Shown here: positions 1 through 51,808 of the stretch, one piece after another | How positions within the stretch are numbered: the stretch's first letter is position 1 | Layout of the letters: each line of letters starts with the position of its first letter | Origin: a virus | Reading direction: 5' to 3' (one strand) | DNA length: 51,808 bases | IMG/VR virus record: IMGVR_UViG_3300030107_003389 | Location: 1 to 51,808 of that record | Translations under genes and position numbers: made by a program | Notes under the pieces: generated by a model | What the model saw: only the letters and a program-made list of their open reading frames with translations | Told to the model about the DNA's origin: nothing | Databases searched by the model: none

Positions 1-90
1 TATCCAAATCCATCATCTATGGTGTTTGACCATACATCTGGTGAGCCAGTTCCTTCTGCAAACGCACTACCAATAACTTGACATTTGTCG
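1..90. repeat. Terminal overlap (left copy) marking a circular genome
   Basis: Bases 1-90 recur at 51719-51808 with one mismatch (G21 against T51739). The overlap lies inside the major capsid gene, and joining the ends gives one uninterrupted 456-codon frame. The difference falls in a codon third position (ACC or ACA, both Thr). A true packaging repeat inside the capsid gene is unlikely, so I read this as the closing overlap of a circular or circularly permuted genome. Confidence 0.93.
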
Positions 91-605
91 TTATTAGCAA
101 CTGTATTTGCTCCAGAAGCTCCAGATACACTAATACATTTTCCTGTAAAGCTGGTATCGCTACCACCATCTGTAGGTGCAGATTCGATTCTAATAATCGC
201 TTGTCCAAAACCTACATCTGCTGCAGCAGAACCAGTTGTTCTAACTGCGAATACCATTCCTTTAATAAGCCAATCTACTGAATCACCACCTGCAGTATCT
301 ACTACAAAATTGTAGTCAGTATTTGCAGCTACTGTTCCAACAGCTCCTTTAACCAAAAATTCTCTACTTGTGTAGTCCACTTTGCTTCTATCTTCTAGGT
401 AACGGAAAATAGAATCATCAGTAGGAAGTTTTGCTGTCTTTGACAAATAGACGAAAAACGGACTTTCTTCAGGTGCTAGTTCAGCAATCCTATCAGAAAA
501 ATTATACAATCGTCTTTGGTCAAGATTTTGTGCTGCATCAGAACCTGTAGCTGTATTTACAGTATTAAACTGATTGGCATTTAATTGTCCACTTGTAATT
601 GCCAT
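1..605 (-). CDS. Major capsid protein, N-terminal part (gene crosses the join)
   Basis: First 201 codons of a 456-residue capsid protein whose remainder is at 50953-51718. Translation starts at ATG 605-603 behind a strong AAGGAGG site. The N-terminus carries a typical capsid-arm text: helix LYNFSDRIAELAPEESPFF, then a segment about resisting dissociation-type beta strands with Gly/Ala/Thr-rich sequence. The style fits the HK97-fold capsids of podovirus-like phages, possibly the SU10/DUF5309 group; that family call is from memory. It follows the scaffold gene directly, as expected for a scaffold-capsid pair. The window edge, not a frameshift, truncates it. Confidence 0.8.
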   Translation of the reverse strand, partial: MAITSGQLNANQFNTVNTATGSDAAQNLDQRRLYNFSDRIAELAPEESPFFVYLSKTAKLPTDDSIFRYLEDRSKVDYTSREFLVKGAVGTVAANTDYNFVVDTAGGDSVDWLIKGMVFAVRTTGSAAADVGFGQAIIRIESAPTDGGSDTSFTGKCISVSGASGANTVANNDKCQVIGSAFAEGTGSPDVWSNTIDDGFG

Positions 606-625
606 TTATTTCCTCCTTAGCATAA

Positions 626-1369
626 TTACTTTTTGATACTTCTTCCAATGCTATTATGACTAGAGGCATTCATAATATTATTCCACATATTATCTTCATC
701 AGAAGGCTTAGGTGGTTCTCCACCTTGTATTAAACCTGCTGATTTAGGTTTTTGCTGTGTGTTTTTAACACTTTTAATATTATTCGCTTCTTTAAGCTGT
801 TTGCCATTTTTAACATTCCAGACATTAAATAAAGTATCTAGAGGAAGTTGTTCCTTAGGTTTGGTTACAAAATCAACAAATTGCTCAGCTTCTTCTCTAG
901 AAAGATTAAAATCAGATTGAGCTCTATACTGTAGATTGTCTACAGCTCTTTGAGCATCTAATCTTGACATATAGTCATCCATTCTGGATTGAACTGCTGT
1001 CTCAATTTCGCTTTTTCTTAATTGATAAGAAGGAGAATTTGGATTTGTGTAAGCATCCCACGGATTAAATTCCTCTTCGGTTAATTTAACTTGTTCTTTT
1101 TCCTGTTCCTTACCCCCTGATAAGTGGTTTCTAACTACATCTACCAGTTCAGGATTATCCTGAAATAACTGTGCTACTGGTCTTAGTTTTGCTAACTCAG
1201 CCTCAGATTTATCATACATCGATTGGAATTTACGAGATTCGTCTTCTTGACCAACCTCGTCTGAACTCACATCTTCTTGATACTCAGACTCACTTATAAC
1301 ATTATTTTCAGAAGTTTCAGAACCTTCTAAAGCCTGTTCTTGTACATTTTCTTGTACTAATTCACTCAT
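626..1369 (-). CDS. Capsid scaffolding protein (probable)
   Basis: Protein of 247 residues, very acidic in its first 50 residues and rich in Glu, Gln and Ser. A helical middle (PVAQLFQDNPELVDVVRN) and a basic C-terminal tail (SIGRSIKK) follow. Charge layout, low Cys and aromatic content and position between portal and capsid are classic for scaffolding proteins, which bind the capsid through a short basic C-terminal helix and leave before DNA packaging. The start at 1369 has an AAGGAGAAGTT site. No sequence motif proves the role; it rests on context and composition. Confidence 0.72.
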   Translation of the reverse strand: MSELVQENVQEQALEGSETSENNVISESEYQEDVSSDEVGQEDESRKFQSMYDKSEAELAKLRPVAQLFQDNPELVDVVRNHLSGGKEQEKEQVKLTEEEFNPWDAYTNPNSPSYQLRKSEIETAVQSRMDDYMSRLDAQRAVDNLQYRAQSDFNLSREEAEQFVDFVTKPKEQLPLDTLFNVWNVKNGKQLKEANNIKSVKNTQQKPKSAGLIQGGEPPKPSDEDNMWNNIMNASSHNSIGRSIKK

Positions 1370-1393
1370 AACTTCTCCTTGATGTGCTGTTTA

Positions 1394-3394
1394 TTATTCA
1401 CCAATATCCTCAGACAGTAATGAATCTACTCCAGCCGTCACCTGTTGTTGTCGTTTTAGTTTCTCTTTCTCAATATTGACTTTTTGTTGAGCACCAGCAC
1501 CAGTAACAACTTTATCAAGGTTAGATTTAAATTTCTGTACCTCAACTCTTTTCTTATCTTGTACTGATTCTCTTTGAGCAGTTTGTAAGTCTCCACTAAG
1601 AATCTTTATTTGGTCTTGTAGCTGTGCTACCATACCTTGTAATCTTTGAACTTCTCCAGTTCTTTGTAATACACCTTCTTTATCGTATATTTCTGTTTTC
1701 TTTAATGCTTCCACTTTATCAATTAATCCTAATTGATATGCTTCTAAATACATTTGATATTCTGCATGTTTATTTGAAGGCATTGTTGACCCAGCAACAA
1801 TTTTAATATCAAATTGTCCTGAGGTTAAATCGTTTTCAATAGCTAAAATTGAATTAGTTTTATCATCATATAATCTATTATTAATAGCAAATTCTGTAAT
1901 ATCATTATTAGGTTGTACTATTCTAAATTTCTTTTCAAAAGTATAATGTCCTTTAGCAAGTTGATATAATACTTTTCCTAATTGTTGTAAAGACATTTCT
2001 ATATCTCTCAATTTAGCAGCACCTCTACCTTCTCCCATTTGTGCAAGTAACATTGTTCCTCTAACACTATTAGGAGCACCTTCTTTCATTCCTTGCAATA
2101 ATTCAGGAACACCAAAATTTAAATCAATATATCTTTCACATTGATTAATTAATTGATAGAACTCTCCTGATAATGCTTGAGGAGCTGGAAAATGAGGTTC
2201 TCCATAACTTGGGTCATATTCTAATACAGCATTAGGGTTTGCCCAATCTTTTTCTAATTGTCTTAAATCTTCTACACTTCCTTGAGGAACAAGTAATTTT
2301 AAACCTGCAGATGATTGAGCATGTGCTAAAGCTAAAGAAAATAGTTTGTTTAATAATCTTTGCATATCTTTAACTTTATTTACATCTGATTTAGGGTATG
2401 GTGTATTAGTCCAAATATTTGGTATAGGAATAATAGGGTATGTATCTGTATCTAATATAGTTTCATATAGAAGAACTTGTCCTATAGATGCTGTTACTTT
2501 AATTCTTGTTTGTGGTATTTCTACATACTCATAAACATTCATTTCAAATAATCTTTCATTTTCTTCCATAAACATTTTAAATGCTTCAGAACTCATAATT
2601 TTTTCTTGTCCAGTTTGATTATCTGCTACTCTATAATAAGGAACTCTTACTTTACTAAATCTTTCAATAATTCTATATCTGTTTCCTATTGTAGATTTCC
2701 AATCTTTATTATCTACTTCAGCAGGAGTAAATACAGCATTTGAATTTTTATTTAAAGAATCTGGATAATCGCTATATATATCAGACATATTATATGTTTC
2801 TATGTCTTCTAAAAATGGAGCTACATCTGGATATAAGTTTAAAACTTGTTCTTTTGTAAGTATTGTGGACAACAATACATTTGCTGCATCTTTAAAGTAC
2901 CTGTCTCTAGAAGCAGGGTCTACATAAACACGAAATGGGTTTACATGAGTAAACATTACTTCCCCTCTACCATAATCGGCTTCAGGTTCTATATAGGCAT
3001 AAAAATAACCCATTCCTGTGGTTGCATAATCATGTACAGCTTGTTTAAAATGATGTTGTCCATCTGATATATCGTATATATATTCTAGCAATGTTCTCCA
3101 AACACTAGCCATTTTAACATCAGAATCTTCTCTAGCTGTTGCACTAAATTTAACAGGTCTTGATGTCATCAATGATTTAAGCTTATCTATAGCTGCATAA
3201 ATTCTATCAATAGTAAAATCTGCTTGTCCTATAGCTTGTAGAGAATCTGATTCTTCTTGAGTGTAATGATTGCCTAATGTAAAATCTACGGCATCTCTTG
3301 CCTCTACATCCCAATCACTACGAGCATCAGCATATTGCTGAAAAAGTTCTTTATTTTCTGTTGCTTTTTTGTCTTCTTGTATTTGTTCTATCAT
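1394..3394 (-). CDS. Portal protein, P22-like
   Basis: Protein of 666 residues, the size usual for P22-type portals. The N-terminal part shows the portal layout: an acidic helical start, GQADFTIDRIYAAIDKLKSL, then SRPVKFSATARE and a conserved VNPFRVYVDPASR. The C-terminal 90 residues are a Lys/Gln-rich coiled coil (MVAQLQDQIKILSGDLQTAQ), like the barrel of P22 gp1. It forms the dodecameric DNA channel at one capsid vertex. The start ATG overlaps the lysozyme stop as ATGA, so the two are translationally coupled. Confidence 0.88.
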   Translation of the reverse strand: MIEQIQEDKKATENKELFQQYADARSDWDVEARDAVDFTLGNHYTQEESDSLQAIGQADFTIDRIYAAIDKLKSLMTSRPVKFSATAREDSDVKMASVWRTLLEYIYDISDGQHHFKQAVHDYATTGMGYFYAYIEPEADYGRGEVMFTHVNPFRVYVDPASRDRYFKDAANVLLSTILTKEQVLNLYPDVAPFLEDIETYNMSDIYSDYPDSLNKNSNAVFTPAEVDNKDWKSTIGNRYRIIERFSKVRVPYYRVADNQTGQEKIMSSEAFKMFMEENERLFEMNVYEYVEIPQTRIKVTASIGQVLLYETILDTDTYPIIPIPNIWTNTPYPKSDVNKVKDMQRLLNKLFSLALAHAQSSAGLKLLVPQGSVEDLRQLEKDWANPNAVLEYDPSYGEPHFPAPQALSGEFYQLINQCERYIDLNFGVPELLQGMKEGAPNSVRGTMLLAQMGEGRGAAKLRDIEMSLQQLGKVLYQLAKGHYTFEKKFRIVQPNNDITEFAINNRLYDDKTNSILAIENDLTSGQFDIKIVAGSTMPSNKHAEYQMYLEAYQLGLIDKVEALKKTEIYDKEGVLQRTGEVQRLQGMVAQLQDQIKILSGDLQTAQRESVQDKKRVEVQKFKSNLDKVVTGAGAQQKVNIEKEKLKRQQQVTAGVDSLLSEDIGE

Positions 3395-3957
3395 ACTATA
3401 TACGGCTCTAAGAACTCTTTATAAAATTCTTTGTTCCTTCCTAATCTTTGTCTTTTTCCACTACTATCTTTAAAAATTCTTTCATAATGTTTAAAACCTT
3501 CTCTAGTTGGGTCATCTTCAATAGCCCCTTTTACATCATTGTTCATTAAACATTTAGATGTAGTTGGAAATTTTTTTAAACTTCCTATATTAAAACAATA
3601 ATCAGCGAGGGCATATTTTAATCTTTCATCCACTTTTTCCCACGCAAAATTTTTTTTATTTGCGTAGTTTTCAGCTTTTGATAAAGAAACTTCTATTTCA
3701 TGTCTTAAAACATCTTCTACTTCTTGTTCTGACATTCCATCAATTTCTAATTGTTCTTGCTCTTTATCTGTTCTAATTTTATATCCATACCCTATTGTTT
3801 TTAATCCTCCTTCTGGAGAATCGTATGGAAAAAATCTATCCCCTACTTTATTTTTGTAGCCCTCTACCCTTTTTAAGTAGTCTATAAATTGCTCTAATGT
3901 ATAATTAGATACCATTGCCCTAAAGAATTTAACACCAGTTATTGCTCGAAATCTCAT
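3391..3957 (-). CDS. Lysozyme, GH24 (T4 lysozyme/endolysin type)
   Basis: Protein of 188 residues, the usual endolysin size. The catalytic layout of GH24 is visible: Glu in RVEGYKNK near residue 32, followed by YDSPEGGLKTIGYGYKI, and later ALADYCFNIGSLKKFP, the helix typical of phage lysozymes. It would cleave the glycan strands of peptidoglycan. There is no signal peptide, so export needs a holin; candidates sit at 45-47.7 kb. I chose ATG 3957 because it overlaps the terminase stop as ATGA; an in-frame ATG 21 bases upstream has no advantage. Its place between terminase and portal is unusual for an endolysin. Confidence 0.85.
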   Translation of the reverse strand: MRFRAITGVKFFRAMVSNYTLEQFIDYLKRVEGYKNKVGDRFFPYDSPEGGLKTIGYGYKIRTDKEQEQLEIDGMSEQEVEDVLRHEIEVSLSKAENYANKKNFAWEKVDERLKYALADYCFNIGSLKKFPTTSKCLMNNDVKGAIEDDPTREGFKHYERIFKDSSGKRQRLGRNKEFYKEFLEPYIV

Positions 3958-5519
3958 ATTTTTAATCCTGTCATCCAATTTATTTTTGTTTTAGTATAAG
4001 TAGGCATATCATCAGGTGTTTGATAGTCGTCATTTTGAATAACTCCACTTCTTGGTGGCTTAGCAAAAAAGTCAGCATAATACAATCCATCAAGCAAATC
4101 GTCGTGTCTTCCTTTTGGAAATTCAAACAATTCATCTATAAGTTCTGTATGTTCTTTACGAACAAATAGTTTCTTACTATTTACAATACTTCCTAAAGAC
4201 ATTTCTAATCTATCTTCTTTTTTAATACCATGAGGAGGTTTAACTCCCTTGTTAATACCAGTTAATAGTCTTTTTTCTTTTCTAGCCATTCTTTCTAACA
4301 TGTCTCTTACCATTTCCTGAGCACCTACCGTTTCAACAGAACATCTTCTTATAGGAGCATATTTATTTGCTATTTTCAATATTTCTGCAGGCATATCAAA
4401 TGCTGGTATCTTTTCACGATAATAATCAATAACATATCTATTTTTATTACTATCAATACCCATGACCATAATTACTTGATAGTCAGACTTGTTTGTAGCT
4501 GTATGTGCTAAATCAACTCCTATATATGTGTAAATAGGTATCATTTCTTCTTTATTCTTTAAATAACTAAATTGTCCATCTGTAAAAAATTCGTAATTAT
4601 GATATTGAACTCTTTCCATTTGGAAAGTTGCAGAAGCAGCATCTCTAGCATCGTTCATATATTCTTGAGCAAATTTGTCTATTTTACCTGCTTCAATAAA
4701 TTCTTGTTTTTTCTGTTCTAGCTTTTTTAAAGGAAACTGTTCTTTCCAAACAGCTTTTCCATCTTCTATAGCTCTAATAAATGTTACTCCCCAAGGATAT
4801 GATTTATTATTTTTCTTAGCATCGTGATAACCATCGCATACATTTTGCAAGAATGCATCGTAGTGAACAATAGTTCCAGATAGCCATATCCAACCTTCAT
4901 TTCCAGGAGTTTCTTCTAAAGCAGGATATACAGTAGATACAATCCATTGTTTAATCTCATCTCTTCTTTCTGCTGTTTTTGTATTTAACTCAGATTCAAA
5001 GTCGTCAAGTATAATTCCTGTGTATCTTACATCTACCTCAGCACGACCTCTAAGTCTTTGTGAAGTACCCTTAGCAATAATACGATGACCTTTATTTGTT
5101 ACTAAGTCTTTTTCTGTCCATCTTTTACCAGTATCAGCTCCACACATATTTCCAAAATAATACTTAATAGCATGATTATTTTCTAAATGGGAACGAATAT
5201 ACTTTAAGTGGTCAATAGATTGTCCTTGTTCTTCTGCAACCCAAGCCATAAACATAGCCTGGTCTTGTGGAGTAAAACAAAGTCTGTGCATAATTGCAGC
5301 TTTCATTAATACAGATTTTCCAAAACCACGAGGCAAAACATTACAAATACGAGCCCCTGGTTTTGTACTAATTAATTTTTTACCTAAGTCATAATGAAAA
5401 GGAGGGGAAGCCGATTTATGTAAAAAATCATTTGGTAAAAATAACTTACCAAACAGTATTAAATCTTTAGATGCTTTATGTAAAAGAATCTCTTTATCTG
5501 ATAAACTAAGCTTCTCCAT
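3954..5519 (-). CDS. terL: Terminase large subunit (TerL)
   Basis: Packaging motor of about 521 residues with an N-terminal ATPase and C-terminal nuclease. Walker A is PRGFGKS near residues 63-69, Walker B is TGIILDDFES, and a coupling motif appears in WIWLSGTIVHYDAF. The RNase H-like nuclease shows YIGVDLAHTATNKSDY and a closing HDDLLDGLYYA. It cuts and pumps concatemeric DNA; circular permutation of the contig agrees with headful cutting. The open frame extends to a TTG at 5549, but ATG 5519 at the end of the zinc-protein gene is the more likely start. Confidence 0.93.
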   Translation of the reverse strand: MEKLSLSDKEILLHKASKDLILFGKLFLPNDFLHKSASPPFHYDLGKKLISTKPGARICNVLPRGFGKSVLMKAAIMHRLCFTPQDQAMFMAWVAEEQGQSIDHLKYIRSHLENNHAIKYYFGNMCGADTGKRWTEKDLVTNKGHRIIAKGTSQRLRGRAEVDVRYTGIILDDFESELNTKTAERRDEIKQWIVSTVYPALEETPGNEGWIWLSGTIVHYDAFLQNVCDGYHDAKKNNKSYPWGVTFIRAIEDGKAVWKEQFPLKKLEQKKQEFIEAGKIDKFAQEYMNDARDAASATFQMERVQYHNYEFFTDGQFSYLKNKEEMIPIYTYIGVDLAHTATNKSDYQVIMVMGIDSNKNRYVIDYYREKIPAFDMPAEILKIANKYAPIRRCSVETVGAQEMVRDMLERMARKEKRLLTGINKGVKPPHGIKKEDRLEMSLGSIVNSKKLFVRKEHTELIDELFEFPKGRHDDLLDGLYYADFFAKPPRSGVIQNDDYQTPDDMPTYTKTKINWMTGLKI

Positions 5520-5727
5520 ACTCCAAAATAAAGTTTTTATTAACTCCAACCAAATTCATATTTTCATCATAAATAGAAAAACAACTTTTACAAACATGGC
5601 TTTGTAATGGTATCTCATACATTTCATTTAAGAAATAATCAAATACTGGTACATGTGCAAGTGTTTTTTTAATCTCCGTCTGACATATCAGGCAGTTGTC
5701 TTGTTTGCGTCGCAATTTTTTTGACAT
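5506..5727 (-). CDS. Small zinc-binding protein between terminase subunits
   Basis: Protein of 73 residues with two CxxC knuckles (CLIC near residue 13 and CKSC near residue 46), probably one zinc site. It begins inside the 3' end of the small terminase gene behind a strong AAGGAGG site and ends inside the start of TerL. The tight nesting implies co-translation and perhaps a role in packaging. I do not recognise the family. Confidence 0.7.
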   Translation of the reverse strand: MSKKLRRKQDNCLICQTEIKKTLAHVPVFDYFLNEMYEIPLQSHVCKSCFSIYDENMNLVGVNKNFILEYGEA

Positions 5728-6430
5728 CGTTTCCTCCTTCTAGCAATTCTAATTGCTCTTTGCTAAATCCTTTAAATAAAGTAATCGATTCTGTCTTTTG
5801 CTCTTTTTTGCCTAATAGCCCAGCTATTTCCATTAACATTTTTAGCGACGATATTTTATCTCCATCTCTCGCTTCGTCGTTATCTACAATTTCTTTAGTC
5901 TTTAATAAAAGATATTTAGGTGTAATTTCTGTTTCTTCTAAAATTCTTTGTACTTCTTTATCTATCAACTTTTTAATCCTTTCAGTTTTAAGTAATAAAT
6001 TACTTCTTTCTTTTATATACTCTTCCGACTTAGCTTTAGGAAAAGCATGTTTAAATGCATCTACAATTCCTTCACCTTTTGCAATATACTTAGCAAAAAG
6101 AAATTCATTCTTAGTGACATTTTTTCTGTCTTTAGCAATATGCTCAGACCTTTTTCCACTAAAAGAGTAGATGTTGTCTCTCATCTTACCCTCAATCTTT
6201 TGAGAAGGAACACAATGAAACATTCCGATAGCTGTTCTTATATATGGATGATTGTTTAATGAGCCTTGTTCTACTATTTGACAAACCTGCCCATCATCCG
6301 TCAAAACCCAAGCATCCAAAGGAGCATTCCTCCAATCATCATATATTTTTTCATCTGGCATAACCTGCCTAAGTTCATCGATGTTTTCATATACGAAGTG
6401 CTCCTTCCCTTTAATTATTCTTTTTTTCAT
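5669..6430 (-). CDS. terS: Terminase small subunit (probable)
   Basis: Protein of 253 residues. Residues from about 105 read like small terminases: EFLFAKYIAKGEGIVDAFKH with KAKSEEYIKERSNLLLKTE is the usual DNA-binding helical domain, followed by a long helix ending in ISSLKMLMEIAGLLGKKE. It would recognise the packaging site and load TerL. The first 100 residues (WRNAPLDAWVLTDDGQVCQI, a small beta domain) are an extra module not usual for the family. The start overlaps the phosphoesterase stop as ATGA. Confidence 0.8.
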   Translation of the reverse strand: MKKRIIKGKEHFVYENIDELRQVMPDEKIYDDWRNAPLDAWVLTDDGQVCQIVEQGSLNNHPYIRTAIGMFHCVPSQKIEGKMRDNIYSFSGKRSEHIAKDRKNVTKNEFLFAKYIAKGEGIVDAFKHAFPKAKSEEYIKERSNLLLKTERIKKLIDKEVQRILEETEITPKYLLLKTKEIVDNDEARDGDKISSLKMLMEIAGLLGKKEQKTESITLFKGFSKEQLELLEGGNDVKKIATQTRQLPDMSDGD

Positions 6431-7170
6431 TTTCTATGTACTATATACTTAGGTTCTTCTTTACTCAACTGTATCTCTACCCATCCTTTAGTTTGTGGCT
6501 CTAAGATACCATATCGTGCGTATTCTGCATATCCTATGAATGAACCCCCTCGTACAAACCATTGTCTTTTAACTTCTTCATTATCTTTCATGATTTCAAA
6601 AGAATCTATTGGTTTAGCATATAGTTGATGATTATGACCTAAATAGTACATATCAGCTTCTGGAAAGATGTTTCTTAATCTAGTTAGTTCCATGTCTCCG
6701 TTTTTAGCACCACTCTTCCCATGACCACTTGCTAATACAAATCTTCCATTTTTATAGTTTATTACTGTATAGCCTGGAAAAGGAAAGTATGGTATTTCTA
6801 AATCATCACACATAACACGAATTATATCAATTCCTGCTAATCTTACGGAACGAAGAGTGTCATGGTTTCCACCTCTCATGAAAATACATTTATTCAAAAT
6901 AGGTCTTACCATAGTAACAAATTGTTCGTACTGTTCGTTATTGTCAAAAGCTTGGTCGCCTTCAGGAATATGATAATTAGGTGGTATAAACTCTAACATA
7001 TCACCATTTCCGAACCAAAGAGCATTTGGGTCTTTCTTTATCTTATCTATTGCTTTCAAAAAAAGCATTCGGTCAAAAACCTTGCTTCCTACATGAACAT
7101 CTGTAAGGCAATGTATATTAACCTTAGGCTTGTTTACCGTCTTTTCTAGTATTTTACCTGGAACTATCAT
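6427..7170 (-). CDS. Calcineurin-like metallophosphoesterase
   Basis: Protein of 247 residues with the full set of metallophosphoesterase motifs in order: DVH (24-26), GNGD (54-57), GNHD (101-104), GH (149-150) and GHNH (178-181). These bind two metals and hydrolyse phosphoester bonds. Such genes are common beside phage terminases, where they are suspected of trimming DNA ends or nucleotides, but the substrate is unknown. It has a GGAGAAAG site before ATG 7170 and a 17-base overlap with the upstream gene. Confidence 0.9.
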   Translation of the reverse strand: MIVPGKILEKTVNKPKVNIHCLTDVHVGSKVFDRMLFLKAIDKIKKDPNALWFGNGDMLEFIPPNYHIPEGDQAFDNNEQYEQFVTMVRPILNKCIFMRGGNHDTLRSVRLAGIDIIRVMCDDLEIPYFPFPGYTVINYKNGRFVLASGHGKSGAKNGDMELTRLRNIFPEADMYYLGHNHQLYAKPIDSFEIMKDNEEVKRQWFVRGGSFIGYAEYARYGILEPQTKGWVEIQLSKEEPKYIVHRK

Positions 7171-7501
7171 AGTCTTTCTCCATATCTTCTAATAATTCTA
7201 CATTATCACTTGAATACAAATGATAACTAGTAAGAATTATACTATAATTTATTAAATCTAATAGGGTGTCTTCAAGTCTTTCGTCTTTTACAGCCATTTT
7301 TCCGTTTCTCCTCAACAAATTAGCAATTCTAGCCAATTTATCCGATATTCTTACCAATATTCCTGTTGGAACATCGCATATTTTAAGCGATTCTACCATT
7401 TCAAAGTTAGAAAAAGGGTCTTTTTGCTGTGCATAGTCAATATTCTTGTTATCACACAACGATTTTGCCTTTTTCACGATAGCATCATAGTTTGGAATCA
7501 T
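7154..7501 (-). CDS. DUF1599 / MazG-like nucleotide-associated protein
   Basis: Protein of 115 residues. The text DPFSNFEMVE, GILVRISDKLARIANLL and LEDTLLDLINYSIIL matches the phage DUF1599 group (nucleotide modification associated domain 1), all-alpha proteins with Glu/Asp metal ligands resembling MazG/dUTPase-like pyrophosphohydrolases. It may act on nucleotides. ATG 7501 is chosen because AGGAGGAG lies five bases upstream; a longer frame to 7537 has no such site. Confidence 0.78.
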   Translation of the reverse strand: MIPNYDAIVKKAKSLCDNKNIDYAQQKDPFSNFEMVESLKICDVPTGILVRISDKLARIANLLRRNGKMAVKDERLEDTLLDLINYSIILTSYHLYSSDNVELLEDMEKDYDSSR

Positions 7502-7829
7502 ATTCTCCTCCTGATTTTTCCCATATATAGTTGCCAACCCCTAGTTGATATAAGGAGTTGGCAATTACCTGGACTTGTGTTTCTGATATATTCAAACTTG
7601 TTCCATGAGTTATAGCATGTAGCACCTCATGGCACAATACTTCTAAGATTTTAGAATGTTTCATGTCTCTTTCTAAGATAATGTCACATTTCCTCATACT
7701 GACAGCACCCAAGATTTCACAATCATCTGTGCCATATTCTGCTTTACCACCTTCAATAAAGCGAATAGTGTAGATATGCCCGTTAATTTCTAAACTAAGA
7801 GGCTTTTTCGGAATTTTCAGTATTTTCAT
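7485..7829 (-). CDS. Small zincin-type metalloprotease domain protein
   Basis: Protein of 114 residues with HEVLH at 67-71, the HExxH zinc motif, inside a helix (ILEVLCHEVLHAI), and a later helix with Glu (NISETQVQVIANSL) that may give the third ligand. Beta strands precede it. This is the small ImmA/SprT-like fold common in phages. It could cleave a host or phage protein, but the target is not visible. Start after AAGGAAGCCG. Confidence 0.75.
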   Translation of the reverse strand: MKILKIPKKPLSLEINGHIYTIRFIEGGKAEYGTDDCEILGAVSMRKCDIILERDMKHSKILEVLCHEVLHAITHGTSLNISETQVQVIANSLYQLGVGNYIWEKSGGEYDSKL

Positions 7830-8019
7830 CGGCTTCCTTATTAATTTCTTCTTGTAAGTGTTTATTAAATTTTTCTGTATCTTTTTTCATTTCTATATAT
7901 TTATTAATAACAGACTCAAGTAACATTAATCTTTGGTTTAACTCAATAATCATTCTCTTATTGAGGGCGATATTATATACTAATTCCTTATTAGTGGGTT
8001 TTTTCTTTCTTTGTCGCAT
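7795..8019 (-). CDS. Small coiled-coil protein, first gene of the late block
   Basis: Protein of 74 residues: basic N-terminus (MRQRKKK), a heptad-like helix (MIIELNQRLMLLESVINKYI) and a Glu-rich tail. Family not recognised. I see no Shine-Dalgarno site before ATG 8019. The best minus-strand promoter match (TTGACT at 8054-8049, 17 bp, TTAACC at 8031-8026) would start transcription at about the A of this ATG, so the message may be leaderless. The overlap with the next gene is 35 bases. Confidence 0.65.
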   Translation of the reverse strand: MRQRKKKPTNKELVYNIALNKRMIIELNQRLMLLESVINKYIEMKKDTEKFNKHLQEEINKEADENTENSEKAS

Positions 8020-8025
8020 AATAAA

Positions 8026-8054
8026 GGTTAAAACTGTTATTTCATGAAAGTCAA
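8026..8054 (-). promoter_or_regulatory. Possible leftward promoter for the late block
   Basis: On the minus strand the text TTTTTTTCTTGACTTTC is identical to the sequence around the 18922 promoter. The -35 would be TTGACT (8054-8049) and, with a 17-base spacer, the -10 TTAACC (8031-8026), which is a poor match. Weak evidence alone; the shared 17-base block is the reason for listing it. Confidence 0.35.
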
Positions 8055-8100
8055 GAAAAAAATAAAAAAAAATTTTCTAGGGTTTGTTTTACGATAATAC

Positions 8101-8129
8101 TTGACTTATGCTTTAAATCTTCTTAAATT
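8101..8129 (+). promoter_or_regulatory. Sigma70-like early promoter
   Basis: TTGACT (8101-8106), 17-base spacer, TAAATT (8124-8129). The same arrangement occurs at 18922-18950. The start point would fall near 8136, inside the first palindrome, so a protein bound there would block it. It should drive the genes from 8691 onward. Confidence 0.6.
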
Positions 8130-8146
8130 CAGTTAGAAACTAACTG
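8130..8146. promoter_or_regulatory. Operator-like palindrome at the start point
   Basis: CAGTTAG-AAA-CTAACTG, perfect 7-bp arms, immediately after the -10 element. It shares GTTAG/CTAAC half-sites with the palindromes at 8155 and 18956. Confidence 0.55.
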
Positions 8147-8154
8147 CTAATAGT

Positions 8155-8171
8155 CTAGTTAGTCTAACTAG
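8155..8171. promoter_or_regulatory. Operator-like palindrome, shared with 18956-18972
   Basis: CTAGTTAG-T-CTAACTAG, perfect 8-bp arms. Its inner 15 bases (TAGTTAGTCTAACTA) are identical to the palindrome at the start of the second early promoter. GTTAG is repeated again at 8171, 8175 and 8184. Confidence 0.6.
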
Positions 8172-8690
8172 TTAGTTAGTATAGTTAGCGAAATCCCTAA
8201 GTCCTTATATATCACGACTTAGACACAATACCCATTCTAAAAAAATAGCCCAAGTATGTGTGCTCTTCTTTTTTTTGCATGATACCCCCCCCCTGACTTT
8301 GTTATAGGATTGAACTTTTTAGTTGAAATTCGCCCTAAGTGTTGATATTGTTGAACTTAGAGCCGAGCCTTAAAAGTGAGCCGATTAGTGCTCAGACTAT
8401 ATTTTTTGAGCACTTTTCGAGCCCTCCAAATCATCCAAATCATCAAATTAGCCCTCCTGAGCACCCTTACTTTACCGACGATAAAGCCAAATAATCCTTG
8501 CTTGTTGCTCCTCGTATATATAAGTTTGTTTAGTTGGAGGTAAACCCTCGACACCTCCGACGACACAATAAGAGTTCGAGGAAAGAATAGAGAGAAAAAC
8601 ATGAATAAGACACTTTTAGCGTCAGAAATACCGACGGAGAGCACAAGTTCTCCGATAGAGAAACTAAACATCCTAAGAGGAGGATATAAC

Positions 8691-9062
8691 ATGAAAAACG
8701 AGTTAATTAACGAAAATACGACGAAACTTATCGACGAGTGCCAATTTGGTTGTGCATTGGAGATAAGCGAGAACATCGAGGAGAAAGCGAGAATATTACA
8801 GGCTATGCTCGTCGAGAACTTAGACGGAACAATTAATGCCTTAGTCGAGGCTTATGAGAAGCCATGGGATTATAGCCGAGAGGTTGTGGTTGATTTAGTA
8901 TCGACAATCAAGGGCATTAACACTTTCGACTTTGTCGTCGAGCAAGGGGATTTTTGCGATATTTTCCGAGCAAATGAGACCTTGAACGAGGTTTTTATCG
9001 TCGATGCTACTGAGGATAAATATGAGTTTATCGACGAGAACTTCGGGGAGGACTTTGTTTAA
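8691..9062 (+). CDS. Hypothetical acidic early protein
   Basis: First early gene, 123 residues, acidic and helical, rich in Glu, Asp, Asn and Ile (LIDECQFGCALEISENIEEK). Family not recognised. ATG 8691 has AGAGGAGGA six bases upstream. The frame is open back to ATG 8601, so a 153-residue form or a 30-residue leader is possible. As first gene after the early promoter it may act at once on the host. Confidence 0.65.
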   Translation: MKNELINENTTKLIDECQFGCALEISENIEEKARILQAMLVENLDGTINALVEAYEKPWDYSREVVVDLVSTIKGINTFDFVVEQGDFCDIFRANETLNEVFIVDATEDKYEFIDENFGEDFV

Positions 9063-9351
9063 CCCGACGGCTTAACCGAGACAACGAGGCTTTGAGCACT
9101 TTGTATCGACAAGTGCCGAGAATTCGAGGGAAACCTCCGTCGAATACCCGACGGCTATTTCTCAGGGCTCAAATTCTGAGCACCGAGATAAGTGCACCCT
9201 TTATTGAGGGGAAAGTGAGGACTTACTGAGGAAAATTCGGCAAAAGCACGGCAAACTCCGTTCGCACGGGGAAGTGGGAACTTCCCTCCCTTTAAAAAGG
9301 ACTACGGAGCAAAATTAACGAAAATTCAAATAAACTATGAGGAGTTTAAAC
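9063..9351 (+). other. Structured 289-base non-coding gap
   Basis: No convincing gene. It is GC-richer than its surroundings and full of pairing. ATTCGAGG at 9122-9129 folds on a GAAA loop. CTCAG and CTGAG pair at 9161-9180. GGGAAGT-GGGA-ACTTCCC (9269-9286) has a GNRA-type loop, and CCTTT-AA-AAAGG lies at 9289-9300. ACCCGACGGCT is directly repeated at 9062-9072 and 9146-9156. This may be an untranslated leader of the next gene or a processed small RNA. Confidence 0.6.
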
Positions 9352-9771
9352 ATGAAAAACAACATTAACATCGAATTAATTAACGATAGCATTAAAACTG
9401 AGACAAATTGGCTCTTACTCGACGAGTTAGAGTTATATGAGTATGATAGTGAAATCCAAGAGAGTTTCCAATATCTTTCAGATATTAGAAATGGAGAGGA
9501 TTTTAAAGACTTGCCAAGAGATTTAAGGCTTGAAATAAAACAAATTCTCTTACAAGTAGAGATAGAGAGAGATAGTTTGGACTTCTTTCTTGATGATGCC
9601 GATAGTTTCATAAGGGAGAACTTTTGGGCTCTTGTATCAAACTTTGTTATCATCGGTAAAAAAGAGCAATTTATCAAACTTTGTTTAGATAAATTGAGCA
9701 TTTGCTTAGAGGACAAAGAGGATTTAATGTTTTTACAAACATTAAACCATTTATCTGAGGGCTCAAAATAG
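9352..9771 (+). CDS. Hypothetical acidic early protein
   Basis: Protein of 139 residues, acidic, mostly helical, with Leu-rich segments (LLLDELELYEYDSEIQ, LSICLEDKEDLMFLQ). It begins like the preceding early protein (MKN, then ELIN/IELIND), so the two may share a leader or be distant relatives. ATG 9352 is preceded by GAGGAG; an ATG five codons upstream is poorer. Function unknown. Confidence 0.6.
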   Translation: MKNNINIELINDSIKTETNWLLLDELELYEYDSEIQESFQYLSDIRNGEDFKDLPRDLRLEIKQILLQVEIERDSLDFFLDDADSFIRENFWALVSNFVIIGKKEQFIKLCLDKLSICLEDKEDLMFLQTLNHLSEGSK

Positions 9772-9823
9772 TTGCTACCATCAAAGATGGGAGCAAAAGT
9801 TAAAAGGGCTCAGTAGTAGTGCT

Positions 9824-9873
9824 CATGTTTAATCATATCTCTTTACTTTGTTTTTAGAGATATGATAAACATG
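9824..9873 (+). other. 18-bp hairpin before a short leader frame
   Basis: CATGTTT/AAACATG and ATCATATCTCT/AGAGATATGAT form an 18-bp stem with one bulged A (9831) and a 13-base T-rich loop (9843-9855). The 3' arm contains the ATG of the leader peptide at 9871, so folding would hide that start. Confidence 0.75.
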
Positions 9874-9921
9874 AAAACACTTAAAGCCGAGCAAAATCAA
9901 CCACTTATGGAGGACAAATAG
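9871..9921 (+). CDS. Possible 16-residue leader peptide
   Basis: MKTLKAEQNQPLMEDK, stop, one base, then the next gene's ATG. Its last codons GAG GAC AAA TAG are part of the conserved initiation block GGAGGACAAATARC found at three genes. A comparable mini-frame precedes 12051 but not 14957. The conserved item may therefore be the ribosome site, not the peptide. No SD is evident for this frame. Confidence 0.35.
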   Translation: MKTLKAEQNQPLMEDK

Positions 9922-9922
9922 C

Positions 9923-10114
9923 ATGAGTAAAAAGTATTCTTACAATAGTTTCGCCGACTTTGGAAAGGCATATAAACGAGGAGAATTGGGTAAAGACTTC
10001 TCGAAAACTCTTGCCGACAACAAGAGAAAACAAGAAAGTAAAAAGATTGTTAATAAGATGTCGGCTATTAGCCAAAATACTAACGACATTTTAAAATTCA
10101 TGGGGAGGAGATAA
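9923..10114 (+). CDS. Small basic hypothetical protein
   Basis: Protein of 63 residues, Lys-rich (GKDFSKTLADNKRKQESKK), predicted helical, no Cys. It starts from the conserved GGAGGACAAATAGC site, nine bases from GGAGG to ATG. Family not recognised; the charge suggests nucleic-acid or protein binding. Confidence 0.6.
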   Translation: MSKKYSYNSFADFGKAYKRGELGKDFSKTLADNKRKQESKKIVNKMSAISQNTNDILKFMGRR

Positions 10115-10115
10115 T

Positions 10116-10280
10116 ATGCCGAGAGAGATATTAGAATATATATTGGGCTTTGAAAACAAAGTTTTCAACGAGAAAACTCGAATTGAGGACTTTGAGGGTT
10201 TCTCCAAATGGATTTGGAGAACATATTACATTGACGATTTGGGAAATAAACAAACTTTGTTTGTTTGGGAGGAGAAATAA
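10116..10280 (+). CDS. Small hypothetical protein (54 residues)
   Basis: Compact aromatic-rich protein (FSKWIWRTYYIDDLGNKQ) that reads like a small beta domain. The ATG lies one base after the previous stop behind GGGGAGGAG, and its stop overlaps the next start as TAATG. The tight packing and strong site support a real gene despite its size. Confidence 0.6.
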   Translation: MPREILEYILGFENKVFNEKTRIEDFEGFSKWIWRTYYIDDLGNKQTLFVWEEK

Positions 10281-10729
10281 TGAGATTTATTAATAAAATG
10301 ATAGCCGAAGTAGTATCGAGGGAGCAAATAAAACCTATTGACATGGATAAGCACGATTTATCTATAAGTGATTTAGGTGCAGGGAGAATACCTTTATTTG
10401 CCGAGGATAATATGGGAAATTTCAACCTTTCAGACGAGGTTTTCGGTTATCAAATGGTGCGAAACATATTGACGATATGTAATCGTTATGATATGGACAT
10501 CATGAGAACAAAAATAATTGTTGAGCCCGTAGGTATAGTATGGAGTGAGGACATGCAACGAGAAAATAACGAGACTTTCGGTTGGGCTTATCAGGAGAGA
10601 GACGAAAACGGAGATATAGAATATCTCTACGATACTCGACTTTTTACTTACGAAGTAAGATATGCTCATGAGGAGGCACTTGTTCCAAGTGCTATAATTA
10701 TTAAGCAACGAGTAATAACCTATTGCTAA
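10280..10729 (+). CDS. Hypothetical protein
   Basis: Protein of 149 residues with an alternating beta-type C-terminal half (TKIIVEPVGIVWSEDMQ, LFTYEVRYAHEEALVPSAII) and a helical middle. Start at ATG 10280 (TAATG overlap, GGAGGAG upstream). No family recognised. It is part of the run of small early genes with short or no gaps. Confidence 0.65.
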   Translation: MRFINKMIAEVVSREQIKPIDMDKHDLSISDLGAGRIPLFAEDNMGNFNLSDEVFGYQMVRNILTICNRYDMDIMRTKIIVEPVGIVWSEDMQRENNETFGWAYQERDENGDIEYLYDTRLFTYEVRYAHEEALVPSAIIIKQRVITYC

Positions 10730-10750
10730 CATTAACAACGAGGAGTTAAA

Positions 10751-11107
10751 ATGAAAAATACACAAGAAATCGCAGACAATTTTCAAAGAAAATTTGAGAA
10801 AGAGGACTACCTCTCTTTCATGTTGGATGAGTTCATCCAATATTTAAAGGAGGCAAAAGAGGACGGACAAGACATCGAGGATGTCTTGAATAAATGGAGG
10901 TTAGATACCGACGAATATCTACCTTTCAATAGTTATTCGTTCCGAAAACTATGTTGGATTTTCATAAATGCTTTTGCATGGTGTCTAAAAGACACGGATT
11001 TCTCCGACATAGAGAATTACGAGGATATGGAGATGTATGTAAAGATTATTCAGGGAGATTGGCATTGGCAAGACGACATGGATAATATCAACGAGGAGGA
11101 TAAATAA
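10751..11107 (+). CDS. Hypothetical acidic protein
   Basis: Protein of 118 residues, strongly acidic (tail WQDDMDNINEEDK), all-helical by appearance, with a hydrophobic core (FRKLCWIFINAFAWCL). Good GAGGAG site before ATG 10751. Strongly acidic small early proteins are often DNA mimics or inhibitors of host enzymes, but that is only a guess here. Confidence 0.6.
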   Translation: MKNTQEIADNFQRKFEKEDYLSFMLDEFIQYLKEAKEDGQDIEDVLNKWRLDTDEYLPFNSYSFRKLCWIFINAFAWCLKDTDFSDIENYEDMEMYVKIIQGDWHWQDDMDNINEEDK

Positions 11108-11108
11108 C

Positions 11109-11459
11109 ATGAAGTTAATTACGAAAGAAATTCAAAAGAAATTAGACGGAAATCTCAAACTCGACGAGTTTGAAAGAAAACCTTATCTTAAATTATTTAA
11201 TCCGTGTGGACAAGCAACATGGCTTATTTCCGAGCATAATAAGGAAACTGGTTTAATGTTCGGCTTGTGTGATTTAGGACAAGGATTTGTCGAGTATGGA
11301 TATGTTAGCATCTATGAAATAGAGGCTATTGAACTTCCGTTTGGGTTATCTATCGAGAGAGATAAGTTTTTTAAACCAAAAACTACATTAAAAGGTTATT
11401 TAGACGAAATAAATGAGAAAGCCGAGGACGGCTATCCAACTATTATGTCGGTAGCATAA
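11109..11459 (+). CDS. DUF2958 protein
   Basis: Protein of 116 residues. KLFNPCGQATWLISE, FGLCDLGQGFVEYGYVSIYEI and FGLSIERDKFFKP, with a closing TLKGYLDEI, match the DUF2958 family, known from conjugative elements, plasmids and phages. The biochemical role is unknown; the family often sits with anti-restriction and conjugation genes. One base separates it from the preceding stop, and its stop overlaps the next ATG as TAATG. Confidence 0.85.
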   Translation: MKLITKEIQKKLDGNLKLDEFERKPYLKLFNPCGQATWLISEHNKETGLMFGLCDLGQGFVEYGYVSIYEIEAIELPFGLSIERDKFFKPKTTLKGYLDEINEKAEDGYPTIMSVA

Positions 11460-11539
11460 TGATATACTTAGAACTATTTGTATTTGCACTATCTATGATA
11501 GTGATATGGGAAATAAACAAAGCAATATGGAGAGATTAA
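11459..11539 (+). CDS. 26-residue membrane peptide
   Basis: One hydrophobic span (LELFVFALSMIVIW) followed by a short basic tail. It starts by TAATG overlap with DUF2958 and ends two bases before the next ATG. Its own coding sequence supplies GGAGAG, the SD of the next gene. It could be a real micro-protein or a coupling frame. Confidence 0.45.
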   Translation: MIYLELFVFALSMIVIWEINKAIWRD

Positions 11540-11541
11540 AC

Positions 11542-11835
11542 ATGATACAAGCACAAGAAGTAAAAGAAAACGATATAATTGTTCAGGCTTTGCCTGATGA
11601 GGTTATCGAGAAAGAAATAATCGAAGTTTCATCCATTTATGGAGATATAATGAGCAAATTTCAACTCATAGAAGTAATTGTTCATCAACTAAGAGAACAA
11701 CACGAGCAAGAATTGAGGGCTCAGGAGTTTATCGACATGGAACTTTATATTCCTAACGAGGATGATGAATACGAAAAAATACAAAGTATGGGATACTTTG
11801 ACGGCGATGATTTTATCATCGGAGAGGAGGAGTAA
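11542..11835 (+). CDS. Hypothetical acidic protein
   Basis: Protein of 97 residues, acidic at the end (FDGDDFIIGEEE), with a helix (QLIEVIVHQLREQHEQELRA). ATG 11542 follows GGAGAG; an upstream in-frame ATG at 11506 is within the micro-protein and lacks a site. Family not recognised. Confidence 0.6.
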   Translation: MIQAQEVKENDIIVQALPDEVIEKEIIEVSSIYGDIMSKFQLIEVIVHQLREQHEQELRAQEFIDMELYIPNEDDEYEKIQSMGYFDGDDFIIGEEE

Positions 11836-11836
11836 T

Positions 11837-11995
11837 ATGAGCACTTGGAATATATGTTGGCTATTCATAGGCTTACAATTCGCAGGGCTATTCCTTGGAG
11901 TAGCGACGGATATGGTGCACGAGTTTAACACGATTGCATATCCTACATTAGTGCTCATGTTTTTATTAATAATGCTCACTAAGTATTTAGTATGA
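11837..11995 (+). CDS. 52-residue protein with two membrane spans
   Basis: Two hydrophobic segments (ICWLFIGLQFAGLFLGV and YPTLVLMFLLIMLTKYL) with a short acidic link. GGAGGAG four bases before ATG. Its 3' end lies in the hairpin at 11968-12003. It could act as an early membrane effector such as superinfection exclusion; function unknown. Confidence 0.6.
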   Translation: MSTWNICWLFIGLQFAGLFLGVATDMVHEFNTIAYPTLVLMFLLIMLTKYLV

Positions 11996-12003
11996 GCATT
12001 ATT
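11968..12003 (+). other. 15-bp hairpin before the AAA+ gene
   Basis: AATAATGCTC plus ACTAA pairs with TTAGT plus GAGCATTATT, with a two-base bulge and a GTAT loop. It covers the stop codon of the preceding gene and is followed by an A-run, a mini-frame and the conserved initiation block. It may cut translation or transcription, or protect the 5' end of the downstream message. Confidence 0.7.
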
Positions 12004-12010
12004 AAAAAAC

Positions 12011-12049
12011 ATGAACAACAAAATTTCAACCAATTTGGAGGACAAATAG
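12011..12049 (+). CDS. Possible 12-residue leader peptide
   Basis: MNNKISTNLEDK, stop, one base, then ATG 12051. Its ending (EDK-stop) and the nucleotide block match the mini-frame at 9871. No clear SD of its own. Confidence 0.33.
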   Translation: MNNKISTNLEDK

Positions 12050-12050
12050 C

Positions 12051-13457
12051 ATGATTGTCGATAATAAATCAACTGAATTACAAAATCACGGAGGAACAGG
12101 CATGGAGAATAATATTCCGTCGGCTAATGAGATGTCGAACATGAAAGTAAAGTCGGAACTTCGCCCTATGATGAGAAAACTCGTCGATGTTTTACAAAAA
12201 GAGGGCTTAGCAAGTCGTAAAGATTGCTCAGATTACCGATACCAAATCAAAATGGGTAGCAAAAGTCAAATTATGGACTTAGCCAACAAGTTAAGTGAAC
12301 TATATGGAGATGCATTGGAAAATTTGCAACCTAATCAACCTAATCAACCTACACAACCTACACAAAAAGACGGCTCAGGCATAAAATTTAAGCCTCAGGG
12401 AAATGAAAAATCCGACGGAGATGATACTTCTTATGGAGGTAGAATAAATAATGTCGAGCAAAAAGTCGATGATTTAGCCGAAATGATAGCCAATGGGATG
12501 ATGCAAATTAAACCTAACGAGGTTAAAGATAATAACGGAGACGAATTAAAACACTTCCAATTCGATACCATAAAACTTATGTTGGAGGAGAATAAACAAG
12601 TGCTCTTAGTCGGAGATGCAGGTAGTGGTAAGACATACTTGGGTAAGCAATTAGCATCGGCATTGAATTGTGAGAATTTCCACTCGTTATCGCTTACCTC
12701 AGGGATGAGTGAGAGCCACATCACAGGTAGGATGAACATCGAGGGAACTTTCCTCACTCCTGAATTTATGCATATCGTCGAAAATGGAGGTTTAATTCTA
12801 CTCGACGAATTTGATAACGGAGATACTGATGTATTAGTCGGCTTAAATAGTTTATTAGCCAACGGCTTTATATCATGTCCTTTGAGAACAGGCAACGAAA
12901 TGGCAATTAGACACGAGGATTGTTATATTGTATGTAGTGCTAATACATGGGGTAATGCCAACTCAGGAAATATGTATGTGAGAAAACAACTCGACGGAGC
13001 AACTCTCGATAGATTTGTGTGCTCAAAGGTAGAAGTCGGAAATGATAGACGAATTACACATCGAATAATGGGCTTATCAGGAGATAATTGCGAAGTTCAG
13101 GAATATCCTGAATTAGAAATGCTATCGACATTAGAGAGACAAAATGCAGATTTACATGTCGGTAAATTAATGGAGATTTTCGATACCATAAAACAATATA
13201 CACTCAAACCTAACATGCAAATCAGACAAATGTGCTCGAATAGAGCCTATGAACAAGGTGCAAAATTAGTTAGACGAGGTATAACTCCTAACCAAGTGCT
13301 CAAACTATACCTACAAAATTGGACTGACGATGAATTAAAACGAATAGGTGTAGAGAGAGATAGAGCAAACGAGTTTTTCGGAGTAATATCGTATAATATT
13401 AATGAAAAAGAGTTCTTTAACGGAGTTAAAGACACACAAGGAGAGAACAATGAGTAG
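12051..13457 (+). CDS. MoxR/CobS-type AAA+ ATPase
   Basis: Protein of 468 residues. Residues 1-90 are a helical domain and 93-105 a Gln/Pro/Asn linker. The AAA+ core has Walker A GDAGSGKT (188-195), Walker B LILLDEFD (248-255) and a sensor-like IVCSANTWG. This is the MoxR/CobS style; marine phages often carry relatives labelled CobS. Such ATPases work with a VWA-type partner, and the next gene fits. The job is probably remodelling a protein or metal complex; the target is unknown. It starts at the shared GGAGGACAAATAGC site; ATG 12102 with GGAGGAAC is an alternative. Confidence 0.85.
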   Translation: MIVDNKSTELQNHGGTGMENNIPSANEMSNMKVKSELRPMMRKLVDVLQKEGLASRKDCSDYRYQIKMGSKSQIMDLANKLSELYGDALENLQPNQPNQPTQPTQKDGSGIKFKPQGNEKSDGDDTSYGGRINNVEQKVDDLAEMIANGMMQIKPNEVKDNNGDELKHFQFDTIKLMLEENKQVLLVGDAGSGKTYLGKQLASALNCENFHSLSLTSGMSESHITGRMNIEGTFLTPEFMHIVENGGLILLDEFDNGDTDVLVGLNSLLANGFISCPLRTGNEMAIRHEDCYIVCSANTWGNANSGNMYVRKQLDGATLDRFVCSKVEVGNDRRITHRIMGLSGDNCEVQEYPELEMLSTLERQNADLHVGKLMEIFDTIKQYTLKPNMQIRQMCSNRAYEQGAKLVRRGITPNQVLKLYLQNWTDDELKRIGVERDRANEFFGVISYNINEKEFFNGVKDTQGENNE

Positions 13458-14496
13458 AGGTAGTAGAGACGGATTTAGCCCTCAGGTAAATGATATTAAT
13501 CGCCCTTTGACGAGTAATCGCATAGTAAATGTATCACACAAGTTTCCAAATCTAAAAGATGTAGAAACTTCCTATGGGTATAATCCTACGGAGGTATATA
13601 ACTTTACCTATGGAAGTTTGAACGAGTTTATCGACGAATTAGTGTTCGATAGTTATAACGGAGACTATGATTGGTTTAATACTACTGGTTATCATAGTAG
13701 AAAGGGTAGGTATAGCGATTTTGAGACTACTCTCGACATAAATAGTAGACAAAAGATGCTCAAATGTATAAATCAGGGCTATACCTCTCCTAAACTTTGG
13801 GATGAATACATAACGAGGAAACAAGACATAATTGCCTCTCCTGAATTTGTTAATAAATTGGGCTCAATAGGTATTGATTGTCGTCGTAAAAGACAACGAG
13901 ATTTATCAGGCACTATCATAAACATTGACAAATACATGGGGGGAGAGGAGTGTATGGAGAGCATGAAAAGACAAAATAGCCAACGATGTATTAGGTTTTT
14001 TATCGATTATGCTCAGTCCTCAGGAGAGAACACAATGAGATTAACCAATAAAGTAATTATGGCAGTAGCAATATGTGAGAAAATTGAACAATTAGGGTTT
14101 GCTACCGAAATTTATTTCGGAGAAATTAGTCGCCCTACATTTAATAAGAGAACATCTTTTGAAAGCATGGGAAAGTTTAGTTGGGATAGCGACACTCATC
14201 CTATTACATGTTGGAAAATATTGGCTAAGCCCTCAGGAGTTAAAATCGACGAAACTTATCTATGCAACTATTCCTTGACTGGAATATTTAGAGATTTGTT
14301 TTTCGATTGGAGTAAAAATTGCTTAGCAACTACCGATAGTATCGGAACTCCTATGTATCACTTAATAAAACCAAGTGAAAATCAGGAGTTATACAAGCAG
14401 ATTAGCGATAGCGATATATACATCGGACACGGAGCAACATTTCAAACTCTCATAACAAATGTAGTAGGTTATGTAAATGAGGGCTCAGATGAATAA
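13450..14496 (+). CDS. Probable partner of the AAA+ ATPase (VWA/CobT-like position)
   Basis: Protein of 348 residues, starting eight bases inside the ATPase gene behind AAGGAGAG. The C-terminal half resembles a Rossmann-type VWA fold: strand IRFFIDYAQSSG, a helix with a long AICEKIEQLGFATEIYFG strand-helix pattern, and IYIGHGATFQTL at the end. A clear DxSxS metal site is not visible; SGEN may be a changed version. MoxR ATPases nearly always pair with VWA proteins, so the pair probably works as a unit. Family name uncertain; possibly DUF7192. Confidence 0.62.
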   Translation: MSRGSRDGFSPQVNDINRPLTSNRIVNVSHKFPNLKDVETSYGYNPTEVYNFTYGSLNEFIDELVFDSYNGDYDWFNTTGYHSRKGRYSDFETTLDINSRQKMLKCINQGYTSPKLWDEYITRKQDIIASPEFVNKLGSIGIDCRRKRQRDLSGTIINIDKYMGGEECMESMKRQNSQRCIRFFIDYAQSSGENTMRLTNKVIMAVAICEKIEQLGFATEIYFGEISRPTFNKRTSFESMGKFSWDSDTHPITCWKILAKPSGVKIDETYLCNYSLTGIFRDLFFDWSKNCLATTDSIGTPMYHLIKPSENQELYKQISDSDIYIGHGATFQTLITNVVGYVNEGSDE

Positions 14497-14899
14497 AAGA
14501 ACTCTTAAATTAACCATACCACAGGTAAATGTGTTCCACCATTTACCATGGGTATCGGTTAATATTAAGAAAGTGAGCACTTTTTTGAGCACTAATACTT
14601 ATTCTTTCTTTGCTTCGCTTGTGAAAACAAGCAAAGCAAGAATAAGCATAGAGGCATGTGTGTTAAATAATTTGCTCACACAAAAAGTGGTGAGTAAATT
14701 ATCGCATGATGCTCGTGTTATACTCACGAGGCTTTTATATGAATTTGTAAAGCATACATGCCGAAGTATACTTCGGCAAAGTATTGCTAACAAATCATAT
14801 ACTATTGAGCATCCCTTCGAGAGTTTATTTTTGGATATTAGTCCAAAAATAAAACAAGAATATACCGACAAACGAAAATCTATTATTATTATTATTTAA
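14489..14899 (+). CDS. Hypothetical frame running through the hairpin array
   Basis: An open frame of 136 codons from ATG 14489, overlapping the preceding stop, to the last hairpin. Its length in such AT-rich DNA is unlikely by chance, but composition is odd (Ser, Ile and Lys rich, ending in five Ile). It has no good SD, and a 90-codon frame is open on the opposite strand because the DNA is palindromic. It may be a real basic protein whose message is highly folded, or no gene at all. Confidence 0.38.
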   Translation: MNKRTLKLTIPQVNVFHHLPWVSVNIKKVSTFLSTNTYSFFASLVKTSKARISIEACVLNNLLTQKVVSKLSHDARVILTRLLYEFVKHTCRSILRQSIANKSYTIEHPFESLFLDISPKIKQEYTDKRKSIIIII

Positions 14900-14931
14900 T
14901 TATTTATGTTTTATAAATAATAATAATAATA
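14510..14931 (+). other. Array of consecutive hairpins
   Basis: Seven stems in 420 bases. They are: 14510-14562 (TTAACC/GGTTAA, ATACC/GGTAT, inner GGTAAATG/CATTTACC); 14598-14646 (outer 9 bp, GAAA loop); 14667-14702 (13 bp, A-rich loop); 14712-14730 (CTCGTG/CACGAG); and 14737-14800 (long rod with perfect core TGCCGAAGTATACTTCGGCA at 14759-14778). The last two are 14824-14853 (12 perfect bp) and 14881-14931 (18 perfect bp of TTA/TAA triplets). The stems differ in sequence, so this is not a simple repeat array. The last stem lies just before an SD. Confidence 0.8.
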
Positions 14932-14956
14932 AAAACCTTTTAGGAGGACAAATAAC

Positions 14957-15229
14957 ATGGCGAAATTTAGAATATCAATATCCGTTCCAATAGATTGGAA
15001 CATAGATGAGTTGCCAAGTGATTACACATGGGAAACTGATATAGAGGCAGACAACGAGGATGATGCCTATGATAAAGGCTACGAGGAAGTCGAGGATAGT
15101 CTCGATGTAAGTAGTGTTTATGATGAACTATACGAGGAAATGCATAATGCTTGTATATATTTAGACGGACAATACGATTGTGATTTTACTGAGTATGTAG
15201 AAGTAAGAGAAATCAAGGAGAAAAAATGA
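14957..15229 (+). CDS. Hypothetical very acidic protein
   Basis: Protein of 90 residues with about one third Asp/Glu (ETDIEADNEDDAYDKGYEEV), short beta-like start (FRISISVPIDW). Third gene to use the GGAGGACAAATARCATG site. Possibly a DNA-mimic type early inhibitor; that is inference from charge only. Confidence 0.6.
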   Translation: MAKFRISISVPIDWNIDELPSDYTWETDIEADNEDDAYDKGYEEVEDSLDVSSVYDELYEEMHNACIYLDGQYDCDFTEYVEVREIKEKK

Positions 15230-15420
15230 GATTAACCGAAAAAGAATTGACACAATTACACGAATTGTTAGACAAGGCATGTGTTCTTTGGCAATACTAT
15301 GAAAAAGAACATGTAGATATTAATGATGAAATGTCTGACGATGAGTGGGAAAGTTTTGTCGATGAAAAACAAGATGCTTTTGCTATTGCTTGTGAAAGTG
15401 CATTGGAGGATATACAATGA
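15226..15420 (+). CDS. Small acidic helical protein
   Basis: Protein of 64 residues, helical and acidic, coupled by ATGA overlap with the gene before and the gene after; the upstream AAGGAGAAAAA serves as SD. Family not recognised. Confidence 0.6.
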   Translation: MRLTEKELTQLHELLDKACVLWQYYEKEHVDINDEMSDDEWESFVDEKQDAFAIACESALEDIQ

Positions 15421-15557
15421 GACATTACTGGTATGATGCAGATGCAGATATAATGTATGTAGCATGTTTACAATGGCATGATTTGTTAATAATGTTAGTA
15501 TTACCAATTATGTGTTGGGAATTATGTAAATGGTTAAAAAGGACATTAAAGCCGTGA
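15417..15557 (+). CDS. 46-residue single-span membrane protein
   Basis: A His/Tyr/Asp-rich start (RHYWYDADADIMY), one hydrophobic segment (HDLLIMLVLPIMCW) and a basic tail (CKWLKRTLKP), so N-out, C-in by the positive-inside rule. It begins by ATGA overlap and overlaps the next gene by 28 bases. Confidence 0.5.
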   Translation: MRHYWYDADADIMYVACLQWHDLLIMLVLPIMCWELCKWLKRTLKP

Positions 15558-15817
15558 AAAAAGAGGGTAAAATCGTTATTGATATGAACGAAATTAAAGG
15601 ACAATGTTGGGTGCTCAGTTCAATTCTGAAAAGAGAACTAAGCAACTCAGACTTATCTCCTGAATATATAGACGAGTTATTCTCAAAGATAAACAATGTT
15701 GAGGAGCAAGATTTAGAGCCTTATCTAATCTACATATTTTTGAGAGAACTCGGAGATGCATACATGTTAGACAATTTAACCGACGAACAAATAAAATATA
15801 TCGAGGAGAGAAAATGA
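15530..15817 (+). CDS. Hypothetical helical protein
   Basis: Protein of 95 residues with Lys-rich start (VKKDIKAVKKEGK) and helical, Leu/Glu-rich body. ATG 15530 lies within the membrane-protein gene; ATG 15584 is a shorter alternative, and neither has a strong site. Family unknown. Confidence 0.55.
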   Translation: MVKKDIKAVKKEGKIVIDMNEIKGQCWVLSSILKRELSNSDLSPEYIDELFSKINNVEEQDLEPYLIYIFLRELGDAYMLDNLTDEQIKYIEERK

Positions 15818-15864
15818 TTGGCATTATAGTATTTGTAATTATTTTTCCATATTGTTTGATATGA
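15814..15864 (+). CDS. 16-residue hydrophobic peptide frame
   Basis: MIGIIVFVIIFPYCLI, coupled to the gene before by ATGA and to the zinc-finger gene after by overlap. Could be a membrane micro-peptide or only a coupling frame. Confidence 0.3.
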   Translation: MIGIIVFVIIFPYCLI

Positions 15865-16025
15865 AAAATAATAAAAATACTAATAAGAATTGGAAGTGCT
15901 CAACTTGTGGCATGGAAAATTGGAGCAAGGCAACTGAGTGTTATCAATGTGATATGTTAAACTTTTTTGGAGTTAGAAAAAATCAAAAAGGACATTTGAC
16001 GATGTCTAAGGAGAAAAAATTATGA
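15861..16025 (+). CDS. RanBP2-type zinc finger protein
   Basis: Protein of 54 residues. Residues 11-30 fit the RanBP2 zinc-finger pattern exactly: W11-x-C13-x2-C16-x3-N20-x6-C27-x2-C30. In other proteins this fold binds single-stranded RNA or ubiquitin. The rest is basic (VRKNQKGHLTMSKEKK). It would suit an RNA-binding regulator of the hairpin-rich early messages. Stop and next ATG overlap as ATGA. Confidence 0.7.
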   Translation: MKNNKNTNKNWKCSTCGMENWSKATECYQCDMLNFFGVRKNQKGHLTMSKEKKL

Positions 16026-16270
16026 GTGAAAAAGAGTATTTAGTAGACGGAGATTGGCTTAGCCCTGATGAATTTGCTTGTAGTTATTGTGGATGCACAA
16101 TAGAGGACAATGGTGGATATATGGCAGAAATACATGGCGACTGGGTATGTGCTACCGACGGAGATAATGCACAATGTTGGTGGGAGGTTATTCAAAACTA
16201 CATGTGTCAAGTCTTAGATGTGGATAGCATGGAAAAAGACGACGAAGTTAGGGATGCACAAGATGATTAA
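16022..16270 (+). CDS. Cys-rich small protein (zinc site)
   Basis: Protein of 82 residues, acidic, with CSYCGC near residue 20 and further Cys at about 43, 52 and 62, so probably one zinc site of treble-clef or ribbon type. Preceded by AAGGAGAAAAA. It belongs to a run of three zinc-knuckle genes. Function unknown. Confidence 0.6.
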   Translation: MSEKEYLVDGDWLSPDEFACSYCGCTIEDNGGYMAEIHGDWVCATDGDNAQCWWEVIQNYMCQVLDVDSMEKDDEVRDAQDD

Positions 16271-16517
16271 TGTCGAAACTGAATTAACCAAACAAGTGAA
16301 TAAATCAATAGAAAAGATTAAAGCAACTGAGTGGGTATGTGAAACATGTGGTTGTCCTGAAATACAACAACAATCATGGACATACATAAACTCGGATGAA
16401 TTAGCCGACTACATAGACGGATATTTTTATTGTGAGTGGTGCAATTCAGACGACATAGCAGTAATTGACAAAAAAGAATTTAACGAAGTTAAGGAGAAAA
16501 AAAACGATGAAAAATAA
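16263..16517 (+). CDS. Zinc-ribbon protein
   Basis: Protein of 84 residues with CETCGC and, after a strand-rich acidic insert, CEWCNSDD, the spacing of a zinc ribbon. ATG 16263 follows AGGG and overlaps the previous stop. The third zinc protein in a row, which suggests a local duplication or a shared RNA or protein-binding role. Confidence 0.6.
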   Translation: MINVETELTKQVNKSIEKIKATEWVCETCGCPEIQQQSWTYINSDELADYIDGYFYCEWCNSDDIAVIDKKEFNEVKEKKNDEK

Positions 16518-17466
16518 TGAACAACAAATTGGTGTTCTCAAAGGCGATTATCCTCATCCAATGGTAAACATGGATAAAGAGCACTTTGTGAAATATGCCG
16601 ATGCAATAATGAACATGAACGAGGATGAATATAACTCTAACTCTTGCGAACAAGAGAGAGAGTTTGAAAATCCTTATGCAACATATAAGTTAGTAGGCTC
16701 ACATGATTTGTGGGGAACTCATGCAGAAGTTAGGGTGCTCAAATGTAAGCAAAATCCTGATACATTTCTGAGTGATGAAAAGGCTCTACTTGTTAAGACA
16801 TTACTTAAAAGCGAGAGCACAAACGATGAGTGGAAATTTGGAACTATGGAGTGGTTTGATATTGCAAAGTTAATTGTAGAGGGTAAATTAGTAGAAACTC
16901 AACGAGATGTAGAGTGGAGTGTTTACGAGTTTAAAGGAGTTTTGCAGAAATGTATTTCTGAGGCAAAAGTTTCTCCTAAAAAGGCATATTACATGGTAAG
17001 CAGTCAATTATTTGAACTTTGTGATACGGCACAAAGGAATAATTTAAACTTTGACGAAGTTAGAGAGGTTGCTATAATGAGCACTAACGAGAAAAAAGAC
17101 GGAAAAGAACTAATTCAGAAATTAGTTAAGGACAAAGGCGAGGAATACATTGCATGGAAATACACGAGTAAGGATGAAACGATTAATCGCTTGTTAGAGG
17201 ATGTTTCTGAGATGTTCTGTGGCTCATCTACCGACGAGGTAGGTTTTATGCTTACATTTGTAGCAAGAGTGCTCGACAAAGTAAAGAGAGAGCAAGTGGA
17301 AAGTAGTCAAGATGAAAAGGAATTTAGAGCAAGAACAAAAGCGACTGGTGTGATAGAAATTATGTTCGCTCTCATGGAGGAAACAAAATCTCTCGACAAT
17401 AAAGTCGAAGAATTTATGACAATAACAAAAGGAGGAATAAATGGAAAAGACATCCCAAAAGCCTAA
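16507..17466 (+). CDS. Hypothetical protein, 319 residues
   Basis: Largest unknown of the early block. N-terminal alpha/beta part (HDLWGTHAEVRVLKCKQNP), then a long helical part with repeated Glu/Lys (LVKDKGEEYIAWKYTSKDE). No catalytic motif is visible. AAGGAGA lies upstream of ATG 16507, which overlaps the previous gene. Val-Leu pairs here are written GTG CTC, the region's over-used hexamer. Confidence 0.65.
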   Translation: MKNNEQQIGVLKGDYPHPMVNMDKEHFVKYADAIMNMNEDEYNSNSCEQEREFENPYATYKLVGSHDLWGTHAEVRVLKCKQNPDTFLSDEKALLVKTLLKSESTNDEWKFGTMEWFDIAKLIVEGKLVETQRDVEWSVYEFKGVLQKCISEAKVSPKKAYYMVSSQLFELCDTAQRNNLNFDEVREVAIMSTNEKKDGKELIQKLVKDKGEEYIAWKYTSKDETINRLLEDVSEMFCGSSTDEVGFMLTFVARVLDKVKREQVESSQDEKEFRARTKATGVIEIMFALMEETKSLDNKVEEFMTITKGGINGKDIPKA

Positions 17467-17779
17467 CGGAAAACTTATAGGCAAAGGTATGAAAACCATA
17501 AAAAGTAAAGGTTTTTCACAAGACGAGCAATTAGAGGCAAAAGAATTTGCTTTATCGTCTCGTGGACAACTTATTATGGCACAAGCACTAAGTGTAGCAA
17601 GTGCTATATTAAGAGATAAAGAGCCGTCAAATAGTGATGACATGGAATATATAGGGGAACGATTGTTCCAACCATACTGGATGATATATAGCAGTCAAGA
17701 CTATTTAGATGCTCAGGAGCAAGTTATTAAACTTGCTCAAACTGAAAATCAAAACCTAACCATTGATAAGGAGGATTAG
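17441..17779 (+). CDS. Hypothetical protein
   Basis: Protein of 112 residues; basic start (KPNGKLIGKGMKTIKSKGF), then helices (LIMAQALSVASAILRD, YIGERLFQPYWMIYSSQDYL). Strong AAAGGAGGAATAA site inside the preceding gene. Family not recognised. Confidence 0.65.
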   Translation: MEKTSQKPNGKLIGKGMKTIKSKGFSQDEQLEAKEFALSSRGQLIMAQALSVASAILRDKEPSNSDDMEYIGERLFQPYWMIYSSQDYLDAQEQVIKLAQTENQNLTIDKED

Positions 17780-17780
17780 G

Positions 17781-18389
17781 ATGAAAAAGAAAGATAGATT
17801 AACCAAATTGAGTGATTGGTATAGAAATAGAAAGCCTATGTATACACAATCTCATCAACCTATGTCTATGGATGTATTCGAGTATTTATTAACACATAAA
17901 TACATTACTGAAATATCTTTTAAAAAGAATTTTGGTAAAAAAGGTAATACTTCGCTTGTTAATTGCATACAACAATTAAGAAACTCAGGTGCAGAAATCA
18001 CTTCTACGAAGTATCGTCAAGGTGGAAAAATGCACTATGCTCTTAGAAATAGACATCAATTAGCAAAAGTCTTGGGAGTTAATATCGATACTTTAAAATT
18101 AGCCCTTGCAAATGCTCAAATAAGTGCTCAGACACTTGGTAGTAGCACTACCATTACGACACAACCTGTGCAATATCACAAGGCTACGAAGTTTGAAATG
18201 GTAGAGACTGATGCAAGAGATAGTAATGTAGAAGTTCCCGTGTATTATTTCATGGATGATATGAATAAAGTCGTTCTTGATAGAGCCCTTATGTGTAAAG
18301 AGTTTAATGAAAAATTAGACGATTTAGAACAAGGATTTGAGGATGCATGGAACGATAAGCAAAAGGACTATGCAGATGATAATAGATAA
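17781..18389 (+). CDS. Winged-helix DNA-binding protein (probable regulator)
   Basis: Protein of 202 residues. Residues about 25-85 form a plausible winged helix: MDVFEYLLTHKYITEISF, a recognition-helix segment NTSLVNCIQQLRNSGAEI and a wing STKYRQGGKMHYAL. The C-terminal half is acidic and may bind a partner. It ends just before the non-coding gap and the second early promoter, so it is the best candidate for the protein that reads the GTTAG/CTAAC palindromes. ATG 17781 follows AAGGAGGATTAGG. Confidence 0.65.
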   Translation: MKKKDRLTKLSDWYRNRKPMYTQSHQPMSMDVFEYLLTHKYITEISFKKNFGKKGNTSLVNCIQQLRNSGAEITSTKYRQGGKMHYALRNRHQLAKVLGVNIDTLKLALANAQISAQTLGSSTTITTQPVQYHKATKFEMVETDARDSNVEVPVYYFMDDMNKVVLDRALMCKEFNEKLDDLEQGFEDAWNDKQKDYADDNR

Positions 18390-18711
18390 GAAAGGAGGTA
18401 TTTCCTATGAGCCCGTAAACACACTAAAAGTGTGTAATCGGAACGATAGGAGTTCTGAGTATTGTTTACATTAAACATGTATTAATTCAACTTGCCTATG
18501 GGCATTAAATATGTTGTCGTGCCTAACTTAATGGATAGTGGGCATGGGATGTGCACAATCGGTTAGTGTATGTGTAAATAATGCACGGAAACTCGCCGAT
18601 TGCACACTTAAAACAAAAAAATAAAAGTGTTGAGTTTAAAGCAAATTTATTAGTATATTGTTTTAGAGAGACATTTTTATTGTAAGTTTAACAATAAGTG
18701 AGGTTGCAGAT
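18390..18711 (+). other. 322-base non-coding gap with stems
   Basis: No gene seen. A very strong SD (AAAGGAGG) at 18390 leads only to ATG AGC CCG TAA. Stems: ACACAC-TAAAA-GTGTGT (18418-18434); TGCC/GGCA around 18493; CAATCGG/CCGATTG with flanking TGTG/CACA closing 18549-18605; and TTATTGT-AAGTTTA-ACAATAA (18676-18696) just before the SD of the next gene. The pairing and lack of frames suggest a structured RNA. I found no T-loop, so it is not a tRNA. Confidence 0.55.
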
Positions 18712-18912
18712 ATGCTTGATTTAAAAATTACTGATAAAATAAGTAGTGGTAAATTAAAAGAATTTACTTTTGTGCTCAGAAATAAAAGAGCACTTCAAGG
18801 GTTTATCACAAAACAATTTGTTGCTAAAAATAAGCAACAAGCAATTACTATGTTGCAACAAAATTGCGACTTAGTTTATGACGAAAAAAATGGAGATAAA
18901 TTAATTTCTTAA
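18712..18912 (+). CDS. Small basic hypothetical protein
   Basis: Protein of 66 residues, basic, with a beta-like middle (LKEFTFVLRNKRALQGFITK) and a helix (NKQQAITMLQQNC). GAGGTTGCAG lies before the ATG and a 7-bp hairpin just upstream of that. Family not recognised. Confidence 0.55.
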   Translation: MLDLKITDKISSGKLKEFTFVLRNKRALQGFITKQFVAKNKQQAITMLQQNCDLVYDEKNGDKLIS

Positions 18913-18921
18913 TTTTTTTTC

Positions 18922-18950
18922 TTGACTTTCGCTAACAAACTAATTAAACT
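18922..18950 (+). promoter_or_regulatory. Second sigma70-like early promoter
   Basis: TTGACT (18922-18927), 17 bases, TAAACT (18945-18950), preceded by a T-tract. Same spacing and near-identical boxes as 8101-8129. A 17-bp palindrome sits at the expected start point (about 18957). It should drive the small RNA candidate and the recombination-replication genes. Confidence 0.65.
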
Positions 18951-18955
18951 AACAT

Positions 18956-18972
18956 ATAGTTAGTCTAACTAT
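18956..18972. promoter_or_regulatory. Operator-like palindrome at promoter 2
   Basis: ATAGTTAG-T-CTAACTAT, perfect 8-bp arms. The inner 15 bases are identical to 8156-8170. ATCTAA-C-TTAGAT (18971-18983) follows directly. In reverse orientation 18972-18928 also resembles 8155-8194, ending in GTTAGCGAAA. Confidence 0.62.
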
Positions 18973-19112
18973 CTAACTTAGATAACTATACTTTTTTTAC
19001 CTTTATTCGAGTAAAAAGGCAAGGTTTTTAATTTTCCCTGAATTAGTTAGTTCTCATCAATTCATGTTATGCTATCAGGGTTTTCATGTTTTCCTTGCCT
19101 TTTTCTTTTTTA
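18957..19112 (+). ncRNA. Candidate phage small RNA of about 155 nt
   Basis: It would run from the predicted start of promoter 2 to a terminator-like end. AAAAAGGCAAGG (19013-19024) pairs perfectly with CCTTGCCTTTTT (19093-19104), followed by C and six T. Inside, CCCTGA (19036-19041) pairs with TCAGGG (19075-19080), in competition with TGAATT/AATTCA. No frame of note lies within. It could equally be an attenuator controlling read-through into the nuclease gene. Confidence 0.45.
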
Positions 19113-19137
19113 ATCCTTATATTCCCTTATAACATGT

Positions 19138-19269
19138 CAGGTAGTGATACAATTACTTAAACATTTAATAGCACTTAAAAGGAGTGTTGCAGGTTTGTAA
19201 ATCCTGTTTACCTTTGTTGTTAATATTTAAGCAAATACAAAATTGGTTTGGCTACCTTATCGCTACCTG
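19138..19269 (+). promoter_or_regulatory. Multi-stem leader before the nuclease gene (riboswitch-like)
   Basis: A 12-bp closing stem (CAGGTAGTGATA at 19138-19149 with TATCGCTACCTG at 19258-19269, one G-U pair) encloses further pairing. CTTAAA/TTTAAG, CACT/AGTG near 19171-19185 and CAGG/CCTG around a 9-base loop near 19190-19206 are visible. It ends about nine bases before AAGGAGA and ATG 19289. The form is like a cis-regulatory RNA. I do not recognise a known class. Confidence 0.5.
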
Positions 19270-19288
19270 ATTTAATTAAGGAGAATAT

Positions 19289-20158
19289 ATGTCGGCGATA
19301 GGTTTTATATGTCCTGATAATCAAGAAATACAATTTAAAGATTGCTTTAATAAATGTCGCATGTCCGAGAGATGCATGTCTATTGCGACATTAAAAGCGA
19401 TGTCTGAGCAACGACCACCTAATCGCCCTCCCTCAACAACTGAACTCTTGTCTGGAACATGCGAGAGTTATCTCAAAAGAACACAAGAATATTTTATCAA
19501 CCCTCAGGATAGAGCATTTGCTCTTATGGGAACAATTCATCATCTACAATTAGAAAACCAAGATGTTGGAGACAATGTTTTACAAGAGGAAAATCTACAA
19601 GGTTTAGATATTACTGGAATTTTAGACTTTTACGACAAAGAAAGCCAAACATTAATCGATTATAAAAACACGGGAAGTTTTAAAGCCTCAAAAGTGCTCG
19701 GATTAAAAAATAGATTAGTTCCATGTCCATTAAGAACGAAATACAAGAAATCAGGAAAGTGGGGGAAAGCAGGAACAATCAAAAAAGTGAAAGAGCACTA
19801 TCAAGACGAAAATTCTAAGGATTTCGGAGATTGGTTATATCAAGTAAACATGTATCGTTATATGCTTGAATTAAAAGGATATAAAGTAAAACACATGAAA
19901 CTACAAATGAATATCAGGGATGCAGGAACATACTCCTGTAAAGATAGGGGAATAACACGAAATATTTACTTTGTCGATATTCCTTTCCTTGACAATGATA
20001 TAATTATTCCGTATTTTCTTGAAAAGAGAGATAGACTTTTACAACATCTTGAAGATGAAACTACTCCTCCAAAATGCTCAGACGAGGAAACTTGGGAGGG
20101 TAAAAAATGTGAAAGTTATTGCGAAGTAAGAGGTTTATGCCCACACATAAACAAGTAA
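19289..20158 (+). CDS. Cas4/RecB-like PD-(D/E)XK exonuclease with Fe-S type cysteines
   Basis: Protein of 289 residues. Nuclease core: GTIHH (81-85), ILDF with Asp113, then IDYKN with Asp124 and Lys126. Cysteines sit at both ends (C8, C19, C23, C29 and a C-terminal cluster ending in CEVRGLC), an arrangement like the iron-sulphur cluster that staples Cas4/AddB nucleases. It probably resects DNA ends for the annealing protein encoded next. It opens the recombination module behind AAGGAGA. No Cas genes are present. Confidence 0.82.
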   Translation: MSAIGFICPDNQEIQFKDCFNKCRMSERCMSIATLKAMSEQRPPNRPPSTTELLSGTCESYLKRTQEYFINPQDRAFALMGTIHHLQLENQDVGDNVLQEENLQGLDITGILDFYDKESQTLIDYKNTGSFKASKVLGLKNRLVPCPLRTKYKKSGKWGKAGTIKKVKEHYQDENSKDFGDWLYQVNMYRYMLELKGYKVKHMKLQMNIRDAGTYSCKDRGITRNIYFVDIPFLDNDIIIPYFLEKRDRLLQHLEDETTPPKCSDEETWEGKKCESYCEVRGLCPHINK

Positions 20159-20183
20159 GTTAATTAAATAGTAAGGAGTTGTT

Positions 20184-20864
20184 ATGGCAACCAATGTTAA
20201 GAAAAAAACAAAGAGTGTTTTTGAAACACTAAACAAAATCAATGTAAATGAGTTCACGGAAAAGAAAGGTAGATTTACTTACTTATCTTGGAGTGATGCA
20301 ATCACGGAAGTTCTTAAAGTTTATCCTGATACTACATGGGATGTTCACGAATTTTCCAATGGAGAAAATTTTGGCTCTCAACCTTATATGAGCACGGAGG
20401 CTGGATGTTTTGTTAAAGTTTCAGTATCAATCGAAAACATTACAAGAACACAAATTCATCCTGTTCTTGACAATAGAAATCAACCTGTATTAAGTCCAAA
20501 TGCATTTCAAATTAACACATCTATATTAAGATGTTTAACTAAATGTTTATCTTTATTTGGCTTAGGATTATACATTTATAGGGGAGAGGATTTACCTGAG
20601 GAGGAAAAGCCTAATACTATATCTGATGCTCAATATAAGATGATATTGGATTTAACGAAAAGCAAGGGTGCAAATTTTCATAAATCTTTACAAAAAGCAA
20701 TCAAAGACAAAAAGATAAATACAAATAACTTTGATAATTATGTAGATAAAATTAAAGAAAGTATTGAACTTGAAAAGAAAGAACTCGAAAAAAAGCAAGT
20801 CAAAGAAAAGAATATCGAGTTGCAAAATAAAGACTATAATGATAAAGTTAAGGAGAAAAAATGA
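20184..20864 (+). CDS. Single-strand annealing protein, DUF1071 family
   Basis: Protein of 226 residues. VFETLNKINVNEFTEKKGRF, YLSWSDAITEVLKVYPD, and LRCLTKCLSLFGLGLYIYRG with GEDLP are hallmarks of DUF1071 recombinases, Rad52-like proteins that anneal single strands. The C-terminal 70 residues are a Lys/Glu-rich helix. Paired with the nuclease upstream and the SSB-like protein downstream, as in other phage recombination modules. Confidence 0.9.
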   Translation: MATNVKKKTKSVFETLNKINVNEFTEKKGRFTYLSWSDAITEVLKVYPDTTWDVHEFSNGENFGSQPYMSTEAGCFVKVSVSIENITRTQIHPVLDNRNQPVLSPNAFQINTSILRCLTKCLSLFGLGLYIYRGEDLPEEEKPNTISDAQYKMILDLTKSKGANFHKSLQKAIKDKKINTNNFDNYVDKIKESIELEKKELEKKQVKEKNIELQNKDYNDKVKEKK

Positions 20865-21061
20865 GTAGAGAAGATGTCTTTAAGATGATGACACAAGAGC
20901 AACATGATGACTACACGAGAGAGTTGGAAGATAAAATAGAGGCTCGTGAAAAAGAATATATAACAATTAAAGTAAAAAAAGATAACTATAATTCTTTGAT
21001 GAAAGAAATGTTAAAACAATTTAGAGAATTACAATACAATGTAAAAGTGGAGGAAAAATGA
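20861..21061 (+). CDS. Small coiled-coil protein
   Basis: Protein of 66 residues, charged helices (DDYTRELEDKIEAREKEY), ATGA-type overlaps at both ends (AAGGAGAAAAA upstream). Probably an accessory of the recombination genes; family unknown. Confidence 0.6.
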   Translation: MSREDVFKMMTQEQHDDYTRELEDKIEAREKEYITIKVKKDNYNSLMKEMLKQFRELQYNVKVEEK

Positions 21062-21573
21062 ACGATACATTAGAAAGTGCTTTAGACGAAGTATTCGGAG
21101 AGGATGCATGGTTTGAGCCAAGCGAAAGTAAAGGCTCAAGTATTCCTGAGGGAGAATATGATGCTAAGGTAGTTGATTTAGTAGTAAAAGAAGATATAGT
21201 AATTAGTGGTAAATTTTTAGCCGATATTTATGAGCCTGTTTTTCAAATTCAGGGCAAAGAAGTAAGGCATAAAGGTTTGTTTAGGTTTAAAAAACCTGAC
21301 CCTGCTAAATATCCAAATTTACAAAGTGATATGGGCTCAAACTCAAACTACTACAAGTTTTGTGATATGTTAAAGATAGCACAAAATAAAGACGGAAAAT
21401 TATTTCTACCTCAGTTAGACTTAGACACTTTAAAACAATATCAATATAAAGTTGTTGTTGTTATAGAAAGTTGGACTGGTAGAGAGGGAAATGAAATGAG
21501 AACTCCTCGTGTTAAGTTTGTGAATAGTGCTCAATTAGAAGTAAATAGCAACGAAGAAGAATTACCATTTTAA
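21058..21573 (+). CDS. SSB-like single-stranded DNA-binding protein
   Basis: Protein of 171 residues, beta-rich (GEYDAKVVDLVVKEDIVI, YQYKVVVVIESWTGREGN) with an acidic start and the C-terminus NEEELPF, which looks like the acidic tip by which SSBs recruit partners. The layout resembles DUF669-type phage proteins. It would coat single strands for the annealing protein. GGAGG lies before the ATG, which overlaps the previous stop. Confidence 0.75.
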   Translation: MNDTLESALDEVFGEDAWFEPSESKGSSIPEGEYDAKVVDLVVKEDIVISGKFLADIYEPVFQIQGKEVRHKGLFRFKKPDPAKYPNLQSDMGSNSNYYKFCDMLKIAQNKDGKLFLPQLDLDTLKQYQYKVVVVIESWTGREGNEMRTPRVKFVNSAQLEVNSNEEELPF

Positions 21574-21643
21574 TATAGATTAAACGAAAATTAAACAACT
21601 CATATATTAATATAATCATTTGTTTAGTCTGTGTTTATGGTGT

Positions 21644-21679
21644 GAGCAAGGTTAGGTTTCTCTATTCCTAACTTTGCTC
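21644..21679 (+). other. 13-bp hairpin upstream of an SD
   Basis: GAGCAAGGTTAGG pairs with CCTAACTTTGCTC (one G-U) around a 10-base loop. It ends five bases before AAGGAAAG and the next gene. There is no U-tract after it, so a 5' stabiliser or processing signal is as likely as a terminator. A TATAAT at 21611-21616 could be a weak promoter, but no -35 is seen. Confidence 0.65.
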
Positions 21680-21696
21680 TAATTAAGGAAAGTTTT

Positions 21697-21900
21697 ATGA
21701 AAGATAAAAAATTAGTTTACGATAAGAATAGAAATCCAAAATATATACCAACATCTCCTGTTGTCCACGACAAAAAATGGAGAAAGGAAACATCTGAGCA
21801 CTTCCGAAAAAAACATGGTGCTTGGTGGATTTTTGCAGGGATTAGAGGCTCGGCAAAAAGAACTTGGATTGACCAATATAGAAAGAAAGCAAGAGGTTAA
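21697..21900 (+). CDS. Small basic hypothetical protein
   Basis: Protein of 67 residues, strongly basic (Lys, Arg, Trp rich: FRKKHGAWWIFAGIRGSAKR). Probably binds nucleic acid. Family not recognised. The strong hairpin lies just upstream. Confidence 0.6.
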   Translation: MKDKKLVYDKNRNPKYIPTSPVVHDKKWRKETSEHFRKKHGAWWIFAGIRGSAKRTWIDQYRKKARG

Positions 21901-21901
21901 A

Positions 21902-22117
21902 ATGAAAAAATGGATGAAAAAATCTGCACAGGATTTAGAGAAATTCCTTGAAGATAAATTAGAAAACTATGTAGGAGAAATGTTTTGGCTACAAAATGTA
22001 GGTAAAATATATCTTACGGAAAATGGCGATATTGACGAAATAACTATGCAAGGAGAATTTAACGAAGAAATTGATATAGTTAAAGAGTGGATAGATGATT
22101 GGAAAAAAGATGAGTAA
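21902..22117 (+). CDS. Small acidic protein
   Basis: Protein of 71 residues with basic start (KKWMKKSAQDLEKFL) and an acidic end (EIDIVKEWIDDWKKDE). It starts one base after the previous stop with AGAGG upstream. A longer frame from 21761 is out of phase with the gene there and not credible. Confidence 0.6.
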   Translation: MKKWMKKSAQDLEKFLEDKLENYVGEMFWLQNVGKIYLTENGDIDEITMQGEFNEEIDIVKEWIDDWKKDE

Positions 22118-22313
22118 AAAAGGAAAAGAATATTCAGATAAAGAAGTAAATTCAATGATATTATATCTTAGAATTAATCGTGTAGCCGAAATGCAATACA
22201 TTGACGATAGTTCAGATAAGTTTCATGATTTTATTAGCCATAAAAAACTAACAAGAGAAGAAGTTATAGACTTAGCACTTGATTATAAATGGCATAAAAG
22301 TTGGAATACATAA
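22110..22313 (+). CDS. Small hypothetical protein
   Basis: Protein of 67 residues, helical (NSMILYLRINRVAEMQYID, LTREEVIDLALDYKWHKSW). ATG 22110 overlaps the previous stop by eight bases. Family not recognised. Confidence 0.5.
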   Translation: MSKKGKEYSDKEVNSMILYLRINRVAEMQYIDDSSDKFHDFISHKKLTREEVIDLALDYKWHKSWNT

Positions 22314-22314
22314 A

Positions 22315-22482
22315 ATGAAACCAAAAGAAGATAAATCTTGGGATATAAGGGTTGAGGGAAAACAAAATAAAAACAATATTATTTTTCAAGACAAAGCCTA
22401 TTATAAATTATATTTAGAGTTAAAAAAAGAAAATGATAAAATTAAAGCAATAAAAGGAGACGAAAATGGTTGCAAAAAATAA
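22315..22482 (+). CDS. Small basic hypothetical protein
   Basis: Protein of 55 residues, Lys-rich, ending within the start of the resolvase gene. ATG 22315 follows the previous stop by one base; the SD is weak (GGA). Family not recognised. Confidence 0.45.
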   Translation: MKPKEDKSWDIRVEGKQNKNNIIFQDKAYYKLYLELKKENDKIKAIKGDENGCKK

Positions 22483-22780
22483 AGCAAGAGGAACATATTA
22501 CGAAAGAAAATGTGTAGAATTTGCTAAGAGTTTAGGTTTAGATGCAGAAAGAACTTGGGGGTCAGACGGAAGAAGTAGAGGACTTCCTCAAGAAGTAGAT
22601 ATGGTGCTCGAAGAAGACATTTACATACAATGCAAGAAAAGAAAAAAACTTGCAAAACATTTAAAACCAACTAAAAATATACATGTTCAATTTGTTGGAG
22701 AAGATTATGGAGAAAATTATGCTATCATGTCTCAGGAATATTACTTAACTTTGATAGCAATGTTAAAGGAGGTTAAATAA
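22466..22780 (+). CDS. Hjc-like Holliday-junction resolvase (probable)
   Basis: Protein of 104 residues. The layout KARGTYYERKCVEFAKSLG, RTWGSDGRSRGLPQEVDMV and IYIQCKKRKK matches small PD-(D/E)XK resolvases of the archaeal Hjc type found in many phages: Glu13, Asp45 and Lys57 would be catalytic, with Gln55 where Glu is usual. It would cut recombination junctions before packaging. The start is within the previous gene. Confidence 0.75.
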   Translation: MVAKNKARGTYYERKCVEFAKSLGLDAERTWGSDGRSRGLPQEVDMVLEEDIYIQCKKRKKLAKHLKPTKNIHVQFVGEDYGENYAIMSQEYYLTLIAMLKEVK

Positions 22781-22878
22781 TGGCTAAAAGAAAATACACA
22801 AGAAAGAAATTAAGTTTTTGGGATAAAGTTGCCAAAGGCTTAGAAAAATTTCTATCTACGGCTATGCCTAAAAAGTAA
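22780..22878 (+). CDS. 32-residue basic amphipathic protein
   Basis: Starts by TAATG overlap with the resolvase stop behind the very strong AAAGGAGG, seven bases from ATG. It has a basic start (KRKYTRKK) and an amphipathic helix (FWDKVAKGLEKFLS). The site argues for real translation. Confidence 0.5.
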   Translation: MAKRKYTRKKLSFWDKVAKGLEKFLSTAMPKK

Positions 22879-22937
22879 TAGCAAGTTGAAATCATGTTAA
22901 ATTATTATTATATTACAAACCTATAAAGGAGGATAAA

Positions 22938-23150
22938 ATGTCAAAAAAAGACAAGGAAATGCAAGAAAATGCTGAAAAAAACTTGACAAAATATTCTGAT
23001 GAAGTTCAGAAAGTTCAAGAAAGAAAAAATCATTTAATCCAAGAGTTAGATGCTTTAAATAAAACCGAACAAAGACTTGTTGGTGCTATGGTAGGGCTTC
23101 AGGAATTACTTGGAGAAGAAAGCGAAGAAAACAAAAAAGAGGAAAACTAA
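22938..23150 (+). CDS. Small coiled-coil protein
   Basis: Protein of 70 residues, heptad-like (ERKNHLIQELDALNKTEQRL) with an acidic tail. AAAGGAGGATAAA before ATG. Its stop overlaps the next gene, a second coiled coil of similar layout; the pair may form a heterodimer. Confidence 0.6.
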   Translation: MSKKDKEMQENAEKNLTKYSDEVQKVQERKNHLIQELDALNKTEQRLVGAMVGLQELLGEESEENKKEEN

Positions 23151-23329
23151 TGAGTTCAAACGAAGAAAAGTTAAAAGACTATGAAAGTGAAATAAAGGAT
23201 ATTAACTCTATGTTAGATGACCTTACAATGAGAAAAGCAAAATTATTGTTTGCTATTAAACAATTACAAAACGATAATTTAAGCACTCAACTTAGGCTTA
23301 ATCCTAAAAATATAGGGGGAATATCATGA
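23150..23329 (+). CDS. Second small coiled-coil protein (59 residues)
   Basis: Starts by TAATG overlap; helical (MLDDLTMRKAKLLFAIKQLQ). Its ending overlaps the HTH gene start. Similar to the gene before in size, charge and position, perhaps an old duplication. Confidence 0.5.
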   Translation: MSSNEEKLKDYESEIKDINSMLDDLTMRKAKLLFAIKQLQNDNLSTQLRLNPKNIGGIS

Positions 23330-23529
23330 CACAAAATGATATGATATTGGTTGCACTTAAAAACGGAGAAAAAGTCACTCCTTTAAGTGCACTCCAAAAC
23401 TTTGGTTGTTTTAGATTAAGTGCTCGAATTTGGGATTTAAGAAATGAAGGGCATCCTATATCTAAAAAAACAATATCAACTCCTCAGGGAAAGTCTGTTG
23501 CAGAATATTATTATGACAAACAAGATTAA
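23326..23529 (+). CDS. Small helix-turn-helix protein
   Basis: Protein of 67 residues matching the phage winged-helix type: MILVALKNGEKVTPLSALQ, NFGCFRLSARIWDLRNEGHP and a wing ending in SVAEYYYD. Such proteins regulate transcription or act on host sigma factors. Second candidate reader of the early operators. Confidence 0.75.
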   Translation: MTQNDMILVALKNGEKVTPLSALQNFGCFRLSARIWDLRNEGHPISKKTISTPQGKSVAEYYYDKQD

Positions 23530-23704
23530 TAATATTAAAATAGAAAAAGGAACACAATCTGAGAAAGATGTTGATGACTTTAAAGAGTGGATATTAACTA
23601 AGGCAAATCAGTTAGGCTTTTCAGTAGAAACAAAAGAAATAAACCTTGATAAAGATTTAGAGGCTCGTAGTGGAGTTGCTCTATGTGATACATGTGATGA
23701 TTAA
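23513..23704 (+). CDS. Small hypothetical protein with C-terminal CxxC
   Basis: Protein of 63 residues, acidic, ending in LCDTCDD. ATG 23513 overlaps the HTH gene; there is no strong SD. A longer frame from 23444 would overlap the HTH gene more. Family unknown. Confidence 0.45.
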   Translation: MTNKINNIKIEKGTQSEKDVDDFKEWILTKANQLGFSVETKEINLDKDLEARSGVALCDTCDD

Positions 23705-24027
23705 TGAAAATCTTTATCAAAAAAATCATTACTAAATGGTTGTATTTATACGAAAGTATTTATTCTAAAGAAACTCTTGAATATTACTTTGGCAAAAATA
23801 CAGACTGGTTTGATGACGAGAACATAGAAAGCGAAAAAAGAAAAAAAAACGAAGTTTCTTATAGCAGGAAATCTAAGTTCCAACCTTATAGATGTCCACA
23901 ATGCAAAAAATCATGGAGATATTATTCCATGCCTAAGGGGAAAGTTCCTCTTAGGGAATTTATCGGAAAAGGAATACCAATGGAGGAAAAAAAATGCCCA
24001 AAAAAATTAAAGTGCTCAAAAATTTGA
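23704..24027 (+). CDS. Small zinc-finger protein
   Basis: Protein of 107 residues: hydrophobic/basic start, then CPQCKKSW and, near the end, CPKKLKC, which could hold one zinc. Stop-start overlap (TAATG) with the previous gene. Its Cys residues and its place before the helicase suggest a nucleic-acid-binding helper. Confidence 0.55.
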   Translation: MKIFIKKIITKWLYLYESIYSKETLEYYFGKNTDWFDDENIESEKRKKNEVSYSRKSKFQPYRCPQCKKSWRYYSMPKGKVPLREFIGKGIPMEEKKCPKKLKCSKI

Positions 24028-24077
24028 ACCTGTGCTCAACTTCTGCTGCCGAGCACTCACCTAAGGACTGGCAATGA
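23994..24077 (+). CDS. 27-residue frame coupling two zinc-protein genes
   Basis: Begins with ATG 23994 behind TGGAGGAAAA and ends by ATGA overlap with the next gene. Without it the next gene has little SD, so this frame may serve to deliver ribosomes. It carries three copies of the GAGCAC/GTGCTC hexamer in 84 bases. Confidence 0.4.
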   Translation: MPKKIKVLKNLNLCSTSAAEHSPKDWQ

Positions 24078-24421
24078 GATGCCCTGCTTGTGGTTGGTCA
24101 AACACCTTAAAAAATTACCCTAGAAAAATAAAACAATTAGAAAACAAACTTAGCCATGAAGCCCTTGAACATTTAAGACGGCTTTTCTTAACAACATTAG
24201 ATGATTTAACATCATATACACTTTTAAAATCATGCGAAGAACTTGAAGATAAAGTCATTGAACATTGTGTAAATATATGGGAAAGAAGAAATTTAGAAAA
24301 AAAAGGCTTTGATGTATATTATTTCATTGGTATATTGAGAAATGAAAACAAGAAGTTTGAGAACAAACTGATTGTTGAAAAAAACAAATTAGAACAATTA
24401 CCACCTACTATTAATGAATAA
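24074..24421 (+). CDS. Hypothetical helical protein with CPAC motif
   Basis: Protein of 115 residues: a CPAC knuckle at residues 3-6, then long helices (LSHEALEHLRRLFLTTLDDL, VIEHCVNIWERRNLEKKGF). It lies directly before the helicase and overlaps its start. A helicase-loader role is possible by position and helical fold; I cannot show it. Confidence 0.55.
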   Translation: MRCPACGWSNTLKNYPRKIKQLENKLSHEALEHLRRLFLTTLDDLTSYTLLKSCEELEDKVIEHCVNIWERRNLEKKGFDVYYFIGILRNENKKFENKLIVEKNKLEQLPPTINE

Positions 24422-25772
24422 TAAAAATCTTGAAGTATCAAAAATGTATAGTGGCATGTCAGAACGAGAAGTTTTGGGATGCATGCTACTCGATGATAGC
24501 ACTATTAATGAAGTAATAAAGTATATTCCTACTAAACAAGTATTTTATCACAAAGACCACCAAAACATTTGGTCTGCTATTTATAGTCTGCACAAGCAAA
24601 ATAAGAAAATCGATTTAAGTGTTGTTGCAAACTATTTAGGAGAAAAAGGATTAAAGATTACATATTATTTAAGTGGAATTACTGAACAAATAGTATCAAA
24701 AGGTAATTTAAATACACATGCAAAAATTATTTATGATTTATATTTAAGAAGAGAACTTTGGAATAAGGTTGCGAAGTTTCAACAAAGATTAAAAGACGAA
24801 AGTTCTTATAAAGAAGTAGCAACTGATGTTAATATGTTGGGGAGAATTTCCGACAAATTCGCCGATATGCTCGATAATGGCAATAAGTCAATGGATTGCA
24901 TCACAGAAGAAATGGAAGAGGCTATATTTGCTCAAAAAAATCTATTACAAACTGGATTAAGAAAAGTAGATAAGTCAATCGTTGGTATGACAAAGGGCGA
25001 AATCTCCATTATTGCAGGTAGACCTGGAAACGGAAAGAGCACCTTAGCCTTAAATATGGTTAAAAATATGATTTTAGACGGCAAAAAAGTAATGTTAGTT
25101 AGTAGAGAAATGCCTAATGTTGAGATTATTAAGAAGTTAGTTGCTATGCATACTAATGTTCGTAATAAGGAAATGAGAGGAAATGCTCACAAACACAAAG
25201 AAGAAATCAAAAAAGGTTTAGAGTTCATAAAAAAACATTACACTTCGCTTCATTTATTTGATAATTTAAGAAGTCTCGATGATAGTATAAACGAGGCAAA
25301 AAAAATAAGACCCGATGTAATTATTGATGACCATGTTGGTTTTATTGAATTTCCACATTACGATAATAGAGATACTCGACATCGTATTGCCGAAATTACA
25401 AGAAGATATAAATGGTTAGCAAAAGAAATTGATTGTTCTGTAATCTTAGTCTCTCAACTAAACAGAAACATAGAACATCGAGTTGATAAGATACCAAGAC
25501 TTAGCGACCTTGCTGAGTCTGGTAATCTTGAGCAAGATGCCGAAATTGTAGTCTTTGCCTATTATCCCTATGTATACGAATATGATAATGCCGAGCACGG
25601 AGAACACGGATTAAAAATTATCATAGCAAAAAATAGATACGGAACAACATGTAAATTTGATATGGGTTATCACGGAGATAGTGCTACAATATTGGATAAT
25701 CCTGCCGAGGCTATTGCAAAATCTGAGGGTAGAGAACTTACTACTGAAGAAGTAGTAGAAAGTCTATTTTAA
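24414..25772 (+). CDS. dnaB: Replicative DNA helicase, DnaB family
   Basis: Protein of 452 residues. The N-terminal DnaB domain (SEREVLGCMLLDDSTINEV) is followed by a linker and a RecA-fold motor with Walker A AGRPGNGKST (about 201-210), Walker B DVIIDDH and sensor/finger text VILVSQLNR and LSDLAESGNLEQDAE. It unwinds DNA at the phage fork. No phage primase or polymerase is visible, so it probably recruits host ones. The last early gene; its 3' end overlaps the converging late block by nine bases. Confidence 0.93.
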   Translation: MNNKNLEVSKMYSGMSEREVLGCMLLDDSTINEVIKYIPTKQVFYHKDHQNIWSAIYSLHKQNKKIDLSVVANYLGEKGLKITYYLSGITEQIVSKGNLNTHAKIIYDLYLRRELWNKVAKFQQRLKDESSYKEVATDVNMLGRISDKFADMLDNGNKSMDCITEEMEEAIFAQKNLLQTGLRKVDKSIVGMTKGEISIIAGRPGNGKSTLALNMVKNMILDGKKVMLVSREMPNVEIIKKLVAMHTNVRNKEMRGNAHKHKEEIKKGLEFIKKHYTSLHLFDNLRSLDDSINEAKKIRPDVIIDDHVGFIEFPHYDNRDTRHRIAEITRRYKWLAKEIDCSVILVSQLNRNIEHRVDKIPRLSDLAESGNLEQDAEIVVFAYYPYVYEYDNAEHGEHGLKIIIAKNRYGTTCKFDMGYHGDSATILDNPAEAIAKSEGRELTTEEVVESLF

Positions 25773-28700
25773 TTTTCTATAGTGCTCATTTTTTGTTTGA
25801 GCAATATGTCTAAATAATTCTTGAGAGTTTATGCGATAAACACCTGTAATATCTTTAAGTTCTGCTTTCATTTCATCATTTAATCTGCTTACAAAATCTG
25901 CATGGTCTGATATTCTTCTACCTTGTGTTGATTGCATTGATAGTTGTATAGGTTTTTGGTCTTTTATGTATGCTAATGCCATTTTATATCCGTATTCAAA
26001 CGATACTTTTTGACTTGTTCTTCCTGGATTAGCCATTTCGTGTTGATGTGCTAAGAAATATACGGTAGTCCAAAAACTTTGAGCCTTTTCTTCTATAGGT
26101 TTTTGAGAATAAAGAGTTGCTTGTAGTTGTTTATACATTAAACTTTTCGTCACATCGTCGTTAAATTGTCCAACACTTTCAATTTTTCTTATGTCTTTTC
26201 TATATTCTGATTGCAACATCCTCATATTTTTGAAATGTCTTAAATCTTTTTTAAGCCAATTAGCCTCTATACCTTTAATAATGTCATTAGACAAAGGAAT
26301 TGCTTCAAAAATTGCTTTTGCTCCTGCTTTTAACAATGCTACATCTTGACCATTAGCATCCTTATCTAATAACATTGCTCCTCCTTTAAACATTTGAGTA
26401 AATGCACCTATCATCCTTATAGGCAGTTGAATAATTGCAGGAGTAAATGATTGAAAAAAACCACCTGATGCTTGGTCTTGGTCCATTATACCTGAGCCCA
26501 ATGCATACATTTCACCTTTTACTGCGTAATCGTTCATCCTTTCAAGAGGAATAACGATGTTATTTCTATATTCATCCCAACTTATTTCTCCTTTTGAAAC
26601 ATCTATTGTAGATTTTGCAAAATCTTTTAATTTCATTTCAGGTTTAAATGCCTTAGGATTAGAGTTAAATGCATCAAAATATACATTTTGTAATACATAT
26701 CCTGCTCCCATACTTCCTGCTATATATCTTAACATAGGAGCAACTTCTCCATTATCTATCATAGGTCTAAACGCATTTTTATAAACATTTTCTTGAACAC
26801 GATAAGCAATACGATAAAACAATGTAAAAGGTTTCATCGCTTTAGTGCTCATAAAACGAGGCATAAACACAGGGTCTGCTAAACCTTGCGTGCTCGCATG
26901 TGCTGTAAAATATATTTTATCTAACGCTTTTTGACTAAATGCTCCTGTTTCAACTGCGTCTGCAATTTGTTTATCAGACAATTCTAACGCCTCTCCGAGC
27001 ACCCTTCTGGCTGTAGACTTGTCCATACCAGAAAACATTTTTATTGGCTGGTTTCTGAGCACCCTAAGAGCATCAGTCGCTACAACATCTCCTGTAGTAG
27101 TTGCTACTACCCTATTTAATTCTTCTGCTTTTTGCATCCAAGTAGTAAGCAATTTTCTAAATCCTGTTTTTGGAACTAATGTAGTTTCTAATATAGCATC
27201 AGAAGCACCTATAGCACCACTTGCTCTTGCTTTTTGCCATGCTTGATTTCTAAATGATTTACTCATAATCATATTATACCATGTCGAAATAACAGGTTTC
27301 ATGCCATGTGTAGTTAATAATTGAACATTTCCTAAAAGAATATTTTTTAGAGCAGAACGAGGACTACTTAAACCCAAAGAAGCAGTCCAAGATACTAAAT
27401 TTCTTGAAATAGGTCCAGTTAATTCATCATATCCAGGTCCATGAAGAATTAATTCTAAATCTTTTTCCATTTGTTCTTTAATATATTTTTGAGCACCTGG
27501 ACTATTTACTTGTCTTTGTATACTTCTAAACCTTTTTGTAAAATTTGACGAAAAGTCTTTCGAGCCTGGTTTAAATACACCTTCGTGACCAAAATATTTA
27601 GTAGTTGCAGTAATATTTGATGCACGACTTGCATATCTGTCCATACTTTTAGCATAATTAGGCTCATATATATCTATTATTTTAGCAATTCTAGTTCCAT
27701 CAATGCTATCTCCTACTTGTTGAGTCATGTTTTTTACACCTTGAATTATTTTTCCATTACTATCAAGAAACAATTTTGGAGGAATAGCATCACTTAAACG
27801 GCTATATTGTGCTCCAAACATACCATGTTTTTGACTTCCAGTAAGAACAGTTTCAAAAACTCCTTCTGCAAGTTCATATCTTTTTTCATATGGTAATTGA
27901 GCATATTCTCCATTTCTGATAAATCTTGCATCATGAGCTAGTATATGATTAATCATAGTTTCATGAGCATCTTTATCTTTCATAAAAAATTCTGCAGCTT
28001 CATCAGTAGTTGTTAAACTTACAAAATTAGGAGTTTTTGTTAAGTCTCTATATCTATAACCTTTTCCATCCCAATATTTTTCTTTTACTCCAGCTTTTTT
28101 CATCATTGCAAACATATCATCGGTATATTGTTTATGAAGAGCTACCATTTTAAGCATAGCATCATGCTCTTGAGCAGTTAAATTTGGCTGTAATTGCTTC
28201 ATAAACCTTCCTCTTGCACTTTTAGTTTTTCCTTCAATAAAATATGTAAGATTCTCGTCTAATAATTTTGTAGAAGCCTTAGAAAGACCAGAAGTAATTT
28301 TTTTCATCTGTTCTCTCATTACTGAATATCCACCTTTTAATTTTTCTCTAAAAGCAACCATATCTCCTAAGTCTTTTCCAAGAACTACTAATTCATCACT
28401 TCCTAAATCTCTACCTAAATTCATAAATTTAGTGTTAATTGGAAGAACTGAATTAATCCATTTTCTTATACCTCCTAAAAGAGACTTTTCTTGTCCAAAT
28501 AAAGTAGATAATGTAGATTCATTTACTCTAACAGCATATGTTTTGTCTGATTTTAACAATGAATAATATTTGGCAAGTTCATCACTATTCATTTTTTTCA
28601 TAGAATCTTTACCAAATAAAGCTTGTTTTAAAGCTGCATGGTGCTCAACACCTTTTTTAGTTGCTATAGGAGATTTTAACCCCATTGTTCTTTCTAATTG

Positions 28701-30863
28701 TTCTGCTTTTCTTACTAATTGTATGTGCTCAGCAGTTTGAATAGTAAAAGGAACTTTATCTCTTGGATTTTTAATTGAGCCTAAAATTTCATCAGCTCTT
28801 ATCATTTTAAACTTTTTAGAAATAGATGGGTCTTGTAAAGATTTTTGTTTACTGCCTTCTTGAAATTTATAACTCCAAGGTATTTCTTTATTATTGTTAC
28901 CTGTCATTGAACCAGCTCTTGTCCAACCTTTTTTCCCAGATGCACCAGTTATCCAATCTACTTTTTGATATGTAATTTGTTTAATATCATACGATGCTCC
29001 TTTTTTAGGTCTTATTATATTCATAAGTCCTTTATTTGTAAAAACTGTTTCTTGTCCAAATAATTTAGCTATATCTATAACACCTTTTTCGTCAAGCTTA
29101 CCAAGAGTTGAAGCATCAGCTCCTTTTAAACCTTTCATTTTAACAATAAAAGAAGTTCCATGTGTTCCATCAATCATTAATCCTTTAGTGCTCATAATGT
29201 GTTCTCTTGAAACACCTCTATCAAGCAGTTCTCTTACTAATGCTTCTGCCTGAGTTTCTCCAGGTAAAACTTTTGCAGTAGTGTTATATAAAGGACTATC
29301 AGCTGATATAATAGCATATTTTTCTTCGTTTAAAAACTTTAACAAATCTTTTTCATTTTTTAAACTACCTCTAGCTCCACTAATAACATGTCTTTGTAAA
29401 TCACCATTTTCATCTTTTACAACATTGTGTATAATTTCTTGAACTTTATTATCGTCTAATCTTTTATACTGAGGACCAACTCTATCTCCTTTTTTATTTC
29501 TTCTACCTAAAGTAAATACATCAAAGTCTTGAACAACATCTTTATCTTTAATTTTTGTAGACATACCTTGATATGTGTCATATTGAACTTTTAATTTTCC
29601 ATCTTCTGCATCAATAAATACTTTTTTAACTTGAGCTCTATTTTTAGTTTGTCCTCTTTTACCAGTTGGCTGACTTACAAATTCTAAACCTGCAAACATT
29701 TCGTTCATTACTTTAAGTCCTTGTTTCCCACCTAAAGCCATAGATATAGATGCTAATTCTCCTAATTGTCTTTCATCTGTAATTCCTAATCTTTCAAATG
29801 CTCTTATTGTATCTTGTTTAGCAACATTTAAGGAAGCACCACCAAACAATCTACCCATAACAGTTGTAACTCCACCCATCATTAATCTAGAAGTAAGTTG
29901 TTCTTGAGCACTCATTTCATCTTGTCCAGGCATATACATCATCATACCTGAAGCCATATAAGCTTTAGCTTCAGCCCAAGCTCTTGTATCTCTTTGTGCT
30001 AATTTAGTAAAAGTAACTCCAGTTCCTATTTGAGTTCCTTTTGTTATATCATCAGCAATAAAACTACTTTTTCTAATTAAATGTGGATTTTTAACATATC
30101 TCATTGCTGGAGCATATGCAAAAATAGCACCAGCAGCAGCATCTTGTCCAAATGCTAAAGCTCTTTCTTTTAATGTAGCTTCATCCTCTACCATTAATTG
30201 CCCCGTAGAGCCCCAAATTAGGCTCTCCCTGGTCATTTCTCTACCTAAGGCATACCTTCTTGCAGCTCCAACATCTTTTGCGGCTAATCGCATGAATTTA
30301 TCAATATGAGCTTTACCTGGTCCATTTATACCAATTTTACTAACAAGTCCTGAACTTTTAACTCCAATTCCTGATTCAGCAACTGCATCTGCCATTGCTA
30401 ATCGTTTTGCTTTATTAGTTTCATAAACTACTTTACCAGTAGCATCCATACCTTTTTTAGCAAGATTGTATGCTTTTGCACCTTTTTGAAGTCTATTGGA
30501 ATTAGAAGCAAGCATTGCTAAACCACCTAAACCTCCTGTAGCATAAGTTGCTATACCTGTCCAAGCAAGAAATCCAAGACCTGTTCCTAAAGCTTTACCC
30601 ATTTTAGCATTAAAAGCTAAATCATCTGCTTCTAAATTAGGGTCATTATATAATTGTCCAAATGACATTTCTTCTGCCCAAGAACCAAGAAAAGCTTCAC
30701 CAAAAGTATAACTTTCAGGTGGCTTATATTGTTCTATTGGAGTTAATTTTGGACCTTTATTATCTACGGCGTATTCGCTTAAAGGTGTAAGACTGTACTC
30801 GTTTAAAGGAGTAAGTTTAGTTGTGTTTGCTTTTTCGTAATCTTTTAAAGGTGTAAGCTTCAT
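25764..30863 (-). CDS. Giant internal virion protein (1699 residues)
   Basis: Largest late protein after the fibre. The N-terminus has four copies of LTP[LI]xxY in 47 residues (starting at 3, 17, 25 and 41), perhaps docking motifs. Hydrophobic Gly/Ala segments follow (ALGTGLGFLAWTGIATYA), then a long helical body. Such size, helical content and place at the end of the late block fit the ejected internal proteins of podoviruses that extend the tail through the host envelope. No enzymatic domain was recognised. The 3' third (25.8-27.5 kb) shares the GAGCAC richness of the early block. Confidence 0.7.
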   Translation of the reverse strand: MKLTPLKDYEKANTTKLTPLNEYSLTPLSEYAVDNKGPKLTPIEQYKPPESYTFGEAFLGSWAEEMSFGQLYNDPNLEADDLAFNAKMGKALGTGLGFLAWTGIATYATGGLGGLAMLASNSNRLQKGAKAYNLAKKGMDATGKVVYETNKAKRLAMADAVAESGIGVKSSGLVSKIGINGPGKAHIDKFMRLAAKDVGAARRYALGREMTRESLIWGSTGQLMVEDEATLKERALAFGQDAAAGAIFAYAPAMRYVKNPHLIRKSSFIADDITKGTQIGTGVTFTKLAQRDTRAWAEAKAYMASGMMMYMPGQDEMSAQEQLTSRLMMGGVTTVMGRLFGGASLNVAKQDTIRAFERLGITDERQLGELASISMALGGKQGLKVMNEMFAGLEFVSQPTGKRGQTKNRAQVKKVFIDAEDGKLKVQYDTYQGMSTKIKDKDVVQDFDVFTLGRRNKKGDRVGPQYKRLDDNKVQEIIHNVVKDENGDLQRHVISGARGSLKNEKDLLKFLNEEKYAIISADSPLYNTTAKVLPGETQAEALVRELLDRGVSREHIMSTKGLMIDGTHGTSFIVKMKGLKGADASTLGKLDEKGVIDIAKLFGQETVFTNKGLMNIIRPKKGASYDIKQITYQKVDWITGASGKKGWTRAGSMTGNNNKEIPWSYKFQEGSKQKSLQDPSISKKFKMIRADEILGSIKNPRDKVPFTIQTAEHIQLVRKAEQLERTMGLKSPIATKKGVEHHAALKQALFGKDSMKKMNSDELAKYYSLLKSDKTYAVRVNESTLSTLFGQEKSLLGGIRKWINSVLPINTKFMNLGRDLGSDELVVLGKDLGDMVAFREKLKGGYSVMREQMKKITSGLSKASTKLLDENLTYFIEGKTKSARGRFMKQLQPNLTAQEHDAMLKMVALHKQYTDDMFAMMKKAGVKEKYWDGKGYRYRDLTKTPNFVSLTTTDEAAEFFMKDKDAHETMINHILAHDARFIRNGEYAQLPYEKRYELAEGVFETVLTGSQKHGMFGAQYSRLSDAIPPKLFLDSNGKIIQGVKNMTQQVGDSIDGTRIAKIIDIYEPNYAKSMDRYASRASNITATTKYFGHEGVFKPGSKDFSSNFTKRFRSIQRQVNSPGAQKYIKEQMEKDLELILHGPGYDELTGPISRNLVSWTASLGLSSPRSALKNILLGNVQLLTTHGMKPVISTWYNMIMSKSFRNQAWQKARASGAIGASDAILETTLVPKTGFRKLLTTWMQKAEELNRVVATTTGDVVATDALRVLRNQPIKMFSGMDKSTARRVLGEALELSDKQIADAVETGAFSQKALDKIYFTAHASTQGLADPVFMPRFMSTKAMKPFTLFYRIAYRVQENVYKNAFRPMIDNGEVAPMLRYIAGSMGAGYVLQNVYFDAFNSNPKAFKPEMKLKDFAKSTIDVSKGEISWDEYRNNIVIPLERMNDYAVKGEMYALGSGIMDQDQASGGFFQSFTPAIIQLPIRMIGAFTQMFKGGAMLLDKDANGQDVALLKAGAKAIFEAIPLSNDIIKGIEANWLKKDLRHFKNMRMLQSEYRKDIRKIESVGQFNDDVTKSLMYKQLQATLYSQKPIEEKAQSFWTTVYFLAHQHEMANPGRTSQKVSFEYGYKMALAYIKDQKPIQLSMQSTQGRRISDHADFVSRLNDEMKAELKDITGVYRINSQELFRHIAQTKNEHYRKLK

Positions 30864-30874
30864 ACATACTTATA

Positions 30875-31810
30875 TTAATGCAAAACCATTTGTTTACCAA
30901 AAGAATCTTCAACTATCATATGACCATCAGATGTTTTTTTACCTGTATCAGTATATCCTTCAGGTATATTAGCTTGTGCTGGATTAACATAATCTTTCAT
31001 ATCATAACCACCTCTTTCTAATAATTGTTTTGTAGCCCAATCTGCTAAGTAAGGATTTCCGTCAGTTCCTAATTCTGTTGTTGCTTTAGAAACTTCTAAA
31101 ACCTTAGTAAAAGCTATTATATCATTTGATGTTAAGTCTTTTTTTATTGAATTGTCTAACCATTGTTTTTTAACAGCATCAGATACATTTGGGTCTGATA
31201 TAATTTTAACTAAATTTCCTACATTAACATCATCTTTTACTAATCCTGACATAGAATTATTTAAAGATTTTTCTGTTTTTTGTTGAACATATCCTTTTTG
31301 TAAATTGTTATAACTTTCATTGTTTTTTAAATCATAATTATTAAGATTAGCTGTTTTTCTAATTTCATTTAATCTTACTTCTTTTTCTTCTAAAGTCATG
31401 TTAGGATTTTGAAAATCTTGACTAGATTGTGTAATTGAATTAAGCCAACCTTCTTTATTAGAATGAGTTGTATTTTTTCCAGTTAGAATAGCTTGAGCAT
31501 CTGCTTTACCTTGTTCAGTATAATATGTAAAATGAGGAAAAGCAGCTTGAGCTTCTTGTGCTGTCATGCCTGCTAAAATAGAATTTGTTTGACTGTCTTT
31601 ACCATAATCAATTTGATTTGTTTGCAAAGTATAATTTTTTTCCCATTTTTCATTATCGTCTGCTCTAATTTCTGCTCTTTCTTGTCGGTCTTTATTTTCT
31701 TTTTGGATTTCTGCAAATGTTCCTGGTGCAGCATCCATTAATGTATTTAGGTCAGCTTTTCCACCTTCCATCATTTTACCCATTTGTATTACTCTCTCTA
31801 TTGCTCCCAT
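30875..31810 (-). CDS. Probable internal virion protein
   Basis: Protein of 311 residues, hydrophilic, rich in Asn, Gln, Lys and Asp, helical (ENKDRQERAEIRADDNEKW). Start overlaps the previous stop. Position between transglycosylase and giant protein suggests an ejection-apparatus component. Family not recognised. Confidence 0.55.
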   Translation of the reverse strand: MGAIERVIQMGKMMEGGKADLNTLMDAAPGTFAEIQKENKDRQERAEIRADDNEKWEKNYTLQTNQIDYGKDSQTNSILAGMTAQEAQAAFPHFTYYTEQGKADAQAILTGKNTTHSNKEGWLNSITQSSQDFQNPNMTLEEKEVRLNEIRKTANLNNYDLKNNESYNNLQKGYVQQKTEKSLNNSMSGLVKDDVNVGNLVKIISDPNVSDAVKKQWLDNSIKKDLTSNDIIAFTKVLEVSKATTELGTDGNPYLADWATKQLLERGGYDMKDYVNPAQANIPEGYTDTGKKTSDGHMIVEDSFGKQMVLH

Positions 31811-32607
31811 TATTCTTCATCCTCGTTTTTAAAATAATCTGACAACTCAGCTAATGATAGCATATCTCTTCTTTGTTGTCCTACTAAGCTTTGATAATAT
31901 TTTCTTGCAGAAGATACTCTACCAACAATATCTTGGTTAATATCCCACAATCCTTTTTGAAATGCTTGGTTTAAAGAGTCTCCTTTTCTAGCAGCTTCTT
32001 CACTAATATCACTTACTATAGTTCTACCACTAACAAATCCTCTTCTTCCTTCTAATCCTCTTGCTTCTCTATGTCCAGTAAACAATGCAGACCTTAAATC
32101 TTCTCTTCCTCTTTGTCTTGAATCTGATAAAAATCCAGTTTTTTCTTTTCTTAATGCTGTATATAAACCAAAATTAGGGTCTGTTGCTTCATAAAGTTCT
32201 CCAGGAATAGGAGTAATAAATTGTTGATATTGAGACAATGTATCATCATCTATATCAGGAAAATAACCTCTTAATATGTCCATTTGATTCATACCTGCTT
32301 GTGAAGCACCAGGATTAAAATTATTTGTATTTGGTTGAGTTTGAGTTGTTGTAAAAGGGTCTGATACATTTTGAGCACCATAATTATAATCATATGCATT
32401 TGGTTGGTCATATCCAAATGGGTCATAACCAAAACCATCGTCTCCTTGAAACATAGGAGTCATATTTTGTTGTTTTTGTTGTGCAGATTGAACTGGATTA
32501 CCAGAACCTATACCTGCACTTGCTGTTTTTGTTATATCATTGGGATTATACAATGATTGTGTATTTTTCTTGTTCATATTGAGCATATTATCTAATTCAA
32601 ATGCCAT
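31810..32607 (-). CDS. Probable internal virion protein with Gln/Asn-rich N-terminus
   Basis: Protein of 265 residues. The first 110 residues are low-complexity (Gln, Asn, Pro, Tyr, Gly: GYDPFGYDQPNAYDYNYGAQ); the rest is helical and Arg-rich (SDSRQRGREDLRSALF). Good AAGGAG site. Possibly a flexible ejection or tail component; family unknown. Confidence 0.55.
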   Translation of the reverse strand: MAFELDNMLNMNKKNTQSLYNPNDITKTASAGIGSGNPVQSAQQKQQNMTPMFQGDDGFGYDPFGYDQPNAYDYNYGAQNVSDPFTTTQTQPNTNNFNPGASQAGMNQMDILRGYFPDIDDDTLSQYQQFITPIPGELYEATDPNFGLYTALRKEKTGFLSDSRQRGREDLRSALFTGHREARGLEGRRGFVSGRTIVSDISEEAARKGDSLNQAFQKGLWDINQDIVGRVSSARKYYQSLVGQQRRDMLSLAELSDYFKNEDEE

Positions 32608-32609
32608 AG

Positions 32610-34535
32610 TTAAAAACTCCTTTGAAATATATTTAATGGGTCAGTACCAGTTCTATATTGTAAATTAACAAGTCCTTGATTTTTATTTTTCCACAAATTT
32701 GCTAATTGATGTAATTTTTTATAAGTTACGCTAGCAGTACCGTCCTTGTTAAATTTCCATTTTCCATCTTCGCTGTACCAATCAGGAGAAATCTGCATTA
32801 AACCTGCATCTCCACCTGGATTTATAAAGTTTGAACCATATTTACCTGATTCAAACCTTTGAATATAAGGTTGCATAACATCATAAGGAACATCGTTTAC
32901 AGTTTTAATTTTTCCTTTAAAACCAGGATTATCTTTTCTAAAAGCAGAAAATGCTTTTTCTAAAGTGCTGTCTGCATATGCTATTTCATATCCTAAATCT
33001 TCAACTAATAGTCTACCAGCTTCTTTACTAAATTCTGGGTCAAGCCAAACTGGGTCTACATTATAATTTTCTTTTCTTTTATTCCACAAATCTGGTCCTG
33101 ATAAACCTTGTTCTCCTTGTTTTCTATACATTTCAGCAACATCTATAATTCCTCTTTGTTCAGGACTTCTTGTAGGAGCAGGTTCAAAAGGATTAGGAGA
33201 AGTTCCATAAGAAGATACTTCTGACAAATCTTCTAATACATTACTTGCTTGCGTTGTTGTAGATGGACTTGCTTTACGACTAGAAAGAAGATTTCCTCCA
33301 TGTCTACCTTTGGGTATATGTGTATCTACATTTTTATAATAATCATCTAACATATTTTCAAAATTGTCATATTTTTGCAAAGTATTTTTATCCCAATTTA
33401 CACCTAAAACATCTTCAGAACCACCATAAGGACTTGAAAGAAATTTATCTACATAATTTTCTGGGGTATATTCGCCAGGAAATTGTTTTTTATATGATTC
33501 TGGAACATTTCTAAATCCTTTTACAATATCTGCAAATTTTTGACTTGATATATCTCCATCAAATGCTTTAGATAAAGCTTGAATATCTGCATCTAAAGGT
33601 TTAACTGATTCAACATTTACTTCTGCTAAAATATTTTCTCCAGGTTTAATTGGTTCTGCTGTAGCAGGGTCATGTAATTGTCCGTAACTATTAAACATTT
33701 CATCTCTTGAAAAATCTTGCATTGATTGAATCATTTTTTCATTTTGATAAGAAGTTATATCAAAGTCTTTTGGAGCATTTTTAAATTGTCCAGGGTTTTC
33801 ATAATCAGTAACCCATGTTTCTGGATTATCTGCATCAAAAACTGCCATATCTCCACCTGTTAATTGAGCATTATCTGCATCAGACAATCCTCCAGGTAAT
33901 AATTGTTTAGCACTAAATTTTATATAATCTTTAAAACTAATATCTCCAATTTGATACATTTCATCTAAACTTATATTAGCACCTTCTGGAACATATTGTC
34001 CTGCTTTTGCAAAAGAAGCACCTGTAACCATGTCAAAAATAAAATTAACACCTAATTGTCTATCCATTCCTTCATTAATTTCGTCTATAGCTTCACGAAA
34101 ATCTTGAGCTTTCATTTCAAGCTCTTCTCTTGAATTAGCATAAAAAATACCACCAGGAACAAATTGACTATCTAATCCAGATTTTACATCTCCTTTTTGT
34201 GCAATTTTACCACCAATAGCTCCCCCAGCTGCTGTCATAGCTGCTCTTGCTAATGCTGGATTACCAGTAGCAGCACCTATTGCTGTTCCTATTACTGCAC
34301 CTACAAGTCTACCAATACCACTTCTTCTTTGCTTTTTCTTAGCACTTTTTTCTGCTTCTTTAGCTAATTGTTCTAATCTTAATATCGTAGATTCAAGTTC
34401 GCTTTGTTCTTTTTGAGCTATACGCCCTTTTTCAAAGCTTGCTTCTGAACTAGCTAGTCCATAAGCCATATCTACGCCAGATAAACTTAGCCCAGCTTGT
34501 TGTGATGCTGTAAAATGTTCTGTTCCGTTTGCCAT
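32610..34535 (-). CDS. Virion protein with C-terminal lytic transglycosylase
   Basis: Protein of 641 residues. The N-terminus is helical with Gly/Ala-rich hydrophobic stretches (AVIGTAIGAATGNPALARAA). The last 110 residues have the transglycosylase signature: the catalytic Glu in QRFESGKYGSN, then GGDAGLMQISPDWY. It would open peptidoglycan during DNA entry, as in T7 gp16. This is distinct from the lysis lysozyme at 3.4 kb. Confidence 0.82.
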   Translation of the reverse strand: MANGTEHFTASQQAGLSLSGVDMAYGLASSEASFEKGRIAQKEQSELESTILRLEQLAKEAEKSAKKKQRRSGIGRLVGAVIGTAIGAATGNPALARAAMTAAGGAIGGKIAQKGDVKSGLDSQFVPGGIFYANSREELEMKAQDFREAIDEINEGMDRQLGVNFIFDMVTGASFAKAGQYVPEGANISLDEMYQIGDISFKDYIKFSAKQLLPGGLSDADNAQLTGGDMAVFDADNPETWVTDYENPGQFKNAPKDFDITSYQNEKMIQSMQDFSRDEMFNSYGQLHDPATAEPIKPGENILAEVNVESVKPLDADIQALSKAFDGDISSQKFADIVKGFRNVPESYKKQFPGEYTPENYVDKFLSSPYGGSEDVLGVNWDKNTLQKYDNFENMLDDYYKNVDTHIPKGRHGGNLLSSRKASPSTTTQASNVLEDLSEVSSYGTSPNPFEPAPTRSPEQRGIIDVAEMYRKQGEQGLSGPDLWNKRKENYNVDPVWLDPEFSKEAGRLLVEDLGYEIAYADSTLEKAFSAFRKDNPGFKGKIKTVNDVPYDVMQPYIQRFESGKYGSNFINPGGDAGLMQISPDWYSEDGKWKFNKDGTASVTYKKLHQLANLWKNKNQGLVNLQYRTGTDPLNIFQRSF

Positions 34536-34595
34536 AAATGTATAATCCCTAGTTAATTTATTAAAAATACCTTAATCATTTCTACTATTTTATTA

Positions 34596-35243
34596 CTACA
34601 AATCATTATTATCTACCACTAATTTAGGAGCATAATAAGTATTACCTTCTCCTTTTAAATACCAATCTACTCTAGCTTTTTCTGGTATAGTTAAATCAAC
34701 TGATTCAAAATCTATCCTACTCTTTCTTTCAAATTGTTGTATTTCGTGTACTTTTTTGATATATTTTTGTACTCCGTCATACTGACTTTCTTCTTGTAAA
34801 AAATTATTATACCAAGTAATTATAGTTCCTTCTTTGCAATGTTGCATTATTCTGGTAGGAAAATATCTTTTATTTATCATATCTCCAAAACCATCATAAA
34901 ATACACCATCGTATTTTTTATCAGTAGGTATATCGTCATACCAATCGCCTTTAATTGGTATTACATTAGGTTTATCTTTAGCCCATTCTACTAATGCATC
35001 ATATATGTTGTCATTAATTTCAATAATTGTATGAGATTCTATATTATGCTCTTGTATTAAACCAGCACTAATACCCATACCAAAACCAAATTCTAATATA
35101 TGTCCACCATTAGCACATACTATATCAGCATGTAATTGCATAATAGGAGTTTCCCAGGTAGACATAACATCCCACCCAGTAGCTTCATCTATAATACAAT
35201 CTTCTTGAATTGTATAATTTGCTGCATATGCATAACCCTTCAT
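34596..35243 (-). CDS. SAM-dependent methyltransferase, guanidinoacetate/arginine type
   Basis: Protein of 215 residues. SAM-binding motif ILEFGFGMGISA (49-60), acidic loop HTIIEIND with Glu75, and YDGVFYDGFGD (111-121). The combination resembles guanidinoacetate and delta-arginine methyltransferases rather than DNA methylases; no DPPY-type motif. Being among tail genes, it may methylate a virion protein or a small guanidino compound. Substrate unknown. Start overlaps the previous stop. Confidence 0.72.
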   Translation of the reverse strand: MKGYAYAANYTIQEDCIIDEATGWDVMSTWETPIMQLHADIVCANGGHILEFGFGMGISAGLIQEHNIESHTIIEINDNIYDALVEWAKDKPNVIPIKGDWYDDIPTDKKYDGVFYDGFGDMINKRYFPTRIMQHCKEGTIITWYNNFLQEESQYDGVQKYIKKVHEIQQFERKSRIDFESVDLTIPEKARVDWYLKGEGNTYYAPKLVVDNNDL

Positions 35244-35551
35244 CTACCAGGACCTCCACCAGCAACATGTTCTCCTCCTATTAACTCAGACATCCTAAAA
35301 GGAGCTTGCTCTATATCAGCTACTTGAGAACCAGTTATATCAGCTTGAGTAGATTGAAAATAACTGTTAGTACCACCAATCTTTTCAAAAGTATCTCCAG
35401 GTCCACCTTCTGATGCAAAAGTCATACCTTCTCCACCAGTAGACAATCCTTTTAAACTAATATCTGCTGTTTCTTGAACAACAGTAGCTTCACCTACGGC
35501 TGAACCATTACTAAACAATCCTACATTAGTACTTCCTACTGTAACGCCCAT
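35240..35551 (-). CDS. Gly-rich small structural protein
   Basis: Protein of 103 residues, rich in Gly, Ser and Thr (TGGEGMTFASEGGPGDTF), beta-type, ending in GGGPGR. Probably a minor tail or fibre-associated protein by position after the fibre gene. Family not recognised. Confidence 0.5.
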   Translation of the reverse strand: MGVTVGSTNVGLFSNGSAVGEATVVQETADISLKGLSTGGEGMTFASEGGPGDTFEKIGGTNSYFQSTQADITGSQVADIEQAPFRMSELIGGEHVAGGGPGR

Positions 35552-35552
35552 A

Positions 35553-35792
35553 CTATCCCTTTATCTTTTTATATTCAACAATGTCTGCTTTAAGTTCAGT
35601 CACTTTTGCTTCTGCTTTTACTAATTCTTCTTCTGCTTCTGAAATTGCTAAATCAACTGATTTAGTTTCAGTCCAATCAACTACTGAAACATCTTTATCT
35701 GCTTCATCTTTCATTGAACGAAGATGTTTGATTTCAACCATTTTAACTGCAGTTTTTGACTCTACTGCTTTTTCTGCTATTTTCTTAGCCAT
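35553..35792 (-). CDS. Small coiled-coil protein
   Basis: Protein of 79 residues with a C-terminal heptad helix (AISEAEEELVKAEAKVTEL). Overlaps the fibre gene end by eight bases. May assist fibre folding or attachment; family unknown. Confidence 0.55.
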   Translation of the reverse strand: MAKKIAEKAVESKTAVKMVEIKHLRSMKDEADKDVSVVDWTETKSVDLAISEAEEELVKAEAKVTELKADIVEYKKIKG

Positions 35793-38700
35793 TACTATCT
35801 CCTATTTTAGTTTTAAGTTCATTTATTTGAACTTGTTGTTCTTGAACTGCTTTTATTAATACAGCAGTTAATTTTTCATAGTCCAAAGTCTTTATTTTTT
35901 TATCAAAATGTTTTTTATCTTTTACAATTTCAGGAATTATTTCTTCTACTTCTTGTGCAATAAATCCTATATCATGTCTATTATCTTCTTTCCAATCATA
36001 TTGTTTTGGATTTAAACTCATAATAGTATCTAAACCATAGTTAATTTCTTCAATATTAGTTTTTAATCTCTTATCTGAAGGTGTTGTAGAAAATGCTATA
36101 ACATCTTGTTTTGCATGAAAATCTCCATCAGTTTCCATTCTAAATTCTTCTGTTGCACCACCTGATTGATTATAAGGACAAGTCCCAAATGATAAATAAC
36201 CACCTGCAAGAGTTCCATTACCTGTTGGATTTACTGTTTTAATAAATGAAGCTATATAAGGTGCATTACCACTTGAATCTTCTAAAAATGTTTCTATTGT
36301 AGATATAACATCTCCTGAATCCCAATCTGTGCTTTGTACTGTGTTAGTCAATCTAAATGTCGGTGAACCTGCTGCACCATCAGTACCACCTGAACCTGCT
36401 ACATCTAAATTTGTTTGTGGTGATATTCCTATACCGACATTTTGAGATGCATCAATAGTCATTGCAACAGCATTGGCAGTTTTAAAGTCCATAGAATCGC
36501 TACTATGTTTATATGCTATTCTACCTCTTATTCCACCACTATCCATAAAGTGGATACCAGTATCTGAACTTGTACCACCACCTATTCCAAGATAAGAATG
36601 CCCATCATCTTCAATTAATAAATGATTATTTGCATCATCAGGAATAGAACCATCTCCATTATAAATATGAACTTTACTTGTTGGGAATTTAGTTCCTATA
36701 CCGACATCTCCACCATGACTAATCCTCATACTTTCATTAAAATCACCTGAACCATCTGTTCCTTGTGTATAAAAAGCCAATCCAACAAAATCAGTATCAG
36801 TATTTTCAGCAACAGCAGTAATCATAGCCCTTCTTCTTGAAGAACCACCCAACCATGTAATTCCACCATAAGTAGCAGCATTAGTTCCTTCATGCCCACG
36901 AAGTAGTATGCTATCTTGACCTGAAGCTGTTTCTGTAGCACTTCCATCTCCATCTGAAGTTGTAGAAGTATTATGTATGTGCAATTTTGCACTTGGTGAT
37001 TGAGTTCCTATGCCGATATTTCCTGAATTATCAATGACCATTCTTTGATTTGACTGCAAATTATCTGAATCAGCAAAAACAAATAATGAACTATTGCTTG
37101 GTGTTCCCATTCTCATAGCTCTATGTCCTGCTCTTTCCATTTTAATAACTACTGGACTTCCTGTAATGTGTAAGTTAGCATCAATAGAATCTTCTCCTAT
37201 ACCGACACCAGTATTATTAACTCTAACTCTTTCAGTATTTCCTGTTGATATACCAAAACTATTATCTGCTGGTCTAAATATTGCTGCATCTGCTGTTGGT
37301 GCAGAAGCATTTGTTCTAAAAATTAATCTATCAGAACGAGCATCTCCTGCTACATCTAATTTATATCCTGGTGATGAAGTTCCTACTCCTAAATTTCCTG
37401 CAGGCATTAAATTAATATCATAACCACCATAAGTTCTAATTTCTAAGTCATTACTTACTCTATTAATTACTGCATTAGTATCCTCAAATTCTACTTGGTC
37501 GCCATGTCTTGTATTTTTATGTATAGTAGTTCTACCAGTACCATAAGTCAATAACATAGCACTATTAGTAACATCTCTTAAATACAATACATCTTCTCCA
37601 CTATTGTTGTATTGAAGAAAGTTAGTATTACCATTGTCAAATTGCACACCATAACCAGTTGTAATTTTACTCGTTACACTTAATTCTCCACCAATATCTA
37701 TATTACCACCAGTCACTATATTGCCACTAAAAGTTGTATTACTATTGATATACATTTGTGCAGCATTACCAGATAAATCTTGAACTGCAATAGCGTCCCT
37801 ACCTAAATACATTAATCTTGCATTATCTTCAAGCTTTAATAAAGAAGTGCTACCACTTCCAGTAGTTTTAATGTGAAGTTTTGTATCGGGACTATTTTCA
37901 CTAATACCGACTTTATTGTTAGCAGAATCTGCAAATAAAGTAAAGTTGGAATCATTGACTACTAAGTTAGCATCTACTGTGGTAGCATTAGGTATATATC
38001 CACCTTTAAATCTTTGATTGTTAGATAGTTCATGTTGCATAGCCCCAAGCATAGTTGCTTCATCTTGTCCACCTCCCTCTTGACATACTAAATAAAATGG
38101 TGCTGTACCTACAAATCTAAATGGACCTGCAGTTGATACATTTGTTGCTCCAGTAGCATTACCAGTTTCAAACAACAATGGTGAATTTTTAGTAGCAGCA
38201 CTTCCATCGTGCGTATATAATACATTACCACTTACATCTAATACTTTTACAAAAGTATCTTGAAAACAAACTAATCTATAATTTGACAAATCTGTACTAC
38301 CATAAATATAGTAATCAGAACAGAACTCGATAGGCATAGCAAATTCTGCGTCACTACCTGAACCATCAGCAGTACCTGAAGCATATAATCCATACTTACC
38401 AGTAGTATCTCTTAAATAATAAGCATTACTATTTGCTGTTTCTGAAATAGTTGTACTACCTTCCAAGCCATTTGTTATACCACCTTTCATTTCTCTTGAA
38501 TAATTACTTGCTATAACTTCCATAGCTAAAGGTGTAAATATTAAATGGTCAGCTCCTCCATCATCTAAGGTAGCACATACTTTTCCATCTGCTACAATTA
38601 CATAGTATTGAGTTTGTGAAGTGCCTCCATCTTCATCATATGCTACAATACCACCTTTGCTAAGTGTTCCTGTTTCTTCAGGAGTTCCAGTAATATCTAT

Positions 38701-41700
38701 GTTTGCAGAAGTGCTTACAAATATTTTATAAGTTACACTCGCATAAGGTGCATAAATATGTATTTTTAAAGGTTGTCCTCTTGAATTAGAAGAACCTAAT
38801 ATTCTACCACTAAATCTTGTATTCATGCACATACTTCTGATTGTGCCTGATTGATTTACAACAACTGCTCTATCTGCTGAAATAACATCTCCTAAACTTA
38901 AATCTCCTGCACTAATAGTTGCTTGTCCAAAGGCACTATCAATCTTGCCTTTATATACGCCATTTAGATAAACATTTGTATTATTAAAATATGAAGTAAC
39001 AACATGGTCAGAACCACTCTCCATTACAATCCAGTCACTTTCAACAAAGTGTCCTTTGTGTTGCATATAATCTCTTGTATCTAAATATTGATGTGCTTTT
39101 AGTGTACCACCTAATGCTAAATTTTGATTTTGAACATTACTACCTACAAAAATATTATTTTTAATACTAACATTACCTGACGAGTTAATTTTGAAAGCAT
39201 TAGCACCTGCACCACTTTCAATTACAAAAGGGTCACCTGCACCAGTTTCAGTAATATGAAAATTATTTGTTACTGCTCTTGCTCTCCAAGTTGCACTTCC
39301 ATCAGTATCTGTAAATGCTAATTCAGGTGCAGTTCCTGATAAATGTAAAAGATAACTTGGTGATGTAACTCCAATGCCAACATTACCTGATGTATCTATT
39401 GTTAGTCTATCATTAGTTCCAACTGCAGAATTATCAGAAATTTTAAAAGCATTAGCACTATCATCTATACCTATTGAAAAATATTTATTACCAACATCTC
39501 TAAATGTTATTTGTGGGTCGCCACTTCCTGCATGAATATTAACTTCTGCATAAGGAGAAGATACACCAATATCTCTTACAAATCTTGCTATACTTGCACC
39601 TCCACCACCACCAGTAACTTTAAAAGCATGGTCATTACTATCTTGATTGACATGGAGAGGTGTTTCGGGCGATGAAGTTCCAATTCCCACTCGTGAATTA
39701 CTATCTACTACTAAAGTATCACTTCCTGCACCATCTTCAATGCTAAATGGTGTATTACTATCTGCATAAAGTTCAAATCTATTATTAGAAATACTATATC
39801 CAAGATTTGCTCTTGTTGTGCTTCCTTCATTGAAATATATTCTTGGATTTGCGTCATTAGATTGTATTCTAAATACTGCATTACCTGATGCTTTTTCAAG
39901 TTTTAAAGTTCCTGCAGTATAAGTTAATTCTGTTTCTCCAGTTAGTGTACCATCTCCATCTGATGTTAATACTGCGTTTGCAGTTCCACTATTAGCAATC
40001 ACATCAGCTAAAGCAATAGATAAAGTACCAGTAGAAGTAATTGTTCCACCACTTATACCAGTGCCAGTTGCTATACTACTAACTGTACCAGAATTGTTTG
40101 TAAAAGGTAAATCACTTACTGTACCTACTCTTGTATTATTGCTATCAGAACCATCAAAAAATATAAAACCATCTGAAGCCTGTACCTCAGATACAGCTGT
40201 TAATGCACTAAAAGCTATGTCTACTTTATCTGCACCAACTGACAATGTATCTGAACCTACTGCAAGAGTTATAGTTCCTGATGATGTTATTGCACTACCA
40301 CTACTAGTTAATCCATTACCACCTGCTACTGTTACAGAAGTAACCGTACCAGCATTGGAAGTAAATCCTGAATCGTTGTTAAAGCCAGATAAATTAATAT
40401 TACCTTTTGTAAGTTTTTTCTGAGCATTAGAACTATCAACTACTGCAAAGAAATCTCCGTCTCCGTCTGATGTAGATGTGGTGAGCTCAGATAAATCTAG
40501 TGACAAAGTATGAGTAGTTCCTTCTCCAGAAGTAGCAGCATTGCTATCTATACCAGTTCCTCCAGTTATAGTAGCAACATAATTACCAGTTGTTTTTGTG
40601 CCTAATGCTACGCTATCATTAGCAATCGTTGTATCAATACTTACTGCTGCACTACCATCAAAACCTGCTCCTGGTGTTACACCTGTTATATCTCCAGTTA
40701 ACGATATGTCTCTAGCATTTGCTAACTTTGTTGCTGTTCCTGCATTACCAGTAGCATTACCAGTTACATTACCTTCTAAGTTTGATACAAGAGTTCCAAC
40801 AGCATATCCTGTTTCATTTACATCTACTGTAGTTGTAGGCTCTACTTGTAAATCTTTAAATAATTTAAACTTACCACTATCATTAGCATCTCTAAATAAA
40901 CCTGCATATTTATCAGTTCCACTTGTATCGTACAAACCATAAAAACCAATGTCTACAGAATCTGCAGCATTGTTAGCTTTTGCTAGTTTAATTAAAGGGT
41001 CTTCTACTATAAGATTAGTAGTGTCTATTGTAGTTGTAGTTCCGTTTACTACAAGACTGTTAGCAATAACAACATCATCTGGTAAACCAATAGTTATTGT
41101 ACCAGAACTTTCTGCAACAGTTGCTTCATTTGAAGTTCCACTAAATGTAATTGTACTTCCTAAAGTTCTTTGAGTAGAGTTAGAACCATCTGAAACAGTA
41201 ATACTACTTTCAGCTAATTTAGTAATAGCAATAGCTGCATCAGAAGCAACTTGACCATCACTTATAGTGTCTAATTCTGCCAAATCTCCTAAACCTAAAT
41301 TACTTTTCGCTGCAGTTGCAGTAGTTCCTCCAGTACCACCTCTAGCAATACTTAAAGTTCCTGTAGTTCCTCCAATAATAGGTAATCCTGTAGCATCTTG
41401 TAAGTCAAACGCAGGTGTTGCATCGCTAGCTCCTAAAGCCACACTTACTCCACCATAGCTTACAGATGTATTAGTTAGAGCTACATCATTAGCATTAACA
41501 GTAATTCCTGTACCAGCTCCTATGTTTAAAGTTGTGCTTGAACCTAAAGAAACCGAACCTCCGTTTATTAATCCTGCTCCAGCAGTTATTGTTACAGCAG
41601 ACTCAGCTAGTTTACTGATAGCTATAGATGCATCTGAAGCAACATCGCCATCTGATACTTCATCTTTAATTGCTAAATCTCCAAGCCCTAAACTTGTTCT

Positions 41701-42477
41701 TGCCGTGCTACCTGATTCGTATTGAAAAGCACCAGAGCCAGTAGCTACAATAAATTGACCATTAGAAGAAGCTGCTCCTAATGTATCTAAATCTTCTAAA
41801 ACACCATCTACTGCTATAGTTAATGTTTCGTTTGAACTTTGATTAGTTGTAAAATTACCTATTGCAGCTAAACCTGCACCAGGACTTAAAGTAATAGTTG
41901 CGTTAGCAGGAGCAGCTATACTTGATATTTCTGAATCTACATAAGCTTTAATAGATTGTTGTGTAGCAAGTTTAGTATCGCTATCAGAAGCCATATTGTT
42001 TTCATCTAAAATAGCAGTACCACTTACACCTGTATTTATAACAGGACTTGTTAAAGTTTTGTTTGTAAGAGTTTGTGAGCCAGTAAGAGTTGTTACTGTA
42101 GAATCAATAGCAATATCATTTGCATTAGCAGTAATACCCGTTCCACCAATTACATTTAAAGGTATATTTCCACTAGAACCACCACCTGTTAAACCTGTTC
42201 CAGCTGTAATACCAGTAATATCTCCAGCTCCAGAAGAACTGCCTTGCATAATAACATTTGTAACATCTCCAGTTTTTCCAGGAGCAACGGTAGGCATAAC
42301 CTTTCCTTGTTCTTCAAATCTTGTTTCGTATACAACGCCTTGTCTTTTTTCTTGTTTTATTAATACTCCATCCTCAAGAAATGATATAGATTCTCCTTCT
42401 CTAATATTATTTTTAGATGGTCTTACTCTAAAGAATGAGTCAATTCCATTGACTTTATGTTTACCAGATTTTGGCAT
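35785..42477 (-). CDS. Giant tail fibre/spike with C-terminal intramolecular chaperone
   Basis: Protein of 2230 residues. An N-terminal virion-binding segment is followed by Gly/Thr/Ser-rich beta repeats with variants of TGITVNANDIAL and LGLGDLA. From roughly residue 950 on, nine or so repeats of the form VGIGTxSPxxxLxV appear. The C-terminus (SDKRLKTNIEEINYGLD, DIGFIAQEVEEIIPEIV) is the Peptidase_S74 chaperone that trimerises and usually cleaves itself off. A receptor-binding role is likely. The start overlaps the previous stop (TAATG). Confidence 0.9.
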   Translation of the reverse strand: MPKSGKHKVNGIDSFFRVRPSKNNIREGESISFLEDGVLIKQEKRQGVVYETRFEEQGKVMPTVAPGKTGDVTNVIMQGSSSGAGDITGITAGTGLTGGGSSGNIPLNVIGGTGITANANDIAIDSTVTTLTGSQTLTNKTLTSPVINTGVSGTAILDENNMASDSDTKLATQQSIKAYVDSEISSIAAPANATITLSPGAGLAAIGNFTTNQSSNETLTIAVDGVLEDLDTLGAASSNGQFIVATGSGAFQYESGSTARTSLGLGDLAIKDEVSDGDVASDASIAISKLAESAVTITAGAGLINGGSVSLGSSTTLNIGAGTGITVNANDVALTNTSVSYGGVSVALGASDATPAFDLQDATGLPIIGGTTGTLSIARGGTGGTTATAAKSNLGLGDLAELDTISDGQVASDAAIAITKLAESSITVSDGSNSTQRTLGSTITFSGTSNEATVAESSGTITIGLPDDVVIANSLVVNGTTTTIDTTNLIVEDPLIKLAKANNAADSVDIGFYGLYDTSGTDKYAGLFRDANDSGKFKLFKDLQVEPTTTVDVNETGYAVGTLVSNLEGNVTGNATGNAGTATKLANARDISLTGDITGVTPGAGFDGSAAVSIDTTIANDSVALGTKTTGNYVATITGGTGIDSNAATSGEGTTHTLSLDLSELTTSTSDGDGDFFAVVDSSNAQKKLTKGNINLSGFNNDSGFTSNAGTVTSVTVAGGNGLTSSGSAITSSGTITLAVGSDTLSVGADKVDIAFSALTAVSEVQASDGFIFFDGSDSNNTRVGTVSDLPFTNNSGTVSSIATGTGISGGTITSTGTLSIALADVIANSGTANAVLTSDGDGTLTGETELTYTAGTLKLEKASGNAVFRIQSNDANPRIYFNEGSTTRANLGYSISNNRFELYADSNTPFSIEDGAGSDTLVVDSNSRVGIGTSSPETPLHVNQDSNDHAFKVTGGGGGASIARFVRDIGVSSPYAEVNIHAGSGDPQITFRDVGNKYFSIGIDDSANAFKISDNSAVGTNDRLTIDTSGNVGIGVTSPSYLLHLSGTAPELAFTDTDGSATWRARAVTNNFHITETGAGDPFVIESGAGANAFKINSSGNVSIKNNIFVGSNVQNQNLALGGTLKAHQYLDTRDYMQHKGHFVESDWIVMESGSDHVVTSYFNNTNVYLNGVYKGKIDSAFGQATISAGDLSLGDVISADRAVVVNQSGTIRSMCMNTRFSGRILGSSNSRGQPLKIHIYAPYASVTYKIFVSTSANIDITGTPEETGTLSKGGIVAYDEDGGTSQTQYYVIVADGKVCATLDDGGADHLIFTPLAMEVIASNYSREMKGGITNGLEGSTTISETANSNAYYLRDTTGKYGLYASGTADGSGSDAEFAMPIEFCSDYYIYGSTDLSNYRLVCFQDTFVKVLDVSGNVLYTHDGSAATKNSPLLFETGNATGATNVSTAGPFRFVGTAPFYLVCQEGGGQDEATMLGAMQHELSNNQRFKGGYIPNATTVDANLVVNDSNFTLFADSANNKVGISENSPDTKLHIKTTGSGSTSLLKLEDNARLMYLGRDAIAVQDLSGNAAQMYINSNTTFSGNIVTGGNIDIGGELSVTSKITTGYGVQFDNGNTNFLQYNNSGEDVLYLRDVTNSAMLLTYGTGRTTIHKNTRHGDQVEFEDTNAVINRVSNDLEIRTYGGYDINLMPAGNLGVGTSSPGYKLDVAGDARSDRLIFRTNASAPTADAAIFRPADNSFGISTGNTERVRVNNTGVGIGEDSIDANLHITGSPVVIKMERAGHRAMRMGTPSNSSLFVFADSDNLQSNQRMVIDNSGNIGIGTQSPSAKLHIHNTSTTSDGDGSATETASGQDSILLRGHEGTNAATYGGITWLGGSSRRRAMITAVAENTDTDFVGLAFYTQGTDGSGDFNESMRISHGGDVGIGTKFPTSKVHIYNGDGSIPDDANNHLLIEDDGHSYLGIGGGTSSDTGIHFMDSGGIRGRIAYKHSSDSMDFKTANAVAMTIDASQNVGIGISPQTNLDVAGSGGTDGAAGSPTFRLTNTVQSTDWDSGDVISTIETFLEDSSGNAPYIASFIKTVNPTGNGTLAGGYLSFGTCPYNQSGGATEEFRMETDGDFHAKQDVIAFSTTPSDKRLKTNIEEINYGLDTIMSLNPKQYDWKEDNRHDIGFIAQEVEEIIPEIVKDKKHFDKKIKTLDYEKLTAVLIKAVQEQQVQINELKTKIGDSNG

Positions 42478-45005
42478 TATGAAGGTCTCTTGTTAGTTAA
42501 TCTAAAATCTATATTAATATCGTTAATATCTATTTTTCCACTACTAACAAGTTTTAAAGCTACAGATTCACAATTTTGATTGATAGTATAAGCATTAACT
42601 TCATATTGTGCATTGTTAATAGTTGCTTGTCCACTTCCAGGGTCAGATGCTGCTGTAAAACTTGTACTGCCATCAAGTGCATAAGACAATGTTAATGTAG
42701 AATTAGCTGCTGCATCTCTAGAAGTAACATAAACTTTTTTTACTTTTTTAACTAAACCTGGATTACCAAAATCTATATCTTTAGTAATTAATTCTATACC
42801 TTTTGTTCCAGTATCTCCTGTTAGCAATTTTAATGTTTTTTCATTACTACTGCCATATTCTAAATAATATAACCCATCAAATGATTCTATAAAATTTGAT
42901 ATACCATCATAATTACTTGTTGCAAAAGGTTTAATAATAGACCAACATTGTCTTGTAAAATCAAATACAAATACATCTGTATCAGCATCTGCATCTTGAA
43001 CTACACATAATTGTTTATATTTATTGTTATATCCTATTGCAGGATTTTTAGTAGTTTGATTTGTTCTCCAAGTTGCATCATCTAATTTTACAGTTAATTC
43101 TTTTGGCATAGATTGCCCATCAAATATATATACTCCATCGTCATTAACCCAACAAACACCAAAAGGAGTTTTAGATATTGATTCTTGTTGTCTACATCCC
43201 ATACCATCATATTCTGCTTCTAGATACCAACCAGCATCTGAAGATGAAGAAACATTAATAACATATAATTTTTTCTGTTTAAAAGCTAATAATCTATTTC
43301 CTAAACTATGTAAAGCAGTAAATGAATCACCATCGCTAATTCCAATATCTAAATAATAAGTATCTGGAAAAGTTGAAAATCTATTTACTGGACTATAATA
43401 TACTCTATCATCATACACTTTATCATTTTTTCTTACATTTGCTACCCAAGCTCTTCTTGCACAAACAGTAGCTGCTTTATATCCACCATCTGTTCCAAAA
43501 TCAATAGATTCTTCGTCTTGAGAATAACCGTTAATACTTTCATATGTGTCTAATGAAGGATTTACTATATCAAAAGCATTTGTATTTTCTTGATAATCTG
43601 TTGCTGCTGTAGTAAAAGCATCAAAATCTTCAAATAAATTTTTTCTTACTCCTTGATAATAATCAACATCTAAAAATAATATCCATCTTCCATTACCATC
43701 TTTTTTCCTTGTATAAATTCTTACGCCTTTTTCATTTCTTCTTGCTGTAAATGAAGTATCTTTAATTCTAAATTTAACACCAGTAAAATAAGCACCAGTT
43801 GTAATAGCAAATAAATCGCTTTTAGGAGTTTGTGGCAATGTTTCATTGTCTTGTAAATCTACTACTGTATGACAGAACTCATAAGAACCTTCTTCCCATC
43901 CCCCAGAAGTAACAGCAATGCTTGATGTATCTACAACTTGAACTTCAGAAGCTCCTGAGTGTTCTAAAGGAACTCCTGTATATACAGCTCTATCTACTAT
44001 TAATTGCAATATATCATTAGTTGCACTTCCATTTACAGTATTAACCCCTCTTACTCTCATAGCTTCACCGTTAATATAAATAATATTACCATCCATATTT
44101 GCAGAAGTAAAAGCTCCAGCAGAATATACAGCAGTTCCATCAACCTCATATGTTAAAGATTGTGTAGCCATATTATCAGTTGTTCCTTGAATTGTAAGAT
44201 ATATAACTTTATCAGTAAGTCTTATATCAGCTGTTTGGTCAGGATTTGTTTCATCTGGATTTGTTGTTGTAACAAGTTTATTTGCTGCTGATGTTTTTAC
44301 AATAGTACCAAAATCTTGAGAATCTAATGTAGGGTCTGTTTGTAAAATTACACTAAATTCTCCTGCACCAGAAGGATTTGTAGATGCTCCAGAACCAAAA
44401 GCTGTTCCTTCTGCTATGTCTTCAAATTGATTACTGTCTTTTTCTACTTTAGTAGTGACATCATACCAACCAGATGTAATAGAAGTTCCAAGTCTTGTGC
44501 TATGATTTACATAAGGTAATTTTCTTGGTTCAAAACTATTAGTTCCATCTACTATTAATTTATCAGAAACATATAATATTCCATCTACAAAATAATATAC
44601 AGGTTGCACAGCACCAGTTTGTTGCATATCTATTTGAGTATTAGTTCCTTCTTGTGTAAATACTCCTGTAGAATCAAAATGTCTTCTAAAAAATTGTATA
44701 GTAGTATTTCCAGAACTTTTATCTATAGGATAAGCTATAATTTGACTTGGTTGTGTTGCAGTTCCGTCTGTATCTACATTAAATTGAGAATTAAATATAA
44801 ATGCACCATTTCCACATTGAGTATGAGTCATTGTAGTAGCACTACTTACTTTATCAGTAGCAGATGAAGAGGCTTCTATTAAGCCAGGATTAGATAATAC
44901 AACATTATCTGCTTTTTGAACTTCATTAGGTGCAATATCTCTAGGAGACGACTTAGTGTTTAAGCCTCCACTAAAATCATTTAATTGTAAAGATTGTCTT
45001 GGCAT
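42477..45005 (-). CDS. Tail nozzle/beta-propeller-type virion protein
   Basis: Protein of 842 residues. The N-terminus SLQLNDFSGGLNTKSSPRDI with EVQKADNVVLSNPG is seen in nozzle or tail-tube-B-like proteins of podoviruses. The long body is all-beta with repeated aromatic strands (VCWVNDDGVYIFDGQ, AIGYNNKYKQLCVVQDADAD), fitting a propeller as in T7 gp12 or P22 gp10. It would close the tail and bind the fibre. TAATG overlaps at both ends. Confidence 0.72.
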   Translation of the reverse strand: MPRQSLQLNDFSGGLNTKSSPRDIAPNEVQKADNVVLSNPGLIEASSSATDKVSSATTMTHTQCGNGAFIFNSQFNVDTDGTATQPSQIIAYPIDKSSGNTTIQFFRRHFDSTGVFTQEGTNTQIDMQQTGAVQPVYYFVDGILYVSDKLIVDGTNSFEPRKLPYVNHSTRLGTSITSGWYDVTTKVEKDSNQFEDIAEGTAFGSGASTNPSGAGEFSVILQTDPTLDSQDFGTIVKTSAANKLVTTTNPDETNPDQTADIRLTDKVIYLTIQGTTDNMATQSLTYEVDGTAVYSAGAFTSANMDGNIIYINGEAMRVRGVNTVNGSATNDILQLIVDRAVYTGVPLEHSGASEVQVVDTSSIAVTSGGWEEGSYEFCHTVVDLQDNETLPQTPKSDLFAITTGAYFTGVKFRIKDTSFTARRNEKGVRIYTRKKDGNGRWILFLDVDYYQGVRKNLFEDFDAFTTAATDYQENTNAFDIVNPSLDTYESINGYSQDEESIDFGTDGGYKAATVCARRAWVANVRKNDKVYDDRVYYSPVNRFSTFPDTYYLDIGISDGDSFTALHSLGNRLLAFKQKKLYVINVSSSSDAGWYLEAEYDGMGCRQQESISKTPFGVCWVNDDGVYIFDGQSMPKELTVKLDDATWRTNQTTKNPAIGYNNKYKQLCVVQDADADTDVFVFDFTRQCWSIIKPFATSNYDGISNFIESFDGLYYLEYGSSNEKTLKLLTGDTGTKGIELITKDIDFGNPGLVKKVKKVYVTSRDAAANSTLTLSYALDGSTSFTAASDPGSGQATINNAQYEVNAYTINQNCESVALKLVSSGKIDINDINIDFRLTNKRPS

Positions 45006-45376
45006 TAGGCACTTCTCTTTACCTTTTCAAAGCTACGCATTCCTCCAAGACCGAGCATACCAAGAAGTACTGTTGTAAGAGTACCCATATCAAAAGTTGG
45101 TAATACTACTTCGTTTCCAAAACTATATAAAATAAATGTAAGTAAAGGTTGTAGTACAAAATGATAACATAGTGCTACTCCACAAGTCCAGCCTACGAAG
45201 GGTCTCCAGCCACTAACAAATAAGCTACTACTATTTGCTTCAACTTTATTAACCTCAATCTGTGCTTTGTTTATTTCTTGTATTAATTGTGCTTTTTCCT
45301 CTTTGTCTAAAGTAAACTTGTCTACATGACCTGCAACCTTATCAATAATACCAGCAACTACATTTAACTTAGGCAT
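45005..45376 (-). CDS. Holin, GTA/3TM family
   Basis: Protein of 123 residues. An amphipathic N-terminal helix is followed by the signature SGWRPFVGWTCGVAL (residues 56-70) and hydrophobic spans LCYHFVLQPLLTFIL and LTTVLLGMLGLGGMRS, matching the GTA holin family. It would make membrane holes for the lysozyme. Stop-start overlaps on both sides. Confidence 0.85.
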   Translation of the reverse strand: MPKLNVVAGIIDKVAGHVDKFTLDKEEKAQLIQEINKAQIEVNKVEANSSSLFVSGWRPFVGWTCGVALCYHFVLQPLLTFILYSFGNEVVLPTFDMGTLTTVLLGMLGLGGMRSFEKVKRSA

Positions 45377-45531
45377 TATTTTTTACCTCTTTTCTTCTTA
45401 GCTTTTATAATCTTTCTTTTTAATTGCATAAAATTCCAACATTTCTTACATTTTCCTTTAATATCATCAGCACAAAATAATGCATAATGTGAGCTAAATC
45501 CTAAGATAAAGCCTATAATAAATCCTACCAT
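45376..45531 (-). CDS. 51-residue membrane-anchored basic protein
   Basis: Hydrophobic N-terminal span (VGFIIGFILGFSSHYALF), three Cys (C20, C28, C31) and a very basic tail (KRKIIKAKKKRGKK). AGGAGATAAT before ATG; TAATG overlap with the holin. Its tight link to the holin suggests a lysis accessory or small antiholin. Confidence 0.6.
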   Translation of the reverse strand: MVGFIIGFILGFSSHYALFCADDIKGKCKKCWNFMQLKRKIIKAKKKRGKK

Positions 45532-45545
45532 ATTATCTCCTGTCA

Positions 45546-46640
45546 TTAATATATTAACCAGTTAAATCCAATTTTAGATTCATAAGATTGAACATCGTAC
45601 ATACTTAAGTATCTTCCTTCTAAGAAAATACCAAACTTTTTACTAAGTTTCCAACCATACACTAATCCTAAATCATAATCCATTCCATTTTCAGCTACAT
45701 CGTAATTAAATGAATAATCAGACATACCTTTTGTTATTGGATATGCAGTAGCCCAAAAGTGAAACCAATTATTAGGCATATACTTGTAATAGTCAGCACC
45801 TACAGATAAACTTAATTCGTTTTGATACCCTAAATCTTTAGCATATTCTTCGTTATATTCTCTAACAATTTCTCCATATACTTGAGTATAAAACTCTTCA
45901 TCAGTAGTTGCTACAAGATTTCCTTCAGCATCCCACCATAGATAATCATAAAATTCATATCCATATTGAGTAAATTGTTGTTCAAAAGAATCTGTATATC
46001 CATAGAAATAAGCAAATTCCCAAAATGGAATATATTCACTAATATCTATACCTTGTTCATCCCACCATAAATCTATAGGTAAAAAGTCTAAATAAGCTGG
46101 ATGCATTCTTCCAGCAACACCCATAGATAAAGCAAGATTACCAAAATCTTTTTTAAATCGCATATCTAAAGCTGCAAACTCTACATCTTCTAATCCTCTA
46201 AAATCGTAATTAGCTTTTGCAATAAATTTATCTCCCATATATCTAAGCATAAATTGTTGGTTTGTAAATTCTTCTTCAAACTCTTTATGGTCTGAATATT
46301 CAATTACATATTCCCAACCAGTAGGAACATTACCAATAGAAACGCTTTCATTAATAGGTGCTTCTTTACCAGTATACCACACTTCAGGTTTATTTTCATA
46401 CCCAAATCGTGCTAATTTTCTAATACCAAAAGTCATAACTGTATTGTCATCTAACTCTTGTTGTAGTTCTTGTAATTGCCCACCTGACACTTGGTATTGC
46501 AATTCTTTAGTTATTGGACTACTAAAGCTATATGCACCGTATATAGTGCTAAACTTAAAAAAGTCTTGTGCTGATAAAGTGCCTGCTAATAATAGACAAC
46601 TTAATATTTGTTTGTAAAACAAACTTAAATAATACATCAT
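45546..46640 (-). CDS. Secreted outer-membrane beta-barrel-like protein
   Basis: Protein of 364 residues with a signal peptide (QILSCLLLAGTLSAQ, likely cut after SAQ) and amphipathic strands rich in Tyr, Trp and Phe (FMLRYMGDKFIAKANYDFRG, GYEFYDYLWWDAEG), ending in an aromatic residue (GFNWLIY) as barrels do. It should lie in the outer membrane of a Gram-negative host. Similar barrels occur in aquatic phages, from memory. It may block superinfection or help lysis. ATGA coupling with the thioredoxin-like gene. Confidence 0.68.
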   Translation of the reverse strand: MMYYLSLFYKQILSCLLLAGTLSAQDFFKFSTIYGAYSFSSPITKELQYQVSGGQLQELQQELDDNTVMTFGIRKLARFGYENKPEVWYTGKEAPINESVSIGNVPTGWEYVIEYSDHKEFEEEFTNQQFMLRYMGDKFIAKANYDFRGLEDVEFAALDMRFKKDFGNLALSMGVAGRMHPAYLDFLPIDLWWDEQGIDISEYIPFWEFAYFYGYTDSFEQQFTQYGYEFYDYLWWDAEGNLVATTDEEFYTQVYGEIVREYNEEYAKDLGYQNELSLSVGADYYKYMPNNWFHFWATAYPITKGMSDYSFNYDVAENGMDYDLGLVYGWKLSKKFGIFLEGRYLSMYDVQSYESKIGFNWLIY

Positions 46641-47038
46641 TGAAATCTCCTTAACATTATTTCATCTATCTCATTATTTATTTCTTTTTTAATTTTGTTT
46701 TCATCCAGGTTAAATGATAAACCTGCTTCAAATCTTTTTATTTCTTTGCCATATTCAAACATAATAATTGTTGGAACTGATTTAATTCCCCATTCATTAG
46801 CTATAATAGCACCATATTGTTTATCGTCTATACTTGCATTAAACCATTTACAATTCTTCATTTTTCCTAAATCTATAGAAGCTTTAATATTCCAGTCTGC
46901 ATTGACTTGAACTATAACGCATTCGTCTTGACTTAATAACTGTATTTGTGTTAAATCTTTTAGTTTACCTTGTGAGTGTAATGGCGTAAGCCACAACGAC
47001 AAACCAAGTAACGATAAAATACCATAATATAAGTTCAT
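46637..47038 (-). CDS. Secreted thioredoxin-fold protein without the CxxC site
   Basis: Protein of 133 residues with an N-terminal signal (ILSLLGLSLWLTPLHSQG). The thioredoxin fold is suggested by VIVQVNADWNIKASID (active-site place, WNIKA instead of WCxxC) and by the cis-proline region GIKSVPTIIMFEYGKEIKRF. Lacking redox Cys, it is probably a chaperone or binding domain in the periplasm, perhaps for the barrel encoded next. Confidence 0.65.
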   Translation of the reverse strand: MNLYYGILSLLGLSLWLTPLHSQGKLKDLTQIQLLSQDECVIVQVNADWNIKASIDLGKMKNCKWFNASIDDKQYGAIIANEWGIKSVPTIIMFEYGKEIKRFEAGLSFNLDENKIKKEINNEIDEIMLRRFQ

Positions 47039-47047
47039 CTCTATACC

Positions 47048-47338
47048 TCACTTTTGTTGCATCATCATGCGTTCAATGTTTTTAACATCATCACGCATTT
47101 CTTTTTGTTCTTCTTTCATTTCAGTAACATCTTTTTGTGTTTCAATGATTGTATTTCTAATCATTTGGTCTTTTAAGTCATATTCTGTACGACCTACTTC
47201 TGGTACTGGTAATTCTTTTGCTTCTTCAATGTCTGCTTGAAGAGTAAACCACATACCAATTACCATGGCTACAGAAACTAAGATACTAATACCTGTTTCT
47301 ATAGTTAGTGTAAATTTGCTATCTTTACTTACTTCCAT
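47048..47338 (-). CDS. Membrane-anchored coiled-coil protein (spanin- or holin-like)
   Basis: Protein of 96 residues: one span (ISILVSVAMVIGMWFTL, about 17-34) and a long C-terminal coiled coil (ETQKDVTEMKEEQKEMRDDV). The layout matches an inner-membrane spanin or a holin partner; no outer spanin lipoprotein was found. It starts inside the previous gene. Confidence 0.6.
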   Translation of the reverse strand: MEVSKDSKFTLTIETGISILVSVAMVIGMWFTLQADIEEAKELPVPEVGRTEYDLKDQMIRNTIIETQKDVTEMKEEQKEMRDDVKNIERMMMQQK

Positions 47339-47468
47339 CTTTAATTCCTGCCTTTTTATATCTGTGTTTGTTAAAAATCTTTTTCCATCTTTCTTCGTAT
47401 TCTTTTCTGTCTATAGACATAGGTCTTGGTTTATCTCCTTTACCTGCTCCATTTGGTCCTTTAAACAT
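47325..47468 (-). CDS. 47-residue basic protein
   Basis: Begins with GPNGAGKGDKPRPMS, then a basic helix (DRKEYEERWKKIFNKHRY). TAATG overlap with the gene before and a 14-base overlap with the gene after. Small proteins of this style are frequent in aquatic phages (from memory); function unknown. Confidence 0.6.
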   Translation of the reverse strand: MFKGPNGAGKGDKPRPMSIDRKEYEERWKKIFNKHRYKKAGIKDGSK

Positions 47469-47683
47469 TATTTTTTATAAACCTTTTCTGCTCCAGCAAT
47501 TCCAAACGAACCTAATGTTACCCAAACAAATGAATTATAAATATTATCGTTAATTATAATTTCTTGTCCTAATAAACCTGTTACTAAATCTACAACTCCA
47601 AATACACACATAAGTGCAAAAGAAATAAATCCAATAATAGATTTTTCATTATATTCGTTCTTATCTTTAAATATTGCCCACAT
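47468..47683 (-). CDS. Small protein with two membrane spans
   Basis: Protein of 71 residues; spans IGFISFALMCVFGVVDLVTG and SFVWVTLGSFGIAGAEKV, short charged ends. Another candidate for the lysis cluster (holin or antiholin). TAATG overlap with the next gene. Confidence 0.62.
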   Translation of the reverse strand: MWAIFKDKNEYNEKSIIGFISFALMCVFGVVDLVTGLLGQEIIINDNIYNSFVWVTLGSFGIAGAEKVYKK

Positions 47684-47687
47684 AATA

Positions 47688-48380
47688 TTAAGTTAAATTA
47701 GCTGGTACAACAGCTCTTGTTCCTCCAACTTTATCATTTTTCTTCATACCAAATTTTCTTAATGCCTCTCTATAACTTGCTAATGCTTGTTGTGCAGCAG
47801 CTAGTTTAATTTGTGCAATATTAGGGTCATCTGTTCTTGCAGCAGCATCCATTAAAGCTTTTCCTTTTACATAATCAATTAATGCAGGCTGTAATTCGTT
47901 TTCAATATCTATAGTTCCTGTTGTAAGAGAAGTTAATTTATCTGGTTCTGCATGATATGAAATTAATATTCCACCAGAAATATAATTTACAGTATATACA
48001 TCAGTATTATCAACATGTGCTGCGTCTGTTGTGTCTCTATATCCTCTTGTAACAGTTAAATTTTGACTACCTGGTTTAGCAGTTACTAATACAATTTCAC
48101 TATCAAGCTTTAACATATCATTAACAGATATATTAGTAACATCATCAACAGTTAATGTAGTATCTCCAGCAGCAAATGGATTTTCATTAATTTTATTTTT
48201 AGTTTCATTATCGCTTTGATAAGATTGATTTGTTCCTAATTGAACTGCTTTATATCTACCTTCGCCTGTTTCTGTAGTATTAGCATCTCCTTTAGAAGTT
48301 ACTATAGCTATTCTATTGCCATCAATATACCATGCAAATGTATCGGAAGGGTCTGTATATATACTATCGATTGCTGCCAT
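47688..48380 (-). CDS. Virion structural protein (head-tail region)
   Basis: Protein of 230 residues: beta-rich first part (DTTLTVDDVTNISVNDMLKL, LTVTRGYRDTTDAAHVDN, a pattern common in tail and connector proteins) and a helical C-terminal part (KLAAAQQALASYREALRKF). The beginning MAAIDSIYTDPSDTF follows a TAATG overlap. Its exact place in the virion is unknown. Confidence 0.62.
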   Translation of the reverse strand: MAAIDSIYTDPSDTFAWYIDGNRIAIVTSKGDANTTETGEGRYKAVQLGTNQSYQSDNETKNKINENPFAAGDTTLTVDDVTNISVNDMLKLDSEIVLVTAKPGSQNLTVTRGYRDTTDAAHVDNTDVYTVNYISGGILISYHAEPDKLTSLTTGTIDIENELQPALIDYVKGKALMDAAARTDDPNIAQIKLAAAQQALASYREALRKFGMKKNDKVGGTRAVVPANLT

Positions 48381-48721
48381 TATACTTCAGTCCATCCGAA
48401 TACACCACTAATTGATGTTTCATTATAAAATTGTTTAATTTTTCCATCTAATAATCTTGGAATTAATATATATTCTCCATCGCTATTTTTTATATAACAA
48501 TTATAGATTTTGTTTACAGTTATATTTTGATTATCATCCAAATCATACCATAATTTATTGTCTATTAAATTTGTTTTAGCATTTTCTGTTTTTTGTCTAT
48601 GTTGCCCCATATCTATTAATGCTTCATTAATTAAATTTAATACATAATTTTCTGATACTCCAGGAACTGCTTGTAAAACTCTACTATATATTTCTTTTCC
48701 GTTAAATTCTATTGCTGCCAT
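48380..48721 (-). CDS. Probable head-tail connector
   Basis: Protein of 113 residues, helical first half (IYSRVLQAVPGVSENYVLNL, LINEALIDMG) and strand-rich second half (KLWYDLDDNQNITVNKIYNC). Size, fold pattern and neighbours suit a gp4/gp6-type adaptor. ATG 48721 overlaps the previous stop (TAATG) with AAGGAAG upstream. Confidence 0.55.
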   Translation of the reverse strand: MAAIEFNGKEIYSRVLQAVPGVSENYVLNLINEALIDMGQHRQKTENAKTNLIDNKLWYDLDDNQNITVNKIYNCYIKNSDGEYILIPRLLDGKIKQFYNETSISGVFGWTEV

Positions 48722-49737
48722 TATACACTTCCTTGTAATATTTGTATTTCTTCTTTGTATTGACCGTCTATCATTTGATATTGTTGAACATACCAATTAT
48801 ATTTTGCTTGGTCGTCTGCTAATCTTGCTTGTATTTCTGCTCCATATCCTTGAGCTTCTGATAAAGATGCATTAATTTCTTTAATTCTCATGTCTCCAAT
48901 AGAAGTCCATTCTGCTAAATGCATTTGTGCTCTTTGTAATTCTGTTTGAGCAATATTTAAAGCTGATGTAACTAATTCTACATCTTCAGTAGCTTGTGCT
49001 CCAAATGCATCAGTTGTTGTAGAAGGTTGGTTTCCATTTATAATATCTGATGCTTGGTCTAATGCATTTTTAACTCTTGTTAATTGAGAGTTTGCAGTTG
49101 TAAATGTATCTTCATCTCCCCAAACAGATTCTTCAGATGTATTCATTTTATCTATAGCTGCTTCTGCTGCGTCTATTGCTGCTTTCATAGCTGTAAGTGC
49201 AGTAGGAATATCATTATTATTCATAACATCAGTCATTAATCTTTGTGCATAATTTCTTGCTGCATATAAAACAACAGCTTTTTCTGCTTCATCTGGAAAA
49301 TTAGCAATAGCACTATCTGTATGAGCAACAGTTATTCCAGTATTAATATAATCTAATCTACCATCATAGCTTGCTTCTGTATCAGGAAAAATTTCTAACA
49401 CATCTCCATCAATAAGATAAGCAGGGTCATTTCTTGTTGCATATTCCATATAATTACTATCAAGAACCCTTCCTCTTTGATTAGGAGCTATTAATCTGCA
49501 AGGCATAAAACGGTCACTATTAGTATTATCTTTTCTAGATACAGATATAACTTTTTTGCCTTCTACATCTACTGTATTAGTAAAAGCTTCAGAACTAACT
49601 ATTCTTTGTAATTTTGTAGGACTTAAAACATCTAAAATTTTTCTAGCTCCAGCAGTCAACCAATCAGACATAGCTGTAGTATCAGGAGTATCTTGTGCTC
49701 CTAATATATTTTGTAATTGTGTTTGAAATGTTGCCAT
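48721..49737 (-). CDS. Head-tail adaptor/coiled-coil structural protein
   Basis: Protein of 338 residues. The first 170 residues resemble podoviral adaptors (FQTQLQNILGAQ, WLTAGARKILDVL, NFPDEAEKAVVLYAARNYAQ); the rest is long coiled coil (LNIAQTELQRAQMHLAEW). It probably binds the portal and projects from it. ATG overlaps the preceding stop (TAATG). Confidence 0.6.
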   Translation of the reverse strand: MATFQTQLQNILGAQDTPDTTAMSDWLTAGARKILDVLSPTKLQRIVSSEAFTNTVDVEGKKVISVSRKDNTNSDRFMPCRLIAPNQRGRVLDSNYMEYATRNDPAYLIDGDVLEIFPDTEASYDGRLDYINTGITVAHTDSAIANFPDEAEKAVVLYAARNYAQRLMTDVMNNNDIPTALTAMKAAIDAAEAAIDKMNTSEESVWGDEDTFTTANSQLTRVKNALDQASDIINGNQPSTTTDAFGAQATEDVELVTSALNIAQTELQRAQMHLAEWTSIGDMRIKEINASLSEAQGYGAEIQARLADDQAKYNWYVQQYQMIDGQYKEEIQILQGSV

Positions 49738-49907
49738 TATTTACCTTGTCCTCTATATTTCTTTTTATATCTATTCAAACTTTTGTTAGATACAAACATG
49801 TGGCTAGTATCTGGAATACTTCCAAAAATGGTTTGCTTACTTAAACCTTGTCTAGTTTTTTTAGCTCCATTAGTTCTTCTTGTAATCTGTTGTCTTAAAC
49901 CACGCAT
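49737..49907 (-). CDS. 56-residue basic protein
   Basis: Very basic (RGLRQQITRRTNGAKKTRQG, NRYKKKYRGQGK), no Cys. It sits between two TAATG overlaps: its start overlaps the poly-Lys mini-frame and its stop overlaps the adaptor gene. It may be a small DNA-binding or capsid-interior protein; family unknown. Confidence 0.62.
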   Translation of the reverse strand: MRGLRQQITRRTNGAKKTRQGLSKQTIFGSIPDTSHMFVSNKSLNRYKKKYRGQGK

Positions 49908-49945
49908 TAATATTTCTTCTTTTTCTTCTTCTTTCTTTTATACAT
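49907..49945 (-). CDS. 12-residue poly-lysine mini-frame
   Basis: MYKRKKKKKKKY behind a strong GGAGGATAAT site formed by the last codons of the zinc-ribbon gene. Its stop overlaps the next ATG (TAATG). Ribosomes slow on Lys runs, so it may set the rate of translation of the genes behind it. A real peptide is also possible. Confidence 0.4.
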   Translation of the reverse strand: MYKRKKKKKKKY

Positions 49946-49946
49946 A

Positions 49947-50225
49947 TTATCCTCCACTTTTAACTGTTACTGGGCTATCATCCCATTTAACAGAATTATG
50001 AAGCCTTTTATTAGCATCTGCTTCATTTTTCTTTTGTACTTCTTTTATATGTGTATTCATATCTCTTGTGCCAAATTCAATCTGGTCTTTTCTAATAGCT
50101 GTTGCCATAGGAGTATCTCTTACAACAAATTGAGTGCTCCACTTTGGTGGATGTGCTCTTTTACCACAAGAAGGGCAATTAAACATTCCTTCTTTGTTTG
50201 GTTTGTTGCAATGCTGACAATTCAT
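49947..50225 (-). CDS. Zinc-ribbon protein in the capsid region
   Basis: Protein of 92 residues: CQHC (3-6) and CPSC (17-20) form an N-terminal zinc ribbon; the rest is hydrophilic and helical. Located among head genes, so perhaps a minor head protein or assembly helper. No strong SD. Family unknown. Confidence 0.55.
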   Translation of the reverse strand: MNCQHCNKPNKEGMFNCPSCGKRAHPPKWSTQFVVRDTPMATAIRKDQIEFGTRDMNTHIKEVQKKNEADANKRLHNSVKWDDSPVTVKSGG

Positions 50226-50228
50226 CTA

Positions 50229-50423
50229 TTATGTATATAGAATTATATAAGCCACTCTTGAACGGTCTAATTTAACAACTGAAATATCTATAATTGCTTC
50301 ACTAGTGCTATCCAAAGCATTTACTGCTGCTTTAATATCTGCTGCTAAAGAGCCAGATACTGTATCTGCTGCATCGCTTATATCATTAATAACTATTTTT
50401 ACATTTGAGTTATATACTGCCAT
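50229..50423 (-). CDS. Small structural protein
   Basis: Protein of 64 residues, alternating strand-helix-strand (VKIVINDISDAADTVSG, EAIIDISVVKLDRSRVAYII), with an AGGAGAAAACG site. Likely a minor head protein by position after the capsid terminator. Family unknown. Confidence 0.52.
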   Translation of the reverse strand: MAVYNSNVKIVINDISDAADTVSGSLAADIKAAVNALDSTSEAIIDISVVKLDRSRVAYIILYT

Positions 50424-50459
50424 CGTTTTCTCCTATAAATTAAAATTTTTAGAGTGTTC

Positions 50460-50487
50460 GGGGTTGAACCTTTATACGAACAACCCC
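50460..50487 (-). terminator. Terminator-like hairpin after the capsid genes
   Basis: In the direction of transcription GGGGTTG (50487-50481) pairs with CAACCCC (50466-50460), followed after GAACACTC by TAAAAATTTT. A smaller TAATCC-GTGA-GGATTA hairpin with a GNRA loop precedes it at 50520-50505. The pair may cut down read-through and keep capsid mRNA abundant. Confidence 0.6.
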
Positions 50488-50522
50488 ACAGTACTCAAAA
50501 CTGTTAATCCTCACGGATTAGT

Positions 50523-50951
50523 TTATGATAGTGTCATATGGTCGTTATCGTGTTGTTGTCCACTTACATAGAAGTTAGAACCGTCACACACTAACTCAGC
50601 CCAATCGCCAACTACTGCTGCAGCTGCCCAAACTAATTCATCAACTCCTGATTCTGCAGATTCTCCACCTGAAGAGTCTGCTGAAGTTATGATACCAATT
50701 AAGGTATCTTCTGCTGAATTAGGGATTACTTTTACTGCATTTGAATCAGCTGTTGTCACGATGAACTTTGCGTGCCATCCTGCACCAGCTGCTGCTGCTG
50801 TTGGTAATGTGATACTAAAAGCAGAAGATTGGTCAAGTGTAAACACTTTTCCAGAATCAGCTGCAGTTAAAGTTCTAGCTGCTGCTACATTTTCTACTTT
50901 TAGCTTTAAATCACTAACACCACTATTTTGCTCTAAATAACTACTTCTCAT
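50523..50951 (-). CDS. Probable head decoration protein
   Basis: Protein of 142 residues, beta-rich with Ala/Thr/Ser (AARTLTAADSGKVFTLDQ, SAFSITLPTAAAAGAGWHAK, ELVCDGSNFYVSG). This pattern is common in phage head-decoration or fibre-like domains. It follows the capsid gene directly: ATG 50951 is one base past the capsid stop behind GGAGGG. A longer frame to 51005 lies inside the capsid gene and is not needed. Confidence 0.62.
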   Translation of the reverse strand: MRSSYLEQNSGVSDLKLKVENVAAARTLTAADSGKVFTLDQSSAFSITLPTAAAAGAGWHAKFIVTTADSNAVKVIPNSAEDTLIGIITSADSSGGESAESGVDELVWAAAAVVGDWAELVCDGSNFYVSGQQHDNDHMTLS

Positions 50952-50952
50952 T

Positions 50953-51808
50953 TTATAAGCCCTCCACATTAAATAGTGCATGTGCCTCAGGTAAACATAC
51001 TTCAAGACCAGCTTCGGTAAGAATCATATCTTTTCTTAAATCCTCATCTGCTGCTTGTACATTTGTTTGAACTTGAGTATCACGATTAATACCGTTACCT
51101 ACTAAAGGTCTGTAGTATAGTTTAGACATATCAGCCATAAGCATAAGCCCTGCTGAGTGACCTCTAAATAGAGGTTGTTTAACCATATACATGTCTCCAT
51201 GAACTGTATTAATTGCCATCACTTTGTGACCAAATGCTCCATCAGAATGGTCCATTTGAACCCTGTATGGTGCATTTGAATGTCCAACAGAAGCGTCAAT
51301 AAACGCACCGTCGGCAAGTTTGTTAAATAAAGTAACTACAGGTAAAGAAGCCATAACAAGTTTTTCACTTGAGCCTCCTCTTGCTGGGTCAAAAATTACT
51401 TCTAAATCAGAAAGCAATCTATCATAAGTCAGTTGAGCTTGTGTCATTGAACGAGCATAAGCTTTTCCTGATGAATATGATAAATCATTTGTTCCTGTTG
51501 TAAAAGTACTGTTTTTGATAATTTGTCCAACAATACCTTCTGTGTAGTTAATACCATTACTTCTTGCTTTATGATTGAACAACATAGCTCTTTCGATGTC
51601 TATTTTATGTTCTCTCAATTTGAGTGCAAGTACTCTCTCGAACTCATTTGCATATCCACGCATACGAGTTGCATAAGCTGTATTAGTCACTTCAGCTGCA
51701 GTTTTAAAGATTTGAGTATATCCAAATCCATCATCTATTGTGTTTGACCATACATCTGGTGAGCCAGTTCCTTCTGCAAACGCACTACCAATAACTTGAC
51801 ATTTGTCG
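50953..51808 (-). CDS. Major capsid protein, C-terminal part
   Basis: Continuation of the gene that begins at 605; bases above 51718 repeat codons already counted. Visible text includes TRMRGYANEFERVLALKLRE, a long helix, then AMLFNHKARSNGI, SLPVVTLFNKLADGAF, HGDMYMVKQPLFRG and a C-terminal domain ending NVEGL. This is the spine-helix plus P-domain and A-domain order of HK97-fold capsids. Total length 456 residues. Confidence 0.85.
   Translation of the reverse strand, partial: DKCQVIGSAFAEGTGSPDVWSNTIDDGFGYTQIFKTAAEVTNTAYATRMRGYANEFERVLALKLREHKIDIERAMLFNHKARSNGINYTEGIVGQIIKNSTFTTGTNDLSYSSGKAYARSMTQAQLTYDRLLSDLEVIFDPARGGSSEKLVMASLPVVTLFNKLADGAFIDASVGHSNAPYRVQMDHSDGAFGHKVMAINTVHGDMYMVKQPLFRGHSAGLMLMADMSKLYYRPLVGNGINRDTQVQTNVQAADEDLRKDMILTEAGLEVCLPEAHALFNVEGL
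51719..51808. repeat. Terminal overlap (right copy)
   Basis: Second copy of the 90-base overlap, identical to bases 1-90 except at 51739. The unique genome is therefore about 51,718 bp. Confidence 0.93.

Follow-up and report, generated by a model that had tools for sequence, protein, structure and literature searches.

A row of hairpins under one open reading frame in the plus-strand gene module of a 51.8-kb phage record

Genomic setting and hairpins of the block

The stretch of DNA analysed here (the window) is the 51.8-kb virus record IMGVR_UViG_3300030107_003389 (51,808 nt) from an uncultivated phage, which encodes a P22-like portal, a large terminase, a DnaB helicase, a Sak-like annealing protein, an exonuclease and a MoxR-type ATPase. 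Genes located between approximately 8.6 and 25.8 kb, including those for DnaB, Sak and the exonuclease, are encoded on the plus strand, and the minus strand carries the structural genes. We infer that the plus-strand module featuring DnaB, Sak and the exonuclease represents the early genes. Within this module, a block of seven hairpins (H1 to H7) is placed between a DUF7192 gene and a small gene whose product is rich in D and E. The features of the locus are listed below, together with the differences observed in the one related contig described in the next section.

13402–14496, plus strand: upstream gene, 364 aa, DUF7192 (PF23822), which several phages of the family possess and which served as positional marker
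14489–14899, plus strand: open reading frame (ORF) of 136 codons (140 codons if read from the in-frame earlier ATG at 14477)
14599–14871, minus strand: open frame of 90 codons
14509–14563, plus strand: H1, about 24 pairs interrupted by single mismatches or bulges; two-sided U-A to C-G change at the base in the relative
14598–14646, plus strand: H2, stem with one mismatch in up to 18 positions; unchanged in the relative
14655–14708, plus strand: H3, long stem containing an internal loop of 6 nt; two-sided C-G to A-U change (14679/14690) and new loop in the relative
14712–14730, plus strand: H4, 6 pairs and a 7-nt loop; the relative differs in the loop only
14731–14810, plus strand: H5, long rod with its core at about 14736–14801
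14824–14853, plus strand: H6, 12 perfect pairs and a 6-nt loop; 11 pairs and a re-registered tip in the relative
14881–14931, plus strand: H7, 18 perfect A-T pairs and a 15-nt loop, a leader-type hairpin; the contig of the relative terminates within it
14940–14959, plus strand: ribosome-site cassette TTAGGAGGACAAATAACATG of the next gene (14957–15229), common to the genes at 9923 and 12051

The rod and the perfect stems of H6 and H7 named in the original prediction, as well as its 136-codon plus-strand and 90-codon minus-strand frames, were all recovered. Its 20-bp perfect palindrome at 14759–14778 is self-complementary, but the 20 bases amount to 10 complementary positions, which fold as 8 pairs and a 4-base loop. 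Likewise, not almost every base but about two thirds of the bases are paired (147 pairs in 443 nt). The tip of H5 reads GAAGTATACTTC in the window, whereas the relative carries the unrelated self-complementary tip ATCTAAGAT; moreover, H5 of the relative features a two-sided U-A to C-G change at 14744/14794 and insertions of one and two bases in opposite arms.

The ATG of the ORF at 14489 is located just 5' of the stop codon TAA of the upstream gene (14494–14496), so that the ORF overlaps this stop codon, and GAGG at 14480 represents a plausible ribosome site. The predicted pI of the ORF product is 10.1. The prediction of seven hairpins under one frame holds for H1 to H6, which lie within the ORF; H7, however, straddles its stop codon TAA (14897–14899), ends about 12 nt 5' of the ribosome site of the next gene and matches leader hairpins found before other genes. 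Three different genes of the window (9823–9925, 11955–12053 and 14881–14959) are preceded by GGAGGACAAATARCATG and, 5' of it, by a long and mostly AT-rich hairpin, the cassette GGAGGACAAATARCATG being common to the genes at 9923, 12051 and 14957. At the junction corresponding to that of H7, a hairpin is also located 5' of the ribosome site in the related phages L005, L012, L014 and L016, of which L014 and L016 are longer stretches of the L012 and L005 contigs. In L014 and L016, the gap following the DUF7192 gene measures 57–62 nt and contains a hairpin 5' of the next ribosome site. Based on the shared cassette and the hairpin at the same junction in related phages, we regard H7 as most likely a leader hairpin located at an old junction and H1 to H6, together with their ORF, as a lineage-specific addition.

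Several further observations were made in this phage and its relatives. The products of two small genes 3' of the block (14957–15420) contain many D and E residues; among early phage proteins, small acidic ones frequently inhibit host enzymes that bind DNA. The hexamer GAGCAC/GTGCTC is the most over-represented one in this phage (59 occurrences versus 35 expected) and in L005, L008, L009, L010 and L012; it often lies in or near intergenic hairpins and is possibly a binding site. Most family members feature many hairpins in the region immediately 5' of the exonuclease gene (approximately 7600–8000 of L017, L018, L019, L026, L028, L033 and L034), and L009 features another row of stems, some with terminator-like T runs, at 5090–5610 upstream of its exonuclease gene. 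Moreover, a palindrome combined with TTGACA (CAAGTAATTTATTTACTACGTAAATTAATTTCTTGACA or close to it) is conserved 3' of the DUF7192 gene (L008 at about 2280–2325, L009 at 1655–1700, L010 at 795–840 and L028 at 4490–4530); this stretch, probably a promoter with operator, is absent at the corresponding place in the phage studied here. At 8160–8190 and 18940–18990 of the window, dense TTAGTTAG/CTAACTA repeats adjoin TTGACTT promoter-like sequences and resemble operator clusters. A homologous gene pair (52% identity), located at 17441–17779 of the window and 4008–4271 of L010, lies in strongly folded 400-nt segments in both phages.

Folding, reading frame and the one relative

The region 14489–14956 folds at −146.3 kcal/mol compared to −81.0 ± 6.0 kcal/mol for 100 dinucleotide shuffles (z −10.8), none of which was as low, and hence far below shuffled controls as the original prediction required. 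Among 734 segments of 400 nt from this phage and five relatives, 14401–14800 showed the largest folding excess (−47 kcal/mol). The excess persisted against codon-order shuffles and synonymous-codon shuffles of the ORF (for the latter, −131 versus −79.5 kcal/mol, z −8.3); the protein sequence therefore does not explain the fold. The plus-strand module is overall somewhat more folded than the remainder of the window (mean z −1.4 versus −0.7), and the hairpin block lies far beyond this background. In the whole window, only five long near-perfect hairpins were found, three of them directly before the ribosome sites of the genes at 9923, 12051 and 14957. The minus strand folds equally strongly, and G-U pairs account for approximately 5–7% of all pairs. 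Since both strands fold alike, the energy does not distinguish between the two strands, or between RNA and DNA, as the relevant form, and together with the few G-U pairs this does not specifically single out a role at the RNA level.

The openness of the 136-codon frame was reproduced in none of 20,000 dinucleotide shuffles and in one of 60,000 structure-preserving shuffles, and is thus expected neither by chance nor as a by-product of the stems. Codon usage fails as an argument for coding, as the ORF's own frame (score of −0.12) is not preferred over another frame (−0.11); the true frame scored best in each of the 27 genes used for comparison. An AlphaFold model of the product reached a pLDDT of 37, which is uninformative because a single sequence served as input.

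One relative was identified in the collections searched, namely contig IMGVR_UViG_3300030098_002812, whose flanking genes show 97–99% nucleotide identity. Its hairpin block is about 90% identical, with indels, one of which corresponds to an extra hairpin on the 5' side, and folds at −141 kcal/mol (z −10.8). The compensatory changes sought in this relative amount to three two-sided pairs among the 118 common pairs determined by RNAalifold for this one pair of sequences. The core of the relative reaches −121.8 kcal/mol, compared to −97.4 ± 7.2 kcal/mol when the same substitutions and indels were placed randomly on the core of the window; one of 1000 such placements equalled the relative, and none of 350 shifted change patterns reached its fold.

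The relative likewise has an open frame that begins in the same start region and terminates at the same stop codon, even with insertions of 22, 1 and 2 bases and deletions of 1 and 3 bases. These indels cancel, leaving the local frame shifted in two stretches; for comparison, 77 of 20,000 randomly mutated copies kept an open frame. The original prediction had allowed for relatives that keep the frame and lose the stems; the one found keeps both. Among the changed codons of the ORF, 4 are synonymous and 13 nonsynonymous, with 20% synonymous changes expected at random, and purifying selection on its amino acids was not seen in this comparison (4 of 17 synonymous); for the DUF7192 gene, the same comparison yielded 8 synonymous and 9 nonsynonymous changes. 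Openness and stems thus persist, and the residues do not. With regard to coding genes in general, the ORF is open for longer than expected by chance and kept in the relative, and it shows neither the codon usage nor the purifying selection of such genes. As this result represents one pair of sequences, selection is not separable from a mutational process copying one arm onto the other.

Searches and rejected assignments

No relatives of the ORF were detected in Rfam, Pfam, PHROGs, NCBIfam or PDB, apart from one NCBIfam match far below the cut-off, and none in bacterial and archaeal genome contigs. Scans of IMG/VR with the ORF, the two-sequence ORF alignment and two DNA patterns retrieved only contig 3300030098_002812. 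Phage records contained nothing resembling 13400–15900, and plasmid records nothing resembling the array. Searched over their full records, 25 family members at greater distance lack the ORF, although many of these records may be fragments. Six aligned DUF7192 proteins proved too diverse to serve as search query.

At curated (gathering) cut-offs, Rfam yielded no match over the whole window, GOLLD and ROOL included, and a permissive search of the region returned only hairpin-like sub-threshold miRNA and RUF4 matches. GOLLD and ROOL are large structured RNAs that are sometimes phage-borne (PMC12286853) and resemble the block in this respect; however, the block lacks an Rfam match, consists of independent hairpins instead of one ornate fold and overlaps an open frame. 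An assignment as intrinsic terminator, for which a G+C stem with a T run 3' of it was sought, was discarded, since two weak matches near 14712–14778 compare to 1.1 expected by chance and H2, H6 and H7 have none. A tRNA reading was also rejected. In agreement with the original prediction, the block is neither a CRISPR or tandem repeat array nor a simple repeat: no repeated unit or repeat family has copies in successive hairpins.

Possible roles of the block

The folding excess and the open frame, each retained in one relative, and the repeated leader cassette were observed directly, and these data support a structured, translatable, fast-changing segment. Based on the fold below shuffles and the joint retention of stems and frame, two readings of the original prediction are compatible with the data, namely a structured RNA of the phage and a message controlled by its folding; its third reading, a decoy, is without specific support. 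We tentatively favour the interpretation that the block is a translated, highly structured segment of an early polycistronic message composed of two modules. Transcription of the block, its translation and every functional step are proposed here from sequence. The first module (14489–14899) would be a short gene specific to the lineage and fitted in between DUF7192 and the gene that follows, and its message would form six independent stems; stems and stop-free frame would be kept, in contrast to the amino acids and to parts of the sequence of the stems. Most likely, the stems would act in the RNA via pairing and not via their exact sequence, and they may protect the message or hinder the progress of ribosomes and nucleases along the early transcript. 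The second module, H7, would represent a leader hairpin directly 5' of the ribosome site of the next gene, as before the genes at 9923 and 12051, and may function as a processing or 5'-end-stabilising hairpin for that gene.

The main rival, which we regard as possible though rather unlikely, is a mutational origin, according to which a young and weakly constrained ORF acquired its palindromes by polymerase template switching between inverted repeats, which makes and repairs them, the RNA being functionless; the copying of one arm from the other would account for near-perfect stems that change on both sides. As described for yeast genes, template switching homogenises the arms of inverted repeats and causes clustered nonsynonymous changes (PMC8604942). 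The near-neutral amino-acid change, the lineage-specific presence of the ORF, the clustering of multi-base changes and the gain or loss of a whole extra hairpin at the 5' end are consistent with such an origin. Strand-symmetric folding and the low share of G-U pairs also keep it alive, as they do for an element acting at the DNA level. However, judged by eye, the loop and tip changes do not represent loop inversions, which template switching also produces; moreover, a general process should mark other noncoding stretches, but three of the five long near-perfect hairpins occupy leader positions. Also improbable in our judgement is a gene under double selection to be both translatable and folded, with a drifting protein and rebuilt stems, which would work by shape, perhaps against an RNA-sensing system of the host.

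The early mRNA of phage T7 possesses RNase III sites at intergenic hairpins and stabilising leader hairpins at 5' ends. By analogy, host RNase III might cut the stems of the block and thereby separate early messages, and we consider such a processing array quite improbable. Long paired rods at a gene junction and similar hairpins just 5' of the ribosome sites of other genes argue for it. H7 is a long stem at an early-operon gene junction, as T7-type RNase III sites are, and the likeness also fits the hairpins at 9832 and 11962, each directly before a ribosome site. Unlike T7, however, the block carries a further six consecutive stems within an open reading frame, where one hairpin per junction would be enough.

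A decoy or trigger RNA, the shape of which would bind an RNA-sensing defence protein or nuclease of the host, appears very unlikely. It would agree with pairing being kept while the sequence changes, but no observation is specific to it. Its closest parallel is the cabRNA of staphylococcal phages, an approximately 400-nt phage RNA whose several hairpins extend across coding sequence and which activates a CBASS cyclase, such RNAs differing in sequence between phages (PMC10686824); cabRNA, however, derives from terS/terL and its binding to the cyclase was shown, whereas the block belongs to an orphan early ORF. Least probable of all is a DNA-level element, e.g., a single-strand replication or priming site folding once one strand becomes exposed: folding that is alike on both strands and pairs that are almost all Watson-Crick would suit it, but an open frame across H1 to H6 is unexpected, the block contains no repeated binding sites, and the family's other hairpin-rich noncoding region lies elsewhere, just upstream of the exonuclease gene.

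For the favoured translated and structured segment, dual-function RNAs such as RNAIII of S. aureus, a structured RNA also carrying a reading frame, provide a parallel, with the difference that the frame of the block spans nearly the whole structure and its peptide, like any target, is hypothetical. In single-stranded RNA phages, structured coding messages are normal, and we know of no described DNA-phage case in which stems and frame persist while the protein sequence drifts. As judged from a single pair of sequences, the retention of stems and frame together with near-neutral protein change is an unusual combination. If confirmed, it would offer a handle on phage-host conflict based on RNA shape, or a clear natural example of a gene born from palindromes that template switching produced.

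Follow-up and report, generated by a model that had tools for sequence, protein, structure and literature searches.

Most of what is known about small RNAs of phages comes from model phages grown in culture and studied by RNA sequencing. OOP RNA of the lambdoid phages is short, has its own promoter and is coded beside the replication genes, where it is a cis-encoded antisense RNA of cII (PMC12197685). The c4 RNA of phages P1 and P7 blocks the ribosome-binding region of its target, ant, via short complementary sequences (PMC12197685). In vitro, on designed templates carrying separate units, recycling RNA polymerase re-initiates after intrinsic termination (PMC6978380).

The window analysed here (the whole stretch of DNA) is a 51,808-base record of an uncultured phage, in which the early genes, at about 8 to 25.8 kb, point rightward and have leftward late genes on either flank. 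Two of the minus-strand late ORFs are very large (1699 aa, 25764-30863; 2230 aa, 35785-42477) and possibly code for internal virion proteins. Among the early genes, a gap of 376 bases separates a 66-aa ORF from an exonuclease gene, and an RNA element lies inside it. The features concerned are as follows.

8101-8187, plus strand: early promoter (TTGACT-17-TAAATT) with a matching operator cluster at 8131-8187; conserved in relatives.
18712-18912, plus strand: 66-aa ORF, directly upstream of P1, its 3' end abutting P1.
18922-18950, plus strand: P1, the predicted small-RNA promoter; TTGACT at 18922-18927, a 17-bp spacer and TAAACT at 18945-18950.
18956-18972, no strand assigned: operator-like palindrome ATAGTTAGTCTAACTAT at the predicted RNA start.
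18957-19109, plus strand: predicted small RNA of about 154 nt, from P1 to the terminator; fold z -5.1.
18998-19005, plus strand: single-stranded linker with ACCUUU, the counterpart of ACUCCUU/UUCCUUU in relatives.
19013-19111, plus strand: predicted intrinsic terminator; 12-bp stem 19013-19024/19093-19104, 68-nt loop, inner stem 19036-19041/19075-19080 and T-tract.
19095-19123, plus strand: P2, the predicted exonuclease-operon promoter; TTGCCT in the terminator 3' arm, 17 bp, TATATT.
19118-19288, plus strand: structured exonuclease mRNA leader (z -4.9 for 19100-19290).
19289-20158, plus strand: exonuclease (PHROG 2139 exonuclease, E 2e-19), first gene of the recombination/replication operon.

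We give about even chances to a phage small-RNA gene whose terminator forms half of the promoter of the next operon and whose RNA would act by pairing with ribosome-binding sites. The anatomy of the transcription unit is likely to be as listed, and that the RNA acts in trans by way of its CCUU linker is put forward tentatively. The order P1-RNA-terminator-P2, its conservation and the shared operator are supported by the sequence comparisons below. The gene would lie after the early operon and before the recombination/replication operon. P1, with operator-like sites resembling those of the early promoter and putatively bound by a phage regulator, would direct an RNA of about 154 nt. This RNA would end at an intrinsic terminator that also stops read-through from the 66-aa gene upstream, and, the 3' arm of the terminator doubling as the -35 box of P2, it would stop on top of the next promoter. 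Once made and accumulated, the RNA may pair through its single-stranded CCUU (ACUCCUU, an anti-Shine-Dalgarno sequence, in relatives) with the ribosome-binding sites of early mRNAs, possibly including that of the exonuclease itself, and lower their translation.

Like OOP, the predicted RNA is a short phage RNA with its own promoter, located beside replication genes and proposed to pair with phage mRNA. Unlike OOP, it shares the strand of its neighbours, lacks an antisense partner at the locus and has a terminator merged with the promoter that follows; a relation to OOP in sequence was neither expected nor found (no Rfam match). The proposed blocking of a ribosome-binding region by a short complement recalls c4 RNA, whose target is defined, whereas none is established here. 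As on the templates used for re-initiation (PMC6978380), a promoter closely follows a terminator, but here the terminator arm itself would be the -35 box. A literature search for overlapping terminators and promoters returned re-initiation work and, among the papers listed, no natural case, which does not prove the arrangement to be unpublished. It would offer a natural test bed for the coupling of transcript ending and starting, addressed so far on designed templates (PMC6978380). The small RNA is predicted by comparison within an uncultured group, and its promoter, operator, end and neighbour are all defined.

The relatives were collected by searches with an alignment of the exonuclease and with the annealase (Sak-like) and helicase (DnaB-like) that are encoded downstream of it. 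Seventeen further sequences have an exonuclease 68-78% identical to that of the window and an intact upstream region, giving 18 with the window. Many are close to each other and the 18 are therefore not independent cases; merging those at least 75% alike just downstream of the terminator leaves 11 representatives. The order upstream gene, P1, RNA, terminator, exonuclease is found in all 18. Homologues of the 66-aa ORF occupy the same place in L002, L007, L009, L082 and L086 (tblastn, 39-53% identity), and a similar ORF is visible upstream of the RNA element in most other relatives. Given that this ORF ends against P1, its mRNA would be expected to use the small-RNA terminator as well. There was no match to the exonuclease alignment in bacterial and archaeal genomes, to the exonuclease in GenBank phages (tblastn) or to the RNA region in GenBank phages (blastn). 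In distant exonuclease relatives (44-53%), inspection by eye of the 500 bases upstream revealed no terminator module of the GGCAAG type.

The preliminary description had proposed a stand-alone small RNA gene. Its promoter, hairpins and terminator are conserved in the 18 sequences, and the transcript itself is predicted. The promoter described there is present, as TTGACT-17-TAAACT; taken alone, such a match is no more frequent than chance predicts (11 sites in 4 kb, with 17.7 expected from shuffles), and it becomes credible because all 18 sequences keep the pattern (TTGACW, 17 or 18 bp, -10 box). The P1 stretch of 31-33 nt is 90-94% identical in L085 and L086, and the P1 region of 71 nt is 82% identical in L106. 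The RNA has a promoter of its own as judged by consensus and conservation only, the consensus used for P1 and P2 being that of sigma-70, which may not be that of the host.

The core 15-mer of the palindrome, TAGTTAGTCTAACTA, occurs exactly only twice in the window: at the RNA start and at 8156-8170, just 3' of the early promoter, which is of the same type as P1. In a density scan with CTAGCTAG/TAACTA-like words, the early promoter and P1 are the two densest places in the window, a ranking that is descriptive because the words were picked after the sites had been seen. The same two places are densest in G001, G010, G012, G009 and G014, and rank in the top three (tied second) in G011, so that the pairing of operator-like sites at both promoters is common to seven of the 15 genomes (the window and six relatives). 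The L003-type clade, L007 and L093 have operator-like words at the early promoter only, and the spacer of the RNA promoter in the compact clade contains an inverted repeat instead. L013 has a P1-type promoter of nearly the same sequence at 3087-3163, with CTAGC repeats that are operator-like, and there it precedes the gene of a 62-aa protein, not a small RNA. The early leader (8101-8300) combines promoter, operator cluster, a conserved box AAAAAAATAGCCCAAGTATGTGTG, a T run and a C run, is conserved in at least 12 relatives, and could be a second small RNA or a leader under the same operators.

The RNA segment folds with -37.6 kcal/mol, which none of 200 shuffles equalled. As the preliminary description had noted, it has no reading frame: there is no ORF of 40 aa or more, and no frame is conserved. 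Rfam searches of the window and relatives, at gathering and permissive thresholds, gave nothing credible. The compact-group RNA, of about 92 nt, has two hairpins, followed by ACUCCUU as a single-stranded linker and then by the terminator. In its linker-adjacent hairpin and terminator, 97% of cells hold standard pairs, and five pairs have changed on both sides; the pairing percentage was reached by 0 of 500 shuffles and the number of both-side changes by 1 of 500, figures that are support and not proof, since kinship alone can push sequences beyond shuffles. A covariance model of the compact RNAs finds one convincing copy per genome and scores weakly in divergent relatives. It does not match the RNA of the window, which is the most divergent; what ties it to the rest is its position, promoter and terminator, and not likeness of the sequence as a whole.

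The body of the RNA is poorly conserved in sequence and in length (about 79-314 nt across the 18 sequences), while P1, terminator and P2 are kept. This is what would be seen at a mere operon junction, with the terminator closing the early operon, P2 opening the next and the P1 RNA having no role in trans; P1 may then matter through interference with P2 or as a source of RNA polymerase for it, and the in vitro restart of recycling polymerase at nearby promoters (PMC6978380) fits such a role. We regard this reading as unlikely, while keeping it in serious consideration. Against it, paired changes maintain the hairpins, and CCUU lies within 26 nt before the terminator in 16 of the 18 sequences (L085 and L086 being the exceptions). 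The linker reads ACUCCUU in the L003-type clade, L007, L103 and L087, and UUCCUUUCGUGG in L002, L082 and L093; the identity of ACUCCUU among the otherwise different L003-type, L007/L103 and L087 RNAs argues in the same direction.

For the small RNA acting by pairing, the linker would be the active part. ACUCCUU is complementary to AAGGAGU, the Shine-Dalgarno sequence of the exonuclease in L007, L103 and the majority of the L003-type clade, and in the L007 genome AACAAGGAG sites precede several early genes. A search by longest complement and duplex energy yielded no phage target common to the genomes compared; in some genomes the best non-self sites include early ribosome-binding sites, and the gene differs. 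CCUU is short enough to match many genes and no target is claimed.

The perfect 12-bp stem of the preliminary description is present, with a 68-nt loop, as are the inner stem (CCCTGA with TCAGGG) and the T-rich end (19100-19111). A perfect 12-bp stem closing a loop no longer than 100 nt arises in about 3% of Markov-simulated 900-nt stretches; in the whole window, other such stems lie at four places, three of them pure A+T or coding, and controls give a mean of 1.7 matches. Stem and T-tract occur in all 18 sequences. In relatives the loop measures 3-6 nt in 15 cases and 16 or 27 nt in two, and the stem is followed by a T-rich tract. Because relatives close a short loop and run into this tract, the 12-bp stem is, by prediction, an intrinsic terminator and not a conserved closing stem of the 6S type. 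The 5' arm changes by way of G-U pairing, reading GGCGAG in seven sequences and GGTGAG in L002, and the 3' arm TTGCC is unchanged in 17 of 18; a second duty of the 3' arm would lead one to expect this pattern.

This second duty would be the -35 box of P2, supplied by the arm CTTGCCT. TA...T is found exactly 17 bp past the 3'-arm TTG in 18 of 18 sequences and 11 of 11 representatives; the next best offset is shared by 5 of the 11, and none of 20,000 shuffles reaches 11.

The preliminary description had also considered an attenuator with a competing fold. P1 transcripts would run into the exonuclease operon, and a signal would choose between the terminator and an antiterminator formed by CCUU and AAGG of the 5' arm. 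Such pairing is possible in many sequences (for example CCUUUG/CAAAGG in L087), and the competing hairpin, CTTTTTTTAC with GTAAAAAGG, is present in the window. This hairpin is weak, however, at -3.3 kcal/mol against -27.0 for the terminator hairpin, and the competing helix has only 4-6 bp; the pairing does not require the ACU that is conserved in ACUCCUU. The predicted P2, starting inside the terminator in 18 of 18, speaks against sole dependence of the operon on read-through. We consider attenuation improbable.

A terminate-and-restart relay, in which the polymerase ending the small RNA would stay on the DNA and restart at P2 for the exonuclease operon, is given slightly lower odds again; if it were true, operator control of P1 would set the output of P2. 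A 6S-like RNA binding RNA polymerase, a comparison also raised in the preliminary description, is rejected as highly improbable: the long stem, U-rich bubble and inner hairpin of that outline are combined in the window only and the stem is the predicted terminator, most relatives have a short-loop terminator without bubble or long loop, no conserved closing stem, central bubble and terminal stem were found, and the Rfam 6S models have no match even at E up to 5.

The U-rich internal loop was also considered as a triple-helix stability element, a candidate dropped since the loop occurs in only three of 18 sequences (the window, L086 and L106). Hairpins with a UUGUUU/UUUUU internal loop between G+C-rich stems, at 5080-5438 in L086 and 2614-2842 in L106, recall the U-rich bubble in the terminator loop of the window.

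In L002 (5070-5109) and L082 (5604-5644), the P2 -10 box ends 5-6 nt before the exonuclease ATG, which has no Shine-Dalgarno sequence and coincides with the expected P2 start. This spacing would be accounted for if P2 gave a leaderless mRNA, and the exonuclease appears, from these sequences, to be read from leaderless mRNA in both. Upstream of the RNA element in the window, a non-coding stretch at 18390-18640 is strongly folded (z -4.3), with a stem of the GTGTGCAATCGG type; no similar sequence was found in any relative examined. The exonuclease leader of the window has no Rfam family match. About 100 nt of it are 83-85% identical in the L003 clade, and it is also shared with L007 and L013. 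Its closing stem is CAGGTAG/CTACCTG, with inner hairpins AGCACUU/GAGUGUU and GCAGG/CCUGU and the Shine-Dalgarno sequence in the outer stem, and it resembles a cis-regulatory leader.
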